This document shows, one piece after another, positions 1-64,000 of a stretch of 64,000 bases of DNA. The stretch's first letter is position 1; each line of letters begins with the position of its first letter. The notes below the pieces were generated by a model, which saw only the letters and a program-made list of their open reading frames with translations, did not search any database and was not told the DNA's origin. The position numbers were made by a program, and so were the translations under genes. Origin of the DNA: Lachnospiraceae bacterium. Its GTDB lineage: Bacteria > Bacillota > Clostridia > Lachnospirales > Lachnospiraceae. Where the stretch lies: NCBI GenBank assembly GCA_022768465.1, contig JALELZ010000007.1, positions 1 to 64,000 on the forward strand. The letters run 5' to 3'.

Positions 1-1
1 G

Positions 2-190
2 GAGAACGAGCAATCCGTAGACGCATGGCTGGACATGGTGCAGGATTACTACGATTTACATGAGCTTGATCGTCCCACCCTCATGCGGCTCATCCAGAAA
101 ATTGAGATCAGCGAGAAATATACGGTGGACGACCATGAGGAACGGGACATCCACATCTACTACAATTTCGTCGGTTACATCGAAGTTTGA
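2..190 (+). CDS. Large serine recombinase, C-terminal end (partial at window edge)
   Basis: This open frame enters from the left edge and ends at a TGA at 188-190. The last ~60 residues (DRPTLMRLIQKIEI ... IYYNFVGYIEV) match the C-terminal tail (DUF4368-type) that I recall from large serine recombinases of Tn4451/Tn5397-like conjugative or mobilisable elements. The catalytic N-terminus is outside the window, so I cannot tell whether the gene is intact. It is on the strand opposite to the neighbouring housekeeping genes, and its codons are GC-richer (many GAC, CTC, ATC) than theirs, which suggests transfer. A fragment of a second recombinase follows within 26 bp. Confidence 0.7.
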   Translation, partial: ENEQSVDAWLDMVQDYYDLHELDRPTLMRLIQKIEISEKYTVDDHEERDIHIYYNFVGYIEV

Positions 191-215
191 ACTTGTCATT
201 CTTTATGCGAAGTGA

Positions 216-653
216 ACTAACGAGTTTTATGCCAAGGCTATCGAAAAGGAAATCCGGGACAGCCAAAAGGAATACGAACAGGCATCGGCACGTATTGCAA
301 AGCTGGATATACTGATTCAACGGATTTATGAGGACAATGTGGAAGGTAAGATTTCTGATGAGCGTTTTATGAAAATGTCCGAAATCTATGAGGCTGAACA
401 GAAACAGTTGACCGCCAGGGTGGCCGAACTGAATCAGATTATCAGCACAGCAAAGGAAAGTACCGCCAATGCAGATAGTTTCCTCAAACTGGTCAGAAGG
501 TATACGGATATCCGGGAACTCACCCCGGAAATCATCAGAACCTTTGTCGAGAAGGTTTATGTACATCAAACCGAAAAGGTCAATGGCGTAAAGACGAGAA
601 GAATCCGCATTGTGTTCAACTACATCGGAGAATGCGAACTTCCGATGGAATAA
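216..653 (+). pseudogene. Second large serine recombinase, C-terminal fragment
   Basis: The frame is open from 216 to the TAA at 651-653 but has no start near its beginning: it opens in the middle of a protein with EFYAKAIEKEIRDSQKEYE. It runs through a long charged helical stretch typical of the coiled-coil region of large serine recombinases and ends RIVFNYIGECELPME, the equivalent of the tail of the preceding fragment (IYYNFVGYIEV). A Met at 339 could start a 104-residue product, but that would hold no catalytic domain. The fragment is therefore a 5'-truncated relic fused behind another recombinase tail. Both lie just outside the tRNA-Ser gene, a common neighbourhood for integrated elements. 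Confidence 0.75.
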
Positions 654-687
654 AAATACGGCATAGCCGAACAAATCGACTATGCCG
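652..687 (-). terminator. Intrinsic terminator downstream of tRNA-Ser
   Basis: An 8-bp stem, CGGCATAG (659-666) with CTATGCCG (680-687), is followed on the minus strand by a T-rich run complementary to 652-658. In that direction it would end the tRNA-Ser transcript about 50 nt past the tRNA. It overlaps the stop codon of the recombinase fragment and may also block plus-strand transcription coming from that side, where the T-tract is weaker. Confidence 0.55.
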
Positions 688-740
688 ATATTTCAGGAAT
701 TATAAATCCCTATGAGAGACACCCTTTAGTGCTCTTCTTA

Positions 741-826
741 CGGAAAGGATGGGATTCGAACCCATGTGGAGTTGCCCCCAAACGGTTTTCAAGACCGCCT
801 CGTTATGACCGCTTCGATACCTTTCC
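741..826 (-). tRNA. tRNA-Ser (anticodon UGA)
   Basis: Read on the minus strand, the 86-nt gene has acceptor arms GGAAAGG and CCTTTCC, a long variable arm, a T-arm with GGTTCGAATCC, and the anticodon loop CTTGAAA with UGA at 789-791. Its length and extra arm are right for a class II serine tRNA reading UCA codons. CCA is not encoded. A consensus promoter lies just upstream and a hairpin terminator downstream. The recombinase relics end about 90 bp beyond its 3' end, but I see no duplicated tRNA tail that would mark an attachment site. Confidence 0.95.
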
Positions 827-846
827 AAACGCATTACGCACGTATT

Positions 847-875
847 AATATACTCTAATCGTACATAAATGTCAA
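847..875 (-). promoter_or_regulatory. Sigma-70 type promoter of tRNA-Ser
   Basis: On the minus strand a perfect -35 TTGACA (870-875) and a -10 TATATT (847-852) are separated by 17 bp. The start site would fall near 840, about 14 nt before the mature tRNA 5' end. Confidence 0.75.
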
Positions 876-926
876 GCAATTTATGAAAAAGATTTTTCTG
901 TTTTTGCTTTCCTGTTTTTTGCGTTT

Positions 927-1745
927 TTACTCTGATTGTTTTTCACCGTTTGCTGCTTTAGCATCTGCTGCATTTTCATTTGCTTCAGCCTCTTTAGCTT
1001 CCTTTATAAGACGTTCTGTCTCCCTGCGCCTTTCTTCCATATAAGCCTTGGCTATTATCATATCGTTAGGTGTTGTAAGCTTTATATTTCTATAATCTCC
1101 GCGTATTATACGCACTCTTGTATCGGTCATATTTTCAACTATGACCGCATCATCGGTTATTTTACTGGTATCGGAGTTATAGTCCTCTATGGTCTTATAA
1201 AGAGCTATGTATGCCTTTAATATCAGTGAATATGAAAATGCCTGCGGCGTCTGTGTGCTCCAAAGCTGAGCACGGTCTAAGGTAGACTGTGAAAAGCCGT
1301 TTGAATCAGCTCTCTTTATCGTATCTGTCACCGGAACTGCGGCAACACACGCTCTTGTAAGCTGTACATATTTACAGCAGCGGTCTATAAGCTCATCATC
1401 AACGAACGGACGGACTCCGTCATGAATAAGTACGTAGTCGGTATCCTCCGGAACCGAATTTAATCCGTTATATACTGACTTAAATCTCTCATCGCTGCCC
1501 TCAGTGATATTGCGAACCTTTGTAAAGCCGTATTTCATACAAAGCTTCAGCATTTCATCTCCGCAGTTCTTCGGTATGACAAGTACTATATGGTCTATGT
1601 TGTCATTTTCCTGAAATGCTCTGATGGTATGAGCTACAACAGGTATGCCTTCAAGCTCAAGAAACTGCTTTTTTATTTTTGACTGCATTCTTCGTCCGCC
1701 GCCTGCTGCCATAATGACTGCTGTGTACACCGGTTTCTTCAACAT
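927..1745 (-). CDS. ispD: 2-C-methyl-D-erythritol 4-phosphate cytidylyltransferase
   Basis: IspD joins CTP and MEP to give CDP-ME, the third step of the non-mevalonate isoprenoid pathway in the cytosol. The glycine-rich nucleotide loop AAGGGRRM is at residues ~13-20 and HDGVRPF near 108-114; TQTPQAF and KLTTPNDM complete the family pattern. I use the ATG at 1745 because a GGGG stretch sits about 7 nt upstream of it, whereas it directly abuts the other ATG at 1751. A charged, alanine-rich tail of ~35 residues extends past the usual family end. It is the last gene of the tsaE-tsaB-rimI-rnz-tsaD-ispD row, 31 bp after tsaD. No ispF is beside it. Confidence 0.92.
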   Translation of the reverse strand: MLKKPVYTAVIMAAGGGRRMQSKIKKQFLELEGIPVVAHTIRAFQENDNIDHIVLVIPKNCGDEMLKLCMKYGFTKVRNITEGSDERFKSVYNGLNSVPEDTDYVLIHDGVRPFVDDELIDRCCKYVQLTRACVAAVPVTDTIKRADSNGFSQSTLDRAQLWSTQTPQAFSYSLILKAYIALYKTIEDYNSDTSKITDDAVIVENMTDTRVRIIRGDYRNIKLTTPNDMIIAKAYMEERRRETERLIKEAKEAEANENAADAKAANGEKQSE

Positions 1746-1776
1746 TTTCATCCCCGCTTAAAATAGTTATGCACGC

Positions 1777-2817
1777 TTATGAAAGCGGCAGATTCGGAAG
1801 TGCATTAAGGCTCTCATCGTCTCTTGTTCCGGCAAGATATTCATAGTATCCCGCTGCTGCGATCATAGCTGCATTGTCCGTACAGAACACTGGTTCCGGA
1901 TAGAGACATTTGATTCCGTGCTTTTCGCATTCTGCTTTCATGGCAGCCCTAAGCGCCGTGTTTGCACTTACGCCTCCTGCTATAGCTACTGTTCCTATGC
2001 CGTACTCTATGCCACATTTCACGGTTCTTGATACCAACACATCTGTGACTGCCGCTTCAAATGATGCCGCAAGGTCACTGACATCGATATTTTCACCTTT
2101 CATCTGAGCTCCGTTTATATAATTAAGCACAGCTGATTTAAGCCCTGAGAATGAAAAATCGTAAGGACTGTCCTTAACCTCTCCTCTCGGAAATTCTATG
2201 GCATGAGGATTTCCTCCGATCGCAGCACGGTCTACCTTAGGGCCTCCCGGATATCCGAGTCCTACAGCTCTTGCAACCTTATCAAAGGTCTCTCCTGCTG
2301 CATCATCATGAGTTCTTCCTACCAGTTCAAAGCTCTTATAATCCTTAACCACTGCAAGATGTGTATGCCCGCCGCTTACAACAAGACATACATACGGAGG
2401 TTCAAGCTCCTTATGAGTTATATAGTTTGCCGCAATATGTCCCTCGATATGATTTACGCCTATAAGCGGCTTATCCAGAGCATAAGCCAATGCCTTGGCC
2501 TCAGATACACCTACTAACAACGCACCTACAAGACCCGGCCCCTTAGTTACCGCTATGGCATCAATATCTTCAAAGCTCATGCCGGCTTCCTTAAGTGCCA
2601 TTTTTATAACGCCGTTAATATTTTCACAGTGCAGTCTTGATGCTATCTCAGGAACAACACCTCCGTACACTGTATGAATGTCTATCTGTGATGAGATCAC
2701 ATTTGAAAGCACTTCTCTGCCGTTTCTGACAACTGCTGCCGCAGTCTCGTCACAGGAACTCTCTATTCCAAGTATAGTGATATTTTCTTTATTTACTGTT
2801 TTATCGGTAGTTATCAT
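1777..2817 (-). CDS. tsaD: tRNA N6-adenosine threonylcarbamoyltransferase
   Basis: TsaD transfers the threonylcarbamoyl group to A37 of tRNAs that read ANN codons, giving t6A; it works with TsaB and TsaE, both encoded just upstream. The ASKHA-fold signature [14 protein letters not shown] (residues ~17-30), metal-binding H123 and H127 in HIEGHIA, and VSGGHTHL are all present. The 346-residue length is normal. The start follows the rnz stop by 11 bp; its ribosome binding site is weak, so translational coupling is likely. TsaC/Sua5, which makes the intermediate, is not in the window. Confidence 0.96.
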
Positions 2818-2828
2818 CGCGTAATTAT

Positions 2829-3752
2829 TCAGTCCTCATCATAATTAAGCTCTGCGGTCATCCCGTCCTTGCCGCATTTTACAGCCGGAAAGACCTTCTT
2901 GAGCTCGTCAAGATACTGCTTCGGATTAATCATTGATGGGCTGTAATGTGTAAGCCACATCTGTCTCGGAGAAACCTTTGCCTCAGCTGCCATATGCACC
3001 GCCTCCTGCATAGTGCAGTGCTTATAGCTTCTGGCCTTATCCGCACAATCAGGATCTCCGTACATGCCCTCGCATATAAAAATATCTGTATCAGATGCAG
3101 CATTTACAATGTTGTCGCAAGGCCTTGTGTCAGTGGTATAAGTAACCTTTATGCCTCTTCTTTCAGGACCCATGACCATCTCCGGTCTGTAAATGCTTCC
3201 GCTTCGCTCATCCTTGACTATTTCGCCCTTTTGAAGCAGACCCCAGCAATTCATAGGTATGCCTGCCGCTTTTGCGGCCTCCGGATCAAACTTGCCCTTT
3301 CTCGGAACAGTGACACTGTATCCATAGCATTGTATAGCATGCTTAACTTTAAATGCCTTTATGACATAAGGTCCTAATTTATACTCTTCGGTATTCTGAT
3401 CAAGCTCAATAAACCTCATCTCAAAGGAAAGCTCAGGCGCTATGCATCTTAAAGACTTAACAATATTAAAAAGTCCTTTAGGTCCAATCATTACGACCGG
3501 CTCAGTCCTGTCTGAATTGGTCATATTTAAAAGCATGCCCGGGAGTCCTGATATATGATCCGCATGGTAATGCGTAAAGCACATAATATCTATGGCCTTT
3601 GGGGACCAGCCAACCTCTTTAAGCGCTATCTGCGTACCCTCGCCGCAGTCTATAAGTATATTTGAGCCCTCGCTTCTTAACATAAGGCTCGTCAACCACC
3701 TATGGGGCATAGGCGTCATTCCGCCTGTGCCCAGTAAACAAACATCTAACAT
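2829..3752 (-). CDS. rnz: Ribonuclease Z
   Basis: RNase Z is a zinc endonuclease that cuts the 3' trailer of tRNA precursors. It has the metallo-beta-lactamase fold with the HxHxDH motif HYHADH at residues 61-66 and a late conserved histidine (LTHYSPS). At 307 residues it is the short RNase Z form, not the long eukaryotic one. Its ATG (3750-3752) overlaps the end of rimI by 7 bp, so the two are probably translationally coupled. Together with the flanking tsa genes this makes a tRNA-maturation operon. Confidence 0.93.
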
Positions 3753-4303
3753 TCAAACCTCATTATAACGGCATCCTCCTTAGGATCATGATAATATCCT
3801 TTCCTGATGCCTTCTGCCTTAAACCCGGCGTTTTCATACATTTTTAATGCCGGTGTGTTTCCGGCTCTTACTTCAAGGAAAATGCTTCCGGCCCTTCTTA
3901 TTTCAGCCTCCGAAATCAACCTCCTGAGAAGTCCTCCTCCGATGCCCTGCCCTCTATGTTCATCTGAAACAGCTATAAAAATAAGCTCCGCATCATCAAA
4001 GCATCTTAACAGCGCATAGCCTATCGCTTCGTTTTTTTCTTCGCCGCAGCTATCAAGAGCTGTTTCTGATGCAGCATTTAAATGATCCGGCTTTGAGCCG
4101 TCTGCATTTTCGGCACCCGGCATTTTGGCATCTTCTGTGACCGCAGCGAGCAGACAGTCATAATCATTTATAATATTTTCTTTAAATGCCTCCCTGCCCC
4201 AGCAGCTGTCCTGAAAGACATTTTTATCTATGGCCGCTATATCATCAAGCAGAGCATTTCTGTAATCATCACTAAGCTCTGCTGTCAGCTCTATGATCTT
4301 CAT
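3746..4303 (-). CDS. rimI: Ribosomal protein S18 alanine N-acetyltransferase-like GNAT
   Basis: A GNAT acetyltransferase in the rimI position between tsaB and rnz. The acetyl-CoA binding segment EHRGQGIGGGLL (~135-146) and the C-terminal NTPALKMYENAGF pattern are classic for RimI. An extra ~35-residue hydrophilic stretch (roughly residues 56-92, rich in A, D, E, S) interrupts the fold between early strands, making the protein 185 residues instead of ~150. It ends in TAG, so this stop codon is used normally here. Substrate S18 is assumed from family and context; genes in this position may also act on other N-termini. Confidence 0.87.
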   Translation of the reverse strand: MKIIELTAELSDDYRNALLDDIAAIDKNVFQDSCWGREAFKENIINDYDCLLAAVTEDAKMPGAENADGSKPDHLNAASETALDSCGEEKNEAIGYALLRCFDDAELIFIAVSDEHRGQGIGGGLLRRLISEAEIRRAGSIFLEVRAGNTPALKMYENAGFKAEGIRKGYYHDPKEDAVIMRFEC

Positions 4304-4319
4304 AATGCGTGACCTTCTT

Positions 4320-5138
4320 TTAGTGCTGCTTCATTTTCTTCAGGCTGTGTTTCCCCGGATCCTCCAAAAGGCCCGCCTCATTTTCACGCTCAGCCTGGGA
4401 TTTCCTTAAATATTCAGGTGCAAAATCATCCGAATTCATAATGCTTCCGCTGTAAAAATCTATCTTGTCAGCGCCCAAATTCCTGACTTCTTCAGAAGAT
4501 GTATTATGCTCTATCAGCCATTTTCTGTAAAGCTCCGCTCCTACGGAAGCAACATATGCTCCGCGCTGACGGTTAAATTCAGCTCCGGCAAAGCTTATAT
4601 CGCCCTCAAGCTCCTCCGCTATAGTATCGGAATAAACAGGCACACCGTCTCCGACAAAAATAAATTCCTTCTCTGTATCAGGATAAAGCCCGGCTAATTT
4701 TGCTATAAATTCATGGATATCGCAGGCATCTTCATCAATCAGTGAAGAACCTCCCTGATATGCCGCACAATACACCTGTGAACGTCTCGCATCCATTATC
4801 GGACATATGATTGCATCAGTAATGCGGCTTAAGGGCCATCCGAGAGACATAAGTGTCGGAACGCTTACAACAGGCTTATCAAGTGCAAGAGCAATTCCCT
4901 TTGCTGTTGCCGCGCCTATCCTTAAGCCTGTAAATGAGCCCGGTCCCGCAGAGACTGCAATTGCATCTATCTCTTCAAGCTTCATTCCGGAAATATCACA
5001 CATTGATCTTATCATCGGAAGCAAGGTCTCCGAATGAGTAAGCTTGTTATTTATCGTAAATTCTGCCTTCAGAAGATCATCATAAACTATTGCTGCAGAA
5101 GCCACGAGTCCCGATGATTCTATCGCGAGGATCTTCAT
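4320..5138 (-). CDS. tsaB: tRNA threonylcarbamoyladenosine synthesis protein TsaB
   Basis: TsaB is the non-catalytic ASKHA partner of TsaD in t6A formation. The N-terminal ILAIESSG and GPGSFTGLRIG (~67-77) are diagnostic. The protein has 272 residues; the last ~35 (lysine- and glutamate-rich) go beyond the usual ~230 and are not obviously conserved. Its ATG overlaps the stop of tsaE by 4 bp (ATGA), a standard coupling arrangement. Confidence 0.94.
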   Translation of the reverse strand: MKILAIESSGLVASAAIVYDDLLKAEFTINNKLTHSETLLPMIRSMCDISGMKLEEIDAIAVSAGPGSFTGLRIGAATAKGIALALDKPVVSVPTLMSLGWPLSRITDAIICPIMDARRSQVYCAAYQGGSSLIDEDACDIHEFIAKLAGLYPDTEKEFIFVGDGVPVYSDTIAEELEGDISFAGAEFNRQRGAYVASVGAELYRKWLIEHNTSSEEVRNLGADKIDFYSGSIMNSDDFAPEYLRKSQAERENEAGLLEDPGKHSLKKMKQH

Positions 5139-5584
5139 AATATCCCCTCCCTGTCTATGCTTATAACTCTAAAGTCATTGCCCTTTTCCAATTCTCTTTC
5201 TATCGTAATATTAACAGCACTTTCCGGAATAAGTTCTTCGATAAGCTCTGACCATTCTACAAGACAAACTCCTTCTCCGAAGAAATATTCCTCATAGCCT
5301 ATCGCCTCCATCTCGCTCGGATCTCCGATCCTGTACACATCAAAATGATATAAAGGAAGCCTTCCTTCAGGATATTCCTTTATAATCGTAAATGTAGGAG
5401 ATGTCACAGGCTCTTTAATGCCGAGACCTTCAGCAAAGCCTTTTGCAAATACAGTCTTACCGGCACCGAGATCTCCATCCAGACAATAAATATCTCCCGG
5501 TTTTGCCTTAAGCGCTGTCCTTTTTCCAGCCTCAAAGGTCTCATTCTCCGAAACCGTCTCAATTGTAAATATCATTTTATTCAT
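5135..5584 (-). CDS. tsaE: tRNA threonylcarbamoyladenosine synthesis ATPase TsaE
   Basis: TsaE is the small P-loop ATPase that resets the TsaBD complex during t6A synthesis. The Walker A motif GDLGAGKT is at residues 37-44, followed by SPTFTI and the FDVYRI box; length 149 is usual. It is the first gene of the operon. A second Met at codon 4 is a possible start; neither has a strong ribosome binding site, so the longer form is kept. The operon promoter lies 10-38 bp upstream. Confidence 0.95.
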   Translation of the reverse strand: MNKMIFTIETVSENETFEAGKRTALKAKPGDIYCLDGDLGAGKTVFAKGFAEGLGIKEPVTSPTFTIIKEYPEGRLPLYHFDVYRIGDPSEMEAIGYEEYFFGEGVCLVEWSELIEELIPESAVNITIERELEKGNDFRVISIDREGIL

Positions 5585-5593
5585 AGCATTTAC

Positions 5594-5622
5594 AGTATAT
5601 CACATAATCCAGTCTGCTTGAA
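5594..5622 (-). promoter_or_regulatory. Promoter of the tsaE-ispD operon
   Basis: On the minus strand a -10 TATACT (5594-5599), preceded by TG at the extended -10 position, lies 17 bp from a weak -35 TTCAAG (5617-5622). The leader to tsaE would be very short (under 10 nt), which may explain the lack of a good ribosome binding site there. Confidence 0.5.
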
Positions 5623-5637
5623 AGATGTAGGGCTTGT

Positions 5638-6024
5638 ATGATATATTATTTTATTATGGATAAAAATTTAGAAACTGCTTACAAAAAAATAGGACGCTAC
5701 AGCCTGTGGTTTGCTATTGCAGGCATCATCTGCTATATGACCTTTTTCCCTGACGGCATATTCTACAGCTTTTTCTGCGGAATTATGGCTGTCGCCAGCT
5801 TTATCGTTGCAAAGCGCAGCTGTAAGAGCGCCGGTTCTGTCGCAGGACTTATAATCGGAATTATAGATATCGGCATGGGCGTTATGGCTTTTTACGGACT
5901 GTATCTTATCTATTCTGCTGCCGCAGATCCGGTAGTAGGACCTAAGGTAGCACAGTTTCTTTCCAACATGCTCTCTCAGTACGGTGTTTCCCTGGACCAG
6001 TTTATAAGCACTATGTCACGATGA
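5638..6024 (+). CDS. Small integral membrane protein of unknown function
   Basis: The 128-residue protein has three hydrophobic segments (about residues 20-38, 41-56 and 70-95) joined by short basic loops such as AKRSCKSAG, then a hydrophilic C-terminus. It resembles the generic DUF4190-like two/three-helix proteins common in Clostridia, but I cannot name the family firmly. The start at 5638 has a weak AGGG about 6 nt upstream; the next Met (codon 7) lacks one. It is transcribed away from tsaE and followed by its own terminator, so it is a single-gene unit. Confidence 0.6.
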   Translation: MIYYFIMDKNLETAYKKIGRYSLWFAIAGIICYMTFFPDGIFYSFFCGIMAVASFIVAKRSCKSAGSVAGLIIGIIDIGMGVMAFYGLYLIYSAAADPVVGPKVAQFLSNMLSQYGVSLDQFISTMSR

Positions 6025-6107
6025 AAAGTACTGACTTGAGCCTTACTATGACATCAGTGTCAAAAGGTCAGATATCTTATTATTAATTACAAAGCCTATA
6101 TGACAGC

Positions 6108-6146
6108 GAACAGGCGGCAGATGATTTGCCGCCCGTTCTATATTAT
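6108..6146 (+). terminator. Terminator after the 5638-6024 gene
   Basis: An inverted repeat (GAACAGGCGGCA at 6108-6119 with TGCCGCCCGTTC at 6127-6138, one A/C mismatch) with a 7-nt loop is followed by TATATTATTT. It could also serve flavodoxin transcripts arriving from the other side. Confidence 0.65.
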
Positions 6147-6233
6147 TTAAGAAGGTTTAAAATATTTTGTTTATGCCATTTGTTATATTGCAGTATATTT
6201 AAAATTGGCTTTGATTAAAATATTGTGAATGAA

Positions 6234-6659
6234 TCATCTTGCAACTGATGCTCCTAAATCGCTGCACTGTTCCTTAGCGGCATCATCAGGTGTTTCATGC
6301 GCCATGACGCATTCTGTGCAGAGGCTGACTCCGCTGTCCTTTGCATCAGCCTCCCATGCGCGCATCCAATCTCCGTCACCCCATCCGTAAGATCCGAAAA
6401 GAGCAACTCTTTTTCCGCCAAGCTCACTCTTTACAGCTTCCCACATAGGTTCAAACTCTGTTTCCTCAAGCTGTTCAGCACCCATTGCCGGGCATCCGAA
6501 GGCAATTCCGGTATATCCGGATATCTTATCAGCTCCGAATTCACCTGCTGTTAAAATATCCACCTCAGCTCCTGCCTTTTTTGCACCATCCGCAACAGCT
6601 TCTGCCATCGCCTGTGTATTTCCTGAGCCACTCCAGTATACTACAGCTACTTTACTCAT
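6234..6659 (-). CDS. Flavodoxin
   Basis: A short-chain flavodoxin (141 residues): an FMN-bound electron carrier that replaces ferredoxin when iron is scarce. The FMN phosphate loop WSGSGNTQAMA is at residues ~9-19, FGCPAMG near 58-64, and the FGSYGWGDGDW segment near 88-98 holds the ring-stacking aromatics. The ATG at 6659 follows AAAGGAAA by ~8 nt; an upstream ATG at 6686 has no such site. It lies downstream of the DUF3793 and DUF2325 genes, whose promoter carries the same operator as the feo operon, in line with an iron-limitation role. Confidence 0.93.
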   Translation of the reverse strand: MSKVAVVYWSGSGNTQAMAEAVADGAKKAGAEVDILTAGEFGADKISGYTGIAFGCPAMGAEQLEETEFEPMWEAVKSELGGKRVALFGSYGWGDGDWMRAWEADAKDSGVSLCTECVMAHETPDDAAKEQCSDLGASVAR

Positions 6660-6772
6660 TTTATTGTTTCCTTTCTTTGTAAGCATTAAACATAAAATGT
6701 CACGCTTAATTACTTTTATATGAATGCCTTTGATCAGGCATTACATGCCTATTTATCATTTAAATTTATTAA

Positions 6773-7324
6773 TCACACTGCCACCAAAAGTTCAGCGATA
6801 GTTTTCCCGTTTTTTTGCATTTTGCAATAGGTCTCCGTACATTTATTGTAAATGTCAAATTTCTTTTTTGCGGCTTCTTCATCGCCGTATACCTTCCAGC
6901 TTCCGATGCATTTATAATTTGCGGCGCTGTTTTCCATAAAGCCCTTTACATCTTCCGGAGGATAACTCAGAAACAGTCCTATTTCATGGGGGAAATCATG
7001 CTGTGTTCTGATCCTTTCCGCAAGCTCTGTGAGACACCCGGTATAAGATGTACTTTTATACCCGGCCATTTTAAGTATCGCTCTCGCAGCAGGCTCTTCA
7101 AGATCAGCCTTAAGTCTTTTGGGTCTGAACATGTATACAAGAACATTATTTCTTATAAAATTCACCGGGATCATACATAGGCCCTTTGAAATTAATGTTC
7201 TGTTATATCCGGCCATTTGCTCAATAACTTCGCTCTTTGATTCCATAGGGCAAAGGAACAAGCTGCCTGTTTTCACTCCTGCCAGGGTCGGTGACCCGTA
7301 TCTGACAAAATATTCCTCTGACAT
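6773..7324 (-). CDS. DUF3793 family protein
   Basis: The 183-residue sequence (LISKGLCMIPVN ... RPKRLKADL ... HEIGLFLSYPPEDVKGF ... CIGSWKVYGDEEAAKKKFD) fits what I recall of DUF3793, a soluble Clostridia family of unknown activity often found near feo genes and flavodoxin. The Pro-Pro-Glu-Asp-Val region and the W-x-VYGD motif are the best landmarks. No signal peptide or membrane segment. The start at 7324 follows GAGAGGAATGT closely. Position between flavodoxin and the DUF2325 gene suggests a shared metal-responsive transcript. Confidence 0.75.
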   Translation of the reverse strand: MSEEYFVRYGSPTLAGVKTGSLFLCPMESKSEVIEQMAGYNRTLISKGLCMIPVNFIRNNVLVYMFRPKRLKADLEEPAARAILKMAGYKSTSYTGCLTELAERIRTQHDFPHEIGLFLSYPPEDVKGFMENSAANYKCIGSWKVYGDEEAAKKKFDIYNKCTETYCKMQKNGKTIAELLVAV

Positions 7325-7404
7325 ACATTCCTCTCGATAAGCTAGCTTAACTTCTTTGACATAAAAGCTATAAAGAAAATTTTTTTATCTCCTTTGCGAT
7401 ACAT

Positions 7405-7695
7405 TCAGACAGCTTCCAAGGAAGTATGCTCCTTAAGCACTCCTCTTAATGCAGAAATCGAACTTGAATGACATCTTGCGATGATCGTATCCTTCTATGC
7501 CTCTGATACAGCCACATTCAGCATTTTGTGAGACATGGTGTTAGTAAAGAACACCATCAGATCAGGATTCCCAATCTTACTTCTCAAATTTCCTGACGGT
7601 TTTGTAAATACCTTCGCCGTGCAGTTATTCTCTTTGCAAAGATCCTTATAACGGCGTTCCATGCATTCATTTCCGCCAAGTATTACCACGCTCAT
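7405..7695 (-). pseudogene. DUF2325 protein interrupted by an in-frame TAG
   Basis: The first 66 codons (MSVVILGGNECMERRYKDL ... DLMVFFTNTMSHKMLNVAVSEA) match the N-terminal two thirds of the small DUF2325 family. A TAG follows at 7495-7497. The same frame then continues for 29 more codons, K-D-T-I-I-A-R-C-H-S-S-S and onward to a TGA at 7405-7407. RCHSSS plus the following helix is the conserved C-terminal end of this family, so the TAG splits one ~96-residue protein. A strong ribosome binding site (CAGGAG) precedes the ATG. A single GAG-to-TAG change would explain it; a sequencing error or recoding cannot be excluded. Confidence 0.75.
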
Positions 7696-7746
7696 ATATA
7701 CTCCTGTCAGATCATTTTTGGAGAATATCTGTATTCCGCATTAATT

Positions 7747-7762
7747 GTTAGCGTATGCTAAC
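7747..7762. promoter_or_regulatory. Feo-type operator, perfect palindrome
   Basis: GTTAGCGTATGCTAAC is a 16-bp inverted repeat matching the GTTAG-N7-TAAC sites of the feo array. It lies 52 bp upstream of the DUF2325 start codon, so it is well placed to control the DUF2325-DUF3793-flavodoxin group. Binding protein unknown. Confidence 0.6.
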
Positions 7763-7840
7763 TTAAGTAAAAAAATATAGATATCCGCTAAGTTGATCAA
7801 ATATATGCATCAGTCTGATTCATGCTTTTTCCCTTTGTTT

Positions 7841-7856
7841 ATTAGCCTTGACTAAC
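7841..7856. promoter_or_regulatory. Second feo-type operator before the DUF2325 gene
   Basis: ATTAGCCTTGACTAAC differs from the GTTAG-N7-TAAC pattern only at its first base. It starts 94 bp from the first operator, close to three 31-33 bp steps, as in the feo array. Confidence 0.45.
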
Positions 7857-7872
7857 ATAGTGATATAATAAT

Positions 7873-7928
7873 AAAAAACCGAAGCTGTCTCCGCTCCGTT
7901 TGGGCAAAAGACAGCTCCGTTTGGTTTA
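7873..7928 (-). terminator. Terminator of the P-type ATPase gene
   Basis: On the minus strand GAGCTGTCT pairs imperfectly with AGACAGCTTC (one internal mismatch), the outer arms AACC and GGTT extend the hairpin, and a run of six T follows. It separates the ATPase from the operator-controlled DUF2325 unit. Confidence 0.7.
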
Positions 7929-7946
7929 AATTATGTATTTATTTTG

Positions 7947-9296
7947 TTATTCATCCTCCAAAAGATTCGTCATGCTCTTTAAGCTTATCCCGATAGTCGA
8001 TACATTATGCAATAAAGCTGATGTTGCGGGCGGAAGTATTCCGAGCACTCCGAGTGCTATGAGTCCTGAATTAAATCCCATTATAAATCTGTAATTATAA
8101 TGTATTCTCTTCATCAGGAGCTCGCTCAATACTCTTAATGTTATCAGTGAATGCAAATCATTTGTGCCTATAGTTACATCGGCAACCTCTCTGGCTATTG
8201 CTGCGCCTTCACTTATGGCAACACCAACGTCGGCCTCCGAAAGCGCCGGCGTATCATTTACGCCGTCACCTATCATGATCACCTTTCTTCCCGCTGCATG
8301 CTCCTTTCTGATAAAGTCTGCCTTGTCCTCCGGCATTACCTCCGAATAAACCTCATCCAATCCAAGCTTCTCAGCAACCATATTTGCTGTTCGTCTGTTG
8401 TCTCCGGTCATCATTACTATCTTGCTGAAGCCGATCTTATGAAGCTTTTCATCCTCATGAGGTGCCTTCTTCTTTGCTGCTTCTACCACAGCCTTCGCCA
8501 TTGAATGCGGATAATGTTCCTCAAGGCAGGCTGCTATACGAAGCATTTCCGTAGCATCATGTCCGCCGAACGGTATTACATCTACTACCGTAGGCGTTGC
8601 CTTTGTCAATGTTCCGGTTTTATCAAACACTATTGTGTCAGCCTCTGACACTGTCTCCATATAGACTCCGCCCTTTACGGAAATGTTTCTCTGACCGGCT
8701 TCTCTTATAGCTGAAAGCACAGACAGCGGCATTGACAGCTTCAACGCACATGAGAAGTCCACCATAAGTATGGATATTGCCCTTGTAGCATTTCGTGTTA
8801 TAGCATATGTCAGTAATGTGCCGATAAGACTGTACGGAACAAGATGATCTGCAAGGTGCGAAGCCTTGTCCTCCGTATTGGACTTAAGCTTCTGGGATTC
8901 TTCAATCATCCTCAATATAATGTATTTTGCATTCTTTACGATTGCTGCCGCCATACGGATCGGCACAGGTAAAACGGTTTTGCTTATGACACGTCCGGCA
9001 ACCTGTACAAATATTTTATCTTCATATTCTCTGCTTAAAGCTCTTCCGGTATGCTCCGGAACCAATGAAGTATTGTCTTCGTAAGAGAAATCAGCAAGAG
9101 CATTAATGATTTCATCTCTGCTGCACTTATATCTTATAATTGCATCGCAGGTGCGGTCATAGACTTTTACATCACTCACACCCTGTATCGATTTTAAATA
9201 ATATTCAAGAATATCCGCCTGATCCAGACTCATACCGTACTGAACGGCACGAACTCTGATCCTGCCTGAGGATTCATGTATGATCCTGCATTTCAA
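7947..9296 (-). CDS. P1B-type metal ATPase with two internal deletions
   Basis: Begins at a TTG (GGAGGTGG 9 nt upstream). Residues 1-75 form an HMA-like domain. The phosphorylation site DKTGTLT (D225), the membrane motif FSCALKLSMP (~181-190), the HP motif EEHYPHSMA (~259-267), MTGDN (296-300) and GDGVND (343-348) are all present. The actuator domain with its TGE loop is missing: the chain jumps at ~126 from the first membrane part (IVKNAKYI) to LRMIEESQKLKSNTEDKA, which normally follows it. A second gap at ~286-290 removes most of the nucleotide-binding domain. At 449 residues it is ~250 short of the family. It should not be able to pump. Confidence 0.8.
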   Translation of the reverse strand: MKCRIIHESSGRIRVRAVQYGMSLDQADILEYYLKSIQGVSDVKVYDRTCDAIIRYKCSRDEIINALADFSYEDNTSLVPEHTGRALSREYEDKIFVQVAGRVISKTVLPVPIRMAAAIVKNAKYIILRMIEESQKLKSNTEDKASHLADHLVPYSLIGTLLTYAITRNATRAISILMVDFSCALKLSMPLSVLSAIREAGQRNISVKGGVYMETVSEADTIVFDKTGTLTKATPTVVDVIPFGGHDATEMLRIAACLEEHYPHSMAKAVVEAAKKKAPHEDEKLHKIGFSKIVMMTGDNRRTANMVAEKLGLDEVYSEVMPEDKADFIRKEHAAGRKVIMIGDGVNDTPALSEADVGVAISEGAAIAREVADVTIGTNDLHSLITLRVLSELLMKRIHYNYRFIMGFNSGLIALGVLGILPPATSALLHNVSTIGISLKSMTNLLEDE

Positions 9297-9428
9297 TTTA
9301 AGCCACCTCCGGCCTTTTTAATCTGTAATTATCTATAGCTTAAAAGTAATCCGCTTATGTCCTTCTGACTTTTAAGAATTGAATTATAAACTGCATAAAA
9401 AGCTTTTATGTTAACAAGCTTATATTTT

Positions 9429-9455
9429 AAAAAAGCTGCCGCAAAAGCGGCAGCC
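9429..9455 (-). terminator. Terminator after the DUF6110 gene
   Basis: Perfect 8-bp stem GCTGCCGC/GCGGCAGC (9435-9454) with a 4-nt loop and six T on the minus strand. It lies between the DUF6110 gene and the P-type ATPase, so the ATPase would be reached by readthrough or its own promoter. Confidence 0.85.
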
Positions 9456-9468
9456 GATAGCATAACTA

Positions 9469-9762
9469 TTATGATTCTGTCACAGCCTCTGCTGATGCAG
9501 CTGCTCTCTTGGCATGATCTTCGATAACTCTGTTTCTTGCCTCAGCATATGCAACATTTAATTCCTTTGCATCTGCAAGGATATCCTCGCAGTCAGCCTT
9601 GACGTCAGTTATTCCTGCCATAATATAATCTTTTTCACGAAGCAGCGCTGCTGTTCCGTACGTATACACCTTCTTAGCGTCTGCAGAACGAAGTATTCTG
9701 ACGCCGAGCGTTGCCGCAAGAGCGCCTCCGGCTGCAAACATTGCCTTATTTAAACCGATCAT
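9469..9762 (-). CDS. DUF6110 family protein
   Basis: A 97-residue protein: hydrophobic N-terminus (MIGLNKAMFAAGGALAATLG) and a helical, charged remainder with the landmark ADAKKVYTYGTAALLREKDYI. This matches my memory of DUF6110, which accompanies HMA-domain P-type ATPases in gut Firmicutes. Its role is unknown; a membrane-anchored accessory to the ATPase next to it is plausible. The start has a good GAAGGAGG ribosome site. The neighbouring ATPase is badly deleted, so this partner may be left without function. Confidence 0.7.
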   Translation of the reverse strand: MIGLNKAMFAAGGALAATLGVRILRSADAKKVYTYGTAALLREKDYIMAGITDVKADCEDILADAKELNVAYAEARNRVIEDHAKRAAASAEAVTES

Positions 9763-9944
9763 AATTTCTGCCTCCTTCAGATGAAATCATCTTTAAATTA
9801 ACATTTTCATATCCGGAGTTTACATTTTGAATATTTCTGTAACCTCTGATTTTTTGTATTATATTCTCTGAGTGCTATTTTTTCAGCTCCGTTTCGGCCG
9901 ATTTACCTCCCTAAACGAAAGGTTAGGCTCCATACGGACACAGT

Positions 9945-10835
9945 TCAAACGATTTTATTAGCTCTGTAAGCCTTAGGCGTAGTTCCAATAACATCTTTAA
10001 ATGCCTTTGCAAACTTACTTCCGTTGTCAAATCCGTACTTTCCGGCAATTTCAAGAACAGGAATGTCCGTTTCTTTAAGCATCACCGCAGCAGCTTTCAT
10101 TTTCTGTTCTCTGATATAAGCATGAATCGACATTCCGTAGACCGCTTTGAAACAATTCTTAAGCTGTGTCTGAGATACATGAAAATGCGACGCAAGCTCA
10201 TTGACCGTTATCTTCTGATCCATTCGCTCAGACATATATGCACCTGCATCCTTTGCAAGTCTGACTCTGCCGATTGAATTTGCTTCAGCCACTGTTTTTT
10301 GAGGTTCGATATTATCCAGAAAAAGCATAAGCTCAAGCAACTTCAGCCTGAAAAATCCATCTCTCATGTCCTTCGGTACATTCCTGTATCCGGCAAAAAT
10401 ATTTTTAACCCCTTGATTTTCTCTTATCACGCAGAAGCCTTTTTCTTTGCAGAATTTATTACATAATTCCTCAGGTTTCACATTTATGTCTTCAAAGAAT
10501 ACCGACAGATCCTTTGGTGCTAAGTTAAGATCAAGCTTGATCCTTATTCCCTTAAAATGTCCGAGAGGATAATATCTTGAGCCTTCAAAAATATCTCTTT
10601 GGCTGAGTGCAAGATCTCCGTGTGACAAATAATGAAACTTTCCTGAATCCTTATATTCGACACGTCCATCAAAACAATAGTCTATATATAAATGTCTGAG
10701 CCCCTTTGTTTCCGGTTCCGTGTATTGTCTTTGTTTCATGTCATAGCATATTAATTCAATGCCCTGAAACACTTTATAGTAGCTTATAATTGCACTGCTG
10801 TCTTCATTATTTACATTTCCGGCTAAAGACATCAT
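9945..10835 (-). CDS. AraC-family transcriptional regulator
   Basis: A 296-residue regulator with a double helix-turn-helix at ~205-293: ITVNELASHFHVSQTQLKNCF and the second segment IPVLEIAGKYGFDNGSKFAKAF, ending in GTTPKAYR. The N-terminal ~190 residues are a presumed ligand-binding domain of the PchR-like layout. It begins one base after the stop of the FeoB-associated gene, with no clear ribosome site, so it is probably co-expressed with feo and translated by reinitiation. AraC proteins of this layout often answer to siderophores or iron status; that is inference here. The inverted operators in the region are not typical AraC direct repeats. Confidence 0.88.
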   Translation of the reverse strand: MMSLAGNVNNEDSSAIISYYKVFQGIELICYDMKQRQYTEPETKGLRHLYIDYCFDGRVEYKDSGKFHYLSHGDLALSQRDIFEGSRYYPLGHFKGIRIKLDLNLAPKDLSVFFEDINVKPEELCNKFCKEKGFCVIRENQGVKNIFAGYRNVPKDMRDGFFRLKLLELMLFLDNIEPQKTVAEANSIGRVRLAKDAGAYMSERMDQKITVNELASHFHVSQTQLKNCFKAVYGMSIHAYIREQKMKAAAVMLKETDIPVLEIAGKYGFDNGSKFAKAFKDVIGTTPKAYRANKIV

Positions 10836-10836
10836 T

Positions 10837-11046
10837 TTATTTTTTTACTTTGCCGCTGTTTGCCGCATGGCTCAGGCTGCAGCCGTGGCATCCCCCGGGA
10901 CAACAGCTGCAGCCTCCGCCGATTCCGCCTGCGGCCTTTATACGTTTCCTGGTCCTGATCTCCTTTATGATGATCCATACACATATAAGTACAACTACTT
11001 CGCATACTGCTATATTTGCAAGATTTTCAGATAACCATCCAAGCAT
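10837..11046 (-). CDS. FeoB-associated Cys-rich membrane protein
   Basis: One N-terminal membrane helix (residues ~8-28, IAVCEVVVLICVWIIIKEI), a basic loop, then the cysteine cluster CSCCPGGCHGCS (~46-57). This is the small Cys-rich protein typically encoded after feoB in Firmicutes; it is thought to help FeoB at the membrane, though its mechanism is not known. The start has an excellent site (AAGGAGGCGGCAATT before ATG). The AraC gene follows it by 1 bp. Confidence 0.88.
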   Translation of the reverse strand: MLGWLSENLANIAVCEVVVLICVWIIIKEIRTRKRIKAAGGIGGGCSCCPGGCHGCSLSHAANSGKVKK

Positions 11047-11063
11047 AATTGCCGCCTCCTTAA

Positions 11064-11186
11064 TTACTTTTTCTTCTTAGGATCTTTAAAAAATCCCATT
11101 ATCATTTTTATGCAGAGAATGCATACAACTGCAACTGCTGCAAGGATAATTGCATCTGCAGGCCCTATTGAAAGTGTAGTTTTCAT
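11064..11186 (-). CDS. 40-residue single-helix membrane protein of the feo operon
   Basis: This short frame starts at ATG 11184-11186, nine bases after the feoB stop, and ends at TAA 11064-11066. The product has a hydrophobic helix (PADAIILAAVAVVCILCIKMIMG) with two cysteines and a strongly basic tail, KDPKKKK. The layout resembles the N-terminal half of the next gene's product but lacks the Cys cluster. It has no obvious ribosome site and may be translated by coupling with feoB. The tight fit between two feo genes and the clean TM-plus-basic-tail composition argue that it is real. Confidence 0.6.
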   Translation of the reverse strand: MKTTLSIGPADAIILAAVAVVCILCIKMIMGFFKDPKKKK

Positions 11187-11195
11187 GTTGGACTT

Positions 11196-13325
11196 TTACG
11201 CTGCAGCTCTTACTGCAACCCTTTTCTTGTTAGGATCAGGTCTGAACAAAAGGTAAAGTACAAATGCAAGAAGAACTATTCCAACTACTGTTCCGACACC
11301 GAAGGCAAGCTCTCCGATAAGGAATCCGCCAACCTGATATACTATAAGCGCAACTACATATGCAAGAACATTCTGGAAAATGATCGTATACCAGAAATAC
11401 TTTCTATCTCCCATTTCCTTTGCAAGTGTTGATATAGCTGCAAGGCAAGGTGAATCGAACAAATTGAATAACAGGAATGAAATTGCTGCAATGTTTGACG
11501 GGAAGAATGCTGCAAACTGGTTATGCATATCTACCGCGCATTCTTCAACCTCTCCGAGTCCTGCAAGAACTCCCATTGTTGAAAGTATTCCTTCCTTGGC
11601 AACGAAGCCTGAGATCGAAGATGCCACTGCCTGCCATGTTCCAAAGCCAAGCGGTGCAAAAATCCATGCAATTGCTCCGCCGATAGTTGCAAGTAGACAA
11701 TTTTCAGTGTCTACAAGTCCGAATGCTCCATCCTGGAATCCGAAGCTTGCAAGGAACCACATTACTGCACAGCATACGAAGAGGATAGTTCCTGCCTTCT
11801 TAAGGAATGCCCAAACTCTCTCCCATACATGAAGCAGAACTCCCTTTGCTGATGGGATGTGGTACTGCGGAAGCTCCATAACAAACGGTGCCGGATCTCC
11901 TGCAAACATTGATGTCTTCTTCAAAATAATGCAGGCTATAATAATTATTGCAATTGATGCAAAGTAGATAAGCGGAGCAAACCACCAGATTCCGTCACCT
12001 AAAATGAATCCTGAAATAAGTGCAATTACCGGAAGCTTAGCACCGCAAGGCATGAAGGTTGTCGTCATCATTGTCATACGACGATCCTTTTCCTGCTCGA
12101 TAGTACGAGTTGCCATAATTCCCGGAACTCCGCAGCCTGTACCTATCATGAAGGAGATGAATGACTTTCCTGAAAGTCCGAACTTACGGAAGATCCTATC
12201 CATAATAAATGCAACTCGTGCCATGTATCCGCAATCCTCAAGAATTGAAAGGAACAGGAATACTATAGCCATCTGAGGAGCAAAGCCGACAGGTGCTCCT
12301 ATACCGCCTAAAATACCGTCAACTACCAGTGAGATGACCCAATCCGATGCACCTACATTTGTAAGGAAGGTTTCAGCTCCGCCCTGTATCCATTCTCCGA
12401 AAAGAACGTCGTTGGTCCAGTCCGTAACGACTGTTCCGATGGTGGATACAGCAATGTAGTATACGAAGGTCATGATAACTACAAAGATAGGAAGTGCAAG
12501 CCATCTGTTTGTAACTATCTGGTCTATCTTATCCGATGTAGAAAGCTTTCCTGCATTCTTTTTATTATAGCAATCCTTTATAATGCTTGTGATATATGAA
12601 TATCTCTCATTTGTAATGATGCTTTCAGAATCATCATCATGTGCTGTCTCGACTGCTTTAATTGCTGAGTCTGCCTTGACATGAAGTTTCCCGATAACCT
12701 TCTGATCACGCTCAAAAAGCTTTATTGCATACCATCTCTTCTGATCTCCGGAAACACTTGAAGGAAGCTTTTCTTCAATATCTGTAAGTGCAGCTTCAAC
12801 ATCAGACGCAAAAGTACGAGGCTGAGGGATTTTCTTATCCTTTGCAGCATTGATAGCTGCAAGAGCAACTTCGCTTACTCCTTCTCCCTTAAGGGCTGAA
12901 ATACCGACTACAGGGCATCCAAGCTCCTTTGAAAGAGCCTCCTTATTAATAACATCTCCGTTCTTATTGACAACGTCCATCATGTTAAGTGCAACGACTA
13001 CCGGAATTCCGAGCTCAAGCAGCTGAGTCGTAAGATAAAGGTTACGCTCAAGATTTGAACCATCAATAATATTGAGCACCGCATCAGGCTTTTCATCCAT
13101 AAGATAGTTTCTTGCAACCACTTCCTCAAGCGTGTACGGTGACAGTGAATAAATGCCAGGAAGGTCAGTTATAACAACATCTTCATGTTTTTTAAGCTTT
13201 CCTTCCTTCTTTTCTACCGTAACTCCCGGCCAGTTTCCTACATACTGGTTTGAGCCTGTAAGGGCATTGAACAGTGTGGTCTTTCCACAGTTCGGGTTAC
13301 CCGCAAGGGCAATTGTAATACTCAT
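11196..13325 (-). CDS. feoB: Ferrous iron transporter FeoB
   Basis: FeoB imports Fe(II) across the cytoplasmic membrane. Residues 1-~170 are a G-protein domain: GNPNCGKTT (9-17), DLPGIYSLSP for switch II, NMMD (G4) and a SALKG-type G5. After a helical linker come the Gate-type membrane core segments with GCGVPGIMATRTI and PCGAKLPVI, each containing conserved cysteines. Length 709 is normal. The ATG follows GGAAAAAAGG. Downstream genes are two small membrane proteins and an AraC regulator; upstream are two feoA genes. Confidence 0.97.
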   Translation of the reverse strand: MSITIALAGNPNCGKTTLFNALTGSNQYVGNWPGVTVEKKEGKLKKHEDVVITDLPGIYSLSPYTLEEVVARNYLMDEKPDAVLNIIDGSNLERNLYLTTQLLELGIPVVVALNMMDVVNKNGDVINKEALSKELGCPVVGISALKGEGVSEVALAAINAAKDKKIPQPRTFASDVEAALTDIEEKLPSSVSGDQKRWYAIKLFERDQKVIGKLHVKADSAIKAVETAHDDDSESIITNERYSYITSIIKDCYNKKNAGKLSTSDKIDQIVTNRWLALPIFVVIMTFVYYIAVSTIGTVVTDWTNDVLFGEWIQGGAETFLTNVGASDWVISLVVDGILGGIGAPVGFAPQMAIVFLFLSILEDCGYMARVAFIMDRIFRKFGLSGKSFISFMIGTGCGVPGIMATRTIEQEKDRRMTMMTTTFMPCGAKLPVIALISGFILGDGIWWFAPLIYFASIAIIIIACIILKKTSMFAGDPAPFVMELPQYHIPSAKGVLLHVWERVWAFLKKAGTILFVCCAVMWFLASFGFQDGAFGLVDTENCLLATIGGAIAWIFAPLGFGTWQAVASSISGFVAKEGILSTMGVLAGLGEVEECAVDMHNQFAAFFPSNIAAISFLLFNLFDSPCLAAISTLAKEMGDRKYFWYTIIFQNVLAYVVALIVYQVGGFLIGELAFGVGTVVGIVLLAFVLYLLFRPDPNKKRVAVRAAA

Positions 13326-13406
13326 CCTTTTTTCCTTCCTATCAAAACAGTTTTCTGAATTTATATTTCAAGATCCGACTTTTTTCGGATCGTTGTGACC
13401 GGATGA

Positions 13407-13631
13407 TCAGCCTTCGATAGCTATCATTTCCGCATCGTTCTTACGGATAGTTAGCTCGTATCCTCTTACGGTAACCTCGACAGGATCTCCGAGCGGTGCA
13501 ACCTTACGAATGTAAAGCTCTACTCCCTTTGTGATCCCCATATCCATTATTCTTCGCTTAATAGCTCCTTCTCCGTTTATCTTCGCAACCTTGACCGTTG
13601 TTCCGACATTTGCATCCTTCAGTGTTTTCAT
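13407..13631 (-). CDS. feoA: FeoA domain protein (second copy)
   Basis: A 74-residue SH3-like FeoA protein: GEGAIKRRIMDMGITKGVEL then GDPVEVTVRGYELTIRKNDAEMI, the full family pattern. FeoA binds FeoB and tunes its GTPase and transport. It sits 81 bp upstream of feoB. Having two single-domain FeoA proteins before FeoB is common in Clostridia. Confidence 0.95.
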   Translation of the reverse strand: MKTLKDANVGTTVKVAKINGEGAIKRRIMDMGITKGVELYIRKVAPLGDPVEVTVRGYELTIRKNDAEMIAIEG

Positions 13632-13687
13632 ACTGCTCTCCTTTATATCATCTTAATATACACTATCGTTTATATTTACCGTTCCTG

Positions 13688-13900
13688 TCAGACAAATATC
13701 TTTTGTGCCATTTCATTACTGAGCGCAACTCTGACTCCTTTTATGCTGACGATCAGATTTCCGTTGATGGATGAAACTATCTTTACCGAGCCTCCGGCAA
13801 CAAATCCCATATCTGCAAGATGTTGTCTGACCTCAGAGCCTCCGCCTATTCTTGTTATTACATGATCTGTGTCCTTATCTGCAAATGTTAATGGCATCAT
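13688..13900 (-). CDS. feoA: FeoA domain protein (first copy)
   Basis: A 70-residue FeoA protein with the pattern GGSEVRQHLADMGFVAGGSVKIV ... SIKGVRVALSNEMAQKI. It is the first gene of the feo operon; its ATG follows AAGGAGAAAC. It differs clearly from the second copy in sequence, so the two are not a recent duplication. The operator array starts 86 bp upstream. Confidence 0.94.
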   Translation of the reverse strand: MMPLTFADKDTDHVITRIGGGSEVRQHLADMGFVAGGSVKIVSSINGNLIVSIKGVRVALSNEMAQKIFV

Positions 13901-13983
13901 GTTTCTCCTTCCTGTTCTCAGACATTTCTGCTAAGTGGTTCCTGCATGTACTTTTTTCTTCATACAGCTATACTTCAGCATGT

Positions 13984-14011
13984 ATGTTAGCTTTAGGTAA
14001 CTGAATTTCAA
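13984..14011 (-). promoter_or_regulatory. Possible feo promoter overlapped by operator 1
   Basis: On the minus strand TTGAAA (14006-14011) and TAACAT (13984-13989) are spaced by 16 bp. The operator at 13986-14001 fills the spacer and enters the -10, so a bound repressor would block RNA polymerase. The -10 matches only four of six consensus bases. Confidence 0.4.
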
Positions 14012-14232
14012 AAAAATATATCGTCATTACTTTTAAACGCCGAATATATTGTTAGTCTCAGGTAACCGCTTTTCATTATTAAAGTTAGCTCTTGTTAACT
14101 TTTACTCGTAAATATTGTTAGCTTTAATTAACTTATCGAGTTAGTATTCATTATTATCAATGTTAACACTCAGCCATTCAAAGTTAGTTTACGCTAACTA
14201 CTGACACAAATAAAAAGTTAGGCTCTGCTAAC
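13986..14232. repeat. Array of six 16-bp operators, GTTAG-N7-TAAC, upstream of feo
   Basis: Six inverted-repeat sites start at 13986, 14051, 14084, 14117, 14183 and 14217. Each is exactly 16 bp with GTTAG at the left and TAAC at the right, while the central seven bases vary. Start-to-start distances are 65, 33, 33, 66 and 34 bp, so all sit on a ~33-bp grid with two slots lacking a good copy. The slot near 14152 holds a degenerate site ending in GTTAAC. A constant core with a free centre is the mark of a protein dimer site. A DtxR/MntR-like iron sensor is a reasonable guess, but the arm spacing differs from the classical DtxR box and no such gene is in the window. Confidence 0.8.
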
Positions 14233-14337
14233 TTTCAATAATTTACTACTATTTTTTTCGTTTGTAAATACCCAAATGGATTTTTTTCTCATTTTGGGGA
14301 TATTTTTTTATTTTTATACAGCATTCCGGGTAACCAT

Positions 14338-14437
14338 AAAAAAATAAGCCTACTTTATATCCAACATAGCTGCATTTGGTAAACCAATTAGGCTAATCAG
14401 CTTCAAAGAAGCTTTGATAGATAACGTAGACTTATTA
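14338..14437 (-). ncRNA. Candidate ~100-nt structured noncoding RNA
   Basis: On the minus strand an 11-bp stem (AATAAGTCTAC, 14426-14436, with GTAGGCTTATT, 14343-14353; one G-U pair) closes the whole element and runs into a seven-T tract, which makes it an intrinsic terminator. Inside are two hairpins: 14396-14418 (AGCTTC/GAAGCT) and 14367-14395 (TAGC/GCTA outside TTGG/CCAA). A consensus -10 TATAAT sits at 14444-14449, putting the start at about 14437, the first base of the closing stem. No reading frame fits. I do not recognise a known RNA family. It could also be a leader attenuator for the feo operon 440 nt further on. Confidence 0.55.
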
Positions 14438-14443
14438 GTTATA

Positions 14444-14452
14444 ATTATATCA
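14444..14452 (-). promoter_or_regulatory. Extended -10 promoter of the candidate RNA
   Basis: TGATATAAT on the minus strand: a perfect -10 TATAAT preceded by TG-N. The -35 region at 17 bp (CTGTAA) is poor, which extended -10 promoters tolerate. Confidence 0.45.
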
Positions 14453-14491
14453 GTATATTCAATTAATTACAGGCCTGCAAAACCCAAAAGT

Positions 14492-14557
14492 ATGAGGTTA
14501 CTGTAGTTAAAGCTCATATAAGCTGACACACTGTCTCAGGTGTATCAATCACCTCAT
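14492..14557 (-). other. Structured 3' region of the amide hydrolase gene
   Basis: On the minus strand ATGAGGT (14551-14557) can pair with ACCTCAT (14492-14498), enclosing smaller self-complementary segments, with ACTTTTGGGTTTT after it. A competing pairing is AGGTG with CACCT (14538-14554). It may be the terminator of the hydrolase gene or part of a longer structured RNA. The remaining bases of the 13901-14574 gap hold only AT-rich sequence and a weak CCCAAA/TTTGGG hairpin at 14272-14299. Confidence 0.3.
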
Positions 14558-14574
14558 CCTATTATTTTTACAAC

Positions 14575-15690
14575 TTATTCAACACTTTCACCATTGCTCA
14601 CCTCATTGCTGTCAAGCTCATAGTGAATAACAGTACTCCAGTCTCTGCGCAGTACTGCATCAGCTGTCAACGCTGTATCATCATAGAGTATAGACCACTG
14701 AGTATTACTTGTCACGTCACCCTCCTTTGGCTCCTGCGAGGCTGCTTTAAGCGCAGTCCACGCCTCCCCACGGTCTATCGTCTCATTGTCTCCGAATATT
14801 TCCTCCATCGCATCATAACGTTCCCTGCCATGTCCGTATGGATCATTATGCTGATTCGGCAAAACAAGATCCTTATACATAATGAAGAAGTTTGTTACAG
14901 CTCTCGATGGTGTCACTATCATATCTCTAAGTCCGCTGTTACAGTCATATTCCACAACTCTGCTGTCATCATTTGCATCGGTTATGAAGAAATGATAATC
15001 TCTGCCGTTTGCCGCAAACATATCATAGCTCTCAAGCAGATCCACTGCCTCCTGTGTGCTTGCCGCACGATCAAGCACAAGTCTTATCGCCAACGAGGTG
15101 GCAATAACCGGTTTACCTGTATTCTGAACAGTCGGTTCACTGTCCAGTGTCAGAACCGCCATTGACACACCCTTTTCATTCATTCCGTCCAGACATATAA
15201 ATGGAGCTGTGAGACAAGCCATCTTCTTTGCCATACTTTCATCCGGAATGTCTGCGCCTATATTATCGAGTGCTGCAAATGCTACTGATTTATACCCGTC
15301 TTTCGGCGTACAATATATCATCAACGCGGAGGTATCATATTTGAAATCATAGTTTCGTCCCATTAAAGTGTTTCCATCGGGAGAAGTTACGCTGAATGCA
15401 CTGCAGCCAAAGCTTGGAACCTCTATATGCACTGGCAGAAGAGGCAGCGCCTCCGCTACTATCGCATCTATCATAGTCTGAGTATCGCTTATTCCGTGAT
15501 CTATAACATCATCTAAGCTATAGTCGTATTTGACATCCATTTTGTACACATTGTACTCATCATAATCGGTAAGTTTCTCTATACTTCCTATTGTTTTAAA
15601 CCTTGACGAATATATTGCCAAAAAAATTATAATAATCAGTGCTGCAACCGCTATCACAGCTAAAGCGATTCTCCTTACTATACTCTTCAT
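14575..15690 (-). CDS. Membrane-anchored linear amide C-N hydrolase (Ntn fold, choloylglycine hydrolase/C45-like)
   Basis: The N-terminal ~95 residues carry a signal anchor (residues 8-28, ALAVIAVAALIIIIFLAIY). The Ntn-hydrolase core then starts at FGCSAFSV (Cys96), with GRNYDF (111-116) and the later MNEKGVSMAVL. Ntn enzymes need the catalytic Cys at a free N-terminus, so the first 95 residues would have to be removed by self-cleavage before C96; in bile salt hydrolases only the initiator Met goes. The family cleaves amide bonds in bile salts, penicillin V, N-acyl amino acids or N-acyl homoserine lactones; I cannot choose among these. It appears to be a single-gene unit facing outward. Confidence 0.75.
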   Translation of the reverse strand: MKSIVRRIALAVIAVAALIIIIFLAIYSSRFKTIGSIEKLTDYDEYNVYKMDVKYDYSLDDVIDHGISDTQTMIDAIVAEALPLLPVHIEVPSFGCSAFSVTSPDGNTLMGRNYDFKYDTSALMIYCTPKDGYKSVAFAALDNIGADIPDESMAKKMACLTAPFICLDGMNEKGVSMAVLTLDSEPTVQNTGKPVIATSLAIRLVLDRAASTQEAVDLLESYDMFAANGRDYHFFITDANDDSRVVEYDCNSGLRDMIVTPSRAVTNFFIMYKDLVLPNQHNDPYGHGRERYDAMEEIFGDNETIDRGEAWTALKAASQEPKEGDVTSNTQWSILYDDTALTADAVLRRDWSTVIHYELDSNEVSNGESVE

Positions 15691-15800
15691 GCTCTCCCTC
15701 CATGTAATCTTATCGTGCCATACAGATCTTATTTATAAGCATAAGTTTTTATATGCTTTTATAATAGCATATTATAAATTTCTCCTCTATGACATTTTAT

Positions 15801-15855
15801 GTAAAATAACAGCCGTTGTGACACCTTACTTAACTGCAATATGTCATAACGGCTG
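15801..15855 (-). terminator. Terminator of the secA-prfB operon
   Basis: CAGCCGTT (15810-15817) pairs with AACGGCTG (15848-15855), extended inside by TGACA/TGTCA. On the minus strand it follows the prfB stop by ~25 bp and leads into TTATTTTAC. Confidence 0.7.
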
Positions 15856-15879
15856 AATTAATTAATTTATTGATTTGTA

Positions 15880-17022
15880 TCAGTCTGCGTCCGCAACTCT
15901 TCTGTCAGGCTTTCCGAGCTGTACCCACTTAAGATATGCGCTGATAAACTGATCGATATCTCCGTCAAGCACGGCCTGTGCATTTCCGGTTTCTTCACCT
16001 GTACGCGCATCCTTTACCATGGTATAAGGCTGGAGCACATAGTTTCTTATCTGGCTGCCCCAGGCAATATCCTTAACCTCACCTCTGATGTCAGAAAGCT
16101 TCTCCGCATGAGCCTGCTGCTGAAGCATAAAAAGCTTAGCCTTAAGCATTGCCATAGCCTTATCCTTATTCTGGAACTGTGAACGCTCCTCCTGGCAGGC
16201 GCAAACGATTCCTGTTGGAATATGTGTTATACGTACTGCGGATGAGGTCTTGTTGATATGCTGTCCGCCGGCACCGGATGAACGGTAGGTGTCGATCCTG
16301 AGATCTGACGGATCAATGTCGATCTCTATTGATTCATCGAGCTCAGGCATTACATCCACAGAACAAAATGAGGTCTGACGCTTACCCTGTGCATTGAAAG
16401 GAGAAATACGTACAAGTCTGTGAACTCCCATTTCAGACTTTAAGAGTCCATAGGCGTTTTCACCTTCAACTGTAAATGTTACGCCCTTTATACCTGCTTC
16501 ATCGCCCTCCTGGTAATCCATGAGCTTTACTGTCATTCCGTGGCGCTCGCACCAGCGGCTGTACATACGGTAAAGCATCTCGTTAAAGTCCATAGCCTCT
16601 GTTCCGCCTGCTCCGGCTGAAAGTGCAACTATAGCATTATTGTGGTCGTATTCTCCGGAAAGCAGAAGTGATGTACGCATATCCTCAACATCAGCCTTGA
16701 ACTTCTCAAGCTCTTCACCGGCCTCTGCCGCTATATCAGCATCATCTTCCTCAGCGCCCATCTCGATAAGCGTTTCTATATCCTCAAACTGCTTGATAAG
16801 AGACTCATATCTTGATACAGCACTCTTCATGCTGTTTGCTTCTTTTACTATCTTCGTAGACTTCTCAGGATCATCCCAGAAACCGGGCTCCTCCATCTGT
16901 CTTTCCATCTCGGCTATACGCTGCTTTTTATTATCAAGGTCGAGCGAGCCCTTTATTTCATCCAAAGCTGGCTTGTATGAACCTAACTCAGATTTATAAT
17001 TGTCAAATTCTATTAATGCCAT
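15880..17022 (-). CDS. prfB: Peptide chain release factor 2
   Basis: RF2 ends translation at UAA and UGA. The peptidyl-tRNA hydrolysis motif GGQ is at residues 252-254 (SSGAGGQHINKTSSAVR) and the stop-codon reading motif SPF at 207-209, which marks RF2 rather than RF1. The reading frame is continuous for 380 residues: the segment around codon 27 (IKGSLDLDNKK), where many bacteria have a UGA frameshift, contains no stop, so that autoregulation is absent. Start follows GGAGGCCGG. It sits 53 bp after secA, a common pairing in Firmicutes. Confidence 0.96.
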   Translation of the reverse strand: MALIEFDNYKSELGSYKPALDEIKGSLDLDNKKQRIAEMERQMEEPGFWDDPEKSTKIVKEANSMKSAVSRYESLIKQFEDIETLIEMGAEEDDADIAAEAGEELEKFKADVEDMRTSLLLSGEYDHNNAIVALSAGAGGTEAMDFNEMLYRMYSRWCERHGMTVKLMDYQEGDEAGIKGVTFTVEGENAYGLLKSEMGVHRLVRISPFNAQGKRQTSFCSVDVMPELDESIEIDIDPSDLRIDTYRSSGAGGQHINKTSSAVRITHIPTGIVCACQEERSQFQNKDKAMAMLKAKLFMLQQQAHAEKLSDIRGEVKDIAWGSQIRNYVLQPYTMVKDARTGEETGNAQAVLDGDIDQFISAYLKWVQLGKPDRRVADAD

Positions 17023-17075
17023 CCGGCCTCCGATCTGTACTGATAATTTATCTTTTTACACAGTTGATTTGAATA

Positions 17076-19685
17076 TTACATCTTCGGCAGAGTGATCTGA
17101 TCTCCCTCCTGAAGGTTGCGTCCGTGACACTGCTTGAACTTCTTTCCGCTTCCGCATGGGCATGGATCATTAGGGTAGATCTTTCTGATCTCTCGCTTAA
17201 CCGGTGCCTTAGGTGCAGAATCATCTCTGTTTGTTCCGGTTATCTTAGCTGCAGGCTCACGCTCTACCTTCTGCTCTACCTGAAGGTGATAGAGAACTCT
17301 TACTGTATCCTCTTTTATGCCGGCTATCATGCCCTCAAACATTTCGTAGCCCTCTGTCTTATATTCAACAAGAGGATCCTTCTGTCCGTAGGATACAAGA
17401 CCAATACCTTCTCTGAGCTGTGTCATATCATCGATGTGGTTCATCCACTTATTATCGATAACCTTTAAGAGCACAACTCTCTCTGCTTCTCTGAGCTGTT
17501 CAGGATCCGGGAACAAAGCTTCCTTTTCCTCATAAAGCTTGATTGCCTTTTCCTTAAGAAGCTGCTTTAAGGATTCCTTCGTAAGCTGTCCGAATTCCTC
17601 CTTGCTCATCTTCACTGCAGTGAGAGGAATTATAGGAAGAAGCATGTTGTTAAGCTCCTGTACATTCCACTCCTCCGGCTTCTGTTCCTCAGAGATAGTC
17701 ATATCAACAGCATTATCCACGATATCCTGTGCATAACCTATGATAACATCACGCATGCTGATTCCGTCGAGCACCTTTTTACGCTCAGCATACACAACAT
17801 CTCTCTGCTCATTATTAACTTCATCATACTTAAGAAGCTGCTCACGCACTCCGAAGTTATTAAGCTCTATCTTCTTCTGAGCATTTTCGATAGCCTTTGA
17901 AAGCATCTTATGATGTATCTCTTCACCCTCTGCAACACCTAAGGTATTAAACATTGACATAAGGTTATCTGCTCCGAAAAGTCTTAAGAGCTTATCCTCA
18001 AGTGAAAGATAGAATCTTGATTCACCCGGGTCACCCTGACGTCCGGCACGTCCTCTGAGCTGGTTATCGATACGTCTTGACTCATGTCTTTCTGTACCGA
18101 TTATCTTGAGTCCTCCGAGCTTTAATGCCTCCTCGTCAAGCTTGATGTCAGTTCCTCGTCCGGCCATGTTGGTGGCAATAGTAACGGCTCCGTGCTGACC
18201 TGCCTGAGCAACGATCTCAGCCTCCTTCTCATGAAATTTGGCATTAAGAACATTGTGAGGAATGCCTCTGCGCTTAAGCATTCCTGAAAGAAGCTCTGAG
18301 GTCTCAATAGTAACAGTACCTACAAGTACAGGCTGTCCCTTTCTGTATGCCTCCTCAACAGAATCGCATACAGCGCGGAACTTTTCCTTTTCTGTCTTAT
18401 ATACTGCATCGTCGTAGTCTATTCTTGCGATAGGCTTATTGGTAGGAATAACGATAACGTCCATTCCGTAAATGTTTCTGAACTCTTTTTCCTCGGTCTG
18501 AGCAGTACCTGTCATACCCGACTTCTTGTTGAACTTGTTGAAGAAGTTCTGGAAGGTAATAGTAGCAAGCGTTCTGCTCTCCTTCTTGACGTCAACATGC
18601 TCCTTGGCCTCGATAGCCTGATGAAGTCCGTCCGAATAACGGCGTCCCGGCATAATACGTCCGGTAAACTCATCTACGATAAGTACCTCTCCATCCTTTA
18701 CAACATAATCCTTGTCCTTATGCATAGCATTGTGCGCACGAAGAGCAAGTATGATACAATGCTGTATCTCAAGATTTTCAGGATCTGCGAGGTTGTCTAT
18801 ATGGAAGAAGTTCTCGACCTTCTTTACGCCTTCTTCAGTAAGAGAAACATTTTTCTCCTTCTCATCATAAATGTAATCTCCGGTCTCCTCTATCTCTTCT
18901 CCGAGAATAGCATTTATCTTTGAAAACTCAGCTGAAGCCTCACCTCTTTCAAGCTGTCCGGCAAGAACATCGCAGGCCTCATAAAGCTTTGTACTCTTTC
19001 CGGACTGTCCCGAAATGATAAGCGGTGTACGCGCCTCGTCGATAAGAACTGAGTCAACCTCATCGATAATAGCGTAATCAAGATTTCTGAGAACCAGCTG
19101 CTCCTTGTAGATAGCCATATTGTCTCTAAGATAATCAAAGCCGAGCTCATTGTTTGTGACATAGGTAATGTCACAAGCGTAGGCCTGCTTTCTTTCAGCG
19201 CTGGTCATAGTATTAAGCACGACGCCCACGCTGAGTCCGAGGAATTCATGTACTCTTCCCATCCACTCAGCATCTCGTTTTGCAAGGTAGTCGTTAACTG
19301 TTACGATATGAACGCCTTTTCCTGCAAGTGCATTAAGGTAAGCCGGGCAGGTAGAAACAAGAGTTTTACCTTCACCTGTTCTCATTTCGGCGATTCTTCC
19401 CTGATGAAGCACCACGCCTCCCACGAGCTGAACACGGAAATGCTTCATGCCGAGTACACGCTTTGAAGCCTCTCTTACTGTTGCAAATGCCTCAGGAAGA
19501 ATGTCATCCAGAGTCTCTCCGTTTGCAAGTCTCTCCTTAAATACGACTGTCTGATTCTTGAGTTCATCGTCTGTCATTGCTGTCATGACAGGATCAAGTG
19601 CCTCAATTTTATCCACTATCGGATTTATTCTCTTCAGCTCGCGCTCACTGTGTGTGCCGAATAATTTTTCTGCAATATTTGCCAT
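17076..19685 (-). CDS. secA: Preprotein translocase ATPase SecA
   Basis: SecA drives export of unfolded proteins through SecYEG. The 869-residue protein shows the first-motor Walker A (MRTGEGKTL), [15 protein letters not shown], the second-motor segments ([29 protein letters not shown]), the scaffold helix and a C-terminal zinc motif [13 protein letters not shown]. Start ATG at 19685 follows TAGGAG. It is the third gene of a unit with two dehydrogenase genes, instead of following hpf as in many relatives; hpf is nearby but on the other strand. Confidence 0.97.
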
Positions 19686-19702
19686 CTAAACTCCTAATTT
19701 GC

Positions 19703-20683
19703 TTATTTTTTCAAAAGCTCCAGCGCCACACTGTAAATGCGGTCTGCCGAAGGGAATATGTTTGACTCTAATTTAGGTGCGCTAGGTATAGGACAGAATG
19801 CCGCTCCGAGTCTCTTTACCGGTGCCTTCAGCTTATAAAAGGCTCCACTTTCCATTATTACCGATGATATTTCTCCACCGAAGCCTCCGAACTGAACTGC
19901 TTCGTGAACAGCTATGGCTCGTCCGGTCTTTGAAACTGATTCAATGATCGTATCAGTATCAAGCGGTGAAAGTGTCCTTAGATCTATCACTTCTGCAAAA
20001 TAGCCGACTGCTTCAAGTTTCTTTGCTGCTTCAAGACACATTCCTGTCATACGTCCGTAGGTGATAAGGCTTATATCCTTACCTTCACGCTTTATATCCG
20101 CTTTTCCGAACGGTATGGTATATTCCTCATCCGGAACCTCCCCCACTGTATCGTAAAGCAGCTTCTCCTCTAAGAATATTACAGGATCGTTATCTCTTAC
20201 AGCAGTCTTCATAAGTCCCTTTGCATCATAAGGCGTTGAAGGAACGACTACCTTAAGTCCCGGAACATGGCAATACATATTCTCCAGAGACTGTGAATGC
20301 TGAGCTGCCGCTCCGGTTCCTGCGCCTGCCGCAGCTCTTATGACCATGGGTACATTTAAAGCTCCGTTATATACAAAATGTATCTTCGCTGCCTCGTTCA
20401 TTATCTGATCCCAGCAAACCCCCATAAAGTCAGAAAACATATATTCGACTATAGGTCTCATGCCGGTAACCGCAGCACCGATAGCAGCACCTGTAAATGC
20501 TGTTTCCGATATAGGAGTCTCAAGTATCCTGTCACTTCCGAACTCCTCTATCATTCCTTCAGTTACTCTGAAGCCACCGCCGTATACGCCAATGTCCTCT
20601 CCGATCATGATAACACTGTCATCACGCCGCATTTCCTCAGACATAGCCTCACGAATGGCCTCTCTATATGAAATTTCCTTCAT
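19703..20683 (-). CDS. 2-oxoacid (pyruvate/acetoin) dehydrogenase E1 beta subunit
   Basis: A 326-residue transketolase-like E1 beta chain: REAMSEEMRRD, VIMIGEDIGVYGGGFRVT, the ETPISE and EKLLYDTVGEVP segments, and the C-terminal fold that binds E2 (VHEAVQFGGFGGEI). With the alpha chain encoded 20 bp upstream it decarboxylates a 2-oxoacid or cleaves acetoin with thiamine diphosphate. The sequence resembles the AcoB/PdhB group; the true substrate cannot be told. No E2 or E3 gene is in the window. Confidence 0.88.
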   Translation of the reverse strand: MKEISYREAIREAMSEEMRRDDSVIMIGEDIGVYGGGFRVTEGMIEEFGSDRILETPISETAFTGAAIGAAVTGMRPIVEYMFSDFMGVCWDQIMNEAAKIHFVYNGALNVPMVIRAAAGAGTGAAAQHSQSLENMYCHVPGLKVVVPSTPYDAKGLMKTAVRDNDPVIFLEEKLLYDTVGEVPDEEYTIPFGKADIKREGKDISLITYGRMTGMCLEAAKKLEAVGYFAEVIDLRTLSPLDTDTIIESVSKTGRAIAVHEAVQFGGFGGEISSVIMESGAFYKLKAPVKRLGAAFCPIPSAPKLESNIFPSADRIYSVALELLKK

Positions 20684-20703
20684 AATATACCTTAATGCCC
20701 CCG

Positions 20704-21696
20704 TCAGTCAGCATAAACCAGCTTTTCAAGCTCAGCTTTTGTCATGTCAGCCTCCGGCTGTGAAACAGCAAATTTTTCAGCTTCTTCCACCGCCTTCTCG
20801 GCATTTAAAGTTACAGCGTCTATCTCTTCCTTATTCATGATGCCCTCATCAAGGAGATATTTGCTGTATCTGTCTATAGGATTTCGTTCTGTCCAGTGTC
20901 TTATTTCATCCTCACTCCTATAGCTGTTTGTGTCTGACTTTGAATGTCCCGATACTCTGTAGGTATGCTCTACAACAAGGCACGGGCCTCCGCCGTTTAT
21001 GACATATTCTCTTGCCTTCGCAACTGTATAGAGTACCTTGAGCACATCATTGCCGTCAACCTCAAATGGCTTGAGTCCGAAAGGCATTGCTCTTTTTACA
21101 AAATCAGGATCTGCCGAAGCCTTCTTTGGAGGAGTCGAGACAGCAAACTGATTCTCTATAAGTACGAAAATAACAGGCAGCTTCCAGGCTCCTGCTAAAT
21201 TCATTGACTCTAATACTGCACCCTGATTGGCTGCGCCGTCTCCGAAGAAACAGACCGAAACTCTGTCAGGTATCTTTTTAAGCTTAATTGTAAGTGCCGC
21301 TCCGAGTGATATAGGAACCGAAGCTCCGACAACTCCGTTAGATCCGACCACGCCTATCTCAGGCTGGGTAATATGCATTGAACCGCCTATGCCCTTGTTG
21401 GTTCCTCCAGATCTTCCGAGTATCTCGGCCATCATCAAATTGATATCTGTTCCCTTACCTATGCACTCTCCGTGCCCTCTGTGTGTTGTGAAAATATAAT
21501 CTTCCGTCTTTAATGCAGCCGTGCTTCCTACAACAGATGCTTCCTCTCCTACACAAAGATGAAGAGTACCATGCACCATACCTTCATTATATAAGTGCAT
21601 CAGCCTCTCCTCAAATCTGTTGATCTTTATCATCCTATACAGAAGCTCACCGTAAAGATCCTGAGATATTTCACGTTTATTGACATCGTAAGACAT
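20704..21696 (-). CDS. 2-oxoacid (pyruvate/acetoin) dehydrogenase E1 alpha subunit
   Basis: A 330-residue E1 alpha chain. The thiamine diphosphate motif GDGAANQGAVLESMNLA is at ~160-176 and continues with IENQFAVSTPP; the loop HTYRVSGHSKSD is also typical. The start follows GGAGAATA. First gene of the unit with E1 beta, secA and prfB; gaps of 20, 17 and ~50 bp suggest one transcript. AcoA and PdhA are not separable by sequence reading alone. Confidence 0.88.
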   Translation of the reverse strand: MSYDVNKREISQDLYGELLYRMIKINRFEERLMHLYNEGMVHGTLHLCVGEEASVVGSTAALKTEDYIFTTHRGHGECIGKGTDINLMMAEILGRSGGTNKGIGGSMHITQPEIGVVGSNGVVGASVPISLGAALTIKLKKIPDRVSVCFFGDGAANQGAVLESMNLAGAWKLPVIFVLIENQFAVSTPPKKASADPDFVKRAMPFGLKPFEVDGNDVLKVLYTVAKAREYVINGGGPCLVVEHTYRVSGHSKSDTNSYRSEDEIRHWTERNPIDRYSKYLLDEGIMNKEEIDAVTLNAEKAVEEAEKFAVSQPEADMTKAELEKLVYAD

Positions 21697-21784
21697 TATT
21701 CTCCAAACGCCCGGGTGCTATCATCTATGCTGCCCGCCGGCCGCAGCCGGTCTATATCATTTTAAAACCGAATTTTGCTTATAA

Positions 21785-21813
21785 AACCTACCACCAAATA
21801 TGCCCTGTGTCAA
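21785..21813 (-). promoter_or_regulatory. Possible promoter of the E1-secA-prfB operon
   Basis: A perfect -35 TTGACA (21808-21813) lies 17 bp from TAGGTT (21785-21790), a poor -10 match preceded by TG-rich sequence. A GGCAG/CTGCC hairpin lies just upstream of the -35. The leader would be ~85 nt. Confidence 0.4.
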
Positions 21814-21995
21814 GGTTGGCAGGCTCTGCCGGGCTTTTCTTAATTATATTGTAAATGTTTGTTCCGGTTTCGGGTAAAATTCAATAGAAAACCGGATATC
21901 TCATTATTATGTTATAATATTAATAAATGACACCTTTTGCTGTAAATACACACAGCAGCGGTTTCATAATTAAAAACAATCAAGGTTATTATATT

Positions 21996-22727
21996 ATGGA
22001 TAAATTAACAGTATCATTTTCGGCCTGTGCCGGTATGTCGCTTTCAATGCCTGACGGCATTCTTTGGATAGATGCATTGCACGATAAGAAAACAACAGTT
22101 TACTCAACATTAAGTACTGAACTCATTGACTACATGTTTAATGACAGCGGCTTTGTCGGAGAAGATAAGCACGGACCGGATATAATCGCCTTTACACATT
22201 GCCACACCGATCACTTCTCAAGCAGGCTTTGCCGAATAGCAAAATCCAATTGGCCGGATACAAGACTGATGCTTCCGCACAGTTACTTTCCGGAACAGCT
22301 CCTGATAGACGGCGACCGTACCGATACTATGCTCGGCAAGACCAGAATAAGCTTCATCCGTTCCAGACACAGCGGCAAAGAACGCCTGCATAAAAGTTAT
22401 TTCATGCATATATCTGACGGTGAAACCTCTATACTTATTTCAGGTGATACATCCTTGTCCGATCCTGTGTTCAAAGAATTTGCAGCCGAAAATCATATAG
22501 ATATAGCATTTATGAATTACACATGGCTGCTGTTTGCAAAAGGCCGCAGTGTCATTGAAGATATAATACAGCCTAAGTATCTGATCATATCCCATCTTCC
22601 GTTCGAAGAAGACGATAAGGCAAAGCTGAGAGGAACCGCATTCAAAGGCGCATCAATGCTTAAGGGCATTGATGATATTCGTCTCCTGACTGAGCCTAAG
22701 CAAAAGGAGATCCTGATACTTAAATAA
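21996..22727 (+). CDS. Metallo-beta-lactamase-fold hydrolase, function unknown
   Basis: A 243-residue protein of the UlaG-like MBL group. The zinc motif HCHTDH (~68-73) is complete, with further ligands in SGDTSL and a final histidine in ISHLP. The start at 21996 follows CAAGG at a long distance; an earlier ATG at 21927 lies only a few bases after a TATAAT (21913-21918) and would make a 23-residue extension without family similarity. It is read away from the dehydrogenase operon. Substrate unknown; a cytosolic phosphoesterase or nuclease-like role is possible. Confidence 0.75.
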   Translation: MDKLTVSFSACAGMSLSMPDGILWIDALHDKKTTVYSTLSTELIDYMFNDSGFVGEDKHGPDIIAFTHCHTDHFSSRLCRIAKSNWPDTRLMLPHSYFPEQLLIDGDRTDTMLGKTRISFIRSRHSGKERLHKSYFMHISDGETSILISGDTSLSDPVFKEFAAENHIDIAFMNYTWLLFAKGRSVIEDIIQPKYLIISHLPFEEDDKAKLRGTAFKGASMLKGIDDIRLLTEPKQKEILILK

Positions 22728-22806
22728 TACTGTATATTATTAATGAAGCTTTTGATAGGCATCTGCAAAGAATTGCTGCTTATCAAAGTATCACAGGCTC
22801 ATAGGA

Positions 22807-23295
22807 TCAGTATCCGAATACTGCGGACAAAGATTCGTCATCAGCAACCCAGTCATTTACCAAAACAATACGATACTCATTGTCATTATCTCTGATAATG
22901 ACATTTTCTATGCCTGCATTTATGACCATGCGCTTACACATGGAACAGCAGGAGGCATTTTTGACATACTCTCCGGTATCAGCTTCTCTTCCTGAAAGGT
23001 AGAGTGTTGCTCCGAGCATCTTATCCCTTGAGGCACTTATTATAGCATTTGCTTCTGCATGCACGCTTCTGCAAAGCTCATAACGTTCTCCTCTCGGAAT
23101 ATTCATTTTCTGTCTTATGCAGTAGCCAAGATCAGTGCAGTTTTTTCTGCCTCTCGGAGCTCCTACATAGCCGGTTGAAATAACCTCATCATTTTTAACT
23201 ATTACTGCTCCGAAGCGGCGTCTTAAGCATGTGCCTCTCTGAGAAACAACATCCGCAAGATCCAGATAATAGTTTGTTTTATCACGTCTCTCCAT
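22807..23295 (-). CDS. dCMP deaminase / ComEB-type cytidine deaminase
   Basis: The 162-residue protein has the zinc deaminase motifs HAEANAI (H and catalytic E) and, 40 residues later, CCSMC in place of the usual PCxxC; the two cysteines remain. N-terminal SxRGTCLRRRFGAVIVKNDEVISTGY fits dCMP deaminases, which make dUMP for thymidylate synthesis. The start follows TTGAGGATATT. It stands alone, divergent from hpf. Confidence 0.85.
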   Translation of the reverse strand: MERRDKTNYYLDLADVVSQRGTCLRRRFGAVIVKNDEVISTGYVGAPRGRKNCTDLGYCIRQKMNIPRGERYELCRSVHAEANAIISASRDKMLGATLYLSGREADTGEYVKNASCCSMCKRMVINAGIENVIIRDNDNEYRIVLVNDWVADDESLSAVFGY

Positions 23296-23537
23296 AATAT
23301 CCTCAACCTAAAAAAATAAGGACAAACATTGGTTTGCATAGATATTTTTATTATACTACCTAAGACTGTTTGAACGCAAGTTTATGTTATTTTTGTGAAT
23401 TCTGTATATTTTTCAGGTGAACAAAGGCTGAATATTATAGTTTTTTGTCGATTTATCCATCGCGATATGATATAATACAGACATCAAAGGAAGCAAGTCT
23501 ATCCTTTTGATAAACAACCGTGAAAGGAAGTGTTTAT

Positions 23538-24074
23538 ATGAAGTTTAACATTATCGGAAGGAATATCAATGTCAGTGAAAAGACAAAGGCTCATATCGAG
23601 AAGAAATTCGGAAAGCTTTCAAAGTTCTTTGCAGATGACGCAACTGCCAATGTTACTTTATCAAACCGCAAGGATGATTATACTATAGAGGTAACGATAC
23701 CGATCAAGAATTCAATTATCCGTGCCGAGGAAACTTCCGGAGATCTTTATGTATCTATAGATCTTGTAGAAGAAATTATCGAACGCCAGATTAAACGTCA
23801 CCGCACGAAATTAATTGATAAGACTCAGAATGCCGATGCATTTTCTGTATTATTTGAAGAAGATAACGACCGCTCACTTGAAGAGGAAGACGAGCTTCGT
23901 ATTGAAAAGGTTAAGAAGTTTGATTTTAAGCCAATGTCCCCTGAAGAGGCATGCCTGCAGATGGATCTTATAGGACATAACTTCTTCGTATTTAAGGATG
24001 ACCGCACAAATGAGACATGCGTAGTCTATAAGAGAAAGAATAAGGGCTACGGTCTCATCATTCCTGAGGATTGA
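23538..24074 (+). CDS. hpf: Ribosome hibernation promoting factor, long form
   Basis: Two domains: the N-terminal ribosome-binding S30AE domain (residues 1-~100, MKFNIIGRNINVSEKTKAHIEKKF) and the C-terminal dimerisation domain (~115-178, KVKKFDFKPMSPEEACLQMDLIGHNFFVFKD). Long HPF joins two 70S ribosomes into an inactive 100S pair in slow growth. The ATG at 23538 follows AAAGGAAGTG; an upstream in-frame GTG lies before that site and is not used. A -10 TATAAT with extended TG is at 23471-23476. Confidence 0.95.
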   Translation: MKFNIIGRNINVSEKTKAHIEKKFGKLSKFFADDATANVTLSNRKDDYTIEVTIPIKNSIIRAEETSGDLYVSIDLVEEIIERQIKRHRTKLIDKTQNADAFSVLFEEDNDRSLEEEDELRIEKVKKFDFKPMSPEEACLQMDLIGHNFFVFKDDRTNETCVVYKRKNKGYGLIIPED

Positions 24075-24132
24075 TCGGGATACAGCTTAGATAACGACCG
24101 ACACGTTTTAATAACTCCATGAAATCTTTAAA

Positions 24133-24170
24133 GTATATGAGGGACTGCCGTTTGGCAGTCCCTCATATAC
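24133..24170. terminator. Bidirectional terminator between hpf and the DUF4143 gene
   Basis: A perfect 17-bp stem (24133-24149 with 24154-24170) and a 4-nt GTTT loop lies between convergent genes. The flanks are only moderately T-rich, but the stem is the most stable in the window. Confidence 0.85.
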
Positions 24171-24184
24171 TTATTATCAGCGTC

Positions 24185-25414
24185 TCAGCCTCCGACAAGG
24201 AAGCTTATAAACGGAAAGTTTATAATACCGCCCTTATTTACAATAGTCTCTCCATCCATTGAAAGCACCATCTTAAAGTAATTATCCCTTATCCTTGTAA
24301 GCGGTCCGAATTCCTTCTTAACGGTTTCCTTATCCAATACGGTTTCGCAGCAGTTTAGGTAGGTCCTGTCCTGTCCTCTTACTGCCATGAAGTCTATCTG
24401 GCTTTGTCCCTGCTTTCCGACATAGAGCTTAAAGCCTCTTTGCAGCATTTCATTGCAGAGCACATTTTCAAGCTGTGCCTCAAAGCCTGCTCCCTCGTCA
24501 CGCATAACAGCATTTCTCATTGCAATATCACATACATAATATTTTTCCTGAGTTTCAAGCTCTCTGTCAGTCTTTATATCAAAGCGAGGCACTTTATTTA
24601 TAACAAATGCCCCGGTGAGTGCATCAAGACAGGAGTAGACAGTATCTACGGAAATAATGACTCCGCTCGATTTAACATAGTCTCTTACAGCCTTAGGTGA
24701 AAATACTTCTCCCATATGGCTTAATATAAATTCCATTATCTTATCTATATGACTAATGTCTCTGAGGTTATTGCACTGAACAACATCCTTTAATATTATT
24801 GCATTATATAGATTTGAAAGATAATCTGCAGCATCTGCATCATTTTTTAGTGCATAGGCTCCCGGCATAGCGCCTCTTTTCAGGTAGTCGGCAAACATTG
24901 CCTCCTTTGACAATAATTCCGTACCTTCCTCCTCAAAATGTCCCGGCTCCGATGCCGTAAGCTGAAGGTATTCACTGAATGACAGCGGATATACATCTAT
25001 CTTTACATATCTGTAGCCCAGAACATTTGCAAAGTCATTTTTGAATACAGAGGCATTTGACGATGAGACATATATATCGCAGTCAAAAAGATTCATAAGC
25101 TCTGCTGCAACCTGAGCCCAGCCGTCTATATTCTGTACCTCATCAAGAAATATATATGCATGTCCGTCTGCACCGTTCACAAACTCGACCAGCATTTCTC
25201 TTAAATCTGCCGCATTTGTAAAATACGCATATATCATTCCTTCAAAATTAAGGTATATAATATTTTCTTCAGGAATGCCGTTTGCCTTAAGCTCTTCTAT
25301 AAACTGCTTGATTATTGTGGTTTTCCCGGAACGTCTTACGCCTGTTATTATCTTAACTACATCTCTCTGGAGATACATTTCCAGCTTTTCAAGATACATC
25401 GTTCGTTTTATCAT
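24185..25414 (-). CDS. ATP-binding protein, AAA-like ATPase with DUF4143 domain
   Basis: The N-terminal P-loop domain has Walker A GVRRSGKTTI (~25-34) and Walker B YIFLDEVQNIDGW (~92-104); the C-terminal half (from ~205) is the DUF4143 nuclease-like domain ending with QIDFMAVRG. These 409-residue proteins are frequent in Clostridia in variable copy number. Their role is unsettled; mobile-DNA or toxin-like functions have been proposed. It stands alone here with a good ribosome site (GGGAGCAGTGA). Confidence 0.8.
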   Translation of the reverse strand: MIKRTMYLEKLEMYLQRDVVKIITGVRRSGKTTIIKQFIEELKANGIPEENIIYLNFEGMIYAYFTNAADLREMLVEFVNGADGHAYIFLDEVQNIDGWAQVAAELMNLFDCDIYVSSSNASVFKNDFANVLGYRYVKIDVYPLSFSEYLQLTASEPGHFEEEGTELLSKEAMFADYLKRGAMPGAYALKNDADAADYLSNLYNAIILKDVVQCNNLRDISHIDKIMEFILSHMGEVFSPKAVRDYVKSSGVIISVDTVYSCLDALTGAFVINKVPRFDIKTDRELETQEKYYVCDIAMRNAVMRDEGAGFEAQLENVLCNEMLQRGFKLYVGKQGQSQIDFMAVRGQDRTYLNCCETVLDKETVKKEFGPLTRIRDNYFKMVLSMDGETIVNKGGIINFPFISFLVGG

Positions 25415-25448
25415 TCACTGCTCCCTTCCGACGATAAATCAATAACTG

Positions 25449-26522
25449 TCAAAAGCTGTAATAGACACGATTAGGCTGTAAATTGACGCCTCTTATAGCT
25501 GCCAATTCAGAAACCGTAACGAGCTGTAAGCCCTGATCCACAAGTGTCGGTACGATTACAGCGGTGGCATCTGCCGTAGCTTCATAAAGCTCATGCATAA
25601 GAACTATATCGCCGCCTTTAACATGTCCGATAACTGCCGCTCTCGTTTTCTCGGCGTTCCTTGTAGCCCAGTCTCTTGTATCTATATTCCAGAGAATGAT
25701 CGGCATATTTACATTATTAATAACTGTTTCATTCTTATTTCCGCCAGGGAGTCTCATGACCGAAGGACTGACTCCGGTTACCTGCTTTAAAATATCATTG
25801 CAGGAATTCACCTGTGACCTTATAGTCTCTGCTCCAACCTTATTAAGATAAACATGACTGTAGGTATGATTTGCGATCTCATGACCTTCGGCAACCATAC
25901 GATTGACCTCTGCAGCTCTGGATGCAACTCTGTCTCCTACCATAAAGAAGGTGCATTTTTGTCCGTATTTTGCAAAGATGTCCATTATGCGGTTTCCTAC
26001 AGATGTCTGCGGACCATCATCGTAGGTAAGAGCTATCGATGGCTTTGTCATGTCAATGCTTCTGCCGTTGATATAAAAAATATTGGCATCGGCTGTAGGC
26101 ACCAAAGTATTAGGTGTTTTCAGGCTCTCTAAAGCAGGATCTGCTTTAGCTTCATCCTGACCTGTCTCAGTGGCGCTTTCATCTGAGCTTCCTGCATTAT
26201 CCGTTCCGCCGCCCGGCTGAGTTTCGTCCCCTGAATTCTCCTTATCCAAAACTCCCGGTGCATATATCACATTTGAGCCGGAATTTTGAGTGCCTGAAGA
26301 ATTTGTAACTGCATTATCTTGTGTACTATCTTGCGTATTATCTGCCGTATTTATAGCTGCATTGCCGGAAGTATTGTCCGTCACATTCTGAGCTGCTTCC
26401 GCTGCTGATGTGTTGCTTTCGGAAGCATTCAAAGTTCTGCTCCAAGGTCCGATTTTATCATTTCCCGAACCTATTACAACTCCCGGAGAAACAATATAAT
26501 CCGCATGTGCCTGAATCGGCAT
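25449..26522 (-). CDS. Secreted polysaccharide deacetylase (NodB domain)
   Basis: The C-terminal ~200 residues are a NodB-type deacetylase: metal Asp motif TYDDGPQT, HxxxH-type motif HEIANHTYSH, and the late MRLPGG and DIVLMHE segments. It likely deacetylates peptidoglycan or another wall polymer. Residues ~30-150 are a Thr/Asn/Ser-rich linker. The first ATG (26522) gives only MPIQAHA before the mature chain. The same frame continues upstream to a TGA at 26610 and encodes a textbook signal peptide (KIKKRFLKAAAALLTVAAL) with GGAGG placed for an ATA (26601-26603) or ATC (26604-26606) start. The natural protein probably begins there without a standard start codon. Confidence 0.8.
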   Translation of the reverse strand: MPIQAHADYIVSPGVVIGSGNDKIGPWSRTLNASESNTSAAEAAQNVTDNTSGNAAINTADNTQDSTQDNAVTNSSGTQNSGSNVIYAPGVLDKENSGDETQPGGGTDNAGSSDESATETGQDEAKADPALESLKTPNTLVPTADANIFYINGRSIDMTKPSIALTYDDGPQTSVGNRIMDIFAKYGQKCTFFMVGDRVASRAAEVNRMVAEGHEIANHTYSHVYLNKVGAETIRSQVNSCNDILKQVTGVSPSVMRLPGGNKNETVINNVNMPIILWNIDTRDWATRNAEKTRAAVIGHVKGGDIVLMHELYEATADATAVIVPTLVDQGLQLVTVSELAAIRGVNLQPNRVYYSF

Positions 26523-26592
26523 GAAGCCATTAACAGTAAGGGCTGCTACAGTTAATAGTGCCGCCGCTGCCTTTAAAAATCGCTTTTTTATT

Positions 26593-27669
26593 TTAAAGAT
26601 TATGATTTTTCACCTCCCTGTTGATCTGACTTATAGGAAATCCCATAATAGTATAATAATCTCCCTTTATTCCTTTAATTAAGAGAGCGCCCTGCCCCTG
26701 TATGCCGTAAGCTCCGGCTTTATCCATAGGCTCTCCGGTCTCTATATAAGCATTTATCTCATCATCTGAAAGCTCATAGAACTCAACCTCAGCAGTATTT
26801 GTAAAGCTTATGCGCTTCTCAGGCTCTTTGCCTCCGATTCCTGAAAGGATAGTAACTCCTGTCCTAACCTCATGAGTCTTTCCCGAAAGCTCCTTAAGCA
26901 TATCAAAGGCTTCCTTTTTCGAATGCGGTTTTCCGTATATCCTGCCGTTTTCTATAACTATGGTATCTGATCCTATAACAGTAACATTTTCATCCTTATG
27001 CTTCATGAAAATGTCTTCTGCCTTAATGCCTGAAAGATACTGTGCTGTTTCTTCTGCCGGGAGTCCTTCAGGAACGATTTCCTCAACATTTGAAGTCTCT
27101 GATACAAACGGTCTGCCGAGTCTTTGCATAAGCTCTCTTCTTCGAGGTGAAGCTGATGCCAATATCCAGGAAGCAGTTTTCTGATATGCCACACGAGGTG
27201 TATTATCTTCCATATATACTATGCCGCATTCATCATATCCAAGCTTTGTGAGGAAGCTCCTCATAGGAGTATTTGATTCGTGTGTGTCAACTCTGACATT
27301 GCCGTATTTTTTATAAACCTCGTTAAAGATATACTTTGCCGCACCTGTCCCTCTTGCGGCTTCTGACACAGCGGCTCTGTGTATAACTGCATACGGAAGA
27401 TCATTCTTCCATGCGCCGTTTTCAATATAGCTATAGCACGGATCTTCTTCCCCGACGATAAGTGCAAACACTGCCAATGCAGTTCCATCCTCAGCTTCGC
27501 ATATATAAAGTATAGATTTATCTATATCACTTTCGATCAATTTTTCCGGATAGCCGTTAACCCACTGAACTGAATTGCCGTTTCTTCTCATATAGGCTCT
27601 TGCTTCACCGAAAATTCTTTTTGCTGCTTCAATATCATTTGATGTTGCTTTTCTGATATTCTTTTTCAT
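26593..27669 (-). CDS. GNAT acetyltransferase fused to Maf nucleotide pyrophosphatase
   Basis: Residues 1-~165 are a GNAT domain (AAVSEAARGTGAAKYIFNEV is the acetyl-CoA loop; SNTPMRSFLTKLGYDECG the end). Residues ~168-358 are a complete Maf domain: ILASASPRRRELMQRLG, the GSDTIV aspartate loop, GKPHSKKEAFDML, DKAGAYGIQGQGALLI. Maf proteins hydrolyse non-canonical or methylated nucleoside triphosphates and affect septation. The join is a short linker (QKTAS) with no stop or frameshift. The stop overlaps the signal-peptide coding region of the deacetylase gene by ~11-14 bases, so the two are coupled. A consensus promoter lies 120 bp upstream. Confidence 0.85.
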   Translation of the reverse strand: MKKNIRKATSNDIEAAKRIFGEARAYMRRNGNSVQWVNGYPEKLIESDIDKSILYICEAEDGTALAVFALIVGEEDPCYSYIENGAWKNDLPYAVIHRAAVSEAARGTGAAKYIFNEVYKKYGNVRVDTHESNTPMRSFLTKLGYDECGIVYMEDNTPRVAYQKTASWILASASPRRRELMQRLGRPFVSETSNVEEIVPEGLPAEETAQYLSGIKAEDIFMKHKDENVTVIGSDTIVIENGRIYGKPHSKKEAFDMLKELSGKTHEVRTGVTILSGIGGKEPEKRISFTNTAEVEFYELSDDEINAYIETGEPMDKAGAYGIQGQGALLIKGIKGDYYTIMGFPISQINREVKNHNL

Positions 27670-28030
27670 CTGTTCCCCTTTTGATCATGCTTTTAATATC
27701 ATCAGACTTAAATATTTTACCGCTGCAATTTTGGTATCATTTGTAAATCAAAACTCTATAAATCCGGTATTCCTGCTGAGTTACAAATTAATTATAGTAT
27801 CAAAATATACTTTATACAATAATTTATCTTTCGTTTTTTAAATTTTATCGGTCGTAATCTAATTTTTACAGGGTGTATTGAGATCATTTCAAGTGTTTAG
27901 ATAAATCAAGAATATGACCAATTTAAATATTTAAAATTATTCTAATTATTTTTCTCTGAAATATTTACTTTTACACATTTAATTCATACAATATAGGTAT
28001 ATTAAATATGAATTTTGAAAGGAGATATTT
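27670..28030. other. AT-rich divergent promoter region between GNAT-Maf and thioredoxin
   Basis: No gene is seen in these 361 bp. The left part carries the GNAT-Maf promoter. The right part has a weak thioredoxin promoter candidate (TTTACA at 27970-27975, 16 bp, TATAGG at 27992-27997) and the ribosome site GAAAGGAGA at 28016-28024. Confidence 0.5.
27791..27819 (-). promoter_or_regulatory. Promoter of the GNAT-Maf gene
   Basis: On the minus strand TTGTAT (27814-27819), 17 bp, and a perfect TATAAT (27791-27796). Confidence 0.65.
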
Positions 28031-28339
28031 ATGATACATAAGATTACAGATAATAATTGGGATGCAGCTCTTAAGGCTAAAAAAGCTGTAGTGGATTTTT
28101 CTGCAGAATGGTGCGGTCCTTGCAAGATGTTGGGACCTGTAATGCAGGAGCTTTCTGAAGAAATGCCTGATGTTGAATTCTATAATGCAGATACAGATCA
28201 GAACATACAGTTAGCAATCCAGAACGGAATTTCAAGTATTCCTGCCCTGCTTCTTTTCGAAGACGGCGAGCTTAAGGATACTACTGTCGGCTTTATGCCA
28301 AAGGATGCCGTAAAGTCCTGGATAGAAAAAGCACGTTAA
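28031..28339 (+). CDS. Thioredoxin
   Basis: A 102-residue thioredoxin with the active site WCGPCKM (Cys28 and Cys31) and the cis-proline loop ISSIPALLLF. It reduces protein disulfides using the NADPH- or ferredoxin-linked reductase. GAAAGGAGATATTT before the ATG is a near-ideal ribosome site. The thioredoxin reductase homologue lies 1.1 kb away on the other strand, beyond a HAD phosphatase gene. Confidence 0.93.
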   Translation: MIHKITDNNWDAALKAKKAVVDFSAEWCGPCKMLGPVMQELSEEMPDVEFYNADTDQNIQLAIQNGISSIPALLLFEDGELKDTTVGFMPKDAVKSWIEKAR

Positions 28340-28568
28340 GCATAGGATTTTTTCTTAAGTATTTTGTTTCTTTTATATAATAAACCATATTCCTTTACGT
28401 TCTTCTTATAATTTAAGAAGCCGTTCGACAGCTTTTTCAGGCGGTCGGATTTACCAAATGTTTACATAGGTTTTACATTTCAAACCTTTATATTCTATTT
28501 TAGTAATGCTATCGTTAATTTGCAGAGAAATAAGATATAAAGAAGATAAGAGAAAAGGAAGTGATAAT

Positions 28569-29345
28569 ATGGCCGAATTAAAGGATAAGGAAGGCTTCAT
28601 ATGTGATATGGATGGTGTTCTGTACCACGGAAACAGGCTTCTTCCTGGAGTAACTGAGTTTGTAAAGTGGCTTGTCGACAATGAAAAACACTTTTTGTTC
28701 CTGACAAATTCATCACAGTATACGCCAAAGGAATTACAGAATAAGCTTGCACGCATGGGCATTAATGTTGACGAATCTCATTTTTATACAAGCGCTCTTG
28801 CGACTGCCCACTTTCTTGACAGTCAGTCACCGGGCTGCAGTGCTTATGTCGTAGGTGAGCATGGTATACTCAATGCACTTTATGATAAGGGCATTACATA
28901 TAATGATGTCGATCCTGACTATGTTGTTGTCGGCGAGGCTTCGAGCTACAACCTTGAGCAGATGACAAAGGCCGTCCGTCTTGTAAATGCCGGTGCAAAG
29001 CTCATCGGTACAAATTCAGATCTGACCGGTCCTACTGAATTCGGCATTGCACCTGCCTGCAGAGCATTAATATCCCCTATAGAGCTTGCCACCGGAAAGC
29101 AGGCATATTTTGTGGGGAAGCCGAATCCGCTCATGATGAGAACAGGCTTAAGGCTTTTGGGTGTTCATTCAGAAAATGCTGTCATGGTAGGTGATCGTAT
29201 GGATACTGACATTATTGCCGGCATAGAAACAGGTCTTGATACCGTGCTCGTGCTTTCAGGCGTTACCACCAGAGCAGACACAGAAAACTATCCTTACCGT
29301 CCGAAATATATCCTTGACGGTGTCGGAGACATTCCAAATAACTAA
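28569..29345 (+). CDS. HAD-IIA family phosphatase (NagD-like)
   Basis: A 258-residue HAD hydrolase: nucleophile motif FICDMDGVLYHG (~10-21), LTNSS motif, cap domain, then GKPNPLMM and the terminal acid motif MVGDRMDTDI. This is the type IIA layout of NagD-like nucleotide or sugar phosphatases. The ATG at 28569 follows GGAAGTG by ~6 nt. Substrate not predictable. Confidence 0.85.
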   Translation: MAELKDKEGFICDMDGVLYHGNRLLPGVTEFVKWLVDNEKHFLFLTNSSQYTPKELQNKLARMGINVDESHFYTSALATAHFLDSQSPGCSAYVVGEHGILNALYDKGITYNDVDPDYVVVGEASSYNLEQMTKAVRLVNAGAKLIGTNSDLTGPTEFGIAPACRALISPIELATGKQAYFVGKPNPLMMRTGLRLLGVHSENAVMVGDRMDTDIIAGIETGLDTVLVLSGVTTRADTENYPYRPKYILDGVGDIPNN

Positions 29346-29349
29346 AAAT

Positions 29350-29395
29350 AGCGGCAGTTGGTCTATCATATTCAGGCCTGCTGCCGCTTTATTTA
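29350..29395 (+). terminator. Terminator after the HAD phosphatase gene
   Basis: AGCGGCAG (29350-29357) pairs with CTGCCGCT (29381-29388), followed by TTTATTT. Confidence 0.75.
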
Positions 29396-29437
29396 AATTA
29401 TAGGAAGGTCAATTCTGATCAAATAAAACATATACTT

Positions 29438-30331
29438 TCAATGCTGCATGCTGTCAATATAGCGCACAGCCGATATTGCCGCAGTATTCCCCTGACCGGC
29501 AGCCTTAATATACTGATACGGTTCTCCGGCTGCATCTCCGCAGACGAAAAGACCTTCTATATTTGTCTTCATCTGAAGATCCACAACAGCATGTCTTCCG
29601 TCGGTTTTAAGCCCGGGAATAAGCTTGTCCGGTGCCACAGCATCTCTGATCACAAATATTCCGTCTGCCTTATGCTCTCCGCAGTCTGTTTTTAAGGTAT
29701 CTGCCTTAAGACCTCCGCTTATTTCTAAAGGCTTTTCATTTATCAATACTATATTTGCATTTTCATTACTTTCAGCGAAGAGTCCCTTAAGCATTTCAGC
29801 CTTTCCGTAAAGCTTTCCTGACGGAATAAAATACACCTTGCTGCAAAGCTCTGAAAGAAATTCGGCATCAGCTATGGATTCCTCATTATAACCCACAACA
29901 ATTGCACTTTTGTCCTTATAAAACTGTCCGTCACAGGTAGTACAATAGCTTACGCCTCTTCCGAGATAATTATCCTCTCCGGGAATAGTCGTATCCATAG
30001 AAACACCTCCGGCCAGTATGCATGAGCTTGCTTCAAACATCTCACCGCCTGCCTGAATACCAAAGTAGCTGCCCATTGCATAGACCATACTGACCTGCTT
30101 TTCGGTAACCTCAATGTCAAGGCTTTTCAGATGCTCTCGCATATGCTCTGCAAGCTCATCTCCGGGAATGTCAGGAAGTCCGGGATAATTGAGTATCCTA
30201 TGTGCCTTTATCATCTTATCACTGAGTGCTTTGCTTCCGAAAAGAATAATATTTTTATTTCTGATCTTTGCCGTGATTGCAGCAGAGACTCCGGCAGGGC
30301 CGGTACCGATTATCGCTATATCGTATCTCAT
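29438..30331 (-). CDS. trxB: Thioredoxin reductase-like FAD/NAD(P) oxidoreductase
   Basis: A 297-residue TrxB-fold flavoprotein. FAD loop IGTGPAGVSAA (~9-19), redox cysteines in YCTTCDG (~127-133), and the C-terminal FAD motif GLFVCGDAAGEPYQYIKAAGQG. The second nucleotide-binding loop (VVGYNEESIADA) lacks the usual GGGDSA pattern, so the electron donor may be ferredoxin or another flavin rather than NADPH. The ATG at 30331 lies 8 nt after GGGAG. A TG-extended CATAAT stands in the upstream gap. Confidence 0.85.
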   Translation of the reverse strand: MRYDIAIIGTGPAGVSAAITAKIRNKNIILFGSKALSDKMIKAHRILNYPGLPDIPGDELAEHMREHLKSLDIEVTEKQVSMVYAMGSYFGIQAGGEMFEASSCILAGGVSMDTTIPGEDNYLGRGVSYCTTCDGQFYKDKSAIVVGYNEESIADAEFLSELCSKVYFIPSGKLYGKAEMLKGLFAESNENANIVLINEKPLEISGGLKADTLKTDCGEHKADGIFVIRDAVAPDKLIPGLKTDGRHAVVDLQMKTNIEGLFVCGDAAGEPYQYIKAAGQGNTAAISAVRYIDSMQH

Positions 30332-30447
30332 ATTCTTTTCTCCCTTCAACGTTTTTTGATGAGTTCCGGTTATTAATGCAGGAATATTATTATGCCATAA
30401 AACAGGGGTTATAGGACAAAAAGTGTTAGTGAAATATCCTCCTAAAA

Positions 30448-30491
30448 GAAAAACAGCAGCCAGAGTCCTGTACTCAATGCTGCTGTTTTTC
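30448..30491. terminator. Terminator of the leu-perR operon
   Basis: GAAAAACAGCAGC (30448-30460) pairs perfectly with GCTGCTGTTTTTC (30479-30491). Strong T-runs appear in both directions. It lies ~155 bp past perR; the bases between (30492-30647) hold nothing else I can identify. Confidence 0.85.
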
Positions 30492-30647
30492 TATCTTCCC
30501 CAGTTAGTTTAAGTTGTTTGTTACCATTATAACTGCTAATAAAGTATATTGTTGTATTTTTATTAAAAAAATTCGAAGAATTTTATTCTTTTCAATGTCT
30601 TTTTCCAATATATAAACAACACATAATAATTAACAGACTTTAGCAGC

Positions 30648-31022
30648 TTATTTGTCTATTTCCGCCTCTTCCTTGCATTCAGTACAGATATAATGGCACA
30701 TAAGATCGTATGAATATATCTTATCTCCAAGCTTCTTTTCTAAAAGCTCCGTAAGATCATCCATAAAGAAATCGGCTATCTTTCCGCATTTATCGCACAC
30801 CAGATGGTCGTGTCTTAAGGTCTTGTCAAAACGGTCAGGAGCATTCTCCATAACGATCTTTCTGATAAGCCCTGCCTCGCACAGTGAATTGAGGTTGTTA
30901 TAGACTGTAGCCAATACAACCTTGCCGTATTCCTCCTTCATTCGAAGATATATTTCCTCGGCTGTCGGATGGCATGTCGACTCATTAATTATCTTTAAAA
31001 TAATCTGTGCATTTTTAGTCAT
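30648..31022 (-). CDS. perR: Fur-family regulator, PerR-like
   Basis: A 124-residue Fur-family repressor: winged-helix TAEEIYLRMKEEYGKVVLATVYNNLNSL, then the metal region DRFDKTLRHDHLVCDKCGKI and C-terminal CxxC (CTEC). The RFD aspartate and HDH histidines correspond to the regulatory metal site of PerR, which senses peroxide; two CxxC pairs bind structural zinc. Its ATG follows a TGGAGCTGG site. It is the last gene after leuB (71 bp gap) and also appears to have its own promoter with a PerR-like box. Confidence 0.85.
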   Translation of the reverse strand: MTKNAQIILKIINESTCHPTAEEIYLRMKEEYGKVVLATVYNNLNSLCEAGLIRKIVMENAPDRFDKTLRHDHLVCDKCGKIADFFMDDLTELLEKKLGDKIYSYDLMCHYICTECKEEAEIDK

Positions 31023-31042
31023 ATATAACCAGCTCCAGTCTA

Positions 31043-31062
31043 TTAGAATTGTTCCAATTATA
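31043..31062 (-). promoter_or_regulatory. PerR-like box overlapping a -10 upstream of perR
   Basis: TTAGAATTGTTCCAA (31043-31057) is an inverted repeat close to PerR/Fur-family boxes, with four differences from the B. subtilis consensus TTATAATNATTATAA. On the minus strand it abuts TATAAT (31057-31062). This suggests autoregulation independent of the leucine T-box. No convincing -35 is seen. Confidence 0.45.
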
Positions 31063-31093
31063 TATTACTACATCTGTACCGGCTTGTAAAGCC

Positions 31094-32170
31094 TTATCCG
31101 ATAGCATCAAGCACAGCCTGTCCCATTTCCCTTGTTCCGACTCTTACCGAATTCTCATCGGCAATGTCTCCGGTGCGTATATTATTATTAAGTACTTCTT
31201 CTACGGCATCCTCTATTACCTTTGCCTCCTGCTCGAGTCCGAAGGAATATCTCAGCATCATAGCGCCGCTTAAGATGGTTGCGATAGGATTTGCGAGATT
31301 CTGTCCGGCAATATCAGGTGCAGATCCGTGTATAGGCTCATACAGTCCGAAGGCTCCGTCCGCAAGGCTCGCTGACGGAAGCATTCCGATAGAACCTGTT
31401 ATCTGACTTGCCTCATCTGAAAGAATGTCTCCGAAAATGTTGGAGGTAAGTATAACGTCGAACTGCTTAGGATTTCTCACTAACTGCATTGCTGCATTGT
31501 CAACATACATGTGGTTGAGCTCGACCTCCGGATAGTCCTTGGACATCTCGATAACTACCTTTCTCCAAAGCTTTGAGCTTTCAAGAACATTGGATTTATC
31601 TACGCTCGTTACATTTTTATTTCTCTTCATTGCAGATTCAAAGGCAACCCTGGCGATCCTTTTGATCTCGAATTCACTGTAGTTTTCGATATCATATGCC
31701 TCTTCACCATATTTACCGCTGCGGTAACCGTGCTCTCCGAAGTAAATGCCGCCTGTAAGCTCTCTTACAACAAGAATGTCGAGGCTGTCTCCTATGATCT
31801 CCGGCTTTATCGGGCTTGCTGAAGCAAGCGCCTTATGAATGACTGCAGGACGGAGATTTGCATAAAGGCCGAGCGCTGAACGAATACCCAAGAGTCCTCT
31901 TTCCGGTCTGAGCTCCCCCGGCATATGATCCCACTTAGGACCTCCGACAGCTCCGAGCAGTACAGAATCACTGTTTTTACATATCTCTATGGTTTCTTCC
32001 GGAATCGGTCCGCCTGTAGCATCTATCGCAGCACCGCCAAGCAATACATCAGTAAAATTAAAGGTATGTCCGAATTTCTCACCTATCCTGCCAAGTACCT
32101 TAAGCTCTTCATTTACGACATCCGGTCCGATGCCGTCTCCCTTTATAACGGCTATATTATAAACTCCCAT
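31094..32170 (-). CDS. leuB: 3-isopropylmalate dehydrogenase
   Basis: LeuB oxidises and decarboxylates 3-isopropylmalate with NAD, the third leucine-specific step. [14 protein letters not shown] at the N-terminus, [25 protein letters not shown] and the NAD-binding [13 protein letters not shown] are diagnostic. The ATG at 32170 follows GGAGAG by ~6 nt; the earlier ATG at 32188 lacks a site. Gene order leuA-leuC-leuD-leuB with short gaps marks one operon. Confidence 0.96.
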
Positions 32171-32241
32171 TTTGCTCTCCGTATTCATACTCTGTCATCT
32201 GCAGTCTTCATTAATATCGCAGACAGCAATTTTATTATTTC

Positions 32242-32742
32242 TTACTGTTTACCTTCAAACTGAGCTGAAACATACTTTACAAGTCCGCCCTGATCTATGA
32301 TCTTCTGCATAAACTCCGGAAACGGCTCTGCCTGATAGGTCTTGCCGGTGGTCTTATCTGTGATAACACCTGTTGCAAAATCCACACTTACCTCATCGCC
32401 TGCCTTTATCTCGGTTGCAGCCTCTGCACATTCCATTATAGGCATTCCGATATTTATCGCATTTCTGTAAAAGATCCTTGCAAAGGAAGGTGCTATTACA
32501 CATCCTACCCCGGCACATTTAATCGCAAGCGGTGCATGCTCTCTTGAGGAGCCGCAGCCAAAATTCTTGCCGGCAACTATAATATCTCCCTTTTCAACCT
32601 TTGATGCAAAGCTCTCATCAATATCTATCATGCAGTATTTTGCAAGCTCCTCGCCGCTTGAAACATTTAAATATCTTGCAGGTATGATAACGTCGGTATC
32701 TACATTATCTCCGTATTTAAAAACTTTTCCTTCCGCAGTCAT
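32242..32742 (-). CDS. leuD: 3-isopropylmalate dehydratase small subunit
   Basis: The 166-residue swivel subunit of isopropylmalate isomerase. Landmarks: [29 protein letters not shown] and [14 protein letters not shown]. This is the short archaeal/clostridial LeuD form. It follows leuC by 18 bp. Confidence 0.95.
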
Positions 32743-32760
32743 TGTACACCTCCGTAATTA

Positions 32761-34026
32761 TCACACATTTTCTGGGCTTGTAATATGTCCCGTAAGAGCT
32801 GAAGCCGCAGCCACAGCCGGGCTTGCAAGGTAGACCTCGGAATCCTTAGCGCCCATACGTCCCACGAAATTGCGATTGGTCGTAGACACACATCTTTCGC
32901 CTGATGCAAGTATTCCCATATAGCCTCCGAGACAAGGTCCGCAGGTCGGTACGCTGAATACAGCGCCTGCTTTTATGAAGTCTTCAACATATCCTCTTTC
33001 AATACATTCAAGATATATCTTCTGTGTGGCAGGTATGATGATGGTACGAACCTTTTTATTTACATGCTTGCCTCTGAGAATATCAGCGGCGATTTTCATA
33101 TCTGAAATACGTCCGTTTGTGCATGAACCGATAACGACCTGATCTATCTCAATATTTTCAGCCTCGGCCTCCTCAATAGTCCTTGTATTTTCCGGAAGAT
33201 GAGGGAATGAAACTGTCGGATGAAGCTTGGAAAGATCTATTGTTATAGTATCCTCATATTCCGCATCCTCGTCAGCCTCGTATACTACAGGCTCCTTGGC
33301 TCCATGCTCTCTGCAATACTCGACAGCTTTCTCGTCTGCCGGGAAGATGCCGTTCTTTGCCCCGGCCTCTATGGCCATATTTGCCATTGAGAATCTGTCA
33401 TCCATGCTGAGATACTGTATGCCGTCTCCGGTAAACTCCATTGACTTATAAAGAGCTCCGTCAACTCCTATCATGCCTATGATATGAAGAATTATATCCT
33501 TTCCGCTGACCCATTTTGCCGGCTTACCTGTCAGAACGAATTTTATCGCAGAAGGCACCTTGAACCATGCCTTACCGGTTGCCATTCCTATGGCCATATC
33601 CGTAGAGCCTACACCTGTTGAAAATGCTCCTAACGCTCCGTAGGTGCAGGTATGTGAATCGGCTCCTATGATTATCTGTCCTGCGGATACGATTCCTTTT
33701 TCAGGAAGCAGCGCATGCTCAATGCCAACCTCCCCGACATCATAGAAATGCTTTACATTCATATCACAGGCAAAATTACGACAGGCCTTGCACTGCTCTG
33801 CTGCCTTTATATCCTTATTCGGTGTAAAGTGGTCAAGAACAATTACTACCTTATCTTTATCAAACACTCCCTCAGCGCCGGTCTTTTTAAATTCCTTAAG
33901 TGCTACCGCGGTGGTAATATCATTGCCCATAACTATGTCAAGCTCAGCCTCAACCAACTGTCCGGCTCTGACATTGTCAAGTCCGGCATGCTTTGCAATT
34001 ATCTTTTGCGTCATTGTCATTCCCAT
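32761..34026 (-). CDS. leuC: 3-isopropylmalate dehydratase large subunit
   Basis: The 421-residue Fe-S subunit of isopropylmalate isomerase. 4Fe-4S ligands are the cysteine in VIGSCTNGR and the pair in PTCGPCLGG; the N-terminal KIIAKHAG and [15 protein letters not shown] motifs are classic. The ATG at 34026 follows GGAGGAATTAATT. It pairs with LeuD next door. Confidence 0.96.
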
Positions 34027-34051
34027 AATTAATTCCTCCGATAATTATGTC

Positions 34052-35728
34052 TTACGCCTGCTCTGTATGATCCTGATGATCTCTGTAATACTTATTGACT
34101 GCACTCACGATCGCTCTGTAAGAAGACTTCGTTATATCGCTGCTTGTACCTGCTCCGAAATACTCTTCTCCGTTTATGAGGATCTGAATATATGAAATAG
34201 CTCTTGCCTTTGTACCGTATTCCATAGAATGCTCGCTGTAGTTTACTACCTCAAGCTTGATATCAAACTCGGTCTCAAGTGCATGACAGAAGGCATCGAT
34301 AACACCGTTTCCTTCTCCTGCAATATCGATCTCATTGCCGTTTACCAACATTTGTGTTCTGTTCTGAACAACATTATCAACAGTTGCCTGCTTATAATAA
34401 ACGAGCTTGATTGGTTCTCTGATATCAACATATTCTGCTTCAAATACGCCCTTTATATCATCAGGTGTAAGATCTCTGTGCTTTCTGTCAGAAATACCGG
34501 TGATTACATAGCTTAAATTCTGCTGCATTGCCTTTGGCAGATAAAGACCGAAGTTCTGCTCTAAGATAAATGCAACTCCGCCCTTTCCAGACTGGCTGTT
34601 GATACGAACGATAGGATCATAAGAGCGTCCTACATCCTTTGGATCAATAGCAAGGTACGGAACCTCCCAGCGTTCAGGATGAGATTTCATTGCCTCCATG
34701 CCTTTTCTTATAGCATCCTGATGTGAGCCTGAGAATGCTGTGTATACAAGAGATCCTGCATAAGGATGTCTCGGAGGTATATACATGCGTGTGGATTTCT
34801 CAAACATTTCCACTGCATCATCAATGTGACTGAAATCAAGCTCCGGATCTATTCCCTGTGAGAAAATGTTAAGAGCGACACAGGCAACATCTGTATTTCC
34901 TGTTCTTTCTCCGTTTCCGAAAAGTGTACCCTCAACTCTGTCAGCACCTGCCATGAGTGCAAGCTCTGTAGCCGCAACTGCGCAGCCTCTGTCATTATGA
35001 GCATGAAGGCTTACAATAACATTGTCTCTGTACTTAAGATTATCACAGCAATACTCAATCTGATCTGCATAAACATTGGCAGTTGCCATTTCTACTGTTG
35101 AAGGAAGATTGATTATTACCTTCTTCTCTGCTGTAGGCTTCCAGATGTCAAGTACTGCATTGCATATCTCTACTGCAAAAGGCATTTCCGTACCTGTAAA
35201 GCTCTCCGGTGAATACTCAAAAGTGAAATCTGTCTCAGGCTGTTCCTTGGCATATTCCTGCACCAGCTTTGCTCCTGAAACCGCAAGCTCGATCGTTGCC
35301 TCCATTGAATTATGGAATACTACATCTCTCTGCAGAGTGGAGGTTGAATTATACAAATGAACTATAGCCCTTTTGGCTCCCTTTAATGCCTCAAAGGTCT
35401 TCTTTATAATGTGCGGTCTGGACTGAGTCAGCACCTGAATATTTACATCATCAGGTATGAGATCATTATCGATAAGATATCTTGTAAATGCGAATTCTGT
35501 ATCACTTGCCGCAGGGAAGCCTATCTCTATCTCCTTAAAGCCAGTCTTAACAAGGAATTTGAAAAACTCTATCTTTTCCTCAAGGCTCATCGGTATCTCG
35601 AGCGCCTGGTTTCCGTCACGAAGATCCACGCTGCACCATATCGGTGCATGCTTTATAACTCTTCCCGGCCACTTTCTGTTCGGCATATCCATCGGTGGAT
35701 AAGGTCTGTATTTTTGATAATTCATCAT
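34052..35728 (-). CDS. leuA: 2-isopropylmalate synthase
   Basis: LeuA condenses acetyl-CoA with 2-oxoisovalerate, the committing step to leucine. The 558-residue protein has the HMGL-like catalytic barrel (WCSVDLRDGNQAL near residue 32, HAHNDRGCAVA metal histidines) and a C-terminal regulatory domain (from ~430) that usually binds leucine for feedback inhibition. It is the type 2 LeuA found in actinobacteria and many Clostridia. Two ATGs in tandem at the start follow AAGGAG. First gene of the T-box controlled operon. Confidence 0.96.
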   Translation of the reverse strand: MMNYQKYRPYPPMDMPNRKWPGRVIKHAPIWCSVDLRDGNQALEIPMSLEEKIEFFKFLVKTGFKEIEIGFPAASDTEFAFTRYLIDNDLIPDDVNIQVLTQSRPHIIKKTFEALKGAKRAIVHLYNSTSTLQRDVVFHNSMEATIELAVSGAKLVQEYAKEQPETDFTFEYSPESFTGTEMPFAVEICNAVLDIWKPTAEKKVIINLPSTVEMATANVYADQIEYCCDNLKYRDNVIVSLHAHNDRGCAVAATELALMAGADRVEGTLFGNGERTGNTDVACVALNIFSQGIDPELDFSHIDDAVEMFEKSTRMYIPPRHPYAGSLVYTAFSGSHQDAIRKGMEAMKSHPERWEVPYLAIDPKDVGRSYDPIVRINSQSGKGGVAFILEQNFGLYLPKAMQQNLSYVITGISDRKHRDLTPDDIKGVFEAEYVDIREPIKLVYYKQATVDNVVQNRTQMLVNGNEIDIAGEGNGVIDAFCHALETEFDIKLEVVNYSEHSMEYGTKARAISYIQILINGEEYFGAGTSSDITKSSYRAIVSAVNKYYRDHQDHTEQA

Positions 35729-35873
35729 GTCAATGCTCTCCTTCCCTGATATAAATACTGCTGCAGCATTTTATATGCCCCTGAGCTCTGCTCTGATATG
35801 ACATGCTGCCGCACCTGAAATGCTTATTTGCGAATGCTCTTCCCTTATTCGTTATAATATTACTTCTTTAGAA

Positions 35874-36152
35874 AAAGAAAAACCCTTCGCCTCGCCTGTC
35901 TAAAGACAGAAGAGACGAAAGGCATATAACTTCCGCGGTACCACTCTTCTTTGCTTCTATAAATCAAGAAGCCACTCATAGGATACTGACATATCCCTGC
36001 TCTGTGACGGGAGCTCCCGTATGCACCTACTGGTAATTTCAGCACATCCGCTCTGCAGTGAGTTCAACAGTCCTGTCCTCATGCCTCGCACCAACCGGCA
36101 TTTCTCTCAAGGCCCATTATCTGTTTACTGGTCTGCGTCATCGCGTTATCTG
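35874..36152 (-). promoter_or_regulatory. Leucine-specific T-box riboswitch of the leu operon
   Basis: The minus-strand leader has the T-box core GTGGTACCGCGG (35933-35944), which pairs with the ACCA end of uncharged tRNA. A terminator hairpin follows (CCTTTCG...CTGTC with GACAG...CGAAGG, then T-rich sequence ending near 35874). The specifier loop carries GAACTC, so the codon is CTC (36060-36062), leucine. Known T-box logic applies: uncharged tRNA-Leu allows readthrough, charged tRNA permits termination. The 145 bp between the terminator and leuA holds only the ribosome site. Confidence 0.93.
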
Positions 36153-36158
36153 AGCGTC

Positions 36159-36187
36159 ATTATATTAGTCTTATAATTTAATGTCAA
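36159..36187 (-). promoter_or_regulatory. Promoter of the leu operon
   Basis: Perfect TTGACA (36182-36187) and TATAAT (36159-36164) separated by 17 bp, just upstream of T-box stem I. Confidence 0.9.
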
Positions 36188-36360
36188 TATTTTCAGCTAT
36201 TATAACCAAATAATAGAGGGGGTTTGCGCATAGCCATAACTTAAGGTAATTAATAACATATCCAATCTTTATATATCTGTGCAGTTAAGACGTATCATTA
36301 TCATTATATTTGTGATATTATAGTAATATTATCTGAAAATAATGAAATGAGGTTCATCTA

Positions 36361-37281
36361 ATGACTATAAAGCAAATCGTAGAAAAGCTTCAGAAGGCTG
36401 AAGATATCTTTATGATATTCAATACAAACTCTCTTGTTCCTTATGTATGCTGTGATACTGAGGATACCATGCTCGACTATGCTTCTGTTTACTTTGACGG
36501 AGCGGCTGCAATGTTAAAGGCTAAGGAGCTTACAGAAGAGGGCTTGGGCACAAAGAGTGCAATGAAGATATCAAACAAGAGTATCCTCTCACTTCTTACA
36601 GACACTCTTTACTACGGAATAGATGCTATCAAGTTCTATATCGGCGATGAGTCAACTATCATTGAAACTGAGCAGATGATCCGTATTGATCAGGACGCCA
36701 AGGGCAAAGACGGTAAGCCTTACCTTTTCAACAGATCAGCTCAGATCAGCATGATTTATCTTGTACAGGAGCTTTTGAAGGATCCTAAGGGCGGAAAGCA
36801 GGATCCACAACGTACTGCTGCCGCTCAGACAGAAGTTCTTGCCAATGTAGTTAACTCTCCGTTCTACATTGCATTTACAGAAATGAAGCCTGAGACAGAG
36901 GCTGAGGGTGATGCAGCAGCTATCGATAAGAAGGCTCCTGATACTCCTGACGGAAAGAGGTTTGCTCCTGCACTCCTTAAGGATAAGGACGGCAAGCTCA
37001 TGCTTCCTATATTCACAGATATCAACGAGCTAAGAAAGGCTTTCAGAGGCGGTAAGGATCAGACCGTTCCTTACAAGGCCTTCAAGTTCAGAACCATCGT
37101 TGACAAGCTTCTTGTAGAGGGCTCAAACCTTGACGGTGTTATCATTAACCCAGCAGGCGTAAAACTCCCTATGCTCAACAAGGCTGTTCACGGACTCGTA
37201 AAGGATCCGAGATTCCTTCCGAACGAAGGTGTACAGACTGCCGCCGAGGCACCTGCTGCAGACGCAGGCAAAAAAGCCTGA
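36361..37281 (+). CDS. SseB-like N-terminal domain protein
   Basis: A 306-residue cytosolic protein. Residues ~200-285 (LPIFTDINELRKAFRG ... DGVIINPAGVKLPM) match the SseB N-terminal fold; the first ~130 residues look like a degenerate related segment. The middle and the C-terminus are charged, alanine-rich and low in complexity. SseB-type proteins are widespread in Clostridia and of unknown role. Codon use is typical of a well-expressed native gene. Followed directly by its own terminator. Confidence 0.7.
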   Translation: MTIKQIVEKLQKAEDIFMIFNTNSLVPYVCCDTEDTMLDYASVYFDGAAAMLKAKELTEEGLGTKSAMKISNKSILSLLTDTLYYGIDAIKFYIGDESTIIETEQMIRIDQDAKGKDGKPYLFNRSAQISMIYLVQELLKDPKGGKQDPQRTAAAQTEVLANVVNSPFYIAFTEMKPETEAEGDAAAIDKKAPDTPDGKRFAPALLKDKDGKLMLPIFTDINELRKAFRGGKDQTVPYKAFKFRTIVDKLLVEGSNLDGVIINPAGVKLPMLNKAVHGLVKDPRFLPNEGVQTAAEAPAADAGKKA

Positions 37282-37299
37282 TATTAATCTTTAAGATTT

Positions 37300-37330
37300 A
37301 TCGCTCCGCTTAAGCGGGGCGATTTTTTAT
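37300..37330 (+). terminator. Terminator after the SseB-like gene
   Basis: ATCGCTCCGCTT pairs with AAGCGGGGCGAT (one mismatch) and a T6 run follows at 37323-37328. Confidence 0.85.
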
Positions 37331-37495
37331 TAGCAAAATTAATTTTTAGAAGCAATAAGCATATCTTTGTATCCCGGCATGATTTAGTACTTGATAGAAC
37401 ATAAATATTGTGTAATGCTTTAAATATAATAACTATATTTCTATTTGTCCCTGCTTCATCCTTAAGGCACAAAAGAGTGAGAAAGGAACAAGCCT

Positions 37496-38923
37496 ATGAA
37501 ACGACTGTTTATTTTTTCTGCACTTATATGCATCCTCTTGATGCTTCTTTCTTCATGCTCATCCCCAAATAAAAATTCGGGTTACACCGGTGATCCTAAA
37601 ATCACAGATAACGGTACCGACAATGTAACAGTTGATTACGGAGGTGATCCTATGGAATTTGAAAGCTTCTCACTGTCAGAAAGCGGCACCACAGCAGAAA
37701 CTCACGTATACGAGGGCTATAAAACAGCAGACGGCGTTCATCTTGAGTATTACATCAGCCAAAGTATATGGGATAATTCTATTTCAGGTTATACCGAAAC
37801 CAGAATCACTGTTCGTTCTGTCGACGGAAATGAAGAACTCTATCAGACTCTGTGTGCCTTATTCGGAAACTGTAAAATTGATAGGTGGGCAAACTTTAAA
37901 GGCAGCAATCCGCCGAATGTTCTTGACGGAAGCTCCATGAGCTTTCAGGCAGTTTTAGCCGACGGAACAAAGATAACTGCAGACGGAACCAATAATTTCC
38001 CTAAGAACTTCAGAACCTTTTCAAATGAGCTTCATAAGCTTATAAATGAGGTTAAGCTTACAAATAATGTTTTCTCTGACGGAACCTATGAAATCACTGT
38101 TCCGGATAGCTGGATAGGTATAGTAAGTGCAGAATTCTCAGAGTTTTATACAGCCTTTAGTGTTGATAAAAACGATGGTAATCCTCTCACATTTTTTATA
38201 ATTGATACTAACGGCTCCGGATATACTTCAATTTCCTATCCTGAAGCAACAGACATCGGGCGTCTTATACGCGATGATGACGTCAGATTTATTACCGCAA
38301 GGGATCATTATTCTATAAATGACTACGCAGATAAGGTTTCTGAAGAAGCTCTCACACTTTGGGATACTTATGAAGATGACAAACTTCACATAATTGAAAG
38401 TCTTCACGGCGTGAACGGTTACGAGCTGATTCCTGAAGACGGCAGCACTTTATACGAGGCTGAGGCCATGGATCTTGCCGACAGAGCACGCAGTACATGG
38501 CTTTGCCTTAACTTTGCCGGAGAATACTCTGGCGGCGTTAAGCCAACAAAAATAAAAGGCCGCAGCTACTTGCCGATGTACCCTTCCTATGAAAATATAA
38601 CAACCATAGAAGATGTACGAGACAGGTTTTTAACTGTATTTTCAGAGGAATTCACCGATAGGGTTTTAAATGCTGCTATCGCTGATAAAGATATTCTGGA
38701 ATACACTGACAATGTCTATGTGGCATATAAGAAGTGTAAGGGCGATGCCCCCAGCCACAGCTACGTTGATCACGTTGAAAATAAAGAGGACGGAAGTATC
38801 ACAGTCGTAATGACTGTAAATAAATCGTCCTCAGGTAAACATTATGTTGATCTGCCTGTAGAGAAAAATGCTGATGGCAAATTTGTATTTTCCGATTACC
38901 CTTACTGGGATGAATCAGAGTGA
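37496..38923 (+). CDS. Predicted lipoprotein, function unknown
   Basis: Residues 1-20 are a lipoprotein signal peptide (KRLFIFSALICILLMLLSS) with the lipobox ending at Cys21. The mature part (~455 residues) is acidic and rich in Asp, Ser and Thr. Two regions can be told apart: ~50-330 with repeated DG-x-T/S-turn patterns, and a C-terminal part (~370-475, TTIEDVRDRFLTVFSEEF) that looks like a separate small domain. I do not recognise the family. GAAAGGAACAAGCCT precedes the ATG. It lies between an SseB-like gene and a convergent lipid kinase. Confidence 0.75.
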   Translation: MKRLFIFSALICILLMLLSSCSSPNKNSGYTGDPKITDNGTDNVTVDYGGDPMEFESFSLSESGTTAETHVYEGYKTADGVHLEYYISQSIWDNSISGYTETRITVRSVDGNEELYQTLCALFGNCKIDRWANFKGSNPPNVLDGSSMSFQAVLADGTKITADGTNNFPKNFRTFSNELHKLINEVKLTNNVFSDGTYEITVPDSWIGIVSAEFSEFYTAFSVDKNDGNPLTFFIIDTNGSGYTSISYPEATDIGRLIRDDDVRFITARDHYSINDYADKVSEEALTLWDTYEDDKLHIIESLHGVNGYELIPEDGSTLYEAEAMDLADRARSTWLCLNFAGEYSGGVKPTKIKGRSYLPMYPSYENITTIEDVRDRFLTVFSEEFTDRVLNAAIADKDILEYTDNVYVAYKKCKGDAPSHSYVDHVENKEDGSITVVMTVNKSSSGKHYVDLPVEKNADGKFVFSDYPYWDESE

Positions 38924-38938
38924 AAACAAGCTAAAGCA

Positions 38939-39841
38939 TTAATAAATAAGCGGAACAGCTGCCTCAATGCATGATACCTGCACAGCCTGATAGGTTCCTC
39001 CGAACTCTCCGTCCACTGTAAATGCAGTCGGCTCACTGAAGAAAAACTCTGCTTTCTTTATCTTACGGCGAATAACAAACTCATTCTGACCTCCGTCAAG
39101 CAGAGCCTGAAGCACTCTTGTATACTTAACAGGTGTTTCAGGTTCTGCTATCATCGTTAGTTCGATTTTTCCATCCTGCAGACTTACATCTCTTCCTGTA
39201 ATATTTTGAAATCCGCCTATAAAATCGGCGTTTGTCACCATTCCCATCAGGAAGTTTCCTTTAATAACCTCTCCGTCATCCAGTACGACCTTCACTTCAT
39301 GAGTTTTGATATTTCCTAGATTTCTTGCCGCTTCTATCACATATGCGGCATGACCTAATATAGCCTTTTCTGCTCTTGGCGTCTCATAGCTTATTTCCGT
39401 AAACAAACCAAAGGCTGCTGTATATATAAATGGCTTATCCTCTAATTTTCCGCAGTCAACAGTATGAGCATCTTTATTTATGATGCGTTCTGCAATCTGC
39501 AGCATACTGCTTTCTCCAAAGAGTGTTTTTCCAAAATCATTGGTGCTGCCGCACGGTATATAAGCTATGCTTAAAGGCGATTTCCTTCGCAGATTTCCTG
39601 CAACTGCCTCATTTAAAGTACCGTCGCCTCCGCAGCACACAAATAAATCATATGTATCCGGCAGGTTCTCAGTGATCTTTGCTGCTTCTCCGCTGTATGA
39701 GGTCGGACGAACCACAACCTCATATCCGGCATCTGAAAATAATTCAACAATATCACTAAGTGAACTCTTTATAGTTCCTCTTCCCGATTTCGGATTATAT
39801 AAAAGATACAGTTTTTTTCTTTTAACGGAATCATTCATCAT
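38939..39841 (-). CDS. Diacylglycerol/lipid kinase family protein
   Basis: A ~300-residue protein of the DgkB/YegS family. YNPKSGRG near residue 14, CCGGDGTLNEAVAG (~68-81) as the nucleotide-binding motif, and PCGSTNDFGKTL are all present, with the C-terminal beta domain ending FTVDGEFGG. Such kinases phosphorylate diacylglycerol or related lipids; the exact lipid is open. I use the ATG at 39841, which follows CAAGGA; a further ATG is adjacent. The upstream ATG at 39874 has no site. Confidence 0.88.
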   Translation of the reverse strand: MMNDSVKRKKLYLLYNPKSGRGTIKSSLSDIVELFSDAGYEVVVRPTSYSGEAAKITENLPDTYDLFVCCGGDGTLNEAVAGNLRRKSPLSIAYIPCGSTNDFGKTLFGESSMLQIAERIINKDAHTVDCGKLEDKPFIYTAAFGLFTEISYETPRAEKAILGHAAYVIEAARNLGNIKTHEVKVVLDDGEVIKGNFLMGMVTNADFIGGFQNITGRDVSLQDGKIELTMIAEPETPVKYTRVLQALLDGGQNEFVIRRKIKKAEFFFSEPTAFTVDGEFGGTYQAVQVSCIEAAVPLIY

Positions 39842-39962
39842 ACAGTTCCTTGTAGGTTGGAATTTCAAATGCAATCATTTCCTTGTAACTCTTTCAATGT
39901 TAGACTGCGATATTTAAGTTGAGAACAGTCTAAAATCTATGTAATGATATATATTGTAAATG

Positions 39963-40389
39963 TCAATTTAAAAATGTACAACCGACTGCCAGCGCCAGGA
40001 ATTTTTTATCTGACTGAATGCTCTGTGTCAAAAACTGACCATCATGAAACAGGGCACAGGTCCTGACCGGCGCAGGTACATTCTGTGCTGATTCTCTATC
40101 AGTGATATGGATGGCCCTAAACGGGATACCGTGTTCCTTCGCCACCTCATGCACCCTTGGCACCCAATAATAGGTATATGGGCACTGGTCTGTGTAATAG
40201 AGGACAAAACCTGCTTCTTCAATCACCGGATGCTTGGCACATTCCTTGTTCTTCGCTGCGATAGAAAACAAGTCCATCATCAAAGCGCTGCCTCAGCCAT
40301 TCCTTTTTTGCAACACTCTGCTTGCCGGACATTGCACAGCAGATATGTTCCTTGTCTATATTTTCTTTTGTGACCCGAATATAGTTCAT
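39963..40389 (-). pseudogene. Broken YoaP-like acetyltransferase gene
   Basis: From ATG 40387-40389 (AAGGAACGG site) a frame encodes MNYIRVTKENIDKEHICCAM and on to DDGLVFYRSEEQ, the N-terminus of the GNAT domain of YoaP-like proteins, then runs to a stop. A different frame, open from 40283, carries the C-terminal YoaP domain (KECAKHPVIEEAG, VLYYTDQCPYTYYWVP, CALFHDG) to 39963. The two parts abut with ~100 residues of the middle missing and a frame change. Intact homologues are ~250 residues. The remnant from 40283 could still give a 106-residue thioredoxin-like piece. Confidence 0.75.
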
Positions 40390-40456
40390 CCGTTCCTTAC
40401 GCCTTCATACATCTCCTAACAAAAAGTTACCGTATGGTTACTTGTCAAGAGTCATT

Positions 40457-40483
40457 AAAAACCCCGGATATTGAAATCCGGGG
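40457..40483 (-). terminator. Terminator of the rplM-rpsI operon
   Basis: CCCCGGAT (40462-40469) pairs with ATCCGGGG (40476-40483); five T follow on the minus strand. On the plus strand four T follow, so it may work both ways. Confidence 0.85.
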
Positions 40484-40506
40484 TTTTGAAATCTTTCGAT
40501 ATATAA

Positions 40507-40899
40507 TTATCTCTTTGAGAACTGAGGAGCCTTACGAGCCTTCTTAAGACCGTACTTCTTTCTCTCCTTCATACGTGAATCTCTTGTAAGGAAGCCTTCC
40601 TTCTTAAGAGCTGGTCTGTTCTCTGTATCTTCCTCAAGGAGTGCACGTGAGATACCATGTCTGATAGCTCCTGCCTGTCCTGCGAGTCCACCGCCGTGAA
40701 CATTAGCCTTAACATCGAACTTGCCTTCTGCACCGATAGCTGCAAATGGCTGACGAACGATAACCTTTAATGTCTCAAGACCGAAATATGAATCGATGTC
40801 CTTGCCATTGATAGTGATAACGCCTGTACCAGGTGTAACATATACTCTGGCGATAGACTTCTTTCTACGGCCTGTACCGTAATATCTGTTTGCTGACAT
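40507..40899 (-). CDS. rpsI: Small ribosomal subunit protein uS9
   Basis: A 130-residue S9 with [35 protein letters not shown] and the invariant C-terminus QFSKR that reaches the P-site tRNA. It follows rplM by 18 bp, as in most bacteria. Confidence 0.98.
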
Positions 40900-40917
40900 T
40901 ATACTTCCTCCTCCCGA

Positions 40918-41346
40918 TTAAAACTCAAGCGCTTCCGGCTTCTGAGCCTGATGCTTGTGATCTGGTCCGCAGTATACGAAAAGCTTCTTGTACATCTGGT
41001 TGCCGAGAGCTCCCTTTGGAAGCATTCCCTTTACAGCGTGCTCAAGAACTCTCTCTGGATGCTTCTGAAGCATCTCATCAAGACGTGTAATCTTTGTACC
41101 GCCGATATAATCAGAATGGCTGAAGTATGTCTTCTGAGTCATCTTCTTGCCTGATACCTTGAACTTCTCAGCGTTTACGATGATAACGTAATCACCTGTG
41201 TCAAGGAATGGTGTATATGTTGGTTTGTGCTTTCCTCTTAATACCTTAGCCACTTCTGAAGCAAGGCGTCCAAGAGTCTTATCAGTTGCGTCAACAACGT
41301 ACCACTTTCTCTCAATGGTAGCCGGAGTTGCTACATAACTATTCAT
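40918..41346 (-). CDS. rplM: Large ribosomal subunit protein uL13
   Basis: A 142-residue L13 with [27 protein letters not shown] and the [18 protein letters not shown] motif. ATAGGAGGGTAACC precedes the ATG. First gene of the two-gene operon, behind a structured leader and a consensus promoter. Confidence 0.98.
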
Positions 41347-41374
41347 GGTTACCCTCCTATGTAATTTTTTTAGG

Positions 41375-41435
41375 CTAATGCTTCTACCGGGGCTAATGGT
41401 TTCTGCATTAAAAAAACTGCCGTTACATAAACAGC
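41375..41435 (-). promoter_or_regulatory. Structured leader of rplM with an early hairpin and U-tract
   Basis: The predicted transcript starts at ~41435 directly with a hairpin GCTGTT/AACGGC (41419-41435; one G-U pair) followed by AG and seven T (41410-41416), the form of an intrinsic terminator within the first 26 nt. A second pairing, TAATGC (41405-41410) with GCATTA (41376-41381), encloses a CATTAGCC direct repeat and could compete. Leaders bound by L13 are known in Bacilli; whether this one works the same way is inference. Confidence 0.45.
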
Positions 41436-41441
41436 TTTTAT

Positions 41442-41470
41442 ATTATAGGATCTATAAGCGTTTATGTCAA
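41442..41470 (-). promoter_or_regulatory. Promoter of rplM-rpsI
   Basis: Perfect TTGACA (41465-41470), 17-bp spacer, perfect TATAAT (41442-41447). Confidence 0.92.
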
Positions 41471-41549
41471 TTGATTTATGATGTATTTGTAATGTTTTTT
41501 GTATAAATAATATTTTTTTTATACTGGCCTTTGTATTTTAAATGCTGCC

Positions 41550-42080
41550 TTAATTATTATAAGGAGAAAGCACTATACTGCCTTCCTTAAGAGTTTTCTG
41601 AACGTCTATTATCCTCTGATTTGAAGAGCCTCTGAAGAACAGACTGATATCTTTTTTCTCTAATACAAACTCTCCGTCAACGAGAATGTCTGTGCATGAC
41701 AGTATCTCATCAGTGCATTCTGTATGACAGCGCTGATTGCCAGGATCTGTAAGCTCCTCGAAAAGATATCCAGAATAAATCCATATATCAGCATGAGGCA
41801 CCTCTATCTTAACCCTTCTTATAAGCGGAAGCAATGCCCTCTGATTGTCAGGCTCCATAGGTTCTCCGCCCAAAAGCGTCAGACCTTTAATGTGAGACGG
41901 CTTCAGAGATTCTATGATGGTATCCTCTGTTTCCTTTGTATAAGGAACTCCGTAATTAAAATCCCAGGTCATCTCATTAAAGCAGCCCCTGCAATGATGC
42001 GTACAGCCTGAAACAAAGACCGCCGTACGGCATCCGACTCCGTTAGCGGTATCGGTAAAATATATCTGTCCGTAATTCAT
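41550..42080 (-). CDS. nrdG: Anaerobic ribonucleotide reductase activating protein
   Basis: NrdG is a radical-SAM enzyme that places the glycyl radical on NrdD. The 4Fe-4S motif CTHHCRGC (C26, C30 and C33 from this start) and the SAM-binding LLGGEP follow the family. The ATG at 42080 follows AAAAGGA by ~6 nt. It lies downstream of nrdD but is separated by a terminator, so it also has its own -10 (TATAAT, 42121-42126). Confidence 0.94.
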   Translation of the reverse strand: MNYGQIYFTDTANGVGCRTAVFVSGCTHHCRGCFNEMTWDFNYGVPYTKETEDTIIESLKPSHIKGLTLLGGEPMEPDNQRALLPLIRRVKIEVPHADIWIYSGYLFEELTDPGNQRCHTECTDEILSCTDILVDGEFVLEKKDISLFFRGSSNQRIIDVQKTLKEGSIVLSPYNN

Positions 42081-42120
42081 ACAAATCCTTTTCAAATTAC
42101 TGATTTTGTGAATACTGAAT

Positions 42121-42126
42121 ATTATA
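42121..42126 (-). promoter_or_regulatory. Putative -10 element of nrdG
   Basis: A perfect TATAAT on the minus strand lies between the nrdD terminator and nrdG. The -35 position is weak (TCGCTT). Confidence 0.4.
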
Positions 42127-42139
42127 CCCCATTTTTCTT

Positions 42140-42179
42140 AAAAAGCGAACAGGCCGCCATTTTTCATGGCAGCCCGTTT
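42140..42179 (-). terminator. Terminator between nrdD and nrdG
   Basis: A long stem (42148-42160 with 42166-42178, a few mismatches, GCCAT/ATGGC at the tip) is followed on the minus strand by CGCTTTTTAAG. It should reduce nrdG expression relative to nrdD. Confidence 0.75.
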
Positions 42180-42236
42180 GAATGATATTATATCTGTTAT
42201 TTTAATGCTTAAAGCTATTACTGATAAATCTAAAGC

Positions 42237-44438
42237 TTACTTTGAGGCATTTACATTCATATCTGCATCAAGCTGAGGTGTAGACATGTGTATAACTCTG
42301 TCTCTTATCTCCTGAGTACGTCCCTGATTCCAGAACTGAGTTCCGATATATCCGCAGGTACGTCTTGCAACATTCATCTTATGCTGATCACGGTTTCCGC
42401 AGTTAGGGCACTCCCAGACAAGCTTTCCGTCCTCCTCAACTATCCTTATCTCACCGGTATATCCGCATTCCTGACAGAAATCGCTCTTGGTATTAAGCTC
42501 TGCATACATGATATTGTCATAGATAAATTCCATGACGCTGAGCACTGCAGGAATGTTGTTCTCCAGGTTCGGGACCTCGACATAGCTGATAGCTCCGCCC
42601 GATGAAAGTGACTGGAACTGTGACTCAAACTTAAGCTTCTCAAATGCATCTATATGCTCAGTGACATGGACATGATAGCTGTTGGTTATATAACCCTTAT
42701 CTGTCACTCCCGGTATAATTCCGAAACGTCTCTGTATGCATTTTGCGAACTTATAGGTTGTGCTTTCAATAGGTGTTCCGTAAATGCTGAACTTGATATT
42801 CTCCTTAGCTGTCCACTCATCACACTTCTTATTCATGTATTTCATAACATCAAGTGCAAACGGTGTTGCTTCAGGATCTGTATGTGACTTTCCTGTCATA
42901 TACTTGACACACTCATAAAGTCCCGCATAGCCGAGTGAAAGCGTAGAGTATCCGCCGAATAAAAGCTTATCTATGGTCTCACCCTTCTTAAGTCTCGCTA
43001 TCGCGCCGTTCTGCCAGAGTATAGGCGCAACATCTGAGTATGTTCCCTTAAGTCTGTTGTGACGGCACATAAGTCCCTTGTAGCAAAGCTCAAGTCTCTC
43101 ATCAAAAATCTTCCAGAAAAGATCCATATCCTTACCTGAAGAAAGAGCCACATCCGGGAGATTTATAGTAACAACTCCCTGATTGAAGCGTCCGTAGAAC
43201 TTATAGTTTCCGTTCTCATCCTTCCAAGGGTTTAAGCAGCTGCGGCAGCCCATAACAGGGAAGCAGTTGCCCTCCTTCATTTCCTTCATCTTCTTCTCGG
43301 AAATGTAATCAGGCACCATACGCTTTGCTGTACATTTTGCTGCAAGCTCTGTAAGGTAATAGAACTCTGTGCCGGGTCTTACGTTGTCCTCTTCAAGCAC
43401 ATATATAAGCTTAGGGAAAGCAGGAGTCACGAACACTCCGTTTTCATTCTTAACGCCCTTTATACGCTGCTTTAGGGCCTCCTCTATAATTACGGCGAGA
43501 TCTTTTTTCTCTCTTTCGTTCTTTGCCTCGTTAAGATACATAAATACCGTAAGGAACGGAGCCTGTCCGTTGGTGGTCATAAGAGTTATGACCTGATACT
43601 GTATGGTCTGAACACCCTTTTCGACCTCTTTCCTGAGTCTGGCCTCTACTATCTTCTCAATATGCTCATCGTCTGTCTCAATGCCGAGGATCTCGATTTC
43701 CTTTTTAACATCCTTCAGAATGTTCTCTCTTGATACCTGTACAAAAGGTGCAAGATGTGAAAGGCTGATGCTCTGTCCGCCGTACTGGTTGCTGGCTACC
43801 TGTGCTACGATCTGCATTGCAATGTTGCAGGCAGTAGAAAAGCTGTGCGGCTTGTCGATGCCGGTCTCACTTATAACAGTTCCGTTCTGAAGCATGTCCT
43901 CCAGATTAATAAGATCACAGTTATGCATATGCTGTGCAAAGTAATCGGAGTCATGGAAATGTATAATTCCTTCCTCATCGGCCTTAACTATGTCCTCAGG
44001 AAGTAACATACGCTTAGTAAGATCACGGCTTACCTCTCCGGCCATATAGTCACGCTGTACGGAATTAACTATCGGATCCTTATTGGAGTTTTCCTGCAGA
44101 AGCTCTTCGTTGTTTCCTTCTATAAGTGTAAGTATTCTTGAGTCTGTAGTATTTGCCTTTCTGACAAGTGTTCTCTTGTAGCGGTAGCGTACATAGCGTC
44201 TTGCCACCTCAAAGGCACCGGTGGCCATGATCTGGTTTTCAACCATATCCTGTATTTCCTCAACGGATACAGCTCTTCCCATTTTCTGACACTTATATGA
44301 AATATAGTCTGCTATCTCATTTATCTGACTCTGTGAAAGCTCAGGTGCATCTCCGCCGTTATTGGCTTTCTCAACAGCTTTGACTATCTTATCTTCGTCA
44401 AATACCGCTTCTGTTCCGTTTCTCTTTATAACTTTCAT
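42237..44438 (-). CDS. nrdD: Anaerobic ribonucleoside-triphosphate reductase
   Basis: Class III reductase making dNTPs without oxygen. Domains: N-terminal ATP-cone (~1-95, KRNGTEAVFDEDKIVKAV), the ten-stranded barrel, zinc fingers CQECGYTG and CPNCGN (~660-690), and the glycyl radical loop RTCGYIGTQFWNQGRTQEI near the C-terminus. The ATG at 44438 directly follows AGGAGGGACC; an earlier ATG at 44462 would include that site in the protein. Strong promoter with two NrdR boxes upstream. Confidence 0.96.
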   Translation of the reverse strand: MKVIKRNGTEAVFDEDKIVKAVEKANNGGDAPELSQSQINEIADYISYKCQKMGRAVSVEEIQDMVENQIMATGAFEVARRYVRYRYKRTLVRKANTTDSRILTLIEGNNEELLQENSNKDPIVNSVQRDYMAGEVSRDLTKRMLLPEDIVKADEEGIIHFHDSDYFAQHMHNCDLINLEDMLQNGTVISETGIDKPHSFSTACNIAMQIVAQVASNQYGGQSISLSHLAPFVQVSRENILKDVKKEIEILGIETDDEHIEKIVEARLRKEVEKGVQTIQYQVITLMTTNGQAPFLTVFMYLNEAKNEREKKDLAVIIEEALKQRIKGVKNENGVFVTPAFPKLIYVLEEDNVRPGTEFYYLTELAAKCTAKRMVPDYISEKKMKEMKEGNCFPVMGCRSCLNPWKDENGNYKFYGRFNQGVVTINLPDVALSSGKDMDLFWKIFDERLELCYKGLMCRHNRLKGTYSDVAPILWQNGAIARLKKGETIDKLLFGGYSTLSLGYAGLYECVKYMTGKSHTDPEATPFALDVMKYMNKKCDEWTAKENIKFSIYGTPIESTTYKFAKCIQRRFGIIPGVTDKGYITNSYHVHVTEHIDAFEKLKFESQFQSLSSGGAISYVEVPNLENNIPAVLSVMEFIYDNIMYAELNTKSDFCQECGYTGEIRIVEEDGKLVWECPNCGNRDQHKMNVARRTCGYIGTQFWNQGRTQEIRDRVIHMSTPQLDADMNVNASK

Positions 44439-44518
44439 GGTCCCTCCTATATGCACCTTCATGCATTACCATTTATAAACTAATGAATTCTCTCTATTTG
44501 TACTTTTGATGCTAATCC

Positions 44519-44573
44519 ATTGTAGCCGCACAATATATTGTTGTCAATGATGCCTTGTTACAAAATATTGTGC
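44519..44573 (-). promoter_or_regulatory. nrdD promoter with two NrdR boxes
   Basis: On the minus strand TTGACA (44542-44547), a 17-bp spacer and TACAAT (44519-44524). Two boxes of the NrdR type (cores CAATATATTG at 44531-44540 and CAATATTTTG at 44561-44570) have centres 30 bp apart, about three helical turns. The first lies inside the promoter spacer, the second upstream of the -35. This is the known layout for repression of ribonucleotide reductase genes by NrdR when dATP is high. The nrdR gene is not in the window. Confidence 0.85.
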
Positions 44574-44624
44574 CTTTATTTTGATATATTTGTTTGATTA
44601 TTTTGTTGTCAAACCCCTTGACAT

Positions 44625-44650
44625 AATTAAAAGCCCCAAACGATGGGGCT
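44625..44650 (-). terminator. Terminator of truA
   Basis: AGCCCC/GGGGCT with a 7-nt loop (44632-44650), then TTTTAATTA on the minus strand. Confidence 0.8.
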
Positions 44651-44669
44651 TTCACCATGATCATAATAT

Positions 44670-45452
44670 TTATTTTTCTTTTCCTGTGTATTCTATTCTC
44701 GAAAGTCTTAAGCCCTTCGCCTCTGCTGTAGGGCCTGCTTTAGTGCGGTCCTTTGCAAGCAGAGCATCTTTTACCCTTTCAGGCTTCCACAGCCCGTTTC
44801 CTACGCTTATTAATGTTCCAGCTATGATCCTGACCATGTTATAGAGAAAGCCGTTCCCGGTGACTGCTATGCGCACTTCAGAGAGTCCTTCCAAATAACC
44901 TTTTTTCTTTTTTTCTATTTCTATGGAATATATAGTTCTTACGGCACTTCCTCCATCCATAAGGACCTGAGATGAAGGATTTGCAAAGGATGTAAAATCA
45001 TGCTCTCCGATCAAATATTCTGCTGCCTTATGCATTTTCTCTATATTGAGATCACGTTTTGAAAATGCAGAATAAAGTCTGGTCATCGGATCCTCAAAGC
45101 TTCCGCATGATATAAAGTATTCGTATGTTTTAATGCATGCCTGCTTCCTGGGATGCCATTCTCCACTCACCTCATCAGCCTCTGTTACCCTGATGTCTCC
45201 CGGAAGAAACGGTGAGATAGCTAATGAAAGCCTGTCTGCAGGTATTCTTGATTCAGTATCAAAAACAGCAACATTGCAAAGAGCATGAACACCGCTGTCT
45301 GTCCTGCTGGCTCCTATTATATTAATATCCTCGTGAGTAAGCTCCGAAAGCGCTCTGTTAAGCTCGCCTTCTACTGTAGGCATTCCCGGCTGTATCTGAA
45401 AGCCGCAGTAATTTGTGCCGTCGTATGCTGTTCTTATGCGTATTCTGCGCAT
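44670..45452 (-). CDS. truA: tRNA pseudouridine(38-40) synthase
   Basis: TruA makes pseudouridine at positions 38-40 of the anticodon arm. YDGTNYCGFQIQPG, the catalytic-Asp motif GASRTDSGVHA (~49-59) and GNGFLYNMVRIIAGTL are diagnostic. 260 residues. It follows ecfA2 in the same direction after a 95-bp gap holding a hairpin (45510-45535, AGCGGATA/TATCCGCT) and a TG-TATAAT promoter-like site. Confidence 0.95.
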   Translation of the reverse strand: MRRIRIRTAYDGTNYCGFQIQPGMPTVEGELNRALSELTHEDINIIGASRTDSGVHALCNVAVFDTESRIPADRLSLAISPFLPGDIRVTEADEVSGEWHPRKQACIKTYEYFISCGSFEDPMTRLYSAFSKRDLNIEKMHKAAEYLIGEHDFTSFANPSSQVLMDGGSAVRTIYSIEIEKKKKGYLEGLSEVRIAVTGNGFLYNMVRIIAGTLISVGNGLWKPERVKDALLAKDRTKAGPTAEAKGLRLSRIEYTGKEK

Positions 45453-45509
45453 CCTGTTCCCTCATGCCTTTCCAATGCTCAGTTCATCTTTATTATACAA
45501 AATAAATAC

Positions 45510-45535
45510 AGCGGATAATTATTCAACTATCCGCT
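45510..45535 (-). terminator. Hairpin between ecfA2 and truA
   Basis: AGCGGATA pairs with TATCCGCT (8 bp, 10-nt loop). The T-tract after it (TATTTATTTTG) is imperfect, so it may only attenuate transcription into truA. Confidence 0.5.
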
Positions 45536-45547
45536 ATATGCTGTGAT

Positions 45548-46399
45548 TTATTTTCTTTTCAGTACTCTCAGAAGCTCTTTTTTTGCTTCTTCTACTGTAG
45601 ATACTGTCGGATCCATATCTAAGCCCGCCTCGATAAGCTCCTTTGCAAGATACGTTATTTCAGGCACAGCCAGACCGTAGGACTCCAATTCGTCAACATT
45701 TTTAAAGACCTCCTTTGGCTTGTCAAAGAATTTAAGCTCTGCATCCTTAAGCACCATCAGAAGATCTGCACATTCTGCTACATCATCCATACTGTGTGAA
45801 ACAAGGATAATTGTAATGCCTCTTTCCCTGTGAAGCTCCTCAAGCATTCCGAGTATATAGTTTCTGCCTCTCGGATCAAGTCCTGCTGTCGGCTCGTCAA
45901 GGATAAGCACCTCCGGATCCATTGCGAGGACTCCTGCTATAGCTACTCTTCTTTTCTGTCCGCCGGAAAGATCAAACGGGCTTCTTTCATAAAGCTCCTC
46001 GCTCATCCTGACCTGACGCAGTGCTTTTTTTGCTTTTTCCTCGGCCTCTTCTTTGGAAAGTCCCATATTTAAAGGGCCGAACATTACGTCCTTTATAACA
46101 TTTTCCTCAAAGAGCTGATACTCCGGATACTGAAAAACAAGCCCTACCTTGGTGCGAAGCTTTTTAAGATCGTAGCCCTCTGCAAAAATGTCTTCTCCGT
46201 TAAAATATACCGTTCCCGAAGTAGGCTTATACAGTCCGTTTAAATGCTGCACAAGTGTGGATTTACCGGATCCCGTATGGCCAATTACAGCTACAAAGCT
46301 GCCGCTCGGTATCTCGAAGGATACGTCATTAAGCGCAAAGGATTCGAATGCAGTTCCGGGACTGTAAAGATGTGTAAGATGTTCTGCTCTGATACTCAT
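45548..46399 (-). CDS. ecfA2: Energy-coupling factor transporter ATPase EcfA2
   Basis: A 283-residue ABC ATPase of the group II ECF vitamin transporters. Walker A GHTGSGKST (~39-47), FQYPEYQLFEENV after the Q-loop, signature LSGGQKRRVAIAG, Walker B VLILDEPTAGLDP. The Q-loop type (YPEYQLFEE) and the C-terminal domain match EcfA2. It pairs with EcfA1 and EcfT encoded upstream; S-components are presumably elsewhere. Confidence 0.92.
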   Translation of the reverse strand: MSIRAEHLTHLYSPGTAFESFALNDVSFEIPSGSFVAVIGHTGSGKSTLVQHLNGLYKPTSGTVYFNGEDIFAEGYDLKKLRTKVGLVFQYPEYQLFEENVIKDVMFGPLNMGLSKEEAEEKAKKALRQVRMSEELYERSPFDLSGGQKRRVAIAGVLAMDPEVLILDEPTAGLDPRGRNYILGMLEELHRERGITIILVSHSMDDVAECADLLMVLKDAELKFFDKPKEVFKNVDELESYGLAVPEITYLAKELIEAGLDMDPTVSTVEEAKKELLRVLKRK

Positions 46400-46411
46400 G
46401 CTTACCTCTCG

Positions 46412-47215
46412 TTAAAATCCGATAAAATTAGCAGCTGCTATGATAAGTATATATACAAGCATTATTATATATGCCTTTTTATCTGCTGCAGAGTATTCTA
46501 AAGGCCTCATTTTTGTTCTGCCCGCACCGCCGTGGTAGCATCTTGCCTCCATGGCATTGGCAAGGTCAGCAGCCCTTCTGAAGGCTGAAACAAAAAGCGG
46601 TACAAGTATCGGCACAAGTGCCTTTGCACGCCTTATGATATTGCCTGATTCAAAATCCGCGCCTCTTGCCTGCTGGGCCTTCATTATCTTATCTGTTTCT
46701 TCTATAAGTATAGGAATGAATCTGAGCGCAATAGCCATCATCATTGCTATTTCATGTACAGGAATATTCAGCTTATTTAAGAACCCAAGGCTTTTTTCCA
46801 GTCCGTCTGTAAGCTGTGTCGGTGTAGTCGTAAGCGTCATGACAGATGAGCCTATAACAAGATAAATAAGTCTTATCGCCATGAAGCCTGCGATTTTAAG
46901 GCCTTCCTTTGTTACCTTAAGAAAGCCTATTCGGAATATAATTTTTCCCTGTGTAAGAAACAGGTTGAAGGATACCGATATAAGCAGTACTACCAATATA
47001 GCCTTAAGTCCTTTAGTTATGAATTTAAACGGCACACGGCTTAAGCGTATGCAGCAGACAAGAGCTGTCGTAGCTAATAAATAGCCTATAACACTCTTTG
47101 TCATGAATAATGAGACAAGGAATACAAACGTTCCTGCCAGCTTGGTTCGCGGGTCAAGACGATGTATCGCCGAGTCGACAGGATAAAACTGTCCTATTGT
47201 AATATCTCTCAGCAT
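46412..47215 (-). CDS. ecfT: Energy-coupling factor transmembrane protein EcfT
   Basis: A 267-residue membrane protein with about six hydrophobic segments, the N-terminal HRLDPRTKL motif and the two Ala-Arg-Gly-type coupling helices (QQARGADFES near 185 and MEARCYHGG near 230) that contact the two ATPases. It lies between ecfA1 and ecfA2, whereas the more usual order is ecfA1-ecfA2-ecfT. Confidence 0.93.
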   Translation of the reverse strand: MLRDITIGQFYPVDSAIHRLDPRTKLAGTFVFLVSLFMTKSVIGYLLATTALVCCIRLSRVPFKFITKGLKAILVVLLISVSFNLFLTQGKIIFRIGFLKVTKEGLKIAGFMAIRLIYLVIGSSVMTLTTTPTQLTDGLEKSLGFLNKLNIPVHEIAMMMAIALRFIPILIEETDKIMKAQQARGADFESGNIIRRAKALVPILVPLFVSAFRRAADLANAMEARCYHGGAGRTKMRPLEYSAADKKAYIIMLVYILIIAAANFIGF

Positions 47216-47233
47216 ATTTATTACCCGAATATT

Positions 47234-48106
47234 TTAAAAGTAAGACTTAAGTGCCTCCACCAGCTCTGTTCTGGTAAGGATTCCCTCCGGTATATGGATA
47301 CCTTCCGTTCTGAGTTCATGTGCAAGTTCTGTTATTACAGGCACTGTGAGTGCAAGTGCTCTTAAGTCATCGACCTTTGAGAATATCTCACGAGGTGATC
47401 CGTCCATCTTATGACCGTTTTTATCAAGGGCAATCCTTCCCTTTTCCATAACTACGATCCTGTCTGCATTAACAGCTTCTTCCATATAGTGAGTTATGAG
47501 AACCACAGTAATGCCTTCCTCACGGTTTAATCTGTGAGCTATCTCCAATACTTCTTTTCTTCCGTCAGGATCAAGCATGGCAGTCGGCTCATCGAAAACT
47601 ATGCACTCAGGTCTCATAGCCATGATGCCGGCTATAGCAACCCTCTGCTTCTGACCTCCTGAAAGCTGATTCGGAGATTTGTATCTGTATGCACTCATAC
47701 CGACCGCATCAATTGCCTCATCAACACGCTTTATTATTTCCTCTCTCGGCACTCCGATATTCTCAGGTCCGAAGGCAACGTCCTCCTCTACGACATTTGA
47801 AATTATCTGGTTATCCGGGTTCTGGAATACCATGCCTGCCTTTTCTCTTATGTTGAGCGTCAGTCTTCCGTCCTTTGTATCCATGCCGTCAACAAGCAAG
47901 GTTCCTTCCTTTGGAAGATTTAATGCATTGATAAGTCTCGCAAATGTGGATTTACCGCAGCCGTTATGTCCGAGCAGGCATACAAAGGAGCCCTTTTCAA
48001 CCTCAAGGTCAAAATCTGTGAGTGCATGCGTAGTCTCTACTATATTGTCATTTTCATCTCTAAGCACATAATCATAGAAAATGTGCGCGGCCTTTATAAT
48101 ATTCAT
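47234..48106 (-). CDS. ecfA1: Energy-coupling factor transporter ATPase EcfA1
   Basis: A 290-residue ECF ATPase. Walker [30 protein letters not shown] as the EcfA1-type Q-loop, signature [13 protein letters not shown] and Walker [14 protein letters not shown]. The ATG overlaps the murG stop by 4 bp, so wall synthesis and vitamin uptake genes share a transcript here. Confidence 0.93.
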
Positions 48107-49167
48107 CCGACTGTTTCTCCGATAAGTCTTATGATGACATCTACTCCGTTTGAGGTAGGAGATGCCTTCATAGCCTCAATGTAATGCTCTCTTTCGTCCC
48201 AGAGCTTGTTAAGTGAGTCTGAAAGTGAGCTGTCATTCATATTTTCTTCTTTAAGCACCATAGAAAAGCCCTGCTTTTCAAAGGATTCGGCATTTAAGAT
48301 CTGATCGCCTCTGCTTGCACCTGCAGGAAGCGGAATCAGAAGATTCGGCTTTTTAAGTGCCAGAAGCTCGCAGATAGCATTAGCTCCGGCTCTGGAAATA
48401 AAGATATCAGCCGCAGCAAAGAAATCCTTAAGCTCGTCGCTTACATATTCAAACTGTCTGTAGCCTGCCTTACCGATAAGCGCCTCGTCAACATTGCCTT
48501 TTCCGCAGATATGGACAATGTCAAAGCTTTCCAGGATCTTATCTAAAATACGTCTTACTGCCTCATTTATGTGCTGAGCACCAAGTGAGCCGCCTATAAT
48601 AAGCAGCACCGGTCTGCTGCCGTCAAAGCCAAGAAGCTCAAGACCCTTTTCTCTGCTTCCCTCAAGTATTTCCTTTCTGATAGGAGAACCGCTGAGTACG
48701 CCCTTTCCCTCAGGAAGGTATTTGAGAGTTTCCGGGAAATTGCAGCAGATCTTTGTTGCAAACGGTGCAGAAAGCTTGTTTGCAAGTCCCGGTGTCATGT
48801 CAGACTCATGAGCGATGACCGGAACCTTCAGACTGTTGGCGGCCATAGTAACAGGCACTGCCACAAAGCCTCCCTTTGAAAATACTATATCAGGCTTGAA
48901 ATTTTTAATGATCTTCTTTGCCTGAAAATATCCCTTTATAACTCTGAATGGATCGGTAAAATTTTTTAAATCAAAATATCTGCGCAGCTTTCCTGACGAG
49001 ATACCCTTATATTCTATACCTGCTTTTGCCGCAAGCTCTTTTTCTATTCCGTTAAGGCTTCCTGCATAAAGTACTTCAAAGCCGTTTTTATAAAGCTCCG
49101 GAAGAAGTGCCAGGTTAGGTGTAACATGTCCTGCAGTGCCGCCTCCGGTAAGTATTATTCTCTTCAT
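48103..49167 (-). CDS. murG: UDP-N-acetylglucosamine--undecaprenyl-PP-MurNAc-pentapeptide transferase
   Basis: MurG makes lipid II at the inner face of the membrane. [17 protein letters not shown] at the N-terminus, [23 protein letters not shown] and the C-terminal [24 protein letters not shown] are all family marks. The ATG at 49167 follows AGGACTAT; a longer frame from 49236 lacks a site. It is outside the usual mur/dcw cluster and immediately precedes the ECF genes. Confidence 0.93.
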
Positions 49168-49262
49168 ATAGTCCTGTCTCTTATTATTATATCGGACTTC
49201 TAACTGTTTCGTCCGCTGTGAGCCATTATAGCGCATGGCTCTTGTTTTTTACAGTTAAAAAA

Positions 49263-50138
49263 TTAACGTTCTCTGATCTTCCTGTTCTTTTCCCGATACC
49301 TGCCCGGCATAACATTCATTACAGCAAGCGTAATAAAGCCAAATGCTGCACAAAGCTGTAAAAGAATACTTATAAAAACGGTATTCTCCATAAATGCATT
49401 GTCAGGTGCAAGCTTTAGGCCTCGGAATATCAGCTCCAGAAAATCAGGCTCTCCCACCTGTCTGCTGAGTACTGAAATCACCGGCAGAAACGGATCCAGG
49501 GTAAGAAGATACGCAAACTCATTTCCCGTTTCGGAAGAGAATACTCTCGTCATAAGCGGAAATACCGCAAATCCGACCGTAAGAATAAACGCAATAACAT
49601 AGGATAATGCAATACTTTTGGTCACACTCGAGCATATGGAGCTTGTAAACATTCCTATGGAAAGCATCAGAAAAGCTCCCGGGAGAAACAGTATCAGCAG
49701 TCCAAAGGTATCTATGATGCCAACCCCACCGAACATAAGCGGTATTAAAAGGGCCGGAAAGCTAGACATTATAATCATTCCCATACTGAGCATTGCCGAT
49801 ATAAGCTTTTCCGTAACTATTTCCGCCGGTGTGAGATTAGTTGTGAGCAGAAGATCAAAGGTTCCTGTCTCGCGCTCTCCCGATATTGCTGCTGCCGTAA
49901 ATAACGGCGCTGTAAAAAGCGTTATGATGAATTCAGTCAATGCCACTATCGTGTATACCGTCAGAAAGCTTCTGTAAAGTGTATCAAAGCTCTGTCTCAT
50001 CCTGGCAACAAGTCCGAAAGTTCCCATCAGTCCTATAAGAAACAAAACAGCGTTTGCAGCAGTTATTATTGCCGGCAGCGTATAGCTTCGGCTCCTGACC
50101 TCTATATCCTTTTTAACTATTGGACTCAGCGATATCAT
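49263..50138 (-). CDS. ABC-2 type transporter permease
   Basis: A 291-residue permease with six hydrophobic segments. The cytoplasmic loop GERETGTFDLLLTTNLTPAEIV (~88-109) is the typical ABC-2 motif of NatB/GldF-like permeases. It starts inside the end of the ATPase gene (26-bp overlap), so the two are translated together. Part of the envelope module with the 879-residue exported protein and the two-component system. Confidence 0.85.
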   Translation of the reverse strand: MISLSPIVKKDIEVRSRSYTLPAIITAANAVLFLIGLMGTFGLVARMRQSFDTLYRSFLTVYTIVALTEFIITLFTAPLFTAAAISGERETGTFDLLLTTNLTPAEIVTEKLISAMLSMGMIIMSSFPALLIPLMFGGVGIIDTFGLLILFLPGAFLMLSIGMFTSSICSSVTKSIALSYVIAFILTVGFAVFPLMTRVFSSETGNEFAYLLTLDPFLPVISVLSRQVGEPDFLELIFRGLKLAPDNAFMENTVFISILLQLCAAFGFITLAVMNVMPGRYREKNRKIRER

Positions 50139-51078
50139 AGCTTGTTATCGTGTGCTCCTCTCCGTGACCTGTAAGCTGCATGAACATTGACTCAAGTGAA
50201 CCCTTTTCTCTCGAAAAGCTTCTGACAGGAAGTCCTGCATCTATCATTCGTTTTAAAAGTGCGGCTTCATCCTTTGCTCCTCCGGCAAAGTTGATCATCA
50301 AATCATTGCCTTTTATGGCAAGTGATTTAACGCTTGCATCATCTTTAAGAAAACGTATCGCCTGAGTCGTCTTTTTGGACATTGATATTATTATCGGATT
50401 TTCAGCAGTAACCAGCTTCATGACATCCATAAGTCTTCCGGACATTACGAGACTTCCCTGATCTATAATTCCTATATCCGTACATAGCTCTGAAATATCA
50501 CTGAGTATGTGCGAGCTGATTATAATGGTTTTGCCTCTGTCCGAAAGCTCTCCTACTATCTGCTTAAATTCATAGCGTGTCCTCGGATCAAGACCTGATG
50601 TAGGCTCATCCATAATAAGCATCGGAGGATCATTTATAAGTGCTCTCGCAAGTGCCAGCTTCTGTTTCATTCCTCTCGACAATGCTTCCACATAAAAATC
50701 CGCCTTATCCGAAAGCTCCACGTAATTAAGCAGCTGTTCAGTTTTCTTTCTTGCCTCCATGCCGTCAATGCCAACGCAGGCTGCAAAAAATTCCATATAT
50801 TCTCTGACCTTCAGGTTATTGTATATACCGAAGGCATCAGGAACATAGCCTATCATGCTGCGATAATTTTTACCGTCCTGCTCCGGATTCATACCGTTAA
50901 GAGTGACGCTTCCCTCATCGGGATATATGATTCCGGTCATTATCTTTATCGCCGTGGTTTTTCCGGCGCCGTTAGGACCGACAAAGCCCAAAAGCGATCC
51001 GTCGCTTATACTTAGCTCAAGCCCGTCCAACGCACAAAAATGACCGTAGAATTTTTTTATATTATCTAATTTCAGCAT
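50113..51078 (-). CDS. ABC transporter ATP-binding protein
   Basis: A 321-residue ATPase: Walker A GPNGAGKTT (~34-42), signature LSRGMKQKLALARAL, Walker B MLIMDEPTSGLDP and the H-loop SSHILSD. The C-terminal ~100 residues are the extra domain of NatA/GldA-type exporters. It follows the 879-residue protein by 2 bp. Confidence 0.92.
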   Translation of the reverse strand: MLKLDNIKKFYGHFCALDGLELSISDGSLLGFVGPNGAGKTTAIKIMTGIIYPDEGSVTLNGMNPEQDGKNYRSMIGYVPDAFGIYNNLKVREYMEFFAACVGIDGMEARKKTEQLLNYVELSDKADFYVEALSRGMKQKLALARALINDPPMLIMDEPTSGLDPRTRYEFKQIVGELSDRGKTIIISSHILSDISELCTDIGIIDQGSLVMSGRLMDVMKLVTAENPIIISMSKKTTQAIRFLKDDASVKSLAIKGNDLMINFAGGAKDEAALLKRMIDAGLPVRSFSREKGSLESMFMQLTGHGEEHTITSYDIAESNS

Positions 51079-51080
51079 AA

Positions 51081-53720
51081 TCAGCGCCTCTTTGCTCCGA
51101 CAGCATACGGTACAGGAAGATAAAGTCTTCTCTTTCCTATTGCCGCATCATCTACGGTATATCTGACAGTAACGGTATTACCCGGTGAAAGATAAGGTGT
51201 CAGCCTGTTCTGAGCTATACCGTCATAAATGTCACTGCCTATCAGGTCGTAGCCTCCACTCTGATAATTGTATAATGACACTGCTCCCATAAATACGCCC
51301 ATATCTTTATTTTCAAAGTCTGCATCAAGAGATTTGAAAATAAGCTCTGAGATCGTCATATCATTTCCTAACACATATTCGATCACACAGGTTCCGTCTG
51401 CTGTATTCTCAGCGGCATTATAATCACCCGAAACGACCTTTGGCTCTGTTTCAAGGCAGCCTGACCAAGTATATTCACCCTTTTCAAAGCTTACATCTGC
51501 CTGCGCACTGATAAGCATAAGTCCATGGCTTTCTATATGGCTTTCAGAGCTTACCTTGCTTACAAGATCCACTCCGTCTGCAAAGGCTATGATCCTCGCC
51601 CCTGAAAAATATCCGCAGAGAGTATTATCCATATACCACGAAAACAGTCTGTCTCGTCTCAGCGCTCTGACATGTCCGACACTTCCTCTGTCGTATGCTC
51701 CGATATCAGAAACCTTTGAAGCAAGCAGCTCTCCGTCCCCAATAGGACTTTCGATTATTTTTCTTCCATCAAGCTTTATCTCTTCTCCGGCATCTATATC
51801 TCCAAGCTTTATCATCCTGCCGTACATCATAAGCACAGCGCCTTTAAGGTCATAGTCTGTATTATTTGAAATGCTTCCGGAAATATTCTCATCAAAACAG
51901 CTAAGCTTTGAATCTATACTGCCCTTCGTTTCATCTCCGCTTATCCTTGCTGAGTACTCTGTCAGTATACCGGCAAATGGTTTCATACCCTCAAGCTTTA
52001 TTGATGCTGAGTTTTCCGAATTATCTATGCATATAGATGAATCTGACTGCATGTCAGCATCCTTTTTAAGATAATAATCAAGACTCAGACTGTCTGCTTC
52101 ATCTCCTGCTCCGTGTACTATAGGATGTATTTCATAATCAGAAGGAACACTGAGTGAATAACCATTTAGTGAAGAAGCTGAAACCTTCATGAAGCCGTTA
52201 TCTGATGCATAGCCGTCATGAAGCTCTCTAATCACGGCATAGTCAAAGCTTATGCCGTCATTTCTTAAACCGGAGCTTATGAGCCATAAAAGTATAGCTG
52301 ACATGAATGCTGCTATCGGAACAAAAGCATGATAAAAGACAGAAAGCCCTCTTCTTCTTAAATAAAAATAAATTCCTGCTCCGATAAGACCGAGATAAAA
52401 AAGGCAGAAAAGTATATATACGGCAGCATTCGGAAGTCTGTCCGGATCTGCGATCCCAACAAGCGCATCTGCTTTCTGATACAGCTCATCATTGTCTCCT
52501 GCAGAATTTGCAAGCTGTGTGAGCCTTGAAGAGCCCATAAGCCCCTTCAGGATATCCTCTGTGTATTCTATCTCTTCCGAACAAAAGTCAGATATATCAC
52601 AAAAATCATATGCTGCTAAGCCTACAATCCCGCTTCCCTTCTGAACAGTCGTAAGCATGGCAATGTCGTCAGACTGCATTACCTGAATGCCGTCTGCTGC
52701 AAATATGCTGCATATCTCAAGCTCAAGCTCGGCATCGTCAGGGTTGGTCTTGGAATACTTAAGTCCCATATTAACTTTTCGTCCTGAGGCATCACCGATT
52801 GAAAGATCCTTTAGTCCACGGCCCAATTCTCTTGCAGCCTCCATTCTGTTTCCTGTGCCGATGAGCAGTACTCCTCCGGCCTCCGTCCAGTTTTTCAGTG
52901 CATTCTGTGCCTCATCGCTTATCTCATCAGGCGCAAAATCGGAAATCAGAACTATATCAAGCTGTTCAAGTCCCGATGACGTCTCAGGCATGTTATCCGG
53001 ATCAAGCTCAACGGTGCGTGTTCTGAGAGAAGTTCCCGGTATATTGATATTTTTAAAATATTCAAGCTTTTCCGGTGAATCTGACAGAATACCTATGAGA
53101 AGCTCAGCCCCTGAACCAGGCTGAAGTATTACATCGGTGCTGTCCTTGCACAGGACATTTCCTTCTGAGTCATATAGCGTAAGCTTTGCACCGCTTCCGC
53201 TTTCAGATATCGATATTGTATTTTTAAGCTTTGTAAGCTGATTTTTCGGAAGATATACATTGAAAGAATAGTACACAGCTGCATTCTCAAATTTATTAAT
53301 ATCGGTCTCAGTGCTTCCCTGAACCTCTATTACCAGCTTTCCTTCGATATCCTCCTCCGTATCATTGTTAATATCAACATAAAAAGGAAGCATACGGCCT
53401 GATTTAGCAATATTGTGGAAGCCATAGCTCAGGCTCATGCTTATAACTCCGGGTGCTTCTTCGGCCGTCTCACTTTCTTCATCCGTAAATTCAATGCTTA
53501 CTCCGCTGTCTCTTTCTTCGCCTTCCTCAACAGTTTCATTATCAAGTGAAAGGATTATATCCTCTGCCTGAGCATCGTCATCGTTTTTCACTTCACCGGA
53601 AATTAAAGCCTCGGCACTTTCGGATAAAGTTTCCGCATGTGCGGAAAAAGCAGCAGTTAATGCACATGTCATAAACGCTGCTGCCATAATTATCTTTCTT
53701 TTTATATCATAAAACTTCAA
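51081..53720 (-). CDS. Large exported membrane protein of the ABC module
   Basis: An 879-residue protein with a signal peptide (1-29, ending SAHAE). An extracytoplasmic acidic N-terminal half follows, including a segment LEQLDIVLISDFAPDEIS ... LKNWTEAGGVLLIGTG that looks like a GATase1/von Willebrand-type Rossmann fold. Two transmembrane helices lie at ~443-463 and ~472-490, then a second large outside region and a basic C-terminus (VGAKRR). I do not recognise a named family; the pattern recalls accessory proteins of GldF/GldG-type exporters. Its 2-bp spacing to the ATPase argues for a shared complex. Confidence 0.7.
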   Translation of the reverse strand: MKFYDIKRKIIMAAAFMTCALTAAFSAHAETLSESAEALISGEVKNDDDAQAEDIILSLDNETVEEGEERDSGVSIEFTDEESETAEEAPGVISMSLSYGFHNIAKSGRMLPFYVDINNDTEEDIEGKLVIEVQGSTETDINKFENAAVYYSFNVYLPKNQLTKLKNTISISESGSGAKLTLYDSEGNVLCKDSTDVILQPGSGAELLIGILSDSPEKLEYFKNINIPGTSLRTRTVELDPDNMPETSSGLEQLDIVLISDFAPDEISDEAQNALKNWTEAGGVLLIGTGNRMEAARELGRGLKDLSIGDASGRKVNMGLKYSKTNPDDAELELEICSIFAADGIQVMQSDDIAMLTTVQKGSGIVGLAAYDFCDISDFCSEEIEYTEDILKGLMGSSRLTQLANSAGDNDELYQKADALVGIADPDRLPNAAVYILFCLFYLGLIGAGIYFYLRRRGLSVFYHAFVPIAAFMSAILLWLISSGLRNDGISFDYAVIRELHDGYASDNGFMKVSASSLNGYSLSVPSDYEIHPIVHGAGDEADSLSLDYYLKKDADMQSDSSICIDNSENSASIKLEGMKPFAGILTEYSARISGDETKGSIDSKLSCFDENISGSISNNTDYDLKGAVLMMYGRMIKLGDIDAGEEIKLDGRKIIESPIGDGELLASKVSDIGAYDRGSVGHVRALRRDRLFSWYMDNTLCGYFSGARIIAFADGVDLVSKVSSESHIESHGLMLISAQADVSFEKGEYTWSGCLETEPKVVSGDYNAAENTADGTCVIEYVLGNDMTISELIFKSLDADFENKDMGVFMGAVSLYNYQSGGYDLIGSDIYDGIAQNRLTPYLSPGNTVTVRYTVDDAAIGKRRLYLPVPYAVGAKRR

Positions 53721-53741
53721 ATGCCTCTGATCTCCTTAAGC

Positions 53742-54860
53742 TCAAGCTCTCTTAAAGTGTTCCGCATTTTTATCAAAATGTATCTTGAGCCTTACCGTAA
53801 ATACCGTACCGTTAAGGTCTGATGTAACGCCAATGCTTCCGCCGTGCATATTAACTATATCCTTTGCAATAGCAAGTCCTAGTCCGGTTCCTCCTGTCTG
53901 AGTAGAACGTGCTCTGTCAGCTCTGTAGAATTTGTCAAAAATGAGCGTCTGATCTTTCTCATCTATAACGAAGCCATAGTTGATCACCTTGACCTCTACT
54001 GCATCATTCTCAGGCTCTGCATTGATCCTTACGATGACCTTTTTACCGTCAGCACCATACTTTATGGCATTTCCGATAAGATTATCGAAGAGTCTTGCTA
54101 TAAGTCCGCCGTCAGCAGCTATTTCAAGCGTAGACACATTGCTCTTAAGCTCATAGCTTAAGCCCTTTTCTACAAAGCTCGGGTATGATTCCTCCAAAAG
54201 CTGCTCTAAAAGCTTTACTATATCTACATAGCTGACCTTCATAGTTATCTTTCCGTAGCTGAGCTTTGTGAAATCAAACAGGTCATTTATAAGCTGTTCA
54301 AGTCGCTTTGATTTATTGACAGCGATAGAGAGATACCTTGCCTTCTGCTCTGCAGTAAGTCTGTCGGCACTGCTTCCGGAAAGAAGATCAAGATAGCCTA
54401 TTATTGATGTGAGAGGAGTTCTTAAGTCATGAGCGATATTGGTTATAAGATCAGTCTTGGATTTTTCAGCCTCCCTTTCAATGGTAAGAAGCTTCTTGAG
54501 CTCCTCTCCCATTGTATTGAGATCCTCTGCCATCTCTGAAAATTCATCGTCGCCTCTTATCTCGACTCTGGTGTCAAGCTTTCCCGAAGAAAGATTTTCC
54601 ATAGCCTGTGACAGCTCACCGATATAATTTATCGATCTTCTCTGCAGAAGATAAAAGGTCACGCCGAAGATAGCCGTCGCCGTAAGAACATAAAGAACCG
54701 CATCCACCTGTGCATTCTCCGACTCTGCTCCAAACACAGACATAAGCCTGCCTATATTAAATATGAGCAGGCTTTCGATAAGGCACGTAATGAACGCGGC
54801 AACTATGATATCGATTATGAAGCGCGTCTTATAGCGCTTTGCAATATCCTTATTTTTCAA
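53742..54860 (-). CDS. Sensor histidine kinase
   Basis: A 372-residue kinase: two N-terminal helices (~13-36 and ~54-72) with a loop of only ~15 residues between them, a HAMP domain (~75-125), HisKA with the phospho-acceptor in AHDLRTPLTS (H144), and the HATPase domain (NLIGNAIKYG, GTGLGLAIAKDIV). The very short outside loop is typical of kinases that sense through the membrane or an associated ABC transporter. It overlaps the regulator gene by 11 bp. Confidence 0.92.
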   Translation of the reverse strand: MKNKDIAKRYKTRFIIDIIVAAFITCLIESLLIFNIGRLMSVFGAESENAQVDAVLYVLTATAIFGVTFYLLQRRSINYIGELSQAMENLSSGKLDTRVEIRGDDEFSEMAEDLNTMGEELKKLLTIEREAEKSKTDLITNIAHDLRTPLTSIIGYLDLLSGSSADRLTAEQKARYLSIAVNKSKRLEQLINDLFDFTKLSYGKITMKVSYVDIVKLLEQLLEESYPSFVEKGLSYELKSNVSTLEIAADGGLIARLFDNLIGNAIKYGADGKKVIVRINAEPENDAVEVKVINYGFVIDEKDQTLIFDKFYRADRARSTQTGGTGLGLAIAKDIVNMHGGSIGVTSDLNGTVFTVRLKIHFDKNAEHFKRA

Positions 54861-55554
54861 TCTTGTATCCGACTCCCCAGACCGTTGAGATTATCTTATC
54901 CTGGCGCTGATCCTCCTTCATCTTACCTCTGAGACGTCTGATATGTACCATGACGGTATTATTTGCTTCATATACCTTTTCATTCCATACTTTTTCAAAT
55001 ATCTCATCAGTAGAGAATACCTTTCCCGGATTTGAAGAAAGCAGATAAAGTATATCGAACTCTATCGGCGTAAGCTTTATTTCCTCTCCGTCAACAAGGA
55101 CCTTATGATTATCCTTATTAATCGAAAGTCCTCTTATATGTATCTCGTTGCCGTCGTTGCCGGCTCCTGAGTTATTAGGATTAAGCTGAGTATAGCGTCT
55201 GAGCTGTGACTTTACTCTTGCTGTAAGCTCAAGCGGATTGAACGGCTTTGTAACATAATCATCGGCTCCTGTTCCGAGTCCCATGATCTTATCTATATCG
55301 GCAGACTTAGCCGACAGCATGATGATCGGCACGTTAGAGGTCTCTCTTATCTTTCTGCACATGGTTATTCCGTCCATGCCCGGCATCATGATATCAAGAA
55401 GCACCAGATGAATATCTTCTTCCTCAAGTATTCTTAAGCCTTCCTCGGCACTTGAAGCCTTCTTAACATTGTAGCCGTCTGATACAAGATAAATTTCGAC
55501 AAGGTCTGCTATCTCATTTTCATCGTCAACTACTAAAATATTTATTTCAGGCAT
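54850..55554 (-). CDS. OmpR-family response regulator
   Basis: A 234-residue regulator: receiver domain with DD at 10-11, phospho-acceptor D54 (VLLDIMMPG) and Lys in VTKPF; C-terminal winged helix (VKLTPIEFDILYLL, VMVHIRRLRGKM, VWGVGYK). First gene of the five-gene unit; it probably controls its own operon or wall genes. Confidence 0.94.
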   Translation of the reverse strand: MPEINILVVDDENEIADLVEIYLVSDGYNVKKASSAEEGLRILEEEDIHLVLLDIMMPGMDGITMCRKIRETSNVPIIMLSAKSADIDKIMGLGTGADDYVTKPFNPLELTARVKSQLRRYTQLNPNNSGAGNDGNEIHIRGLSINKDNHKVLVDGEEIKLTPIEFDILYLLSSNPGKVFSTDEIFEKVWNEKVYEANNTVMVHIRRLRGKMKEDQRQDKIISTVWGVGYKIEK

Positions 55555-55744
55555 AGTGTCTCCTTCTGCATAATATAATATTTCTCAGCCCTTTATACAT
55601 AAGTATATTACATTATGCTGTTGTTTTTTTTTCTTTTGTCTAAAGAATCCTTTAAAAATACATAGCGCCTGTGTGACAGATATAGTGCCAAAAGCCTTAA
55701 TATTGCCGCACTTTCCTGTGGAAATTAATATAATTAAATACAGA

Positions 55745-56470
55745 TCACATAGGACGCTTCAGATCCTCTTCTATCAGCTGTCTTGTATATGCAGCCGGTT
55801 TTTTCCTTTGTTCCTCAGGAATATCGCTTACATAAAACGGCTTAAGGAAGCTCACTCTCACATCGGCAGCCTTTACAAACGGCTTGTGCATTTCATAGCA
55901 GTATTCTGTATTCTTTATCGCTACCGGAACTATCATACAGCCTGCCTTTTGAGCTATCTTAAGGCTGCCCTCCTTAAATTCTGCCAGAACATCCTTATTT
56001 TCAGCTCTGTTTCTGGTTCCTTCCGGGAAAATGAATACGGAGGTTCCGCTTTTAACCACCTCGATAGCTTCAAGTATAGCTTTAAGACCTTCCTTTATAT
56101 TATGTCTGTCAATGAATACGCCTCCCATAAGCTCCATCCACTGAGCCATGACAGGGATCATTTTGATCTCCTTTTTCCCTACAAATGCCGTATTATGCTT
56201 CATACAGCTTATACAACAAAGCACATCAAAGTATGAGCGGTGATTTCCGACGAAAAGCACCGGCTCATCCGGAATATTCTCTAATCCTTCTGCATGAAGC
56301 CTTGTGCCTGATACTAAAAGCTCAAGCTTTATAAATTTCCGAACTATGCTGAAGGCTTTTTCTCTCGCCGCTTTCTGATTTTTTTTGCCGATAAGCATTA
56401 AAATCAGAAGCACCGGCAGGAACAGCACGAAAAACAATATGAACAGAAGCAATACTATTATTGATCTCAT
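55745..56470 (-). CDS. 1-acyl-sn-glycerol-3-phosphate acyltransferase family protein
   Basis: A 241-residue acyltransferase: N-terminal membrane helix (~4-28), HX4D motif NHRSYFD (~76-82), substrate motif FPEGTRNR (~145-152) and VPVAIKN. It would make phosphatidic acid or acylate another membrane lipid. It starts the row that leads to the surface polysaccharide genes; it follows the permease gene by 11 bp. Confidence 0.88.
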   Translation of the reverse strand: MRSIIVLLLFILFFVLFLPVLLILMLIGKKNQKAAREKAFSIVRKFIKLELLVSGTRLHAEGLENIPDEPVLFVGNHRSYFDVLCCISCMKHNTAFVGKKEIKMIPVMAQWMELMGGVFIDRHNIKEGLKAILEAIEVVKSGTSVFIFPEGTRNRAENKDVLAEFKEGSLKIAQKAGCMIVPVAIKNTEYCYEMHKPFVKAADVRVSFLKPFYVSDIPEEQRKKPAAYTRQLIEEDLKRPM

Positions 56471-56481
56471 TTAAAGCTCCT

Positions 56482-57294
56482 TTACAGTACGTCCGAGAAA
56501 TGCGGACGCAGTTTTGTGAATATCTTGAGCCCCAGATAAAAAATAATAAAAGTAACTGCCCAAAAATACACTGTGTTCATCGGTCTTTCCCAAAAGAAAT
56601 GGCCTGTAAGCATAGAATCTCTGTAGCCCGTAACTATATAGTAAACCGGATTTATCTTAAACAGCGGTGCCATCCACGGATGATCCGTAGTGAACATGCC
56701 GTCCCAGTACATTATAGGTGCAAGCCACATTCCGAACTGCAGACACAGTGATACTATCTGTGTCATATCTCTGAAAAATACATTTACGGCAGCTGTGAAA
56801 TAGCCGAGACCGAGGGACAACATAAACGCTGCAAATGAATAATATACGACCTGTATCCATGTGAGCATAGGCATTCTGCCGCCTATCACAAATACAGCAA
56901 ACATTATCACTAAAAAGCAGCCGTGCACTAAGAGACATGAGCCTGCCTTGATGACCGGAAGAAGCTCTACCGGAAAGACTACTTTCTTTACAAGGTAGTT
57001 GTACTCATTAAGACAGTTTGTTATGCCCTGTGTGCATTCATTAATAAAAAACCACGGAACGAGTCCCGGTATCAGCCATATAACGTAAGGCACTCCCGGA
57101 ACAGGCGGCACAGATTTCATTCCAAGCTGAAATATAAAGAAGAAAATGAGTACCGTAACTACAGGGTTTACAAACATCCATACTATACCGAAGTATGAAC
57201 CTGCAAATCTCTTTTTAAAGTCTGAGCCGGCAAGCTCCGCTATCATCCTGCGTCTTTGATATATATCGCCGAACAATTTTCTGAATAAGTGCAT
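56482..57294 (-). CDS. Polysaccharide ABC export permease (Wzm/TagG-like)
   Basis: A 270-residue ABC-2 permease: RSDFKK-like start (AGSDFKKRFAGSYFGIVWMFVNP), six hydrophobic segments and the PVYYIVTGYRDSML motif near the end, all typical of O-antigen and teichoic acid exporters. The matching ATPase (Wzt/TagH) is not adjacent and not in the window. It follows rfbC by 1 bp. Confidence 0.88.
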   Translation of the reverse strand: MHLFRKLFGDIYQRRRMIAELAGSDFKKRFAGSYFGIVWMFVNPVVTVLIFFFIFQLGMKSVPPVPGVPYVIWLIPGLVPWFFINECTQGITNCLNEYNYLVKKVVFPVELLPVIKAGSCLLVHGCFLVIMFAVFVIGGRMPMLTWIQVVYYSFAAFMLSLGLGYFTAAVNVFFRDMTQIVSLCLQFGMWLAPIMYWDGMFTTDHPWMAPLFKINPVYYIVTGYRDSMLTGHFFWERPMNTVYFWAVTFIIFYLGLKIFTKLRPHFSDVL

Positions 57295-57295
57295 C

Positions 57296-57877
57296 TTATT
57301 TCATTCCTTCGAATTTGAAGGTCTCGGAGAGTCCTCCCCACTTTGTATCCTTGTCTGAAAGTATAAGCTGCATACCCTCGGATATAGGCCACTCTACACC
57401 TATTTCACTGTCATTATAGATGAGTCCGCCCTCATCACCCGGATGATAGAAATCTGTTACCTTATAGGCAAACTCTGCAATGTCACTAAGTACAAGGAAT
57501 CCGTGTGCAAAGCCCTCTGAAATATAGAATTGCTTCTTGTTCTCTTCAGTAAGCTCAACTCCGTACCACATTCCGTAAGTATCAGAGCCTGTTCGAAGGT
57601 CTACCGCAACATCGAATACGCTTCCTCTTATTGCTCTTACAAGCTTGCCCTGAGGAAACTGCTTCTGATAATGCAGACCTCTCAGCACTCCCTTTACTGA
57701 ACATGACTGATTATCCTGCACGAATACCATATTGAGGCCGGCCTCTTCGAAATCCTTCTGATTATAGGTCTCTACAAAATAGCCTCTTTCGTCCTTATGT
57801 ACAGTCGGCTCAATGATATATAAGCCCTTTATAGTCTTACCGTCTTTTTTACATTCAGTAACCTTGATCTGTCCCAT
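57296..57877 (-). CDS. rfbC: dTDP-4-dehydrorhamnose 3,5-epimerase
   Basis: RfbC makes dTDP-4-keto-L-rhamnose during dTDP-rhamnose synthesis. Landmarks of the cupin fold: DERGYFVETYNQKDF, QSCSVKGVLRGLHYQ (catalytic His) and SEGFAHGFLVL. The ATG at 57877 follows AAAGGAGATAAA; a longer frame from 57937 has no site. RfbA, B and D are outside the window. Rhamnose use fits the neighbouring polysaccharide exporter. Confidence 0.92.
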   Translation of the reverse strand: MGQIKVTECKKDGKTIKGLYIIEPTVHKDERGYFVETYNQKDFEEAGLNMVFVQDNQSCSVKGVLRGLHYQKQFPQGKLVRAIRGSVFDVAVDLRTGSDTYGMWYGVELTEENKKQFYISEGFAHGFLVLSDIAEFAYKVTDFYHPGDEGGLIYNDSEIGVEWPISEGMQLILSDKDTKWGGLSETFKFEGMK

Positions 57878-57998
57878 TTTATCTCCTTTATGCCGCATTT
57901 TTATTGCGCCGGGCTGCATATTTAAATGCACTGACACATTAAAATATCACTCTGACCGGTTTTTGCTGCGGCAATGCCTGTTTATTTTAATGCCTGCA

Positions 57999-60047
57999 CT
58001 ATCCGCAGAATGCTGCAATAACACAGCGCCACACATTAAGTGCAAGTATAAAAAGCTCCAATAGATAATAACATAATGCCGTTTTTCTTGCAATAAAGCC
58101 GCCGTTTGACGGACTTAAGATATCTCCTGCCCCGCAAAGCGATAAATATGCCGGAAACATTAACGGAATAAAATACCTTCCCTGAACTCCCGCTATCTCC
58201 TTAGCTCCAGGTACGGTAAATGCCACATACATAGCCGTCCATACTAATGCACTTGCGGCAAATACCATAAGCAGAGTAAACATTCTGAGAGGCAATGATA
58301 AAAAGCTCTCCCCTGCAAAATCATTTTCCTTGAAATGCTTACTGTCATGTGAAAGCACGATCCCCGACGTAAGCATTATCAGATAAGGAACATAATAACC
58401 CTTAAACTCACTGTAGCCGCTTACTATATGCCCCATAAAGGTCATGCAGTCAGCTCCGAACCAGCACTGTCCGAACCATGACTTCATCTGTCTCAGCAGG
58501 ATAACTGTATAGGCCAGCGGCTCTGAAAGTATGAATTTAACCTGCCTCAATGCGGACACTTCGCCGCCTCTTAAGTCCCCGCTGTCCTCAGGTGCTATGA
58601 CCGTAGGCAATATAAAAAGTGCTATAAAGCCAACAAATACAAATGCTCCGAGAAGTATTATTCCTATGCGTTTTTTCTTTTCGGCACGTTTTTTCTCCTC
58701 TGCCCTTTGCTTAAGCTCATGACAGTCGGTGCATTCATTTTCGCCGTCTGCATTAACAGCTGATCCTTTTTCGACTGACTCATTAAAAAGACTCACGGCA
58801 ATGCCTATAAGCAGTACCGGTGCATAAACCGCCTTTGGCAGACAGCCAAGTATAAAAAACACTGCCATAGGGATTATATATCTGCGCCCCTTAAGCATCA
58901 GTGCATAAGCTATACTTATGCATCCGATCACAAACGGATCATAGGAACAGGTACATGCCATAAATATATTTTGAGGAAGCAGTGCTATGAACAGCATCAG
59001 CCATTTTGCCTTTGGTACAAGCTTTACCGCAGCAAACATCATAGCTGTATACATAATGAGATTTGAAAGCCTCATCACAAATATGAGTGTGCTCCAGCCC
59101 GGATGTAACAGCTTTGCAGCCTTGACGCCTGCAGCCATCATAAGATATGCGGGAACACGGTTTGGAATAAGCTTAAAGGTAGGAGTATTGTCGCCCGTTC
59201 TGTAATCACATTCAGCTGCTAAGGTTTTATAGAGCTCCTTTGATTCCTCCTCAGATCCCGGCAGCGCCCCCGGATTATTATATTCAGTTATGAGCACCTG
59301 ATTAAGTGCAGCGTCATTAAAATGCAGCTCGCCTGAAGGAATCGCAGCTATTGCAAACACACTCTGCATGTGTGTTTCCTCGTCATAACCGACCTTTGTC
59401 GAAGGAAGGCCTGAAAGCATCGATAGTCCCATTGAAATGCCTATAATCAGCAGAGCATATTCCGGCTTCTTAAAAAACACTTCTTTAAATAAAATAACTG
59501 AAGAAAACGCAGCTCCCAGGAGTGCCGCAAATAAAAGCACATAGCCATTGGTCATTAAACGGTTATCCGCCTCAAAGCCTCTTATAGTAAACTGCGCACC
59601 TTTCTCTTTATCTGCAGCTTCCGAAGTAAGCTCTGCATTATCTCGGCTTAATATTTCTATCTCAATGATATTTTCCTTATTAATATTTACCGTCTCATGT
59701 TTTACATAAAGCGGATTGGTGTCCTTAAATACGTATTCTTTGACAGCAGAGCCATTTTCAAGACAGCGTACAACGATATCTACAGCTGCCGGTCTTTCCG
59801 TCAGTGCTTCGATATCAAATCTCAGCTTATTAATATAAACTCCTGTTTCATTATGAAAACCGATATATGCAGATCCGTCTGTATTTTCAAGGATCACTGC
59901 TTCATCCGATGTTATTGGCGAACATGTCCTGCTTTCGGCATTTTTCAGAACACCGAAATTAGTGATGAACCAAAATATTGCCATGATAAGCAGAGCGCCG
60001 GAGACTACGCCTCCGGCTTTTTTTATAAAGGTATTCTTTTTATCCAC
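57999..60047 (-). CDS. DUF2142 multi-pass membrane protein
   Basis: A 682-residue protein with about eleven to thirteen predicted helices: one near residues 13-31, an outside domain (~32-165), then many helices to the C-terminus. The segment GLPSTKVGYDEETHMQSV matches the conserved DE-x-x-H motif of DUF2142, found in surface-polysaccharide gene clusters and resembling glycosyltransferases of the GT-C fold. A basic, Lys/Glu-rich loop (~425-450) is cytosolic. Its exact reaction is unknown. Confidence 0.75.
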   Translation of the reverse strand: MDKKNTFIKKAGGVVSGALLIMAIFWFITNFGVLKNAESRTCSPITSDEAVILENTDGSAYIGFHNETGVYINKLRFDIEALTERPAAVDIVVRCLENGSAVKEYVFKDTNPLYVKHETVNINKENIIEIEILSRDNAELTSEAADKEKGAQFTIRGFEADNRLMTNGYVLLFAALLGAAFSSVILFKEVFFKKPEYALLIIGISMGLSMLSGLPSTKVGYDEETHMQSVFAIAAIPSGELHFNDAALNQVLITEYNNPGALPGSEEESKELYKTLAAECDYRTGDNTPTFKLIPNRVPAYLMMAAGVKAAKLLHPGWSTLIFVMRLSNLIMYTAMMFAAVKLVPKAKWLMLFIALLPQNIFMACTCSYDPFVIGCISIAYALMLKGRRYIIPMAVFFILGCLPKAVYAPVLLIGIAVSLFNESVEKGSAVNADGENECTDCHELKQRAEEKKRAEKKKRIGIILLGAFVFVGFIALFILPTVIAPEDSGDLRGGEVSALRQVKFILSEPLAYTVILLRQMKSWFGQCWFGADCMTFMGHIVSGYSEFKGYYVPYLIMLTSGIVLSHDSKHFKENDFAGESFLSLPLRMFTLLMVFAASALVWTAMYVAFTVPGAKEIAGVQGRYFIPLMFPAYLSLCGAGDILSPSNGGFIARKTALCYYLLELFILALNVWRCVIAAFCG

Positions 60048-60075
60048 GTTATACTACTCTGCTCCCTGAAATTAT

Positions 60076-61128
60076 TTATTTAACGAAGGTACGTCCTTCT
60101 GAACCGGCGCTTACTCTGCCTGCAAGTATATCCTGATAATCAGCATAATTTTTCTTTAAAAGCTCCGGAATATTAAGTCCGTAAGGACAGCGCTTCAGAC
60201 AGGCTCCGCAGTTTATGCAGTCAGGAATCCTGGCCATAAGCGCCTGATTTTCTTCATTGAGCCATACATCCGAAGGTGCACGTCTTACCATAAGAGACAT
60301 ACGTGCGCAGTCTCTTATTGAAATGCCTACGGTACATGGTGAACAATATCCGCAGCCTCTGCAGAATTCTCCGGAAAGCTCCTTCCTTTCCTTTTCAACG
60401 AATGCGGCTATTTCATCATCCATATCATAGGTCTTATCAAAGAGGCTGAGCCATTCCTTAAGCTCTAATTTTTTCTGAACTCCCCAGATAGGCAGAACAT
60501 TGTCGAACTGATAAAGATATGCAGAAGCAGCCTTAAAGTTATTGATAAGTCCTCCAGCAAGCGCCTTCATGCAAAGATATCCCATATTTGCTTCCTTACA
60601 GGATCTTACAAGCTTTTCCTCTCTTTCGCTTGAAAGGTAGCTGAATGGGAACTGCAGAGTCTCATAAAGTCCGCTTTCAACGATTTCTTCCGCAATACCT
60701 ATCTTGTGGGCTGTAATTCCGATATGTCTTATCTTGCCCTGCTTCTTTGCCTCAAGCATGCATTCATACATGCCTGTGCCGTCTCCCGGCTTAAAGCACT
60801 GAGGAACGCAGTGGAACTGATACACATCTATATAATCAGTCTGAAGCATTTTCAATGAGGTTTCCAGATCCTTCCAAAACTCATCAGGTGTCTTTGCTGC
60901 AGTCTTTGTTGTGATAATGACCTTATCACGCATGCCCTTGAAGGCCTCTCCGACCTTTTCCTCACTGTCAGAATATGCTCTGGCAGTATCAAAAAGTCTC
61001 ATTCCTCCGTCATAAGCTTCTCTTAAGAGCTTGACAGCCTCTTCCTTTGATATTCTCTGAATCGGAAGCGCTCCGAATGCATTCTGCGGTACGCTTATCC
61101 CCGTTTTTCCGAGAGTGATAGTTCTCAT
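60076..61128 (-). CDS. Aldo/keto reductase with C-terminal 4Fe-4S domain
   Basis: A 350-residue protein. Residues 1-~230 are an aldo/keto reductase barrel (FDTARAYSDSEEKVG with Asp and Tyr of the catalytic set; HIGITAHK). The C-terminal part carries CGYCSPC and CINCGACLKRCPYG, a ferredoxin-like cluster, as in Fe-S linked oxidoreductases of Clostridia. The ATG at 61128 follows GGGAGGAGAAT. Substrate unknown. Confidence 0.88.
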   Translation of the reverse strand: MRTITLGKTGISVPQNAFGALPIQRISKEEAVKLLREAYDGGMRLFDTARAYSDSEEKVGEAFKGMRDKVIITTKTAAKTPDEFWKDLETSLKMLQTDYIDVYQFHCVPQCFKPGDGTGMYECMLEAKKQGKIRHIGITAHKIGIAEEIVESGLYETLQFPFSYLSSEREEKLVRSCKEANMGYLCMKALAGGLINNFKAASAYLYQFDNVLPIWGVQKKLELKEWLSLFDKTYDMDDEIAAFVEKERKELSGEFCRGCGYCSPCTVGISIRDCARMSLMVRRAPSDVWLNEENQALMARIPDCINCGACLKRCPYGLNIPELLKKNYADYQDILAGRVSAGSEGRTFVK

Positions 61129-61257
61129 ATTCTCCTCCCTCTTTAATAAATACAAGTTGGTTTATATATCATTTACTTATGCTGCTGCAATCTGCCTTAA
61201 TAAATATTGCTTAAGCAAAAGCATTCTTAACAATTATCTTTTAACCTTCTGATGCAG

Positions 61258-62379
61258 TCAATTGATACCTGAAATAATAATATCACATATCCTGTCCACA
61301 TTGGAAAGTTCAAGATCTGCATATACCGGTAATGTCAGCACACTGTCAGCAATGCGCCTTGATACCGGCAGATCGCTGATTCCGGCAAAACCATATTTCT
61401 CGTAACATTCAAAATCACATATCAGCGGATAGAAGTATTTTCTTGCGATAATTCCTTCTTTTTTAAGGTTTTCCCAGATACTATCTCTTTCTTGCATTCC
61501 TTTTTCGAATACAACAGGAAGATATGCATAATTTCTTCTGTTTAGATCGTTGTCATCAAAATCACAGCTGACCAGCTTGATGCCTTCTTTATCTGCAAGA
61601 CGCTCATAATATCTCATGCAGACAGCTCTGCGCTTTAATATCTCTTCATCTATATGCCTGAGATTGCAGATACCCATAGCTGCCTGAAATTCATTCATTT
61701 TGGCATTGCCGCCTACATAACAGCAGGTCTCGGGATTTCGTATTCCAAAGTTCTTAAGATCATCAAGAATAGCTCCTCTTTGCTCATCAGGATATACTGC
61801 AGCGCCTCCCTCTATGGTATTAAAAACCTTAGTGGCATGAAAGCTCAGTATTGCGGCATCTCCGTAGGCAGAAGCTGCTTTTCCGTTATATTTAACTCCG
61901 AAGGTATGTGCCGCATCATATATGACCTTGAGTCCATGCTTTTTTGCAATACGGTCTATCGCTTCTGTGTGGCACATATTTCCGTATACATGAACAGGAA
62001 CTATAGCAACGGTACGATCTGTTATTAGAGCCTCTATCTTAGATTCATCTAAAGTATAATCCTCAGCATTGATATCGCAAAAGACAGGTACTAATTTGTT
62101 TCTTACTATCGCATGTGTAGTTGATGCAAATGTAAATGCGGTCGTTATAACTTCTGCATTTTCCGGAAATCCGAATGAAGCTATAAGATCCTCTAAGGCC
62201 AGATGTCCGTTGGTGAAAAGAGTAATATTTTCAACACCAAGATAATCCTTAAGCCTTTCTTCGAGCTCTATATGTTTTTCACCCATATTGGTCAGCCAGT
62301 GACTGTCCCAGAGCGATCTGATTTCATTGCAGTATTCCTCAAAATCAGGCATTGAGGAACGTGTTACATTAATTCCCAT
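61258..62379 (-). CDS. DegT/DnrJ/EryC1-family PLP aminotransferase
   Basis: A 373-residue sugar aminotransferase: WLTNMGEKHIELEERL at the substrate loop, ITTAFTFASTTHAI, DAAHTFGV and the PLP lysine in SFHATKVFNTIEGGAA. It makes amino sugars for surface glycans from nucleotide keto-sugars. The ATG at 62379 gives no overlap with the preceding gene; an in-frame ATG at 62430 would overlap tcdA by 26 bp. Confidence 0.9.
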   Translation of the reverse strand: MGINVTRSSMPDFEEYCNEIRSLWDSHWLTNMGEKHIELEERLKDYLGVENITLFTNGHLALEDLIASFGFPENAEVITTAFTFASTTHAIVRNKLVPVFCDINAEDYTLDESKIEALITDRTVAIVPVHVYGNMCHTEAIDRIAKKHGLKVIYDAAHTFGVKYNGKAASAYGDAAILSFHATKVFNTIEGGAAVYPDEQRGAILDDLKNFGIRNPETCCYVGGNAKMNEFQAAMGICNLRHIDEEILKRRAVCMRYYERLADKEGIKLVSCDFDDNDLNRRNYAYLPVVFEKGMQERDSIWENLKKEGIIARKYFYPLICDFECYEKYGFAGISDLPVSRRIADSVLTLPVYADLELSNVDRICDIIISGIN

Positions 62380-62404
62380 TTTATTCTCTGTTAATCCTTT
62401 TTTC

Positions 62405-63193
62405 TCAGGTAAGTCCTCTTGCAGCTGCAAACTCAGCTCTTGTAAGATCCTTTATTACCTCGCCGCCTATTATAAGGCCTGCCACCGACGGAACAAAAGC
62501 GATGCTCCCCGGAACATCATGCTTTTCCACATGTTTTTCCTCTGCATCAGACATCTGTTCCGCCTCCTTTTTAGCTGCTTCACTTGTTGATGCATCATGT
62601 AAAGGCTTTAAGGCTGTCTCCTCCGAATACACGACCTTAAGCTTTTTAATGCCGCGCTTTTTCATTTCATGGCGCATGACCTTTGCAAGCGGACAATATT
62701 TTGTTTTATAAATATCTGATACCTTAAATTGTGTTCCGTCAAGCTTATTGCCTGCTCCCATACAGCTGATTATCGGTATGTTGTATTCATTAGCCTTCAT
62801 GACCAATGACACCTTAGCGGTAACAGTATCCACGGCATCTACTATATAATCATACTCCTCAAACGGAAAATCGTCAGCATTTTCCGGAAGGACAAAGGTT
62901 TTATAGGTTCTGACCTTAACCTCCGGGTTAATATCCAGCATACGTTCATGCATAACATCTACCTTGTATTGACCGATCGTAGATGTTAATGCGATTATCT
63001 GCCTGTTAATGTTTGAAAGGCTGACCTTATCGCTGTCGATAAGATCAAAGGCTCCTACACCGCTTCTTGCTAATGCCTCACATACAAAGCCGCCCACTCC
63101 TCCGATACCGAACACTGCGACTCTGCAGCCTGAAAGCTTATCAATTGCAGTTTTTCCTAAGAGCAGCTGTGTTCTAGTAAACTGATTTTGCAT
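62405..63193 (-). CDS. tcdA: tRNA threonylcarbamoyladenosine dehydratase
   Basis: TcdA is an E1-like enzyme that cyclises t6A to ct6A with ATP. Nucleotide loop VFGIGGVGGFVCEALARSG (~29-47), DSDKVSLSNINRQ and the adenylation residues fit; C-terminal RLV-type end follows. 262 residues. It finishes the pathway of the tsa genes at the other end of the window. Residues ~205-235 form an acidic, lysine-rich insertion. Confidence 0.9.
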   Translation of the reverse strand: MQNQFTRTQLLLGKTAIDKLSGCRVAVFGIGGVGGFVCEALARSGVGAFDLIDSDKVSLSNINRQIIALTSTIGQYKVDVMHERMLDINPEVKVRTYKTFVLPENADDFPFEEYDYIVDAVDTVTAKVSLVMKANEYNIPIISCMGAGNKLDGTQFKVSDIYKTKYCPLAKVMRHEMKKRGIKKLKVVYSEETALKPLHDASTSEAAKKEAEQMSDAEEKHVEKHDVPGSIAFVPSVAGLIIGGEVIKDLTRAEFAAARGLT

Positions 63194-63209
63194 TTATAAC
63201 CTCTTGTAA

Positions 63210-63977
63210 TTAACTATTAAGCACAAATTTCCACGCGCATGCCCATTCACAAGGATGCTCATCCGGCGGACAGCCTATGCATTCTGTTCCTATGCGGCTG
63301 TCAATGCATTCAGCAAATCTTGAATACTCAACAAGACCTGCGCTTTTGCACGGATAATCTGCAAGTCCTTTTCTGCTCCTTGCTGTCTGAACTCTGCACT
63401 CATTCATTTCAAATATAAGTGTATTGTTATCTATATATCTGCTCGACTGAATATTGAGCATTCCGTACATACGGAAATTAAGTGCAGTCTCAAGTCCGTT
63501 AAGCCCTGGTGCATCAGGAAGCTCTAAAAATCTTTTAACTGACCATGCCTCAAAAGGTGAAAATCTCGCCCAGGTAGAATCATTGCATCGCTTTGCATCA
63601 TTCATGCCGTAAATATTTTCTACAGCCTGGAACCAGACTCCATCCTGTGCAAGCCAGTTTTTTGCTATACAGGCGCATAGCTTAAGCTTATCGTCTTTTG
63701 AAAGCATATCTATACTGCCAGTATGTCCCGCAGTAAGTATATACTGATCAAATACGCCGGAAAATTCTTTTTCGTATCTTTTTCCACATATGGCCTTGGT
63801 TTTGCTCCAGGCAATGTCCATGACATTAAGAGCTCTTTCAAGTCCTAATTGATGCTCGACCTCTCTGAACCACAATGTTTCATGCACATGCATGCGGTGG
63901 AGCATGTCTATGATAAATTCTGTTAATGCCTTGTCATCAAGGTCTGCAGGTTTTAGGTTTGTTTTATTTTGAAGCAT
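63210..63977 (-). CDS. DUF6125 family protein
   Basis: A 255-residue cytosolic protein. The sequence (LHRMHVHETLWFREVEHQLG ... WSKTKAICGKRYEKEF ... GLVEYSRFAECIDSRIGTECIGCPPDEHP) resembles DUF6125, a Clostridia family with a heme- or metal-like cysteine/histidine tail, similar in style to L-2-amino-thiazoline-4-carboxylate hydrolase-like proteins. Its role is unknown. ATG at 63977 is 5 nt after GGAGG; an in-frame GTG at 63983 lies within that site. The gene ends 17 bp before tcdA. Confidence 0.65.
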   Translation of the reverse strand: MLQNKTNLKPADLDDKALTEFIIDMLHRMHVHETLWFREVEHQLGLERALNVMDIAWSKTKAICGKRYEKEFSGVFDQYILTAGHTGSIDMLSKDDKLKLCACIAKNWLAQDGVWFQAVENIYGMNDAKRCNDSTWARFSPFEAWSVKRFLELPDAPGLNGLETALNFRMYGMLNIQSSRYIDNNTLIFEMNECRVQTARSRKGLADYPCKSAGLVEYSRFAECIDSRIGTECIGCPPDEHPCEWACAWKFVLNS

Positions 63978-64000
63978 AAGCACCTCCGAGGTGATTATAT

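What the first reader, a model, noticed from the sequence alone, without database searches (positions are those of the whole stretch)
14338..14437. Candidate novel structured RNA with precise promoter and terminator
An 11-bp closing stem brings the predicted first transcribed bases (14426-14436) together with the bases just before a seven-T tract (14343-14353). Two internal hairpins give a three-way-junction-like layout. A TG-extended TATAAT lies at the right distance to start transcription on the first base of the closing stem. The fit of promoter, stem and terminator is unlikely by chance, and no protein frame uses the region. I know no Rfam family matching it. Its place between the hydrolase and the feo array suggests an iron-linked sRNA or a far-upstream attenuator of feo.
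Basis: partly seen in the sequence, partly recalled or inferred. Interest (0 to 1): 0.7.

Follow-up and report, generated by a model that had tools for sequence, protein, structure and literature searches.

The report
Long terminator hairpin before iron-transport genes
The stretch is a real, unusually long RNA hairpin ending in a run of U, most simply the stop signal of the hydrolase gene upstream that keeps its transcription out of the iron-uptake genes; a small RNA made from it is possible but unproven, and nothing found ties it to iron.

Summary
The observation mostly holds: on the minus strand an 11-bp stem (14436-14426 with 14353-14343) closes a 94-nt element that runs into seven T, and TGnTATAAT ends 7 nt before it. 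The fold is one long imperfect hairpin (38 pairs, -30 kcal/mol), not a three-way junction. Rfam has no match. It beats shuffled sequence but is not singular in its genome: 388 kb held 160 intergenic T-tailed hairpins at -10 kcal/mol or better, and 11-pair stems beside T5 occur 9 times against 3.3 in shuffles. Perfect TATAAT precedes 6 of the 160; the TG-extended form only this one, about 0.15 expected. No credible homologue turned up in 25 genus, 397 family and 392 order genomes (overlapping samples), so covariation cannot be tested. feo has its own promoter 70 bp on, conserved in a congener, with six DtxR-like operators; the candidate has none. Best reading: a very long intrinsic terminator of the hydrolase transcript that insulates feo. 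A 3'-UTR small RNA is the main rival. Iron link and feo attenuator are not supported.

The parts
14343..14436 (-). 94-nt imperfect hairpin, 38 pairs, 3-nt loop; closing stem 14436-14426 / 14353-14343
14338..14344 (-). T7 tract at the 3' foot of the hairpin (terminator-like tail)
14444..14452 (-). TG-extended -10 (TGATATAAT), 7 nt before the hairpin; weak -35
14575..15690 (-). linear amide C-N hydrolase (CBAH/AAT family), whose stop codon lies 139 nt upstream of the hairpin; proposed owner of the terminator
14505..14570 (-). degraded copy of an rplJ promoter region (82% over 66 nt to a related MAG, where it lies between this hydrolase and rplJ)
14240..14268 (-). feo promoter TTTACA-17-TAAATT, conserved in congener G012
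13986..14232 (.). six DtxR-like operators GTTAG-N7-TAAC starting at 13986, 14051, 14084, 14117, 14183 and 14217 (steps of about 33 bp or twice that)
11196..13900 (-). feoA (13688-13900), feoA (13407-13631), feoB (11196-13325)

Best explanation
The element is an unusually long intrinsic (Rho-independent) terminator at the end of the hydrolase transcription unit. Shown: the predicted hairpin, the U tract at its foot, its position 139 nt after the hydrolase stop codon and about 70 bp before the feo -35. Inferred: as RNA polymerase moves on, the inner 27 pairs form first and the 11-bp base zips up last, right at the U tract, releasing the transcript. This keeps hydrolase read-through from entering the separately regulated feo operon. 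The extended -10 at its foot is either a fortuitous match in AT-rich DNA or a weak start that would give an RNA of about 95-100 nt ending at the same terminator.
For: T7 directly at the foot, most pairing probabilities near 1; the hairpin also forms by itself in the MFE of the whole 239-nt 3' UTR. All 5 G-U pairs suit the minus-strand RNA and none of the three 1x1 mismatches is an A-C that would suit the plus strand (read; the fold was chosen on the minus strand, which favours this count); the plus strand folds worse and has no T tract at its end. No other T-tailed hairpin of 60 nt or more at -10 or better, and no site of the simple terminator scan, is listed between the hydrolase stop and the feo promoter (shorter hairpins without a -10 were not printed, but the scan, meant for short ones, found none). 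Other long T-tailed hairpins of the genome lie a short way behind ORFs, e.g. L080:18778-18877 (66 nt) and L076:14230-14296 (43 nt). 11-pair stems beside T5 occur 9 times (one site counted on both strands) in 388 kb, against 3.3 +/- 1.4, maximum 8, in 24 shuffles, and 5 times against 0.8, maximum 2 of 16, in 140 kb of congener G012; these two counts are not limited to intergenic DNA. feo has its own conserved promoter downstream.
Against: The 3' UTR of 139 nt before the hairpin is long (my judgement). At 94 nt the hairpin exceeds the 59-nt limit that TransTermHP uses for canonical terminators (passage of PMC12207403). TGnTATAAT fits a start on the first base of the stem well: 17 such motifs in 106,688 intergenic strand positions give about 0.1% per hairpin. 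Congener G005 shows no clear excess of such hairpins (3 against 2.2 +/- 1.4). Several of the long hairpins listed lie kilobases from any ORF called on their strand, so they need not be terminators of genes. No transcript data.
Confidence: 0.6

Rival explanations
1. An independent small RNA of about 95-100 nt, started from the extended -10 inside the hydrolase 3' UTR and ended by the same hairpin; a lineage-specific 3'-UTR sRNA.
For: TGnTATAAT with a 7-nt spacer to the first base of the stem; the only TG-extended perfect hexamer among 971 intergenic positions 4-10 nt before 160 hairpins; perfect TATAAT is somewhat commoner at 4-10 nt (5 of 971) than at 11-120 nt (21 of 10,018) before all 160 hairpins, though not before the 88 long ones (1 of 524 against 12 of 5,929); no protein frame of 50 aa; better fold on the minus strand.
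Against: -35 poor, promoter not listed by the two-hexamer scan; perfect TATAAT also lies 4-10 nt before five other of the 160 hairpins, three of them 28-59 nt behind an ORF, and about 0.15 TG-extended ones are expected over all 160; no homologue, hence no covariation; the longest unpaired runs are 4 nt, the 3-nt loop and the tail, so no seed is exposed; no Hfq found in the genome.
Confidence: 0.3
2. Far-upstream attenuator or riboswitch of feo: transcription starts at 14436 and reads through into feo when a signal undoes the terminator.
For: Same strand and order as feo.
Against: feo has its own promoter at 14268-14240, conserved in G012, where no such hairpin precedes it (model search of L025); the operators lie behind that promoter; the structures within 2 kcal/mol of the 100-nt RNA all keep the hairpin (antitermination by more distant sequence was not tested).
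Confidence: 0.03
3. Relic palindrome of a mobile element (MITE-like) brought in with the rearrangement that put the hydrolase between prfB and feo.
For: The hydrolase and a degraded rplJ promoter lie here, while in G012 prfB and feo are neighbours and in a related MAG the hydrolase lies before rplJ; the element is itself an imperfect inverted repeat.
Against: No second copy in the genome, none credible in 24 congeners, none in phages or plasmids; no target-site duplication seen by eye; G-U pairs favour one strand.
Confidence: 0.07

Closest known systems
Intrinsic (Rho-independent) transcription terminators
   Same: Stable hairpin directly followed by a U tract, behind a gene, 3-nt loop.
   Different: 94 nt with 38 pairs (76 stem nt) and bulges; PMC12207403 gives median stem lengths of 20-28 nt for most of its species, 32-35 in Streptomyces and 33 in E. 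faecalis (passages).
3'-UTR bacterial sRNAs with their own promoter (kind recalled, e.g. MicL)
   Same: Promoter-like site inside a 3' UTR, sharing the gene's terminator.
   Different: No Hfq found, no exposed seed, no conservation found, no transcript evidence.
Iron-responsive sRNAs such as RyhB or FsrA (recalled)
   Same: Only closeness to feo.
   Different: No DtxR-like operator by the pattern used, no clear Fur box by eye; no match in Rfam at gathering.

Membership tests
Intrinsic terminator | Stable hairpin abutting a U tract | tested here: met
   (prediction)
Intrinsic terminator | Lies behind a gene on the same strand without another terminator between | tested here: met
   within the limits of those scans
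Intrinsic terminator | Stem-loop length up to 59 nt (TransTermHP criterion cited in PMC12207403) | tested here: not met
   94 nt; a program's limit, not a mechanistic requirement
Intrinsic terminator | Releases RNA polymerase in vitro or in vivo | not testable with these tools
   needs Term-seq or in vitro transcription
Independent sRNA | Promoter at the 5' end | tested here: inconclusive
   extended -10 present, -35 poor
Independent sRNA | Conserved sequence or compensatory changes among relatives | tested here: inconclusive
   no homologue found, so no alignment to test; a young RNA need not have any
Independent sRNA | Transcript of the predicted size | not testable with these tools
   needs RNA-seq or Northern
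Known Rfam family | Score at or above a gathering threshold | tested here: not met
Iron-regulated RNA (DtxR/Fur regulon) | Metalloregulator operator at its promoter | tested here: not met
   GTTA-N8-TAAC occurs in the window at six places within 13986-14232 and at 7747 only; Fur boxes judged by eye only

The most novel reading that the evidence does not exclude
A lineage-specific, long-hairpin small RNA of about 95 nt, made in a bacterium without a recognisable Hfq from a promoter within a hydrolase 3' UTR, newly born where a rearranged gene was placed between prfB and feo, and acting through its double-stranded stem (for instance as an RNase III or protein-binding substrate).
Probability: 0.2. 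Interest if true: 0.45.

Novelty: new member of a known kind. Interest (0 to 1): 0.2.

Why it matters
It shows that agreement of promoter, stem and T tract, striking against shuffled sequence, loses much of its weight against the hairpins of the same genome. If the long T-tailed hairpins of this genome prove to be working terminators, programs with a 59-nt limit would miss them. If the RNA is made on its own, it would be a young 3'-UTR sRNA.

Tried and rejected
Rfam at gathering and at E<=10: nothing credible. BLAST of 141 bases in 145 genomes: 114 have a match at E<=1, all but the element itself short; best E 8.3e-4 over 23 nt. Two congeners (G011, G010) share about 24-26 nt of the same part of the element; one match lies inside a coding frame with a kinase-like P-loop, the other upstream of a frame, and neither is a hairpin with a T tail, so I took both as chance. 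Covariance model from the single sequence (two identical rows, so weak): 25 genus genomes (besides itself, and its own opposite strand, only G021 and G020 at E 0.9 and 3.3 over 36 nt); 397 family genomes (only itself); 392 order genomes (besides itself G671 at E 0.095, 23.1 bits, which has no T tract at its foot). The samples overlap and G000 is in each; searches used stricter filters. A model search of 12 chosen loci of those held gave G671 again and L029 at E 0.96. Exact patterns in viral contigs: 0. Phages and plasmids: none. Three-way junction: 2.9 kcal/mol worse. A short TTG frame inside the element (18 codons read by eye) was put down to chance: no Shine-Dalgarno sequence seen. Target prediction was not run. 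Papers: the searches listed nothing evidently on this element; passages only were read of PMC12207403 and PMC5171806, the rest seen as listings.

Full report
What is there. Read on the minus strand, the region runs: hydrolase (stop at 14575), 139 nt of spacer, the 94-nt hairpin 14436-14343, T7 at 14344-14338, about 70 bp, the feo promoter and operators, then feoA, feoA and feoB. The fold differs from the description: it is one continuous imperfect hairpin of 38 pairs, with three 1x1 mismatches, two small bulges, a 2-by-4 internal loop above the closing stem and a 3-nt loop, at -30.2 kcal/mol. Forcing the hairpin AGCUUC-UUU-GAAGCU, as in a layout with two inner hairpins, gives -27.4 against -30.3. 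The plus strand folds too (-22.7, z -3.71), as an inverted repeat must.

Chance. Against dinucleotide shuffles the element is remarkable: z -4.67; stem of 11 plus T6 in 0.083 places per shuffled 64-kb window and in none of 60 windows with a -10; 21 of 3000 shuffles of the 674-bp intergenic region with stem plus T6, none with a -10. Against real DNA of the same genome it is less so. In 388 kb (the window plus three contigs, of 1.86 Mb) 93 of 10,570 AT-rich 100-nt windows (overlapping, both strands) reach -30. 160 intergenic hairpins with a T5 tract at the foot reach -10, of which 88 span 60 nt or more; 8 of those 88, the candidate being the last, reach -30, and 6 of the 8 are unbranched, two of them the two strands of one palindrome. 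Genes were taken as ORFs of 90 aa or more in 20-kb slices, so 'intergenic' is approximate. Eleven-pair stems with T5 occur 9 times, at 8 sites, against 3.3 +/- 1.4 in 24 locally shuffled copies, maximum 8. Eleven long hairpins compared with each other show no family resemblance beyond short weak matches and the two strands of one palindrome. The -10 was given a positional control: -10-like hexamers (5 of 6 or better) precede 23 of the 160 at 4-10 nt, perfect ones 6. Counting intergenic positions only, perfect TATAAT stands at 5 of 971 positions 4-10 nt before the foot, against 5 of 2426, 6 of 3015 and 10 of 4577 further upstream, so about twice the background; for the 88 long hairpins it is 1 of 524 against 12 of 5929. 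TG-extended: 1, this one; in all 17 in 106,688 intergenic strand positions, that is about 0.1% per hairpin and about 0.15 over the 160. So the promoter fit is suggestive, not compelling, and it was picked after the fact. The two-hexamer scan does not list it, since its -35 is poor; it lists others close by on both strands.

Relatives. The element is single-copy. Neither BLAST in 145 genomes (the two short congener matches in the same part were looked at and dropped) nor a covariance model in 25 genus, 397 family and 392 order genomes (overlapping samples, stricter filters in the last two) finds a credible relative. A model of one sequence is weak, so diverged relatives could be missed.

History of the place. 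In congener G012 prfB (recognised by eye) is followed directly by feo, without hydrolase or hairpin, and the block TATTTACAAA...TAGTAGTAAA...GTTAGC before feoA is shared with the window: this I read as feo's own promoter, TTTACA-17-TAAATT, with the first operator behind it. In L054, a named MAG whose hydrolase is 94% identical, the hydrolase is followed by the rplJ promoter and leader; the window keeps an 82% match to that promoter region at 14505-14570, with the hexamers damaged, while the window's own genome has an rplJ with an intact-looking promoter elsewhere. I infer that the hydrolase came to lie between prfB and feo together with a piece of the rplJ promoter. The hairpin lies between that relic and the feo promoter. 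Of 195 genomes searched, 4, own included, hold a hydrolase at E<=1e-60.

Function. A terminator of the hydrolase unit needs nothing beyond what is seen and gives the place a reason: feo carries six GTTAG-N7-TAAC operators at multiples of about 33 bp (7 sites in the window against 0.74 expected; 10 strand matches against 0.28), and DtxR and Fur family regulators are encoded (the DtxR match is reported with one TAA inside the stretch), so read-through from upstream would spoil its control. That the operators are bound by the DtxR-type regulator is inference from their likeness to DtxR-family boxes, recalled. The sRNA reading stays open, but the RNA offers hardly any unpaired seed, and no Hfq was found in the 96%-complete genome; Hfq is dispensable for many Gram-positive sRNAs (recalled), so this weighs little. 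The attenuator reading is hard to square with the feo promoter.

Verdict. Real hairpin, ordinary kind, uncommon length. Interest 0.2.

Noticed in passing
window 13986-14232: Six DtxR-like operators GTTAG-N7-TAAC upstream of feoA at steps of 65, 33, 33, 66 and 34 bp, i.e. phased at about three helical turns; a seventh at 7747-7762, 185 bp beyond the 3' end of the P-type-ATPase-like ORF. Congener G021 has a decayed-looking array before feoA too (by eye).
   Followed up: partly
window 14505-14570: Degraded copy of the rplJ promoter region behind the hydrolase, a trace of a rearrangement.
   Followed up: partly
L070:1096-1210, L080:18778-18877, L067:6155-6253, L068:4848-4966: Other very long imperfect hairpins (99-119 nt, 36-41 pairs, -24 to -59 kcal/mol) beside T tracts in the same genome, without common sequence.
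   Followed up: partly
window 14269-14310, plus strand: CCCAAATGG...CATTTTGGGG followed by T7 on the plus strand, a possible terminator against transcription leaving the feo promoter region the other way (by eye; the scan did not list it).
   Followed up: no
window 10837-11046: Small Cys/Gly-rich protein next to feoB without a Pfam match, perhaps a FeoB-associated Cys-rich protein (label recalled).
   Followed up: no
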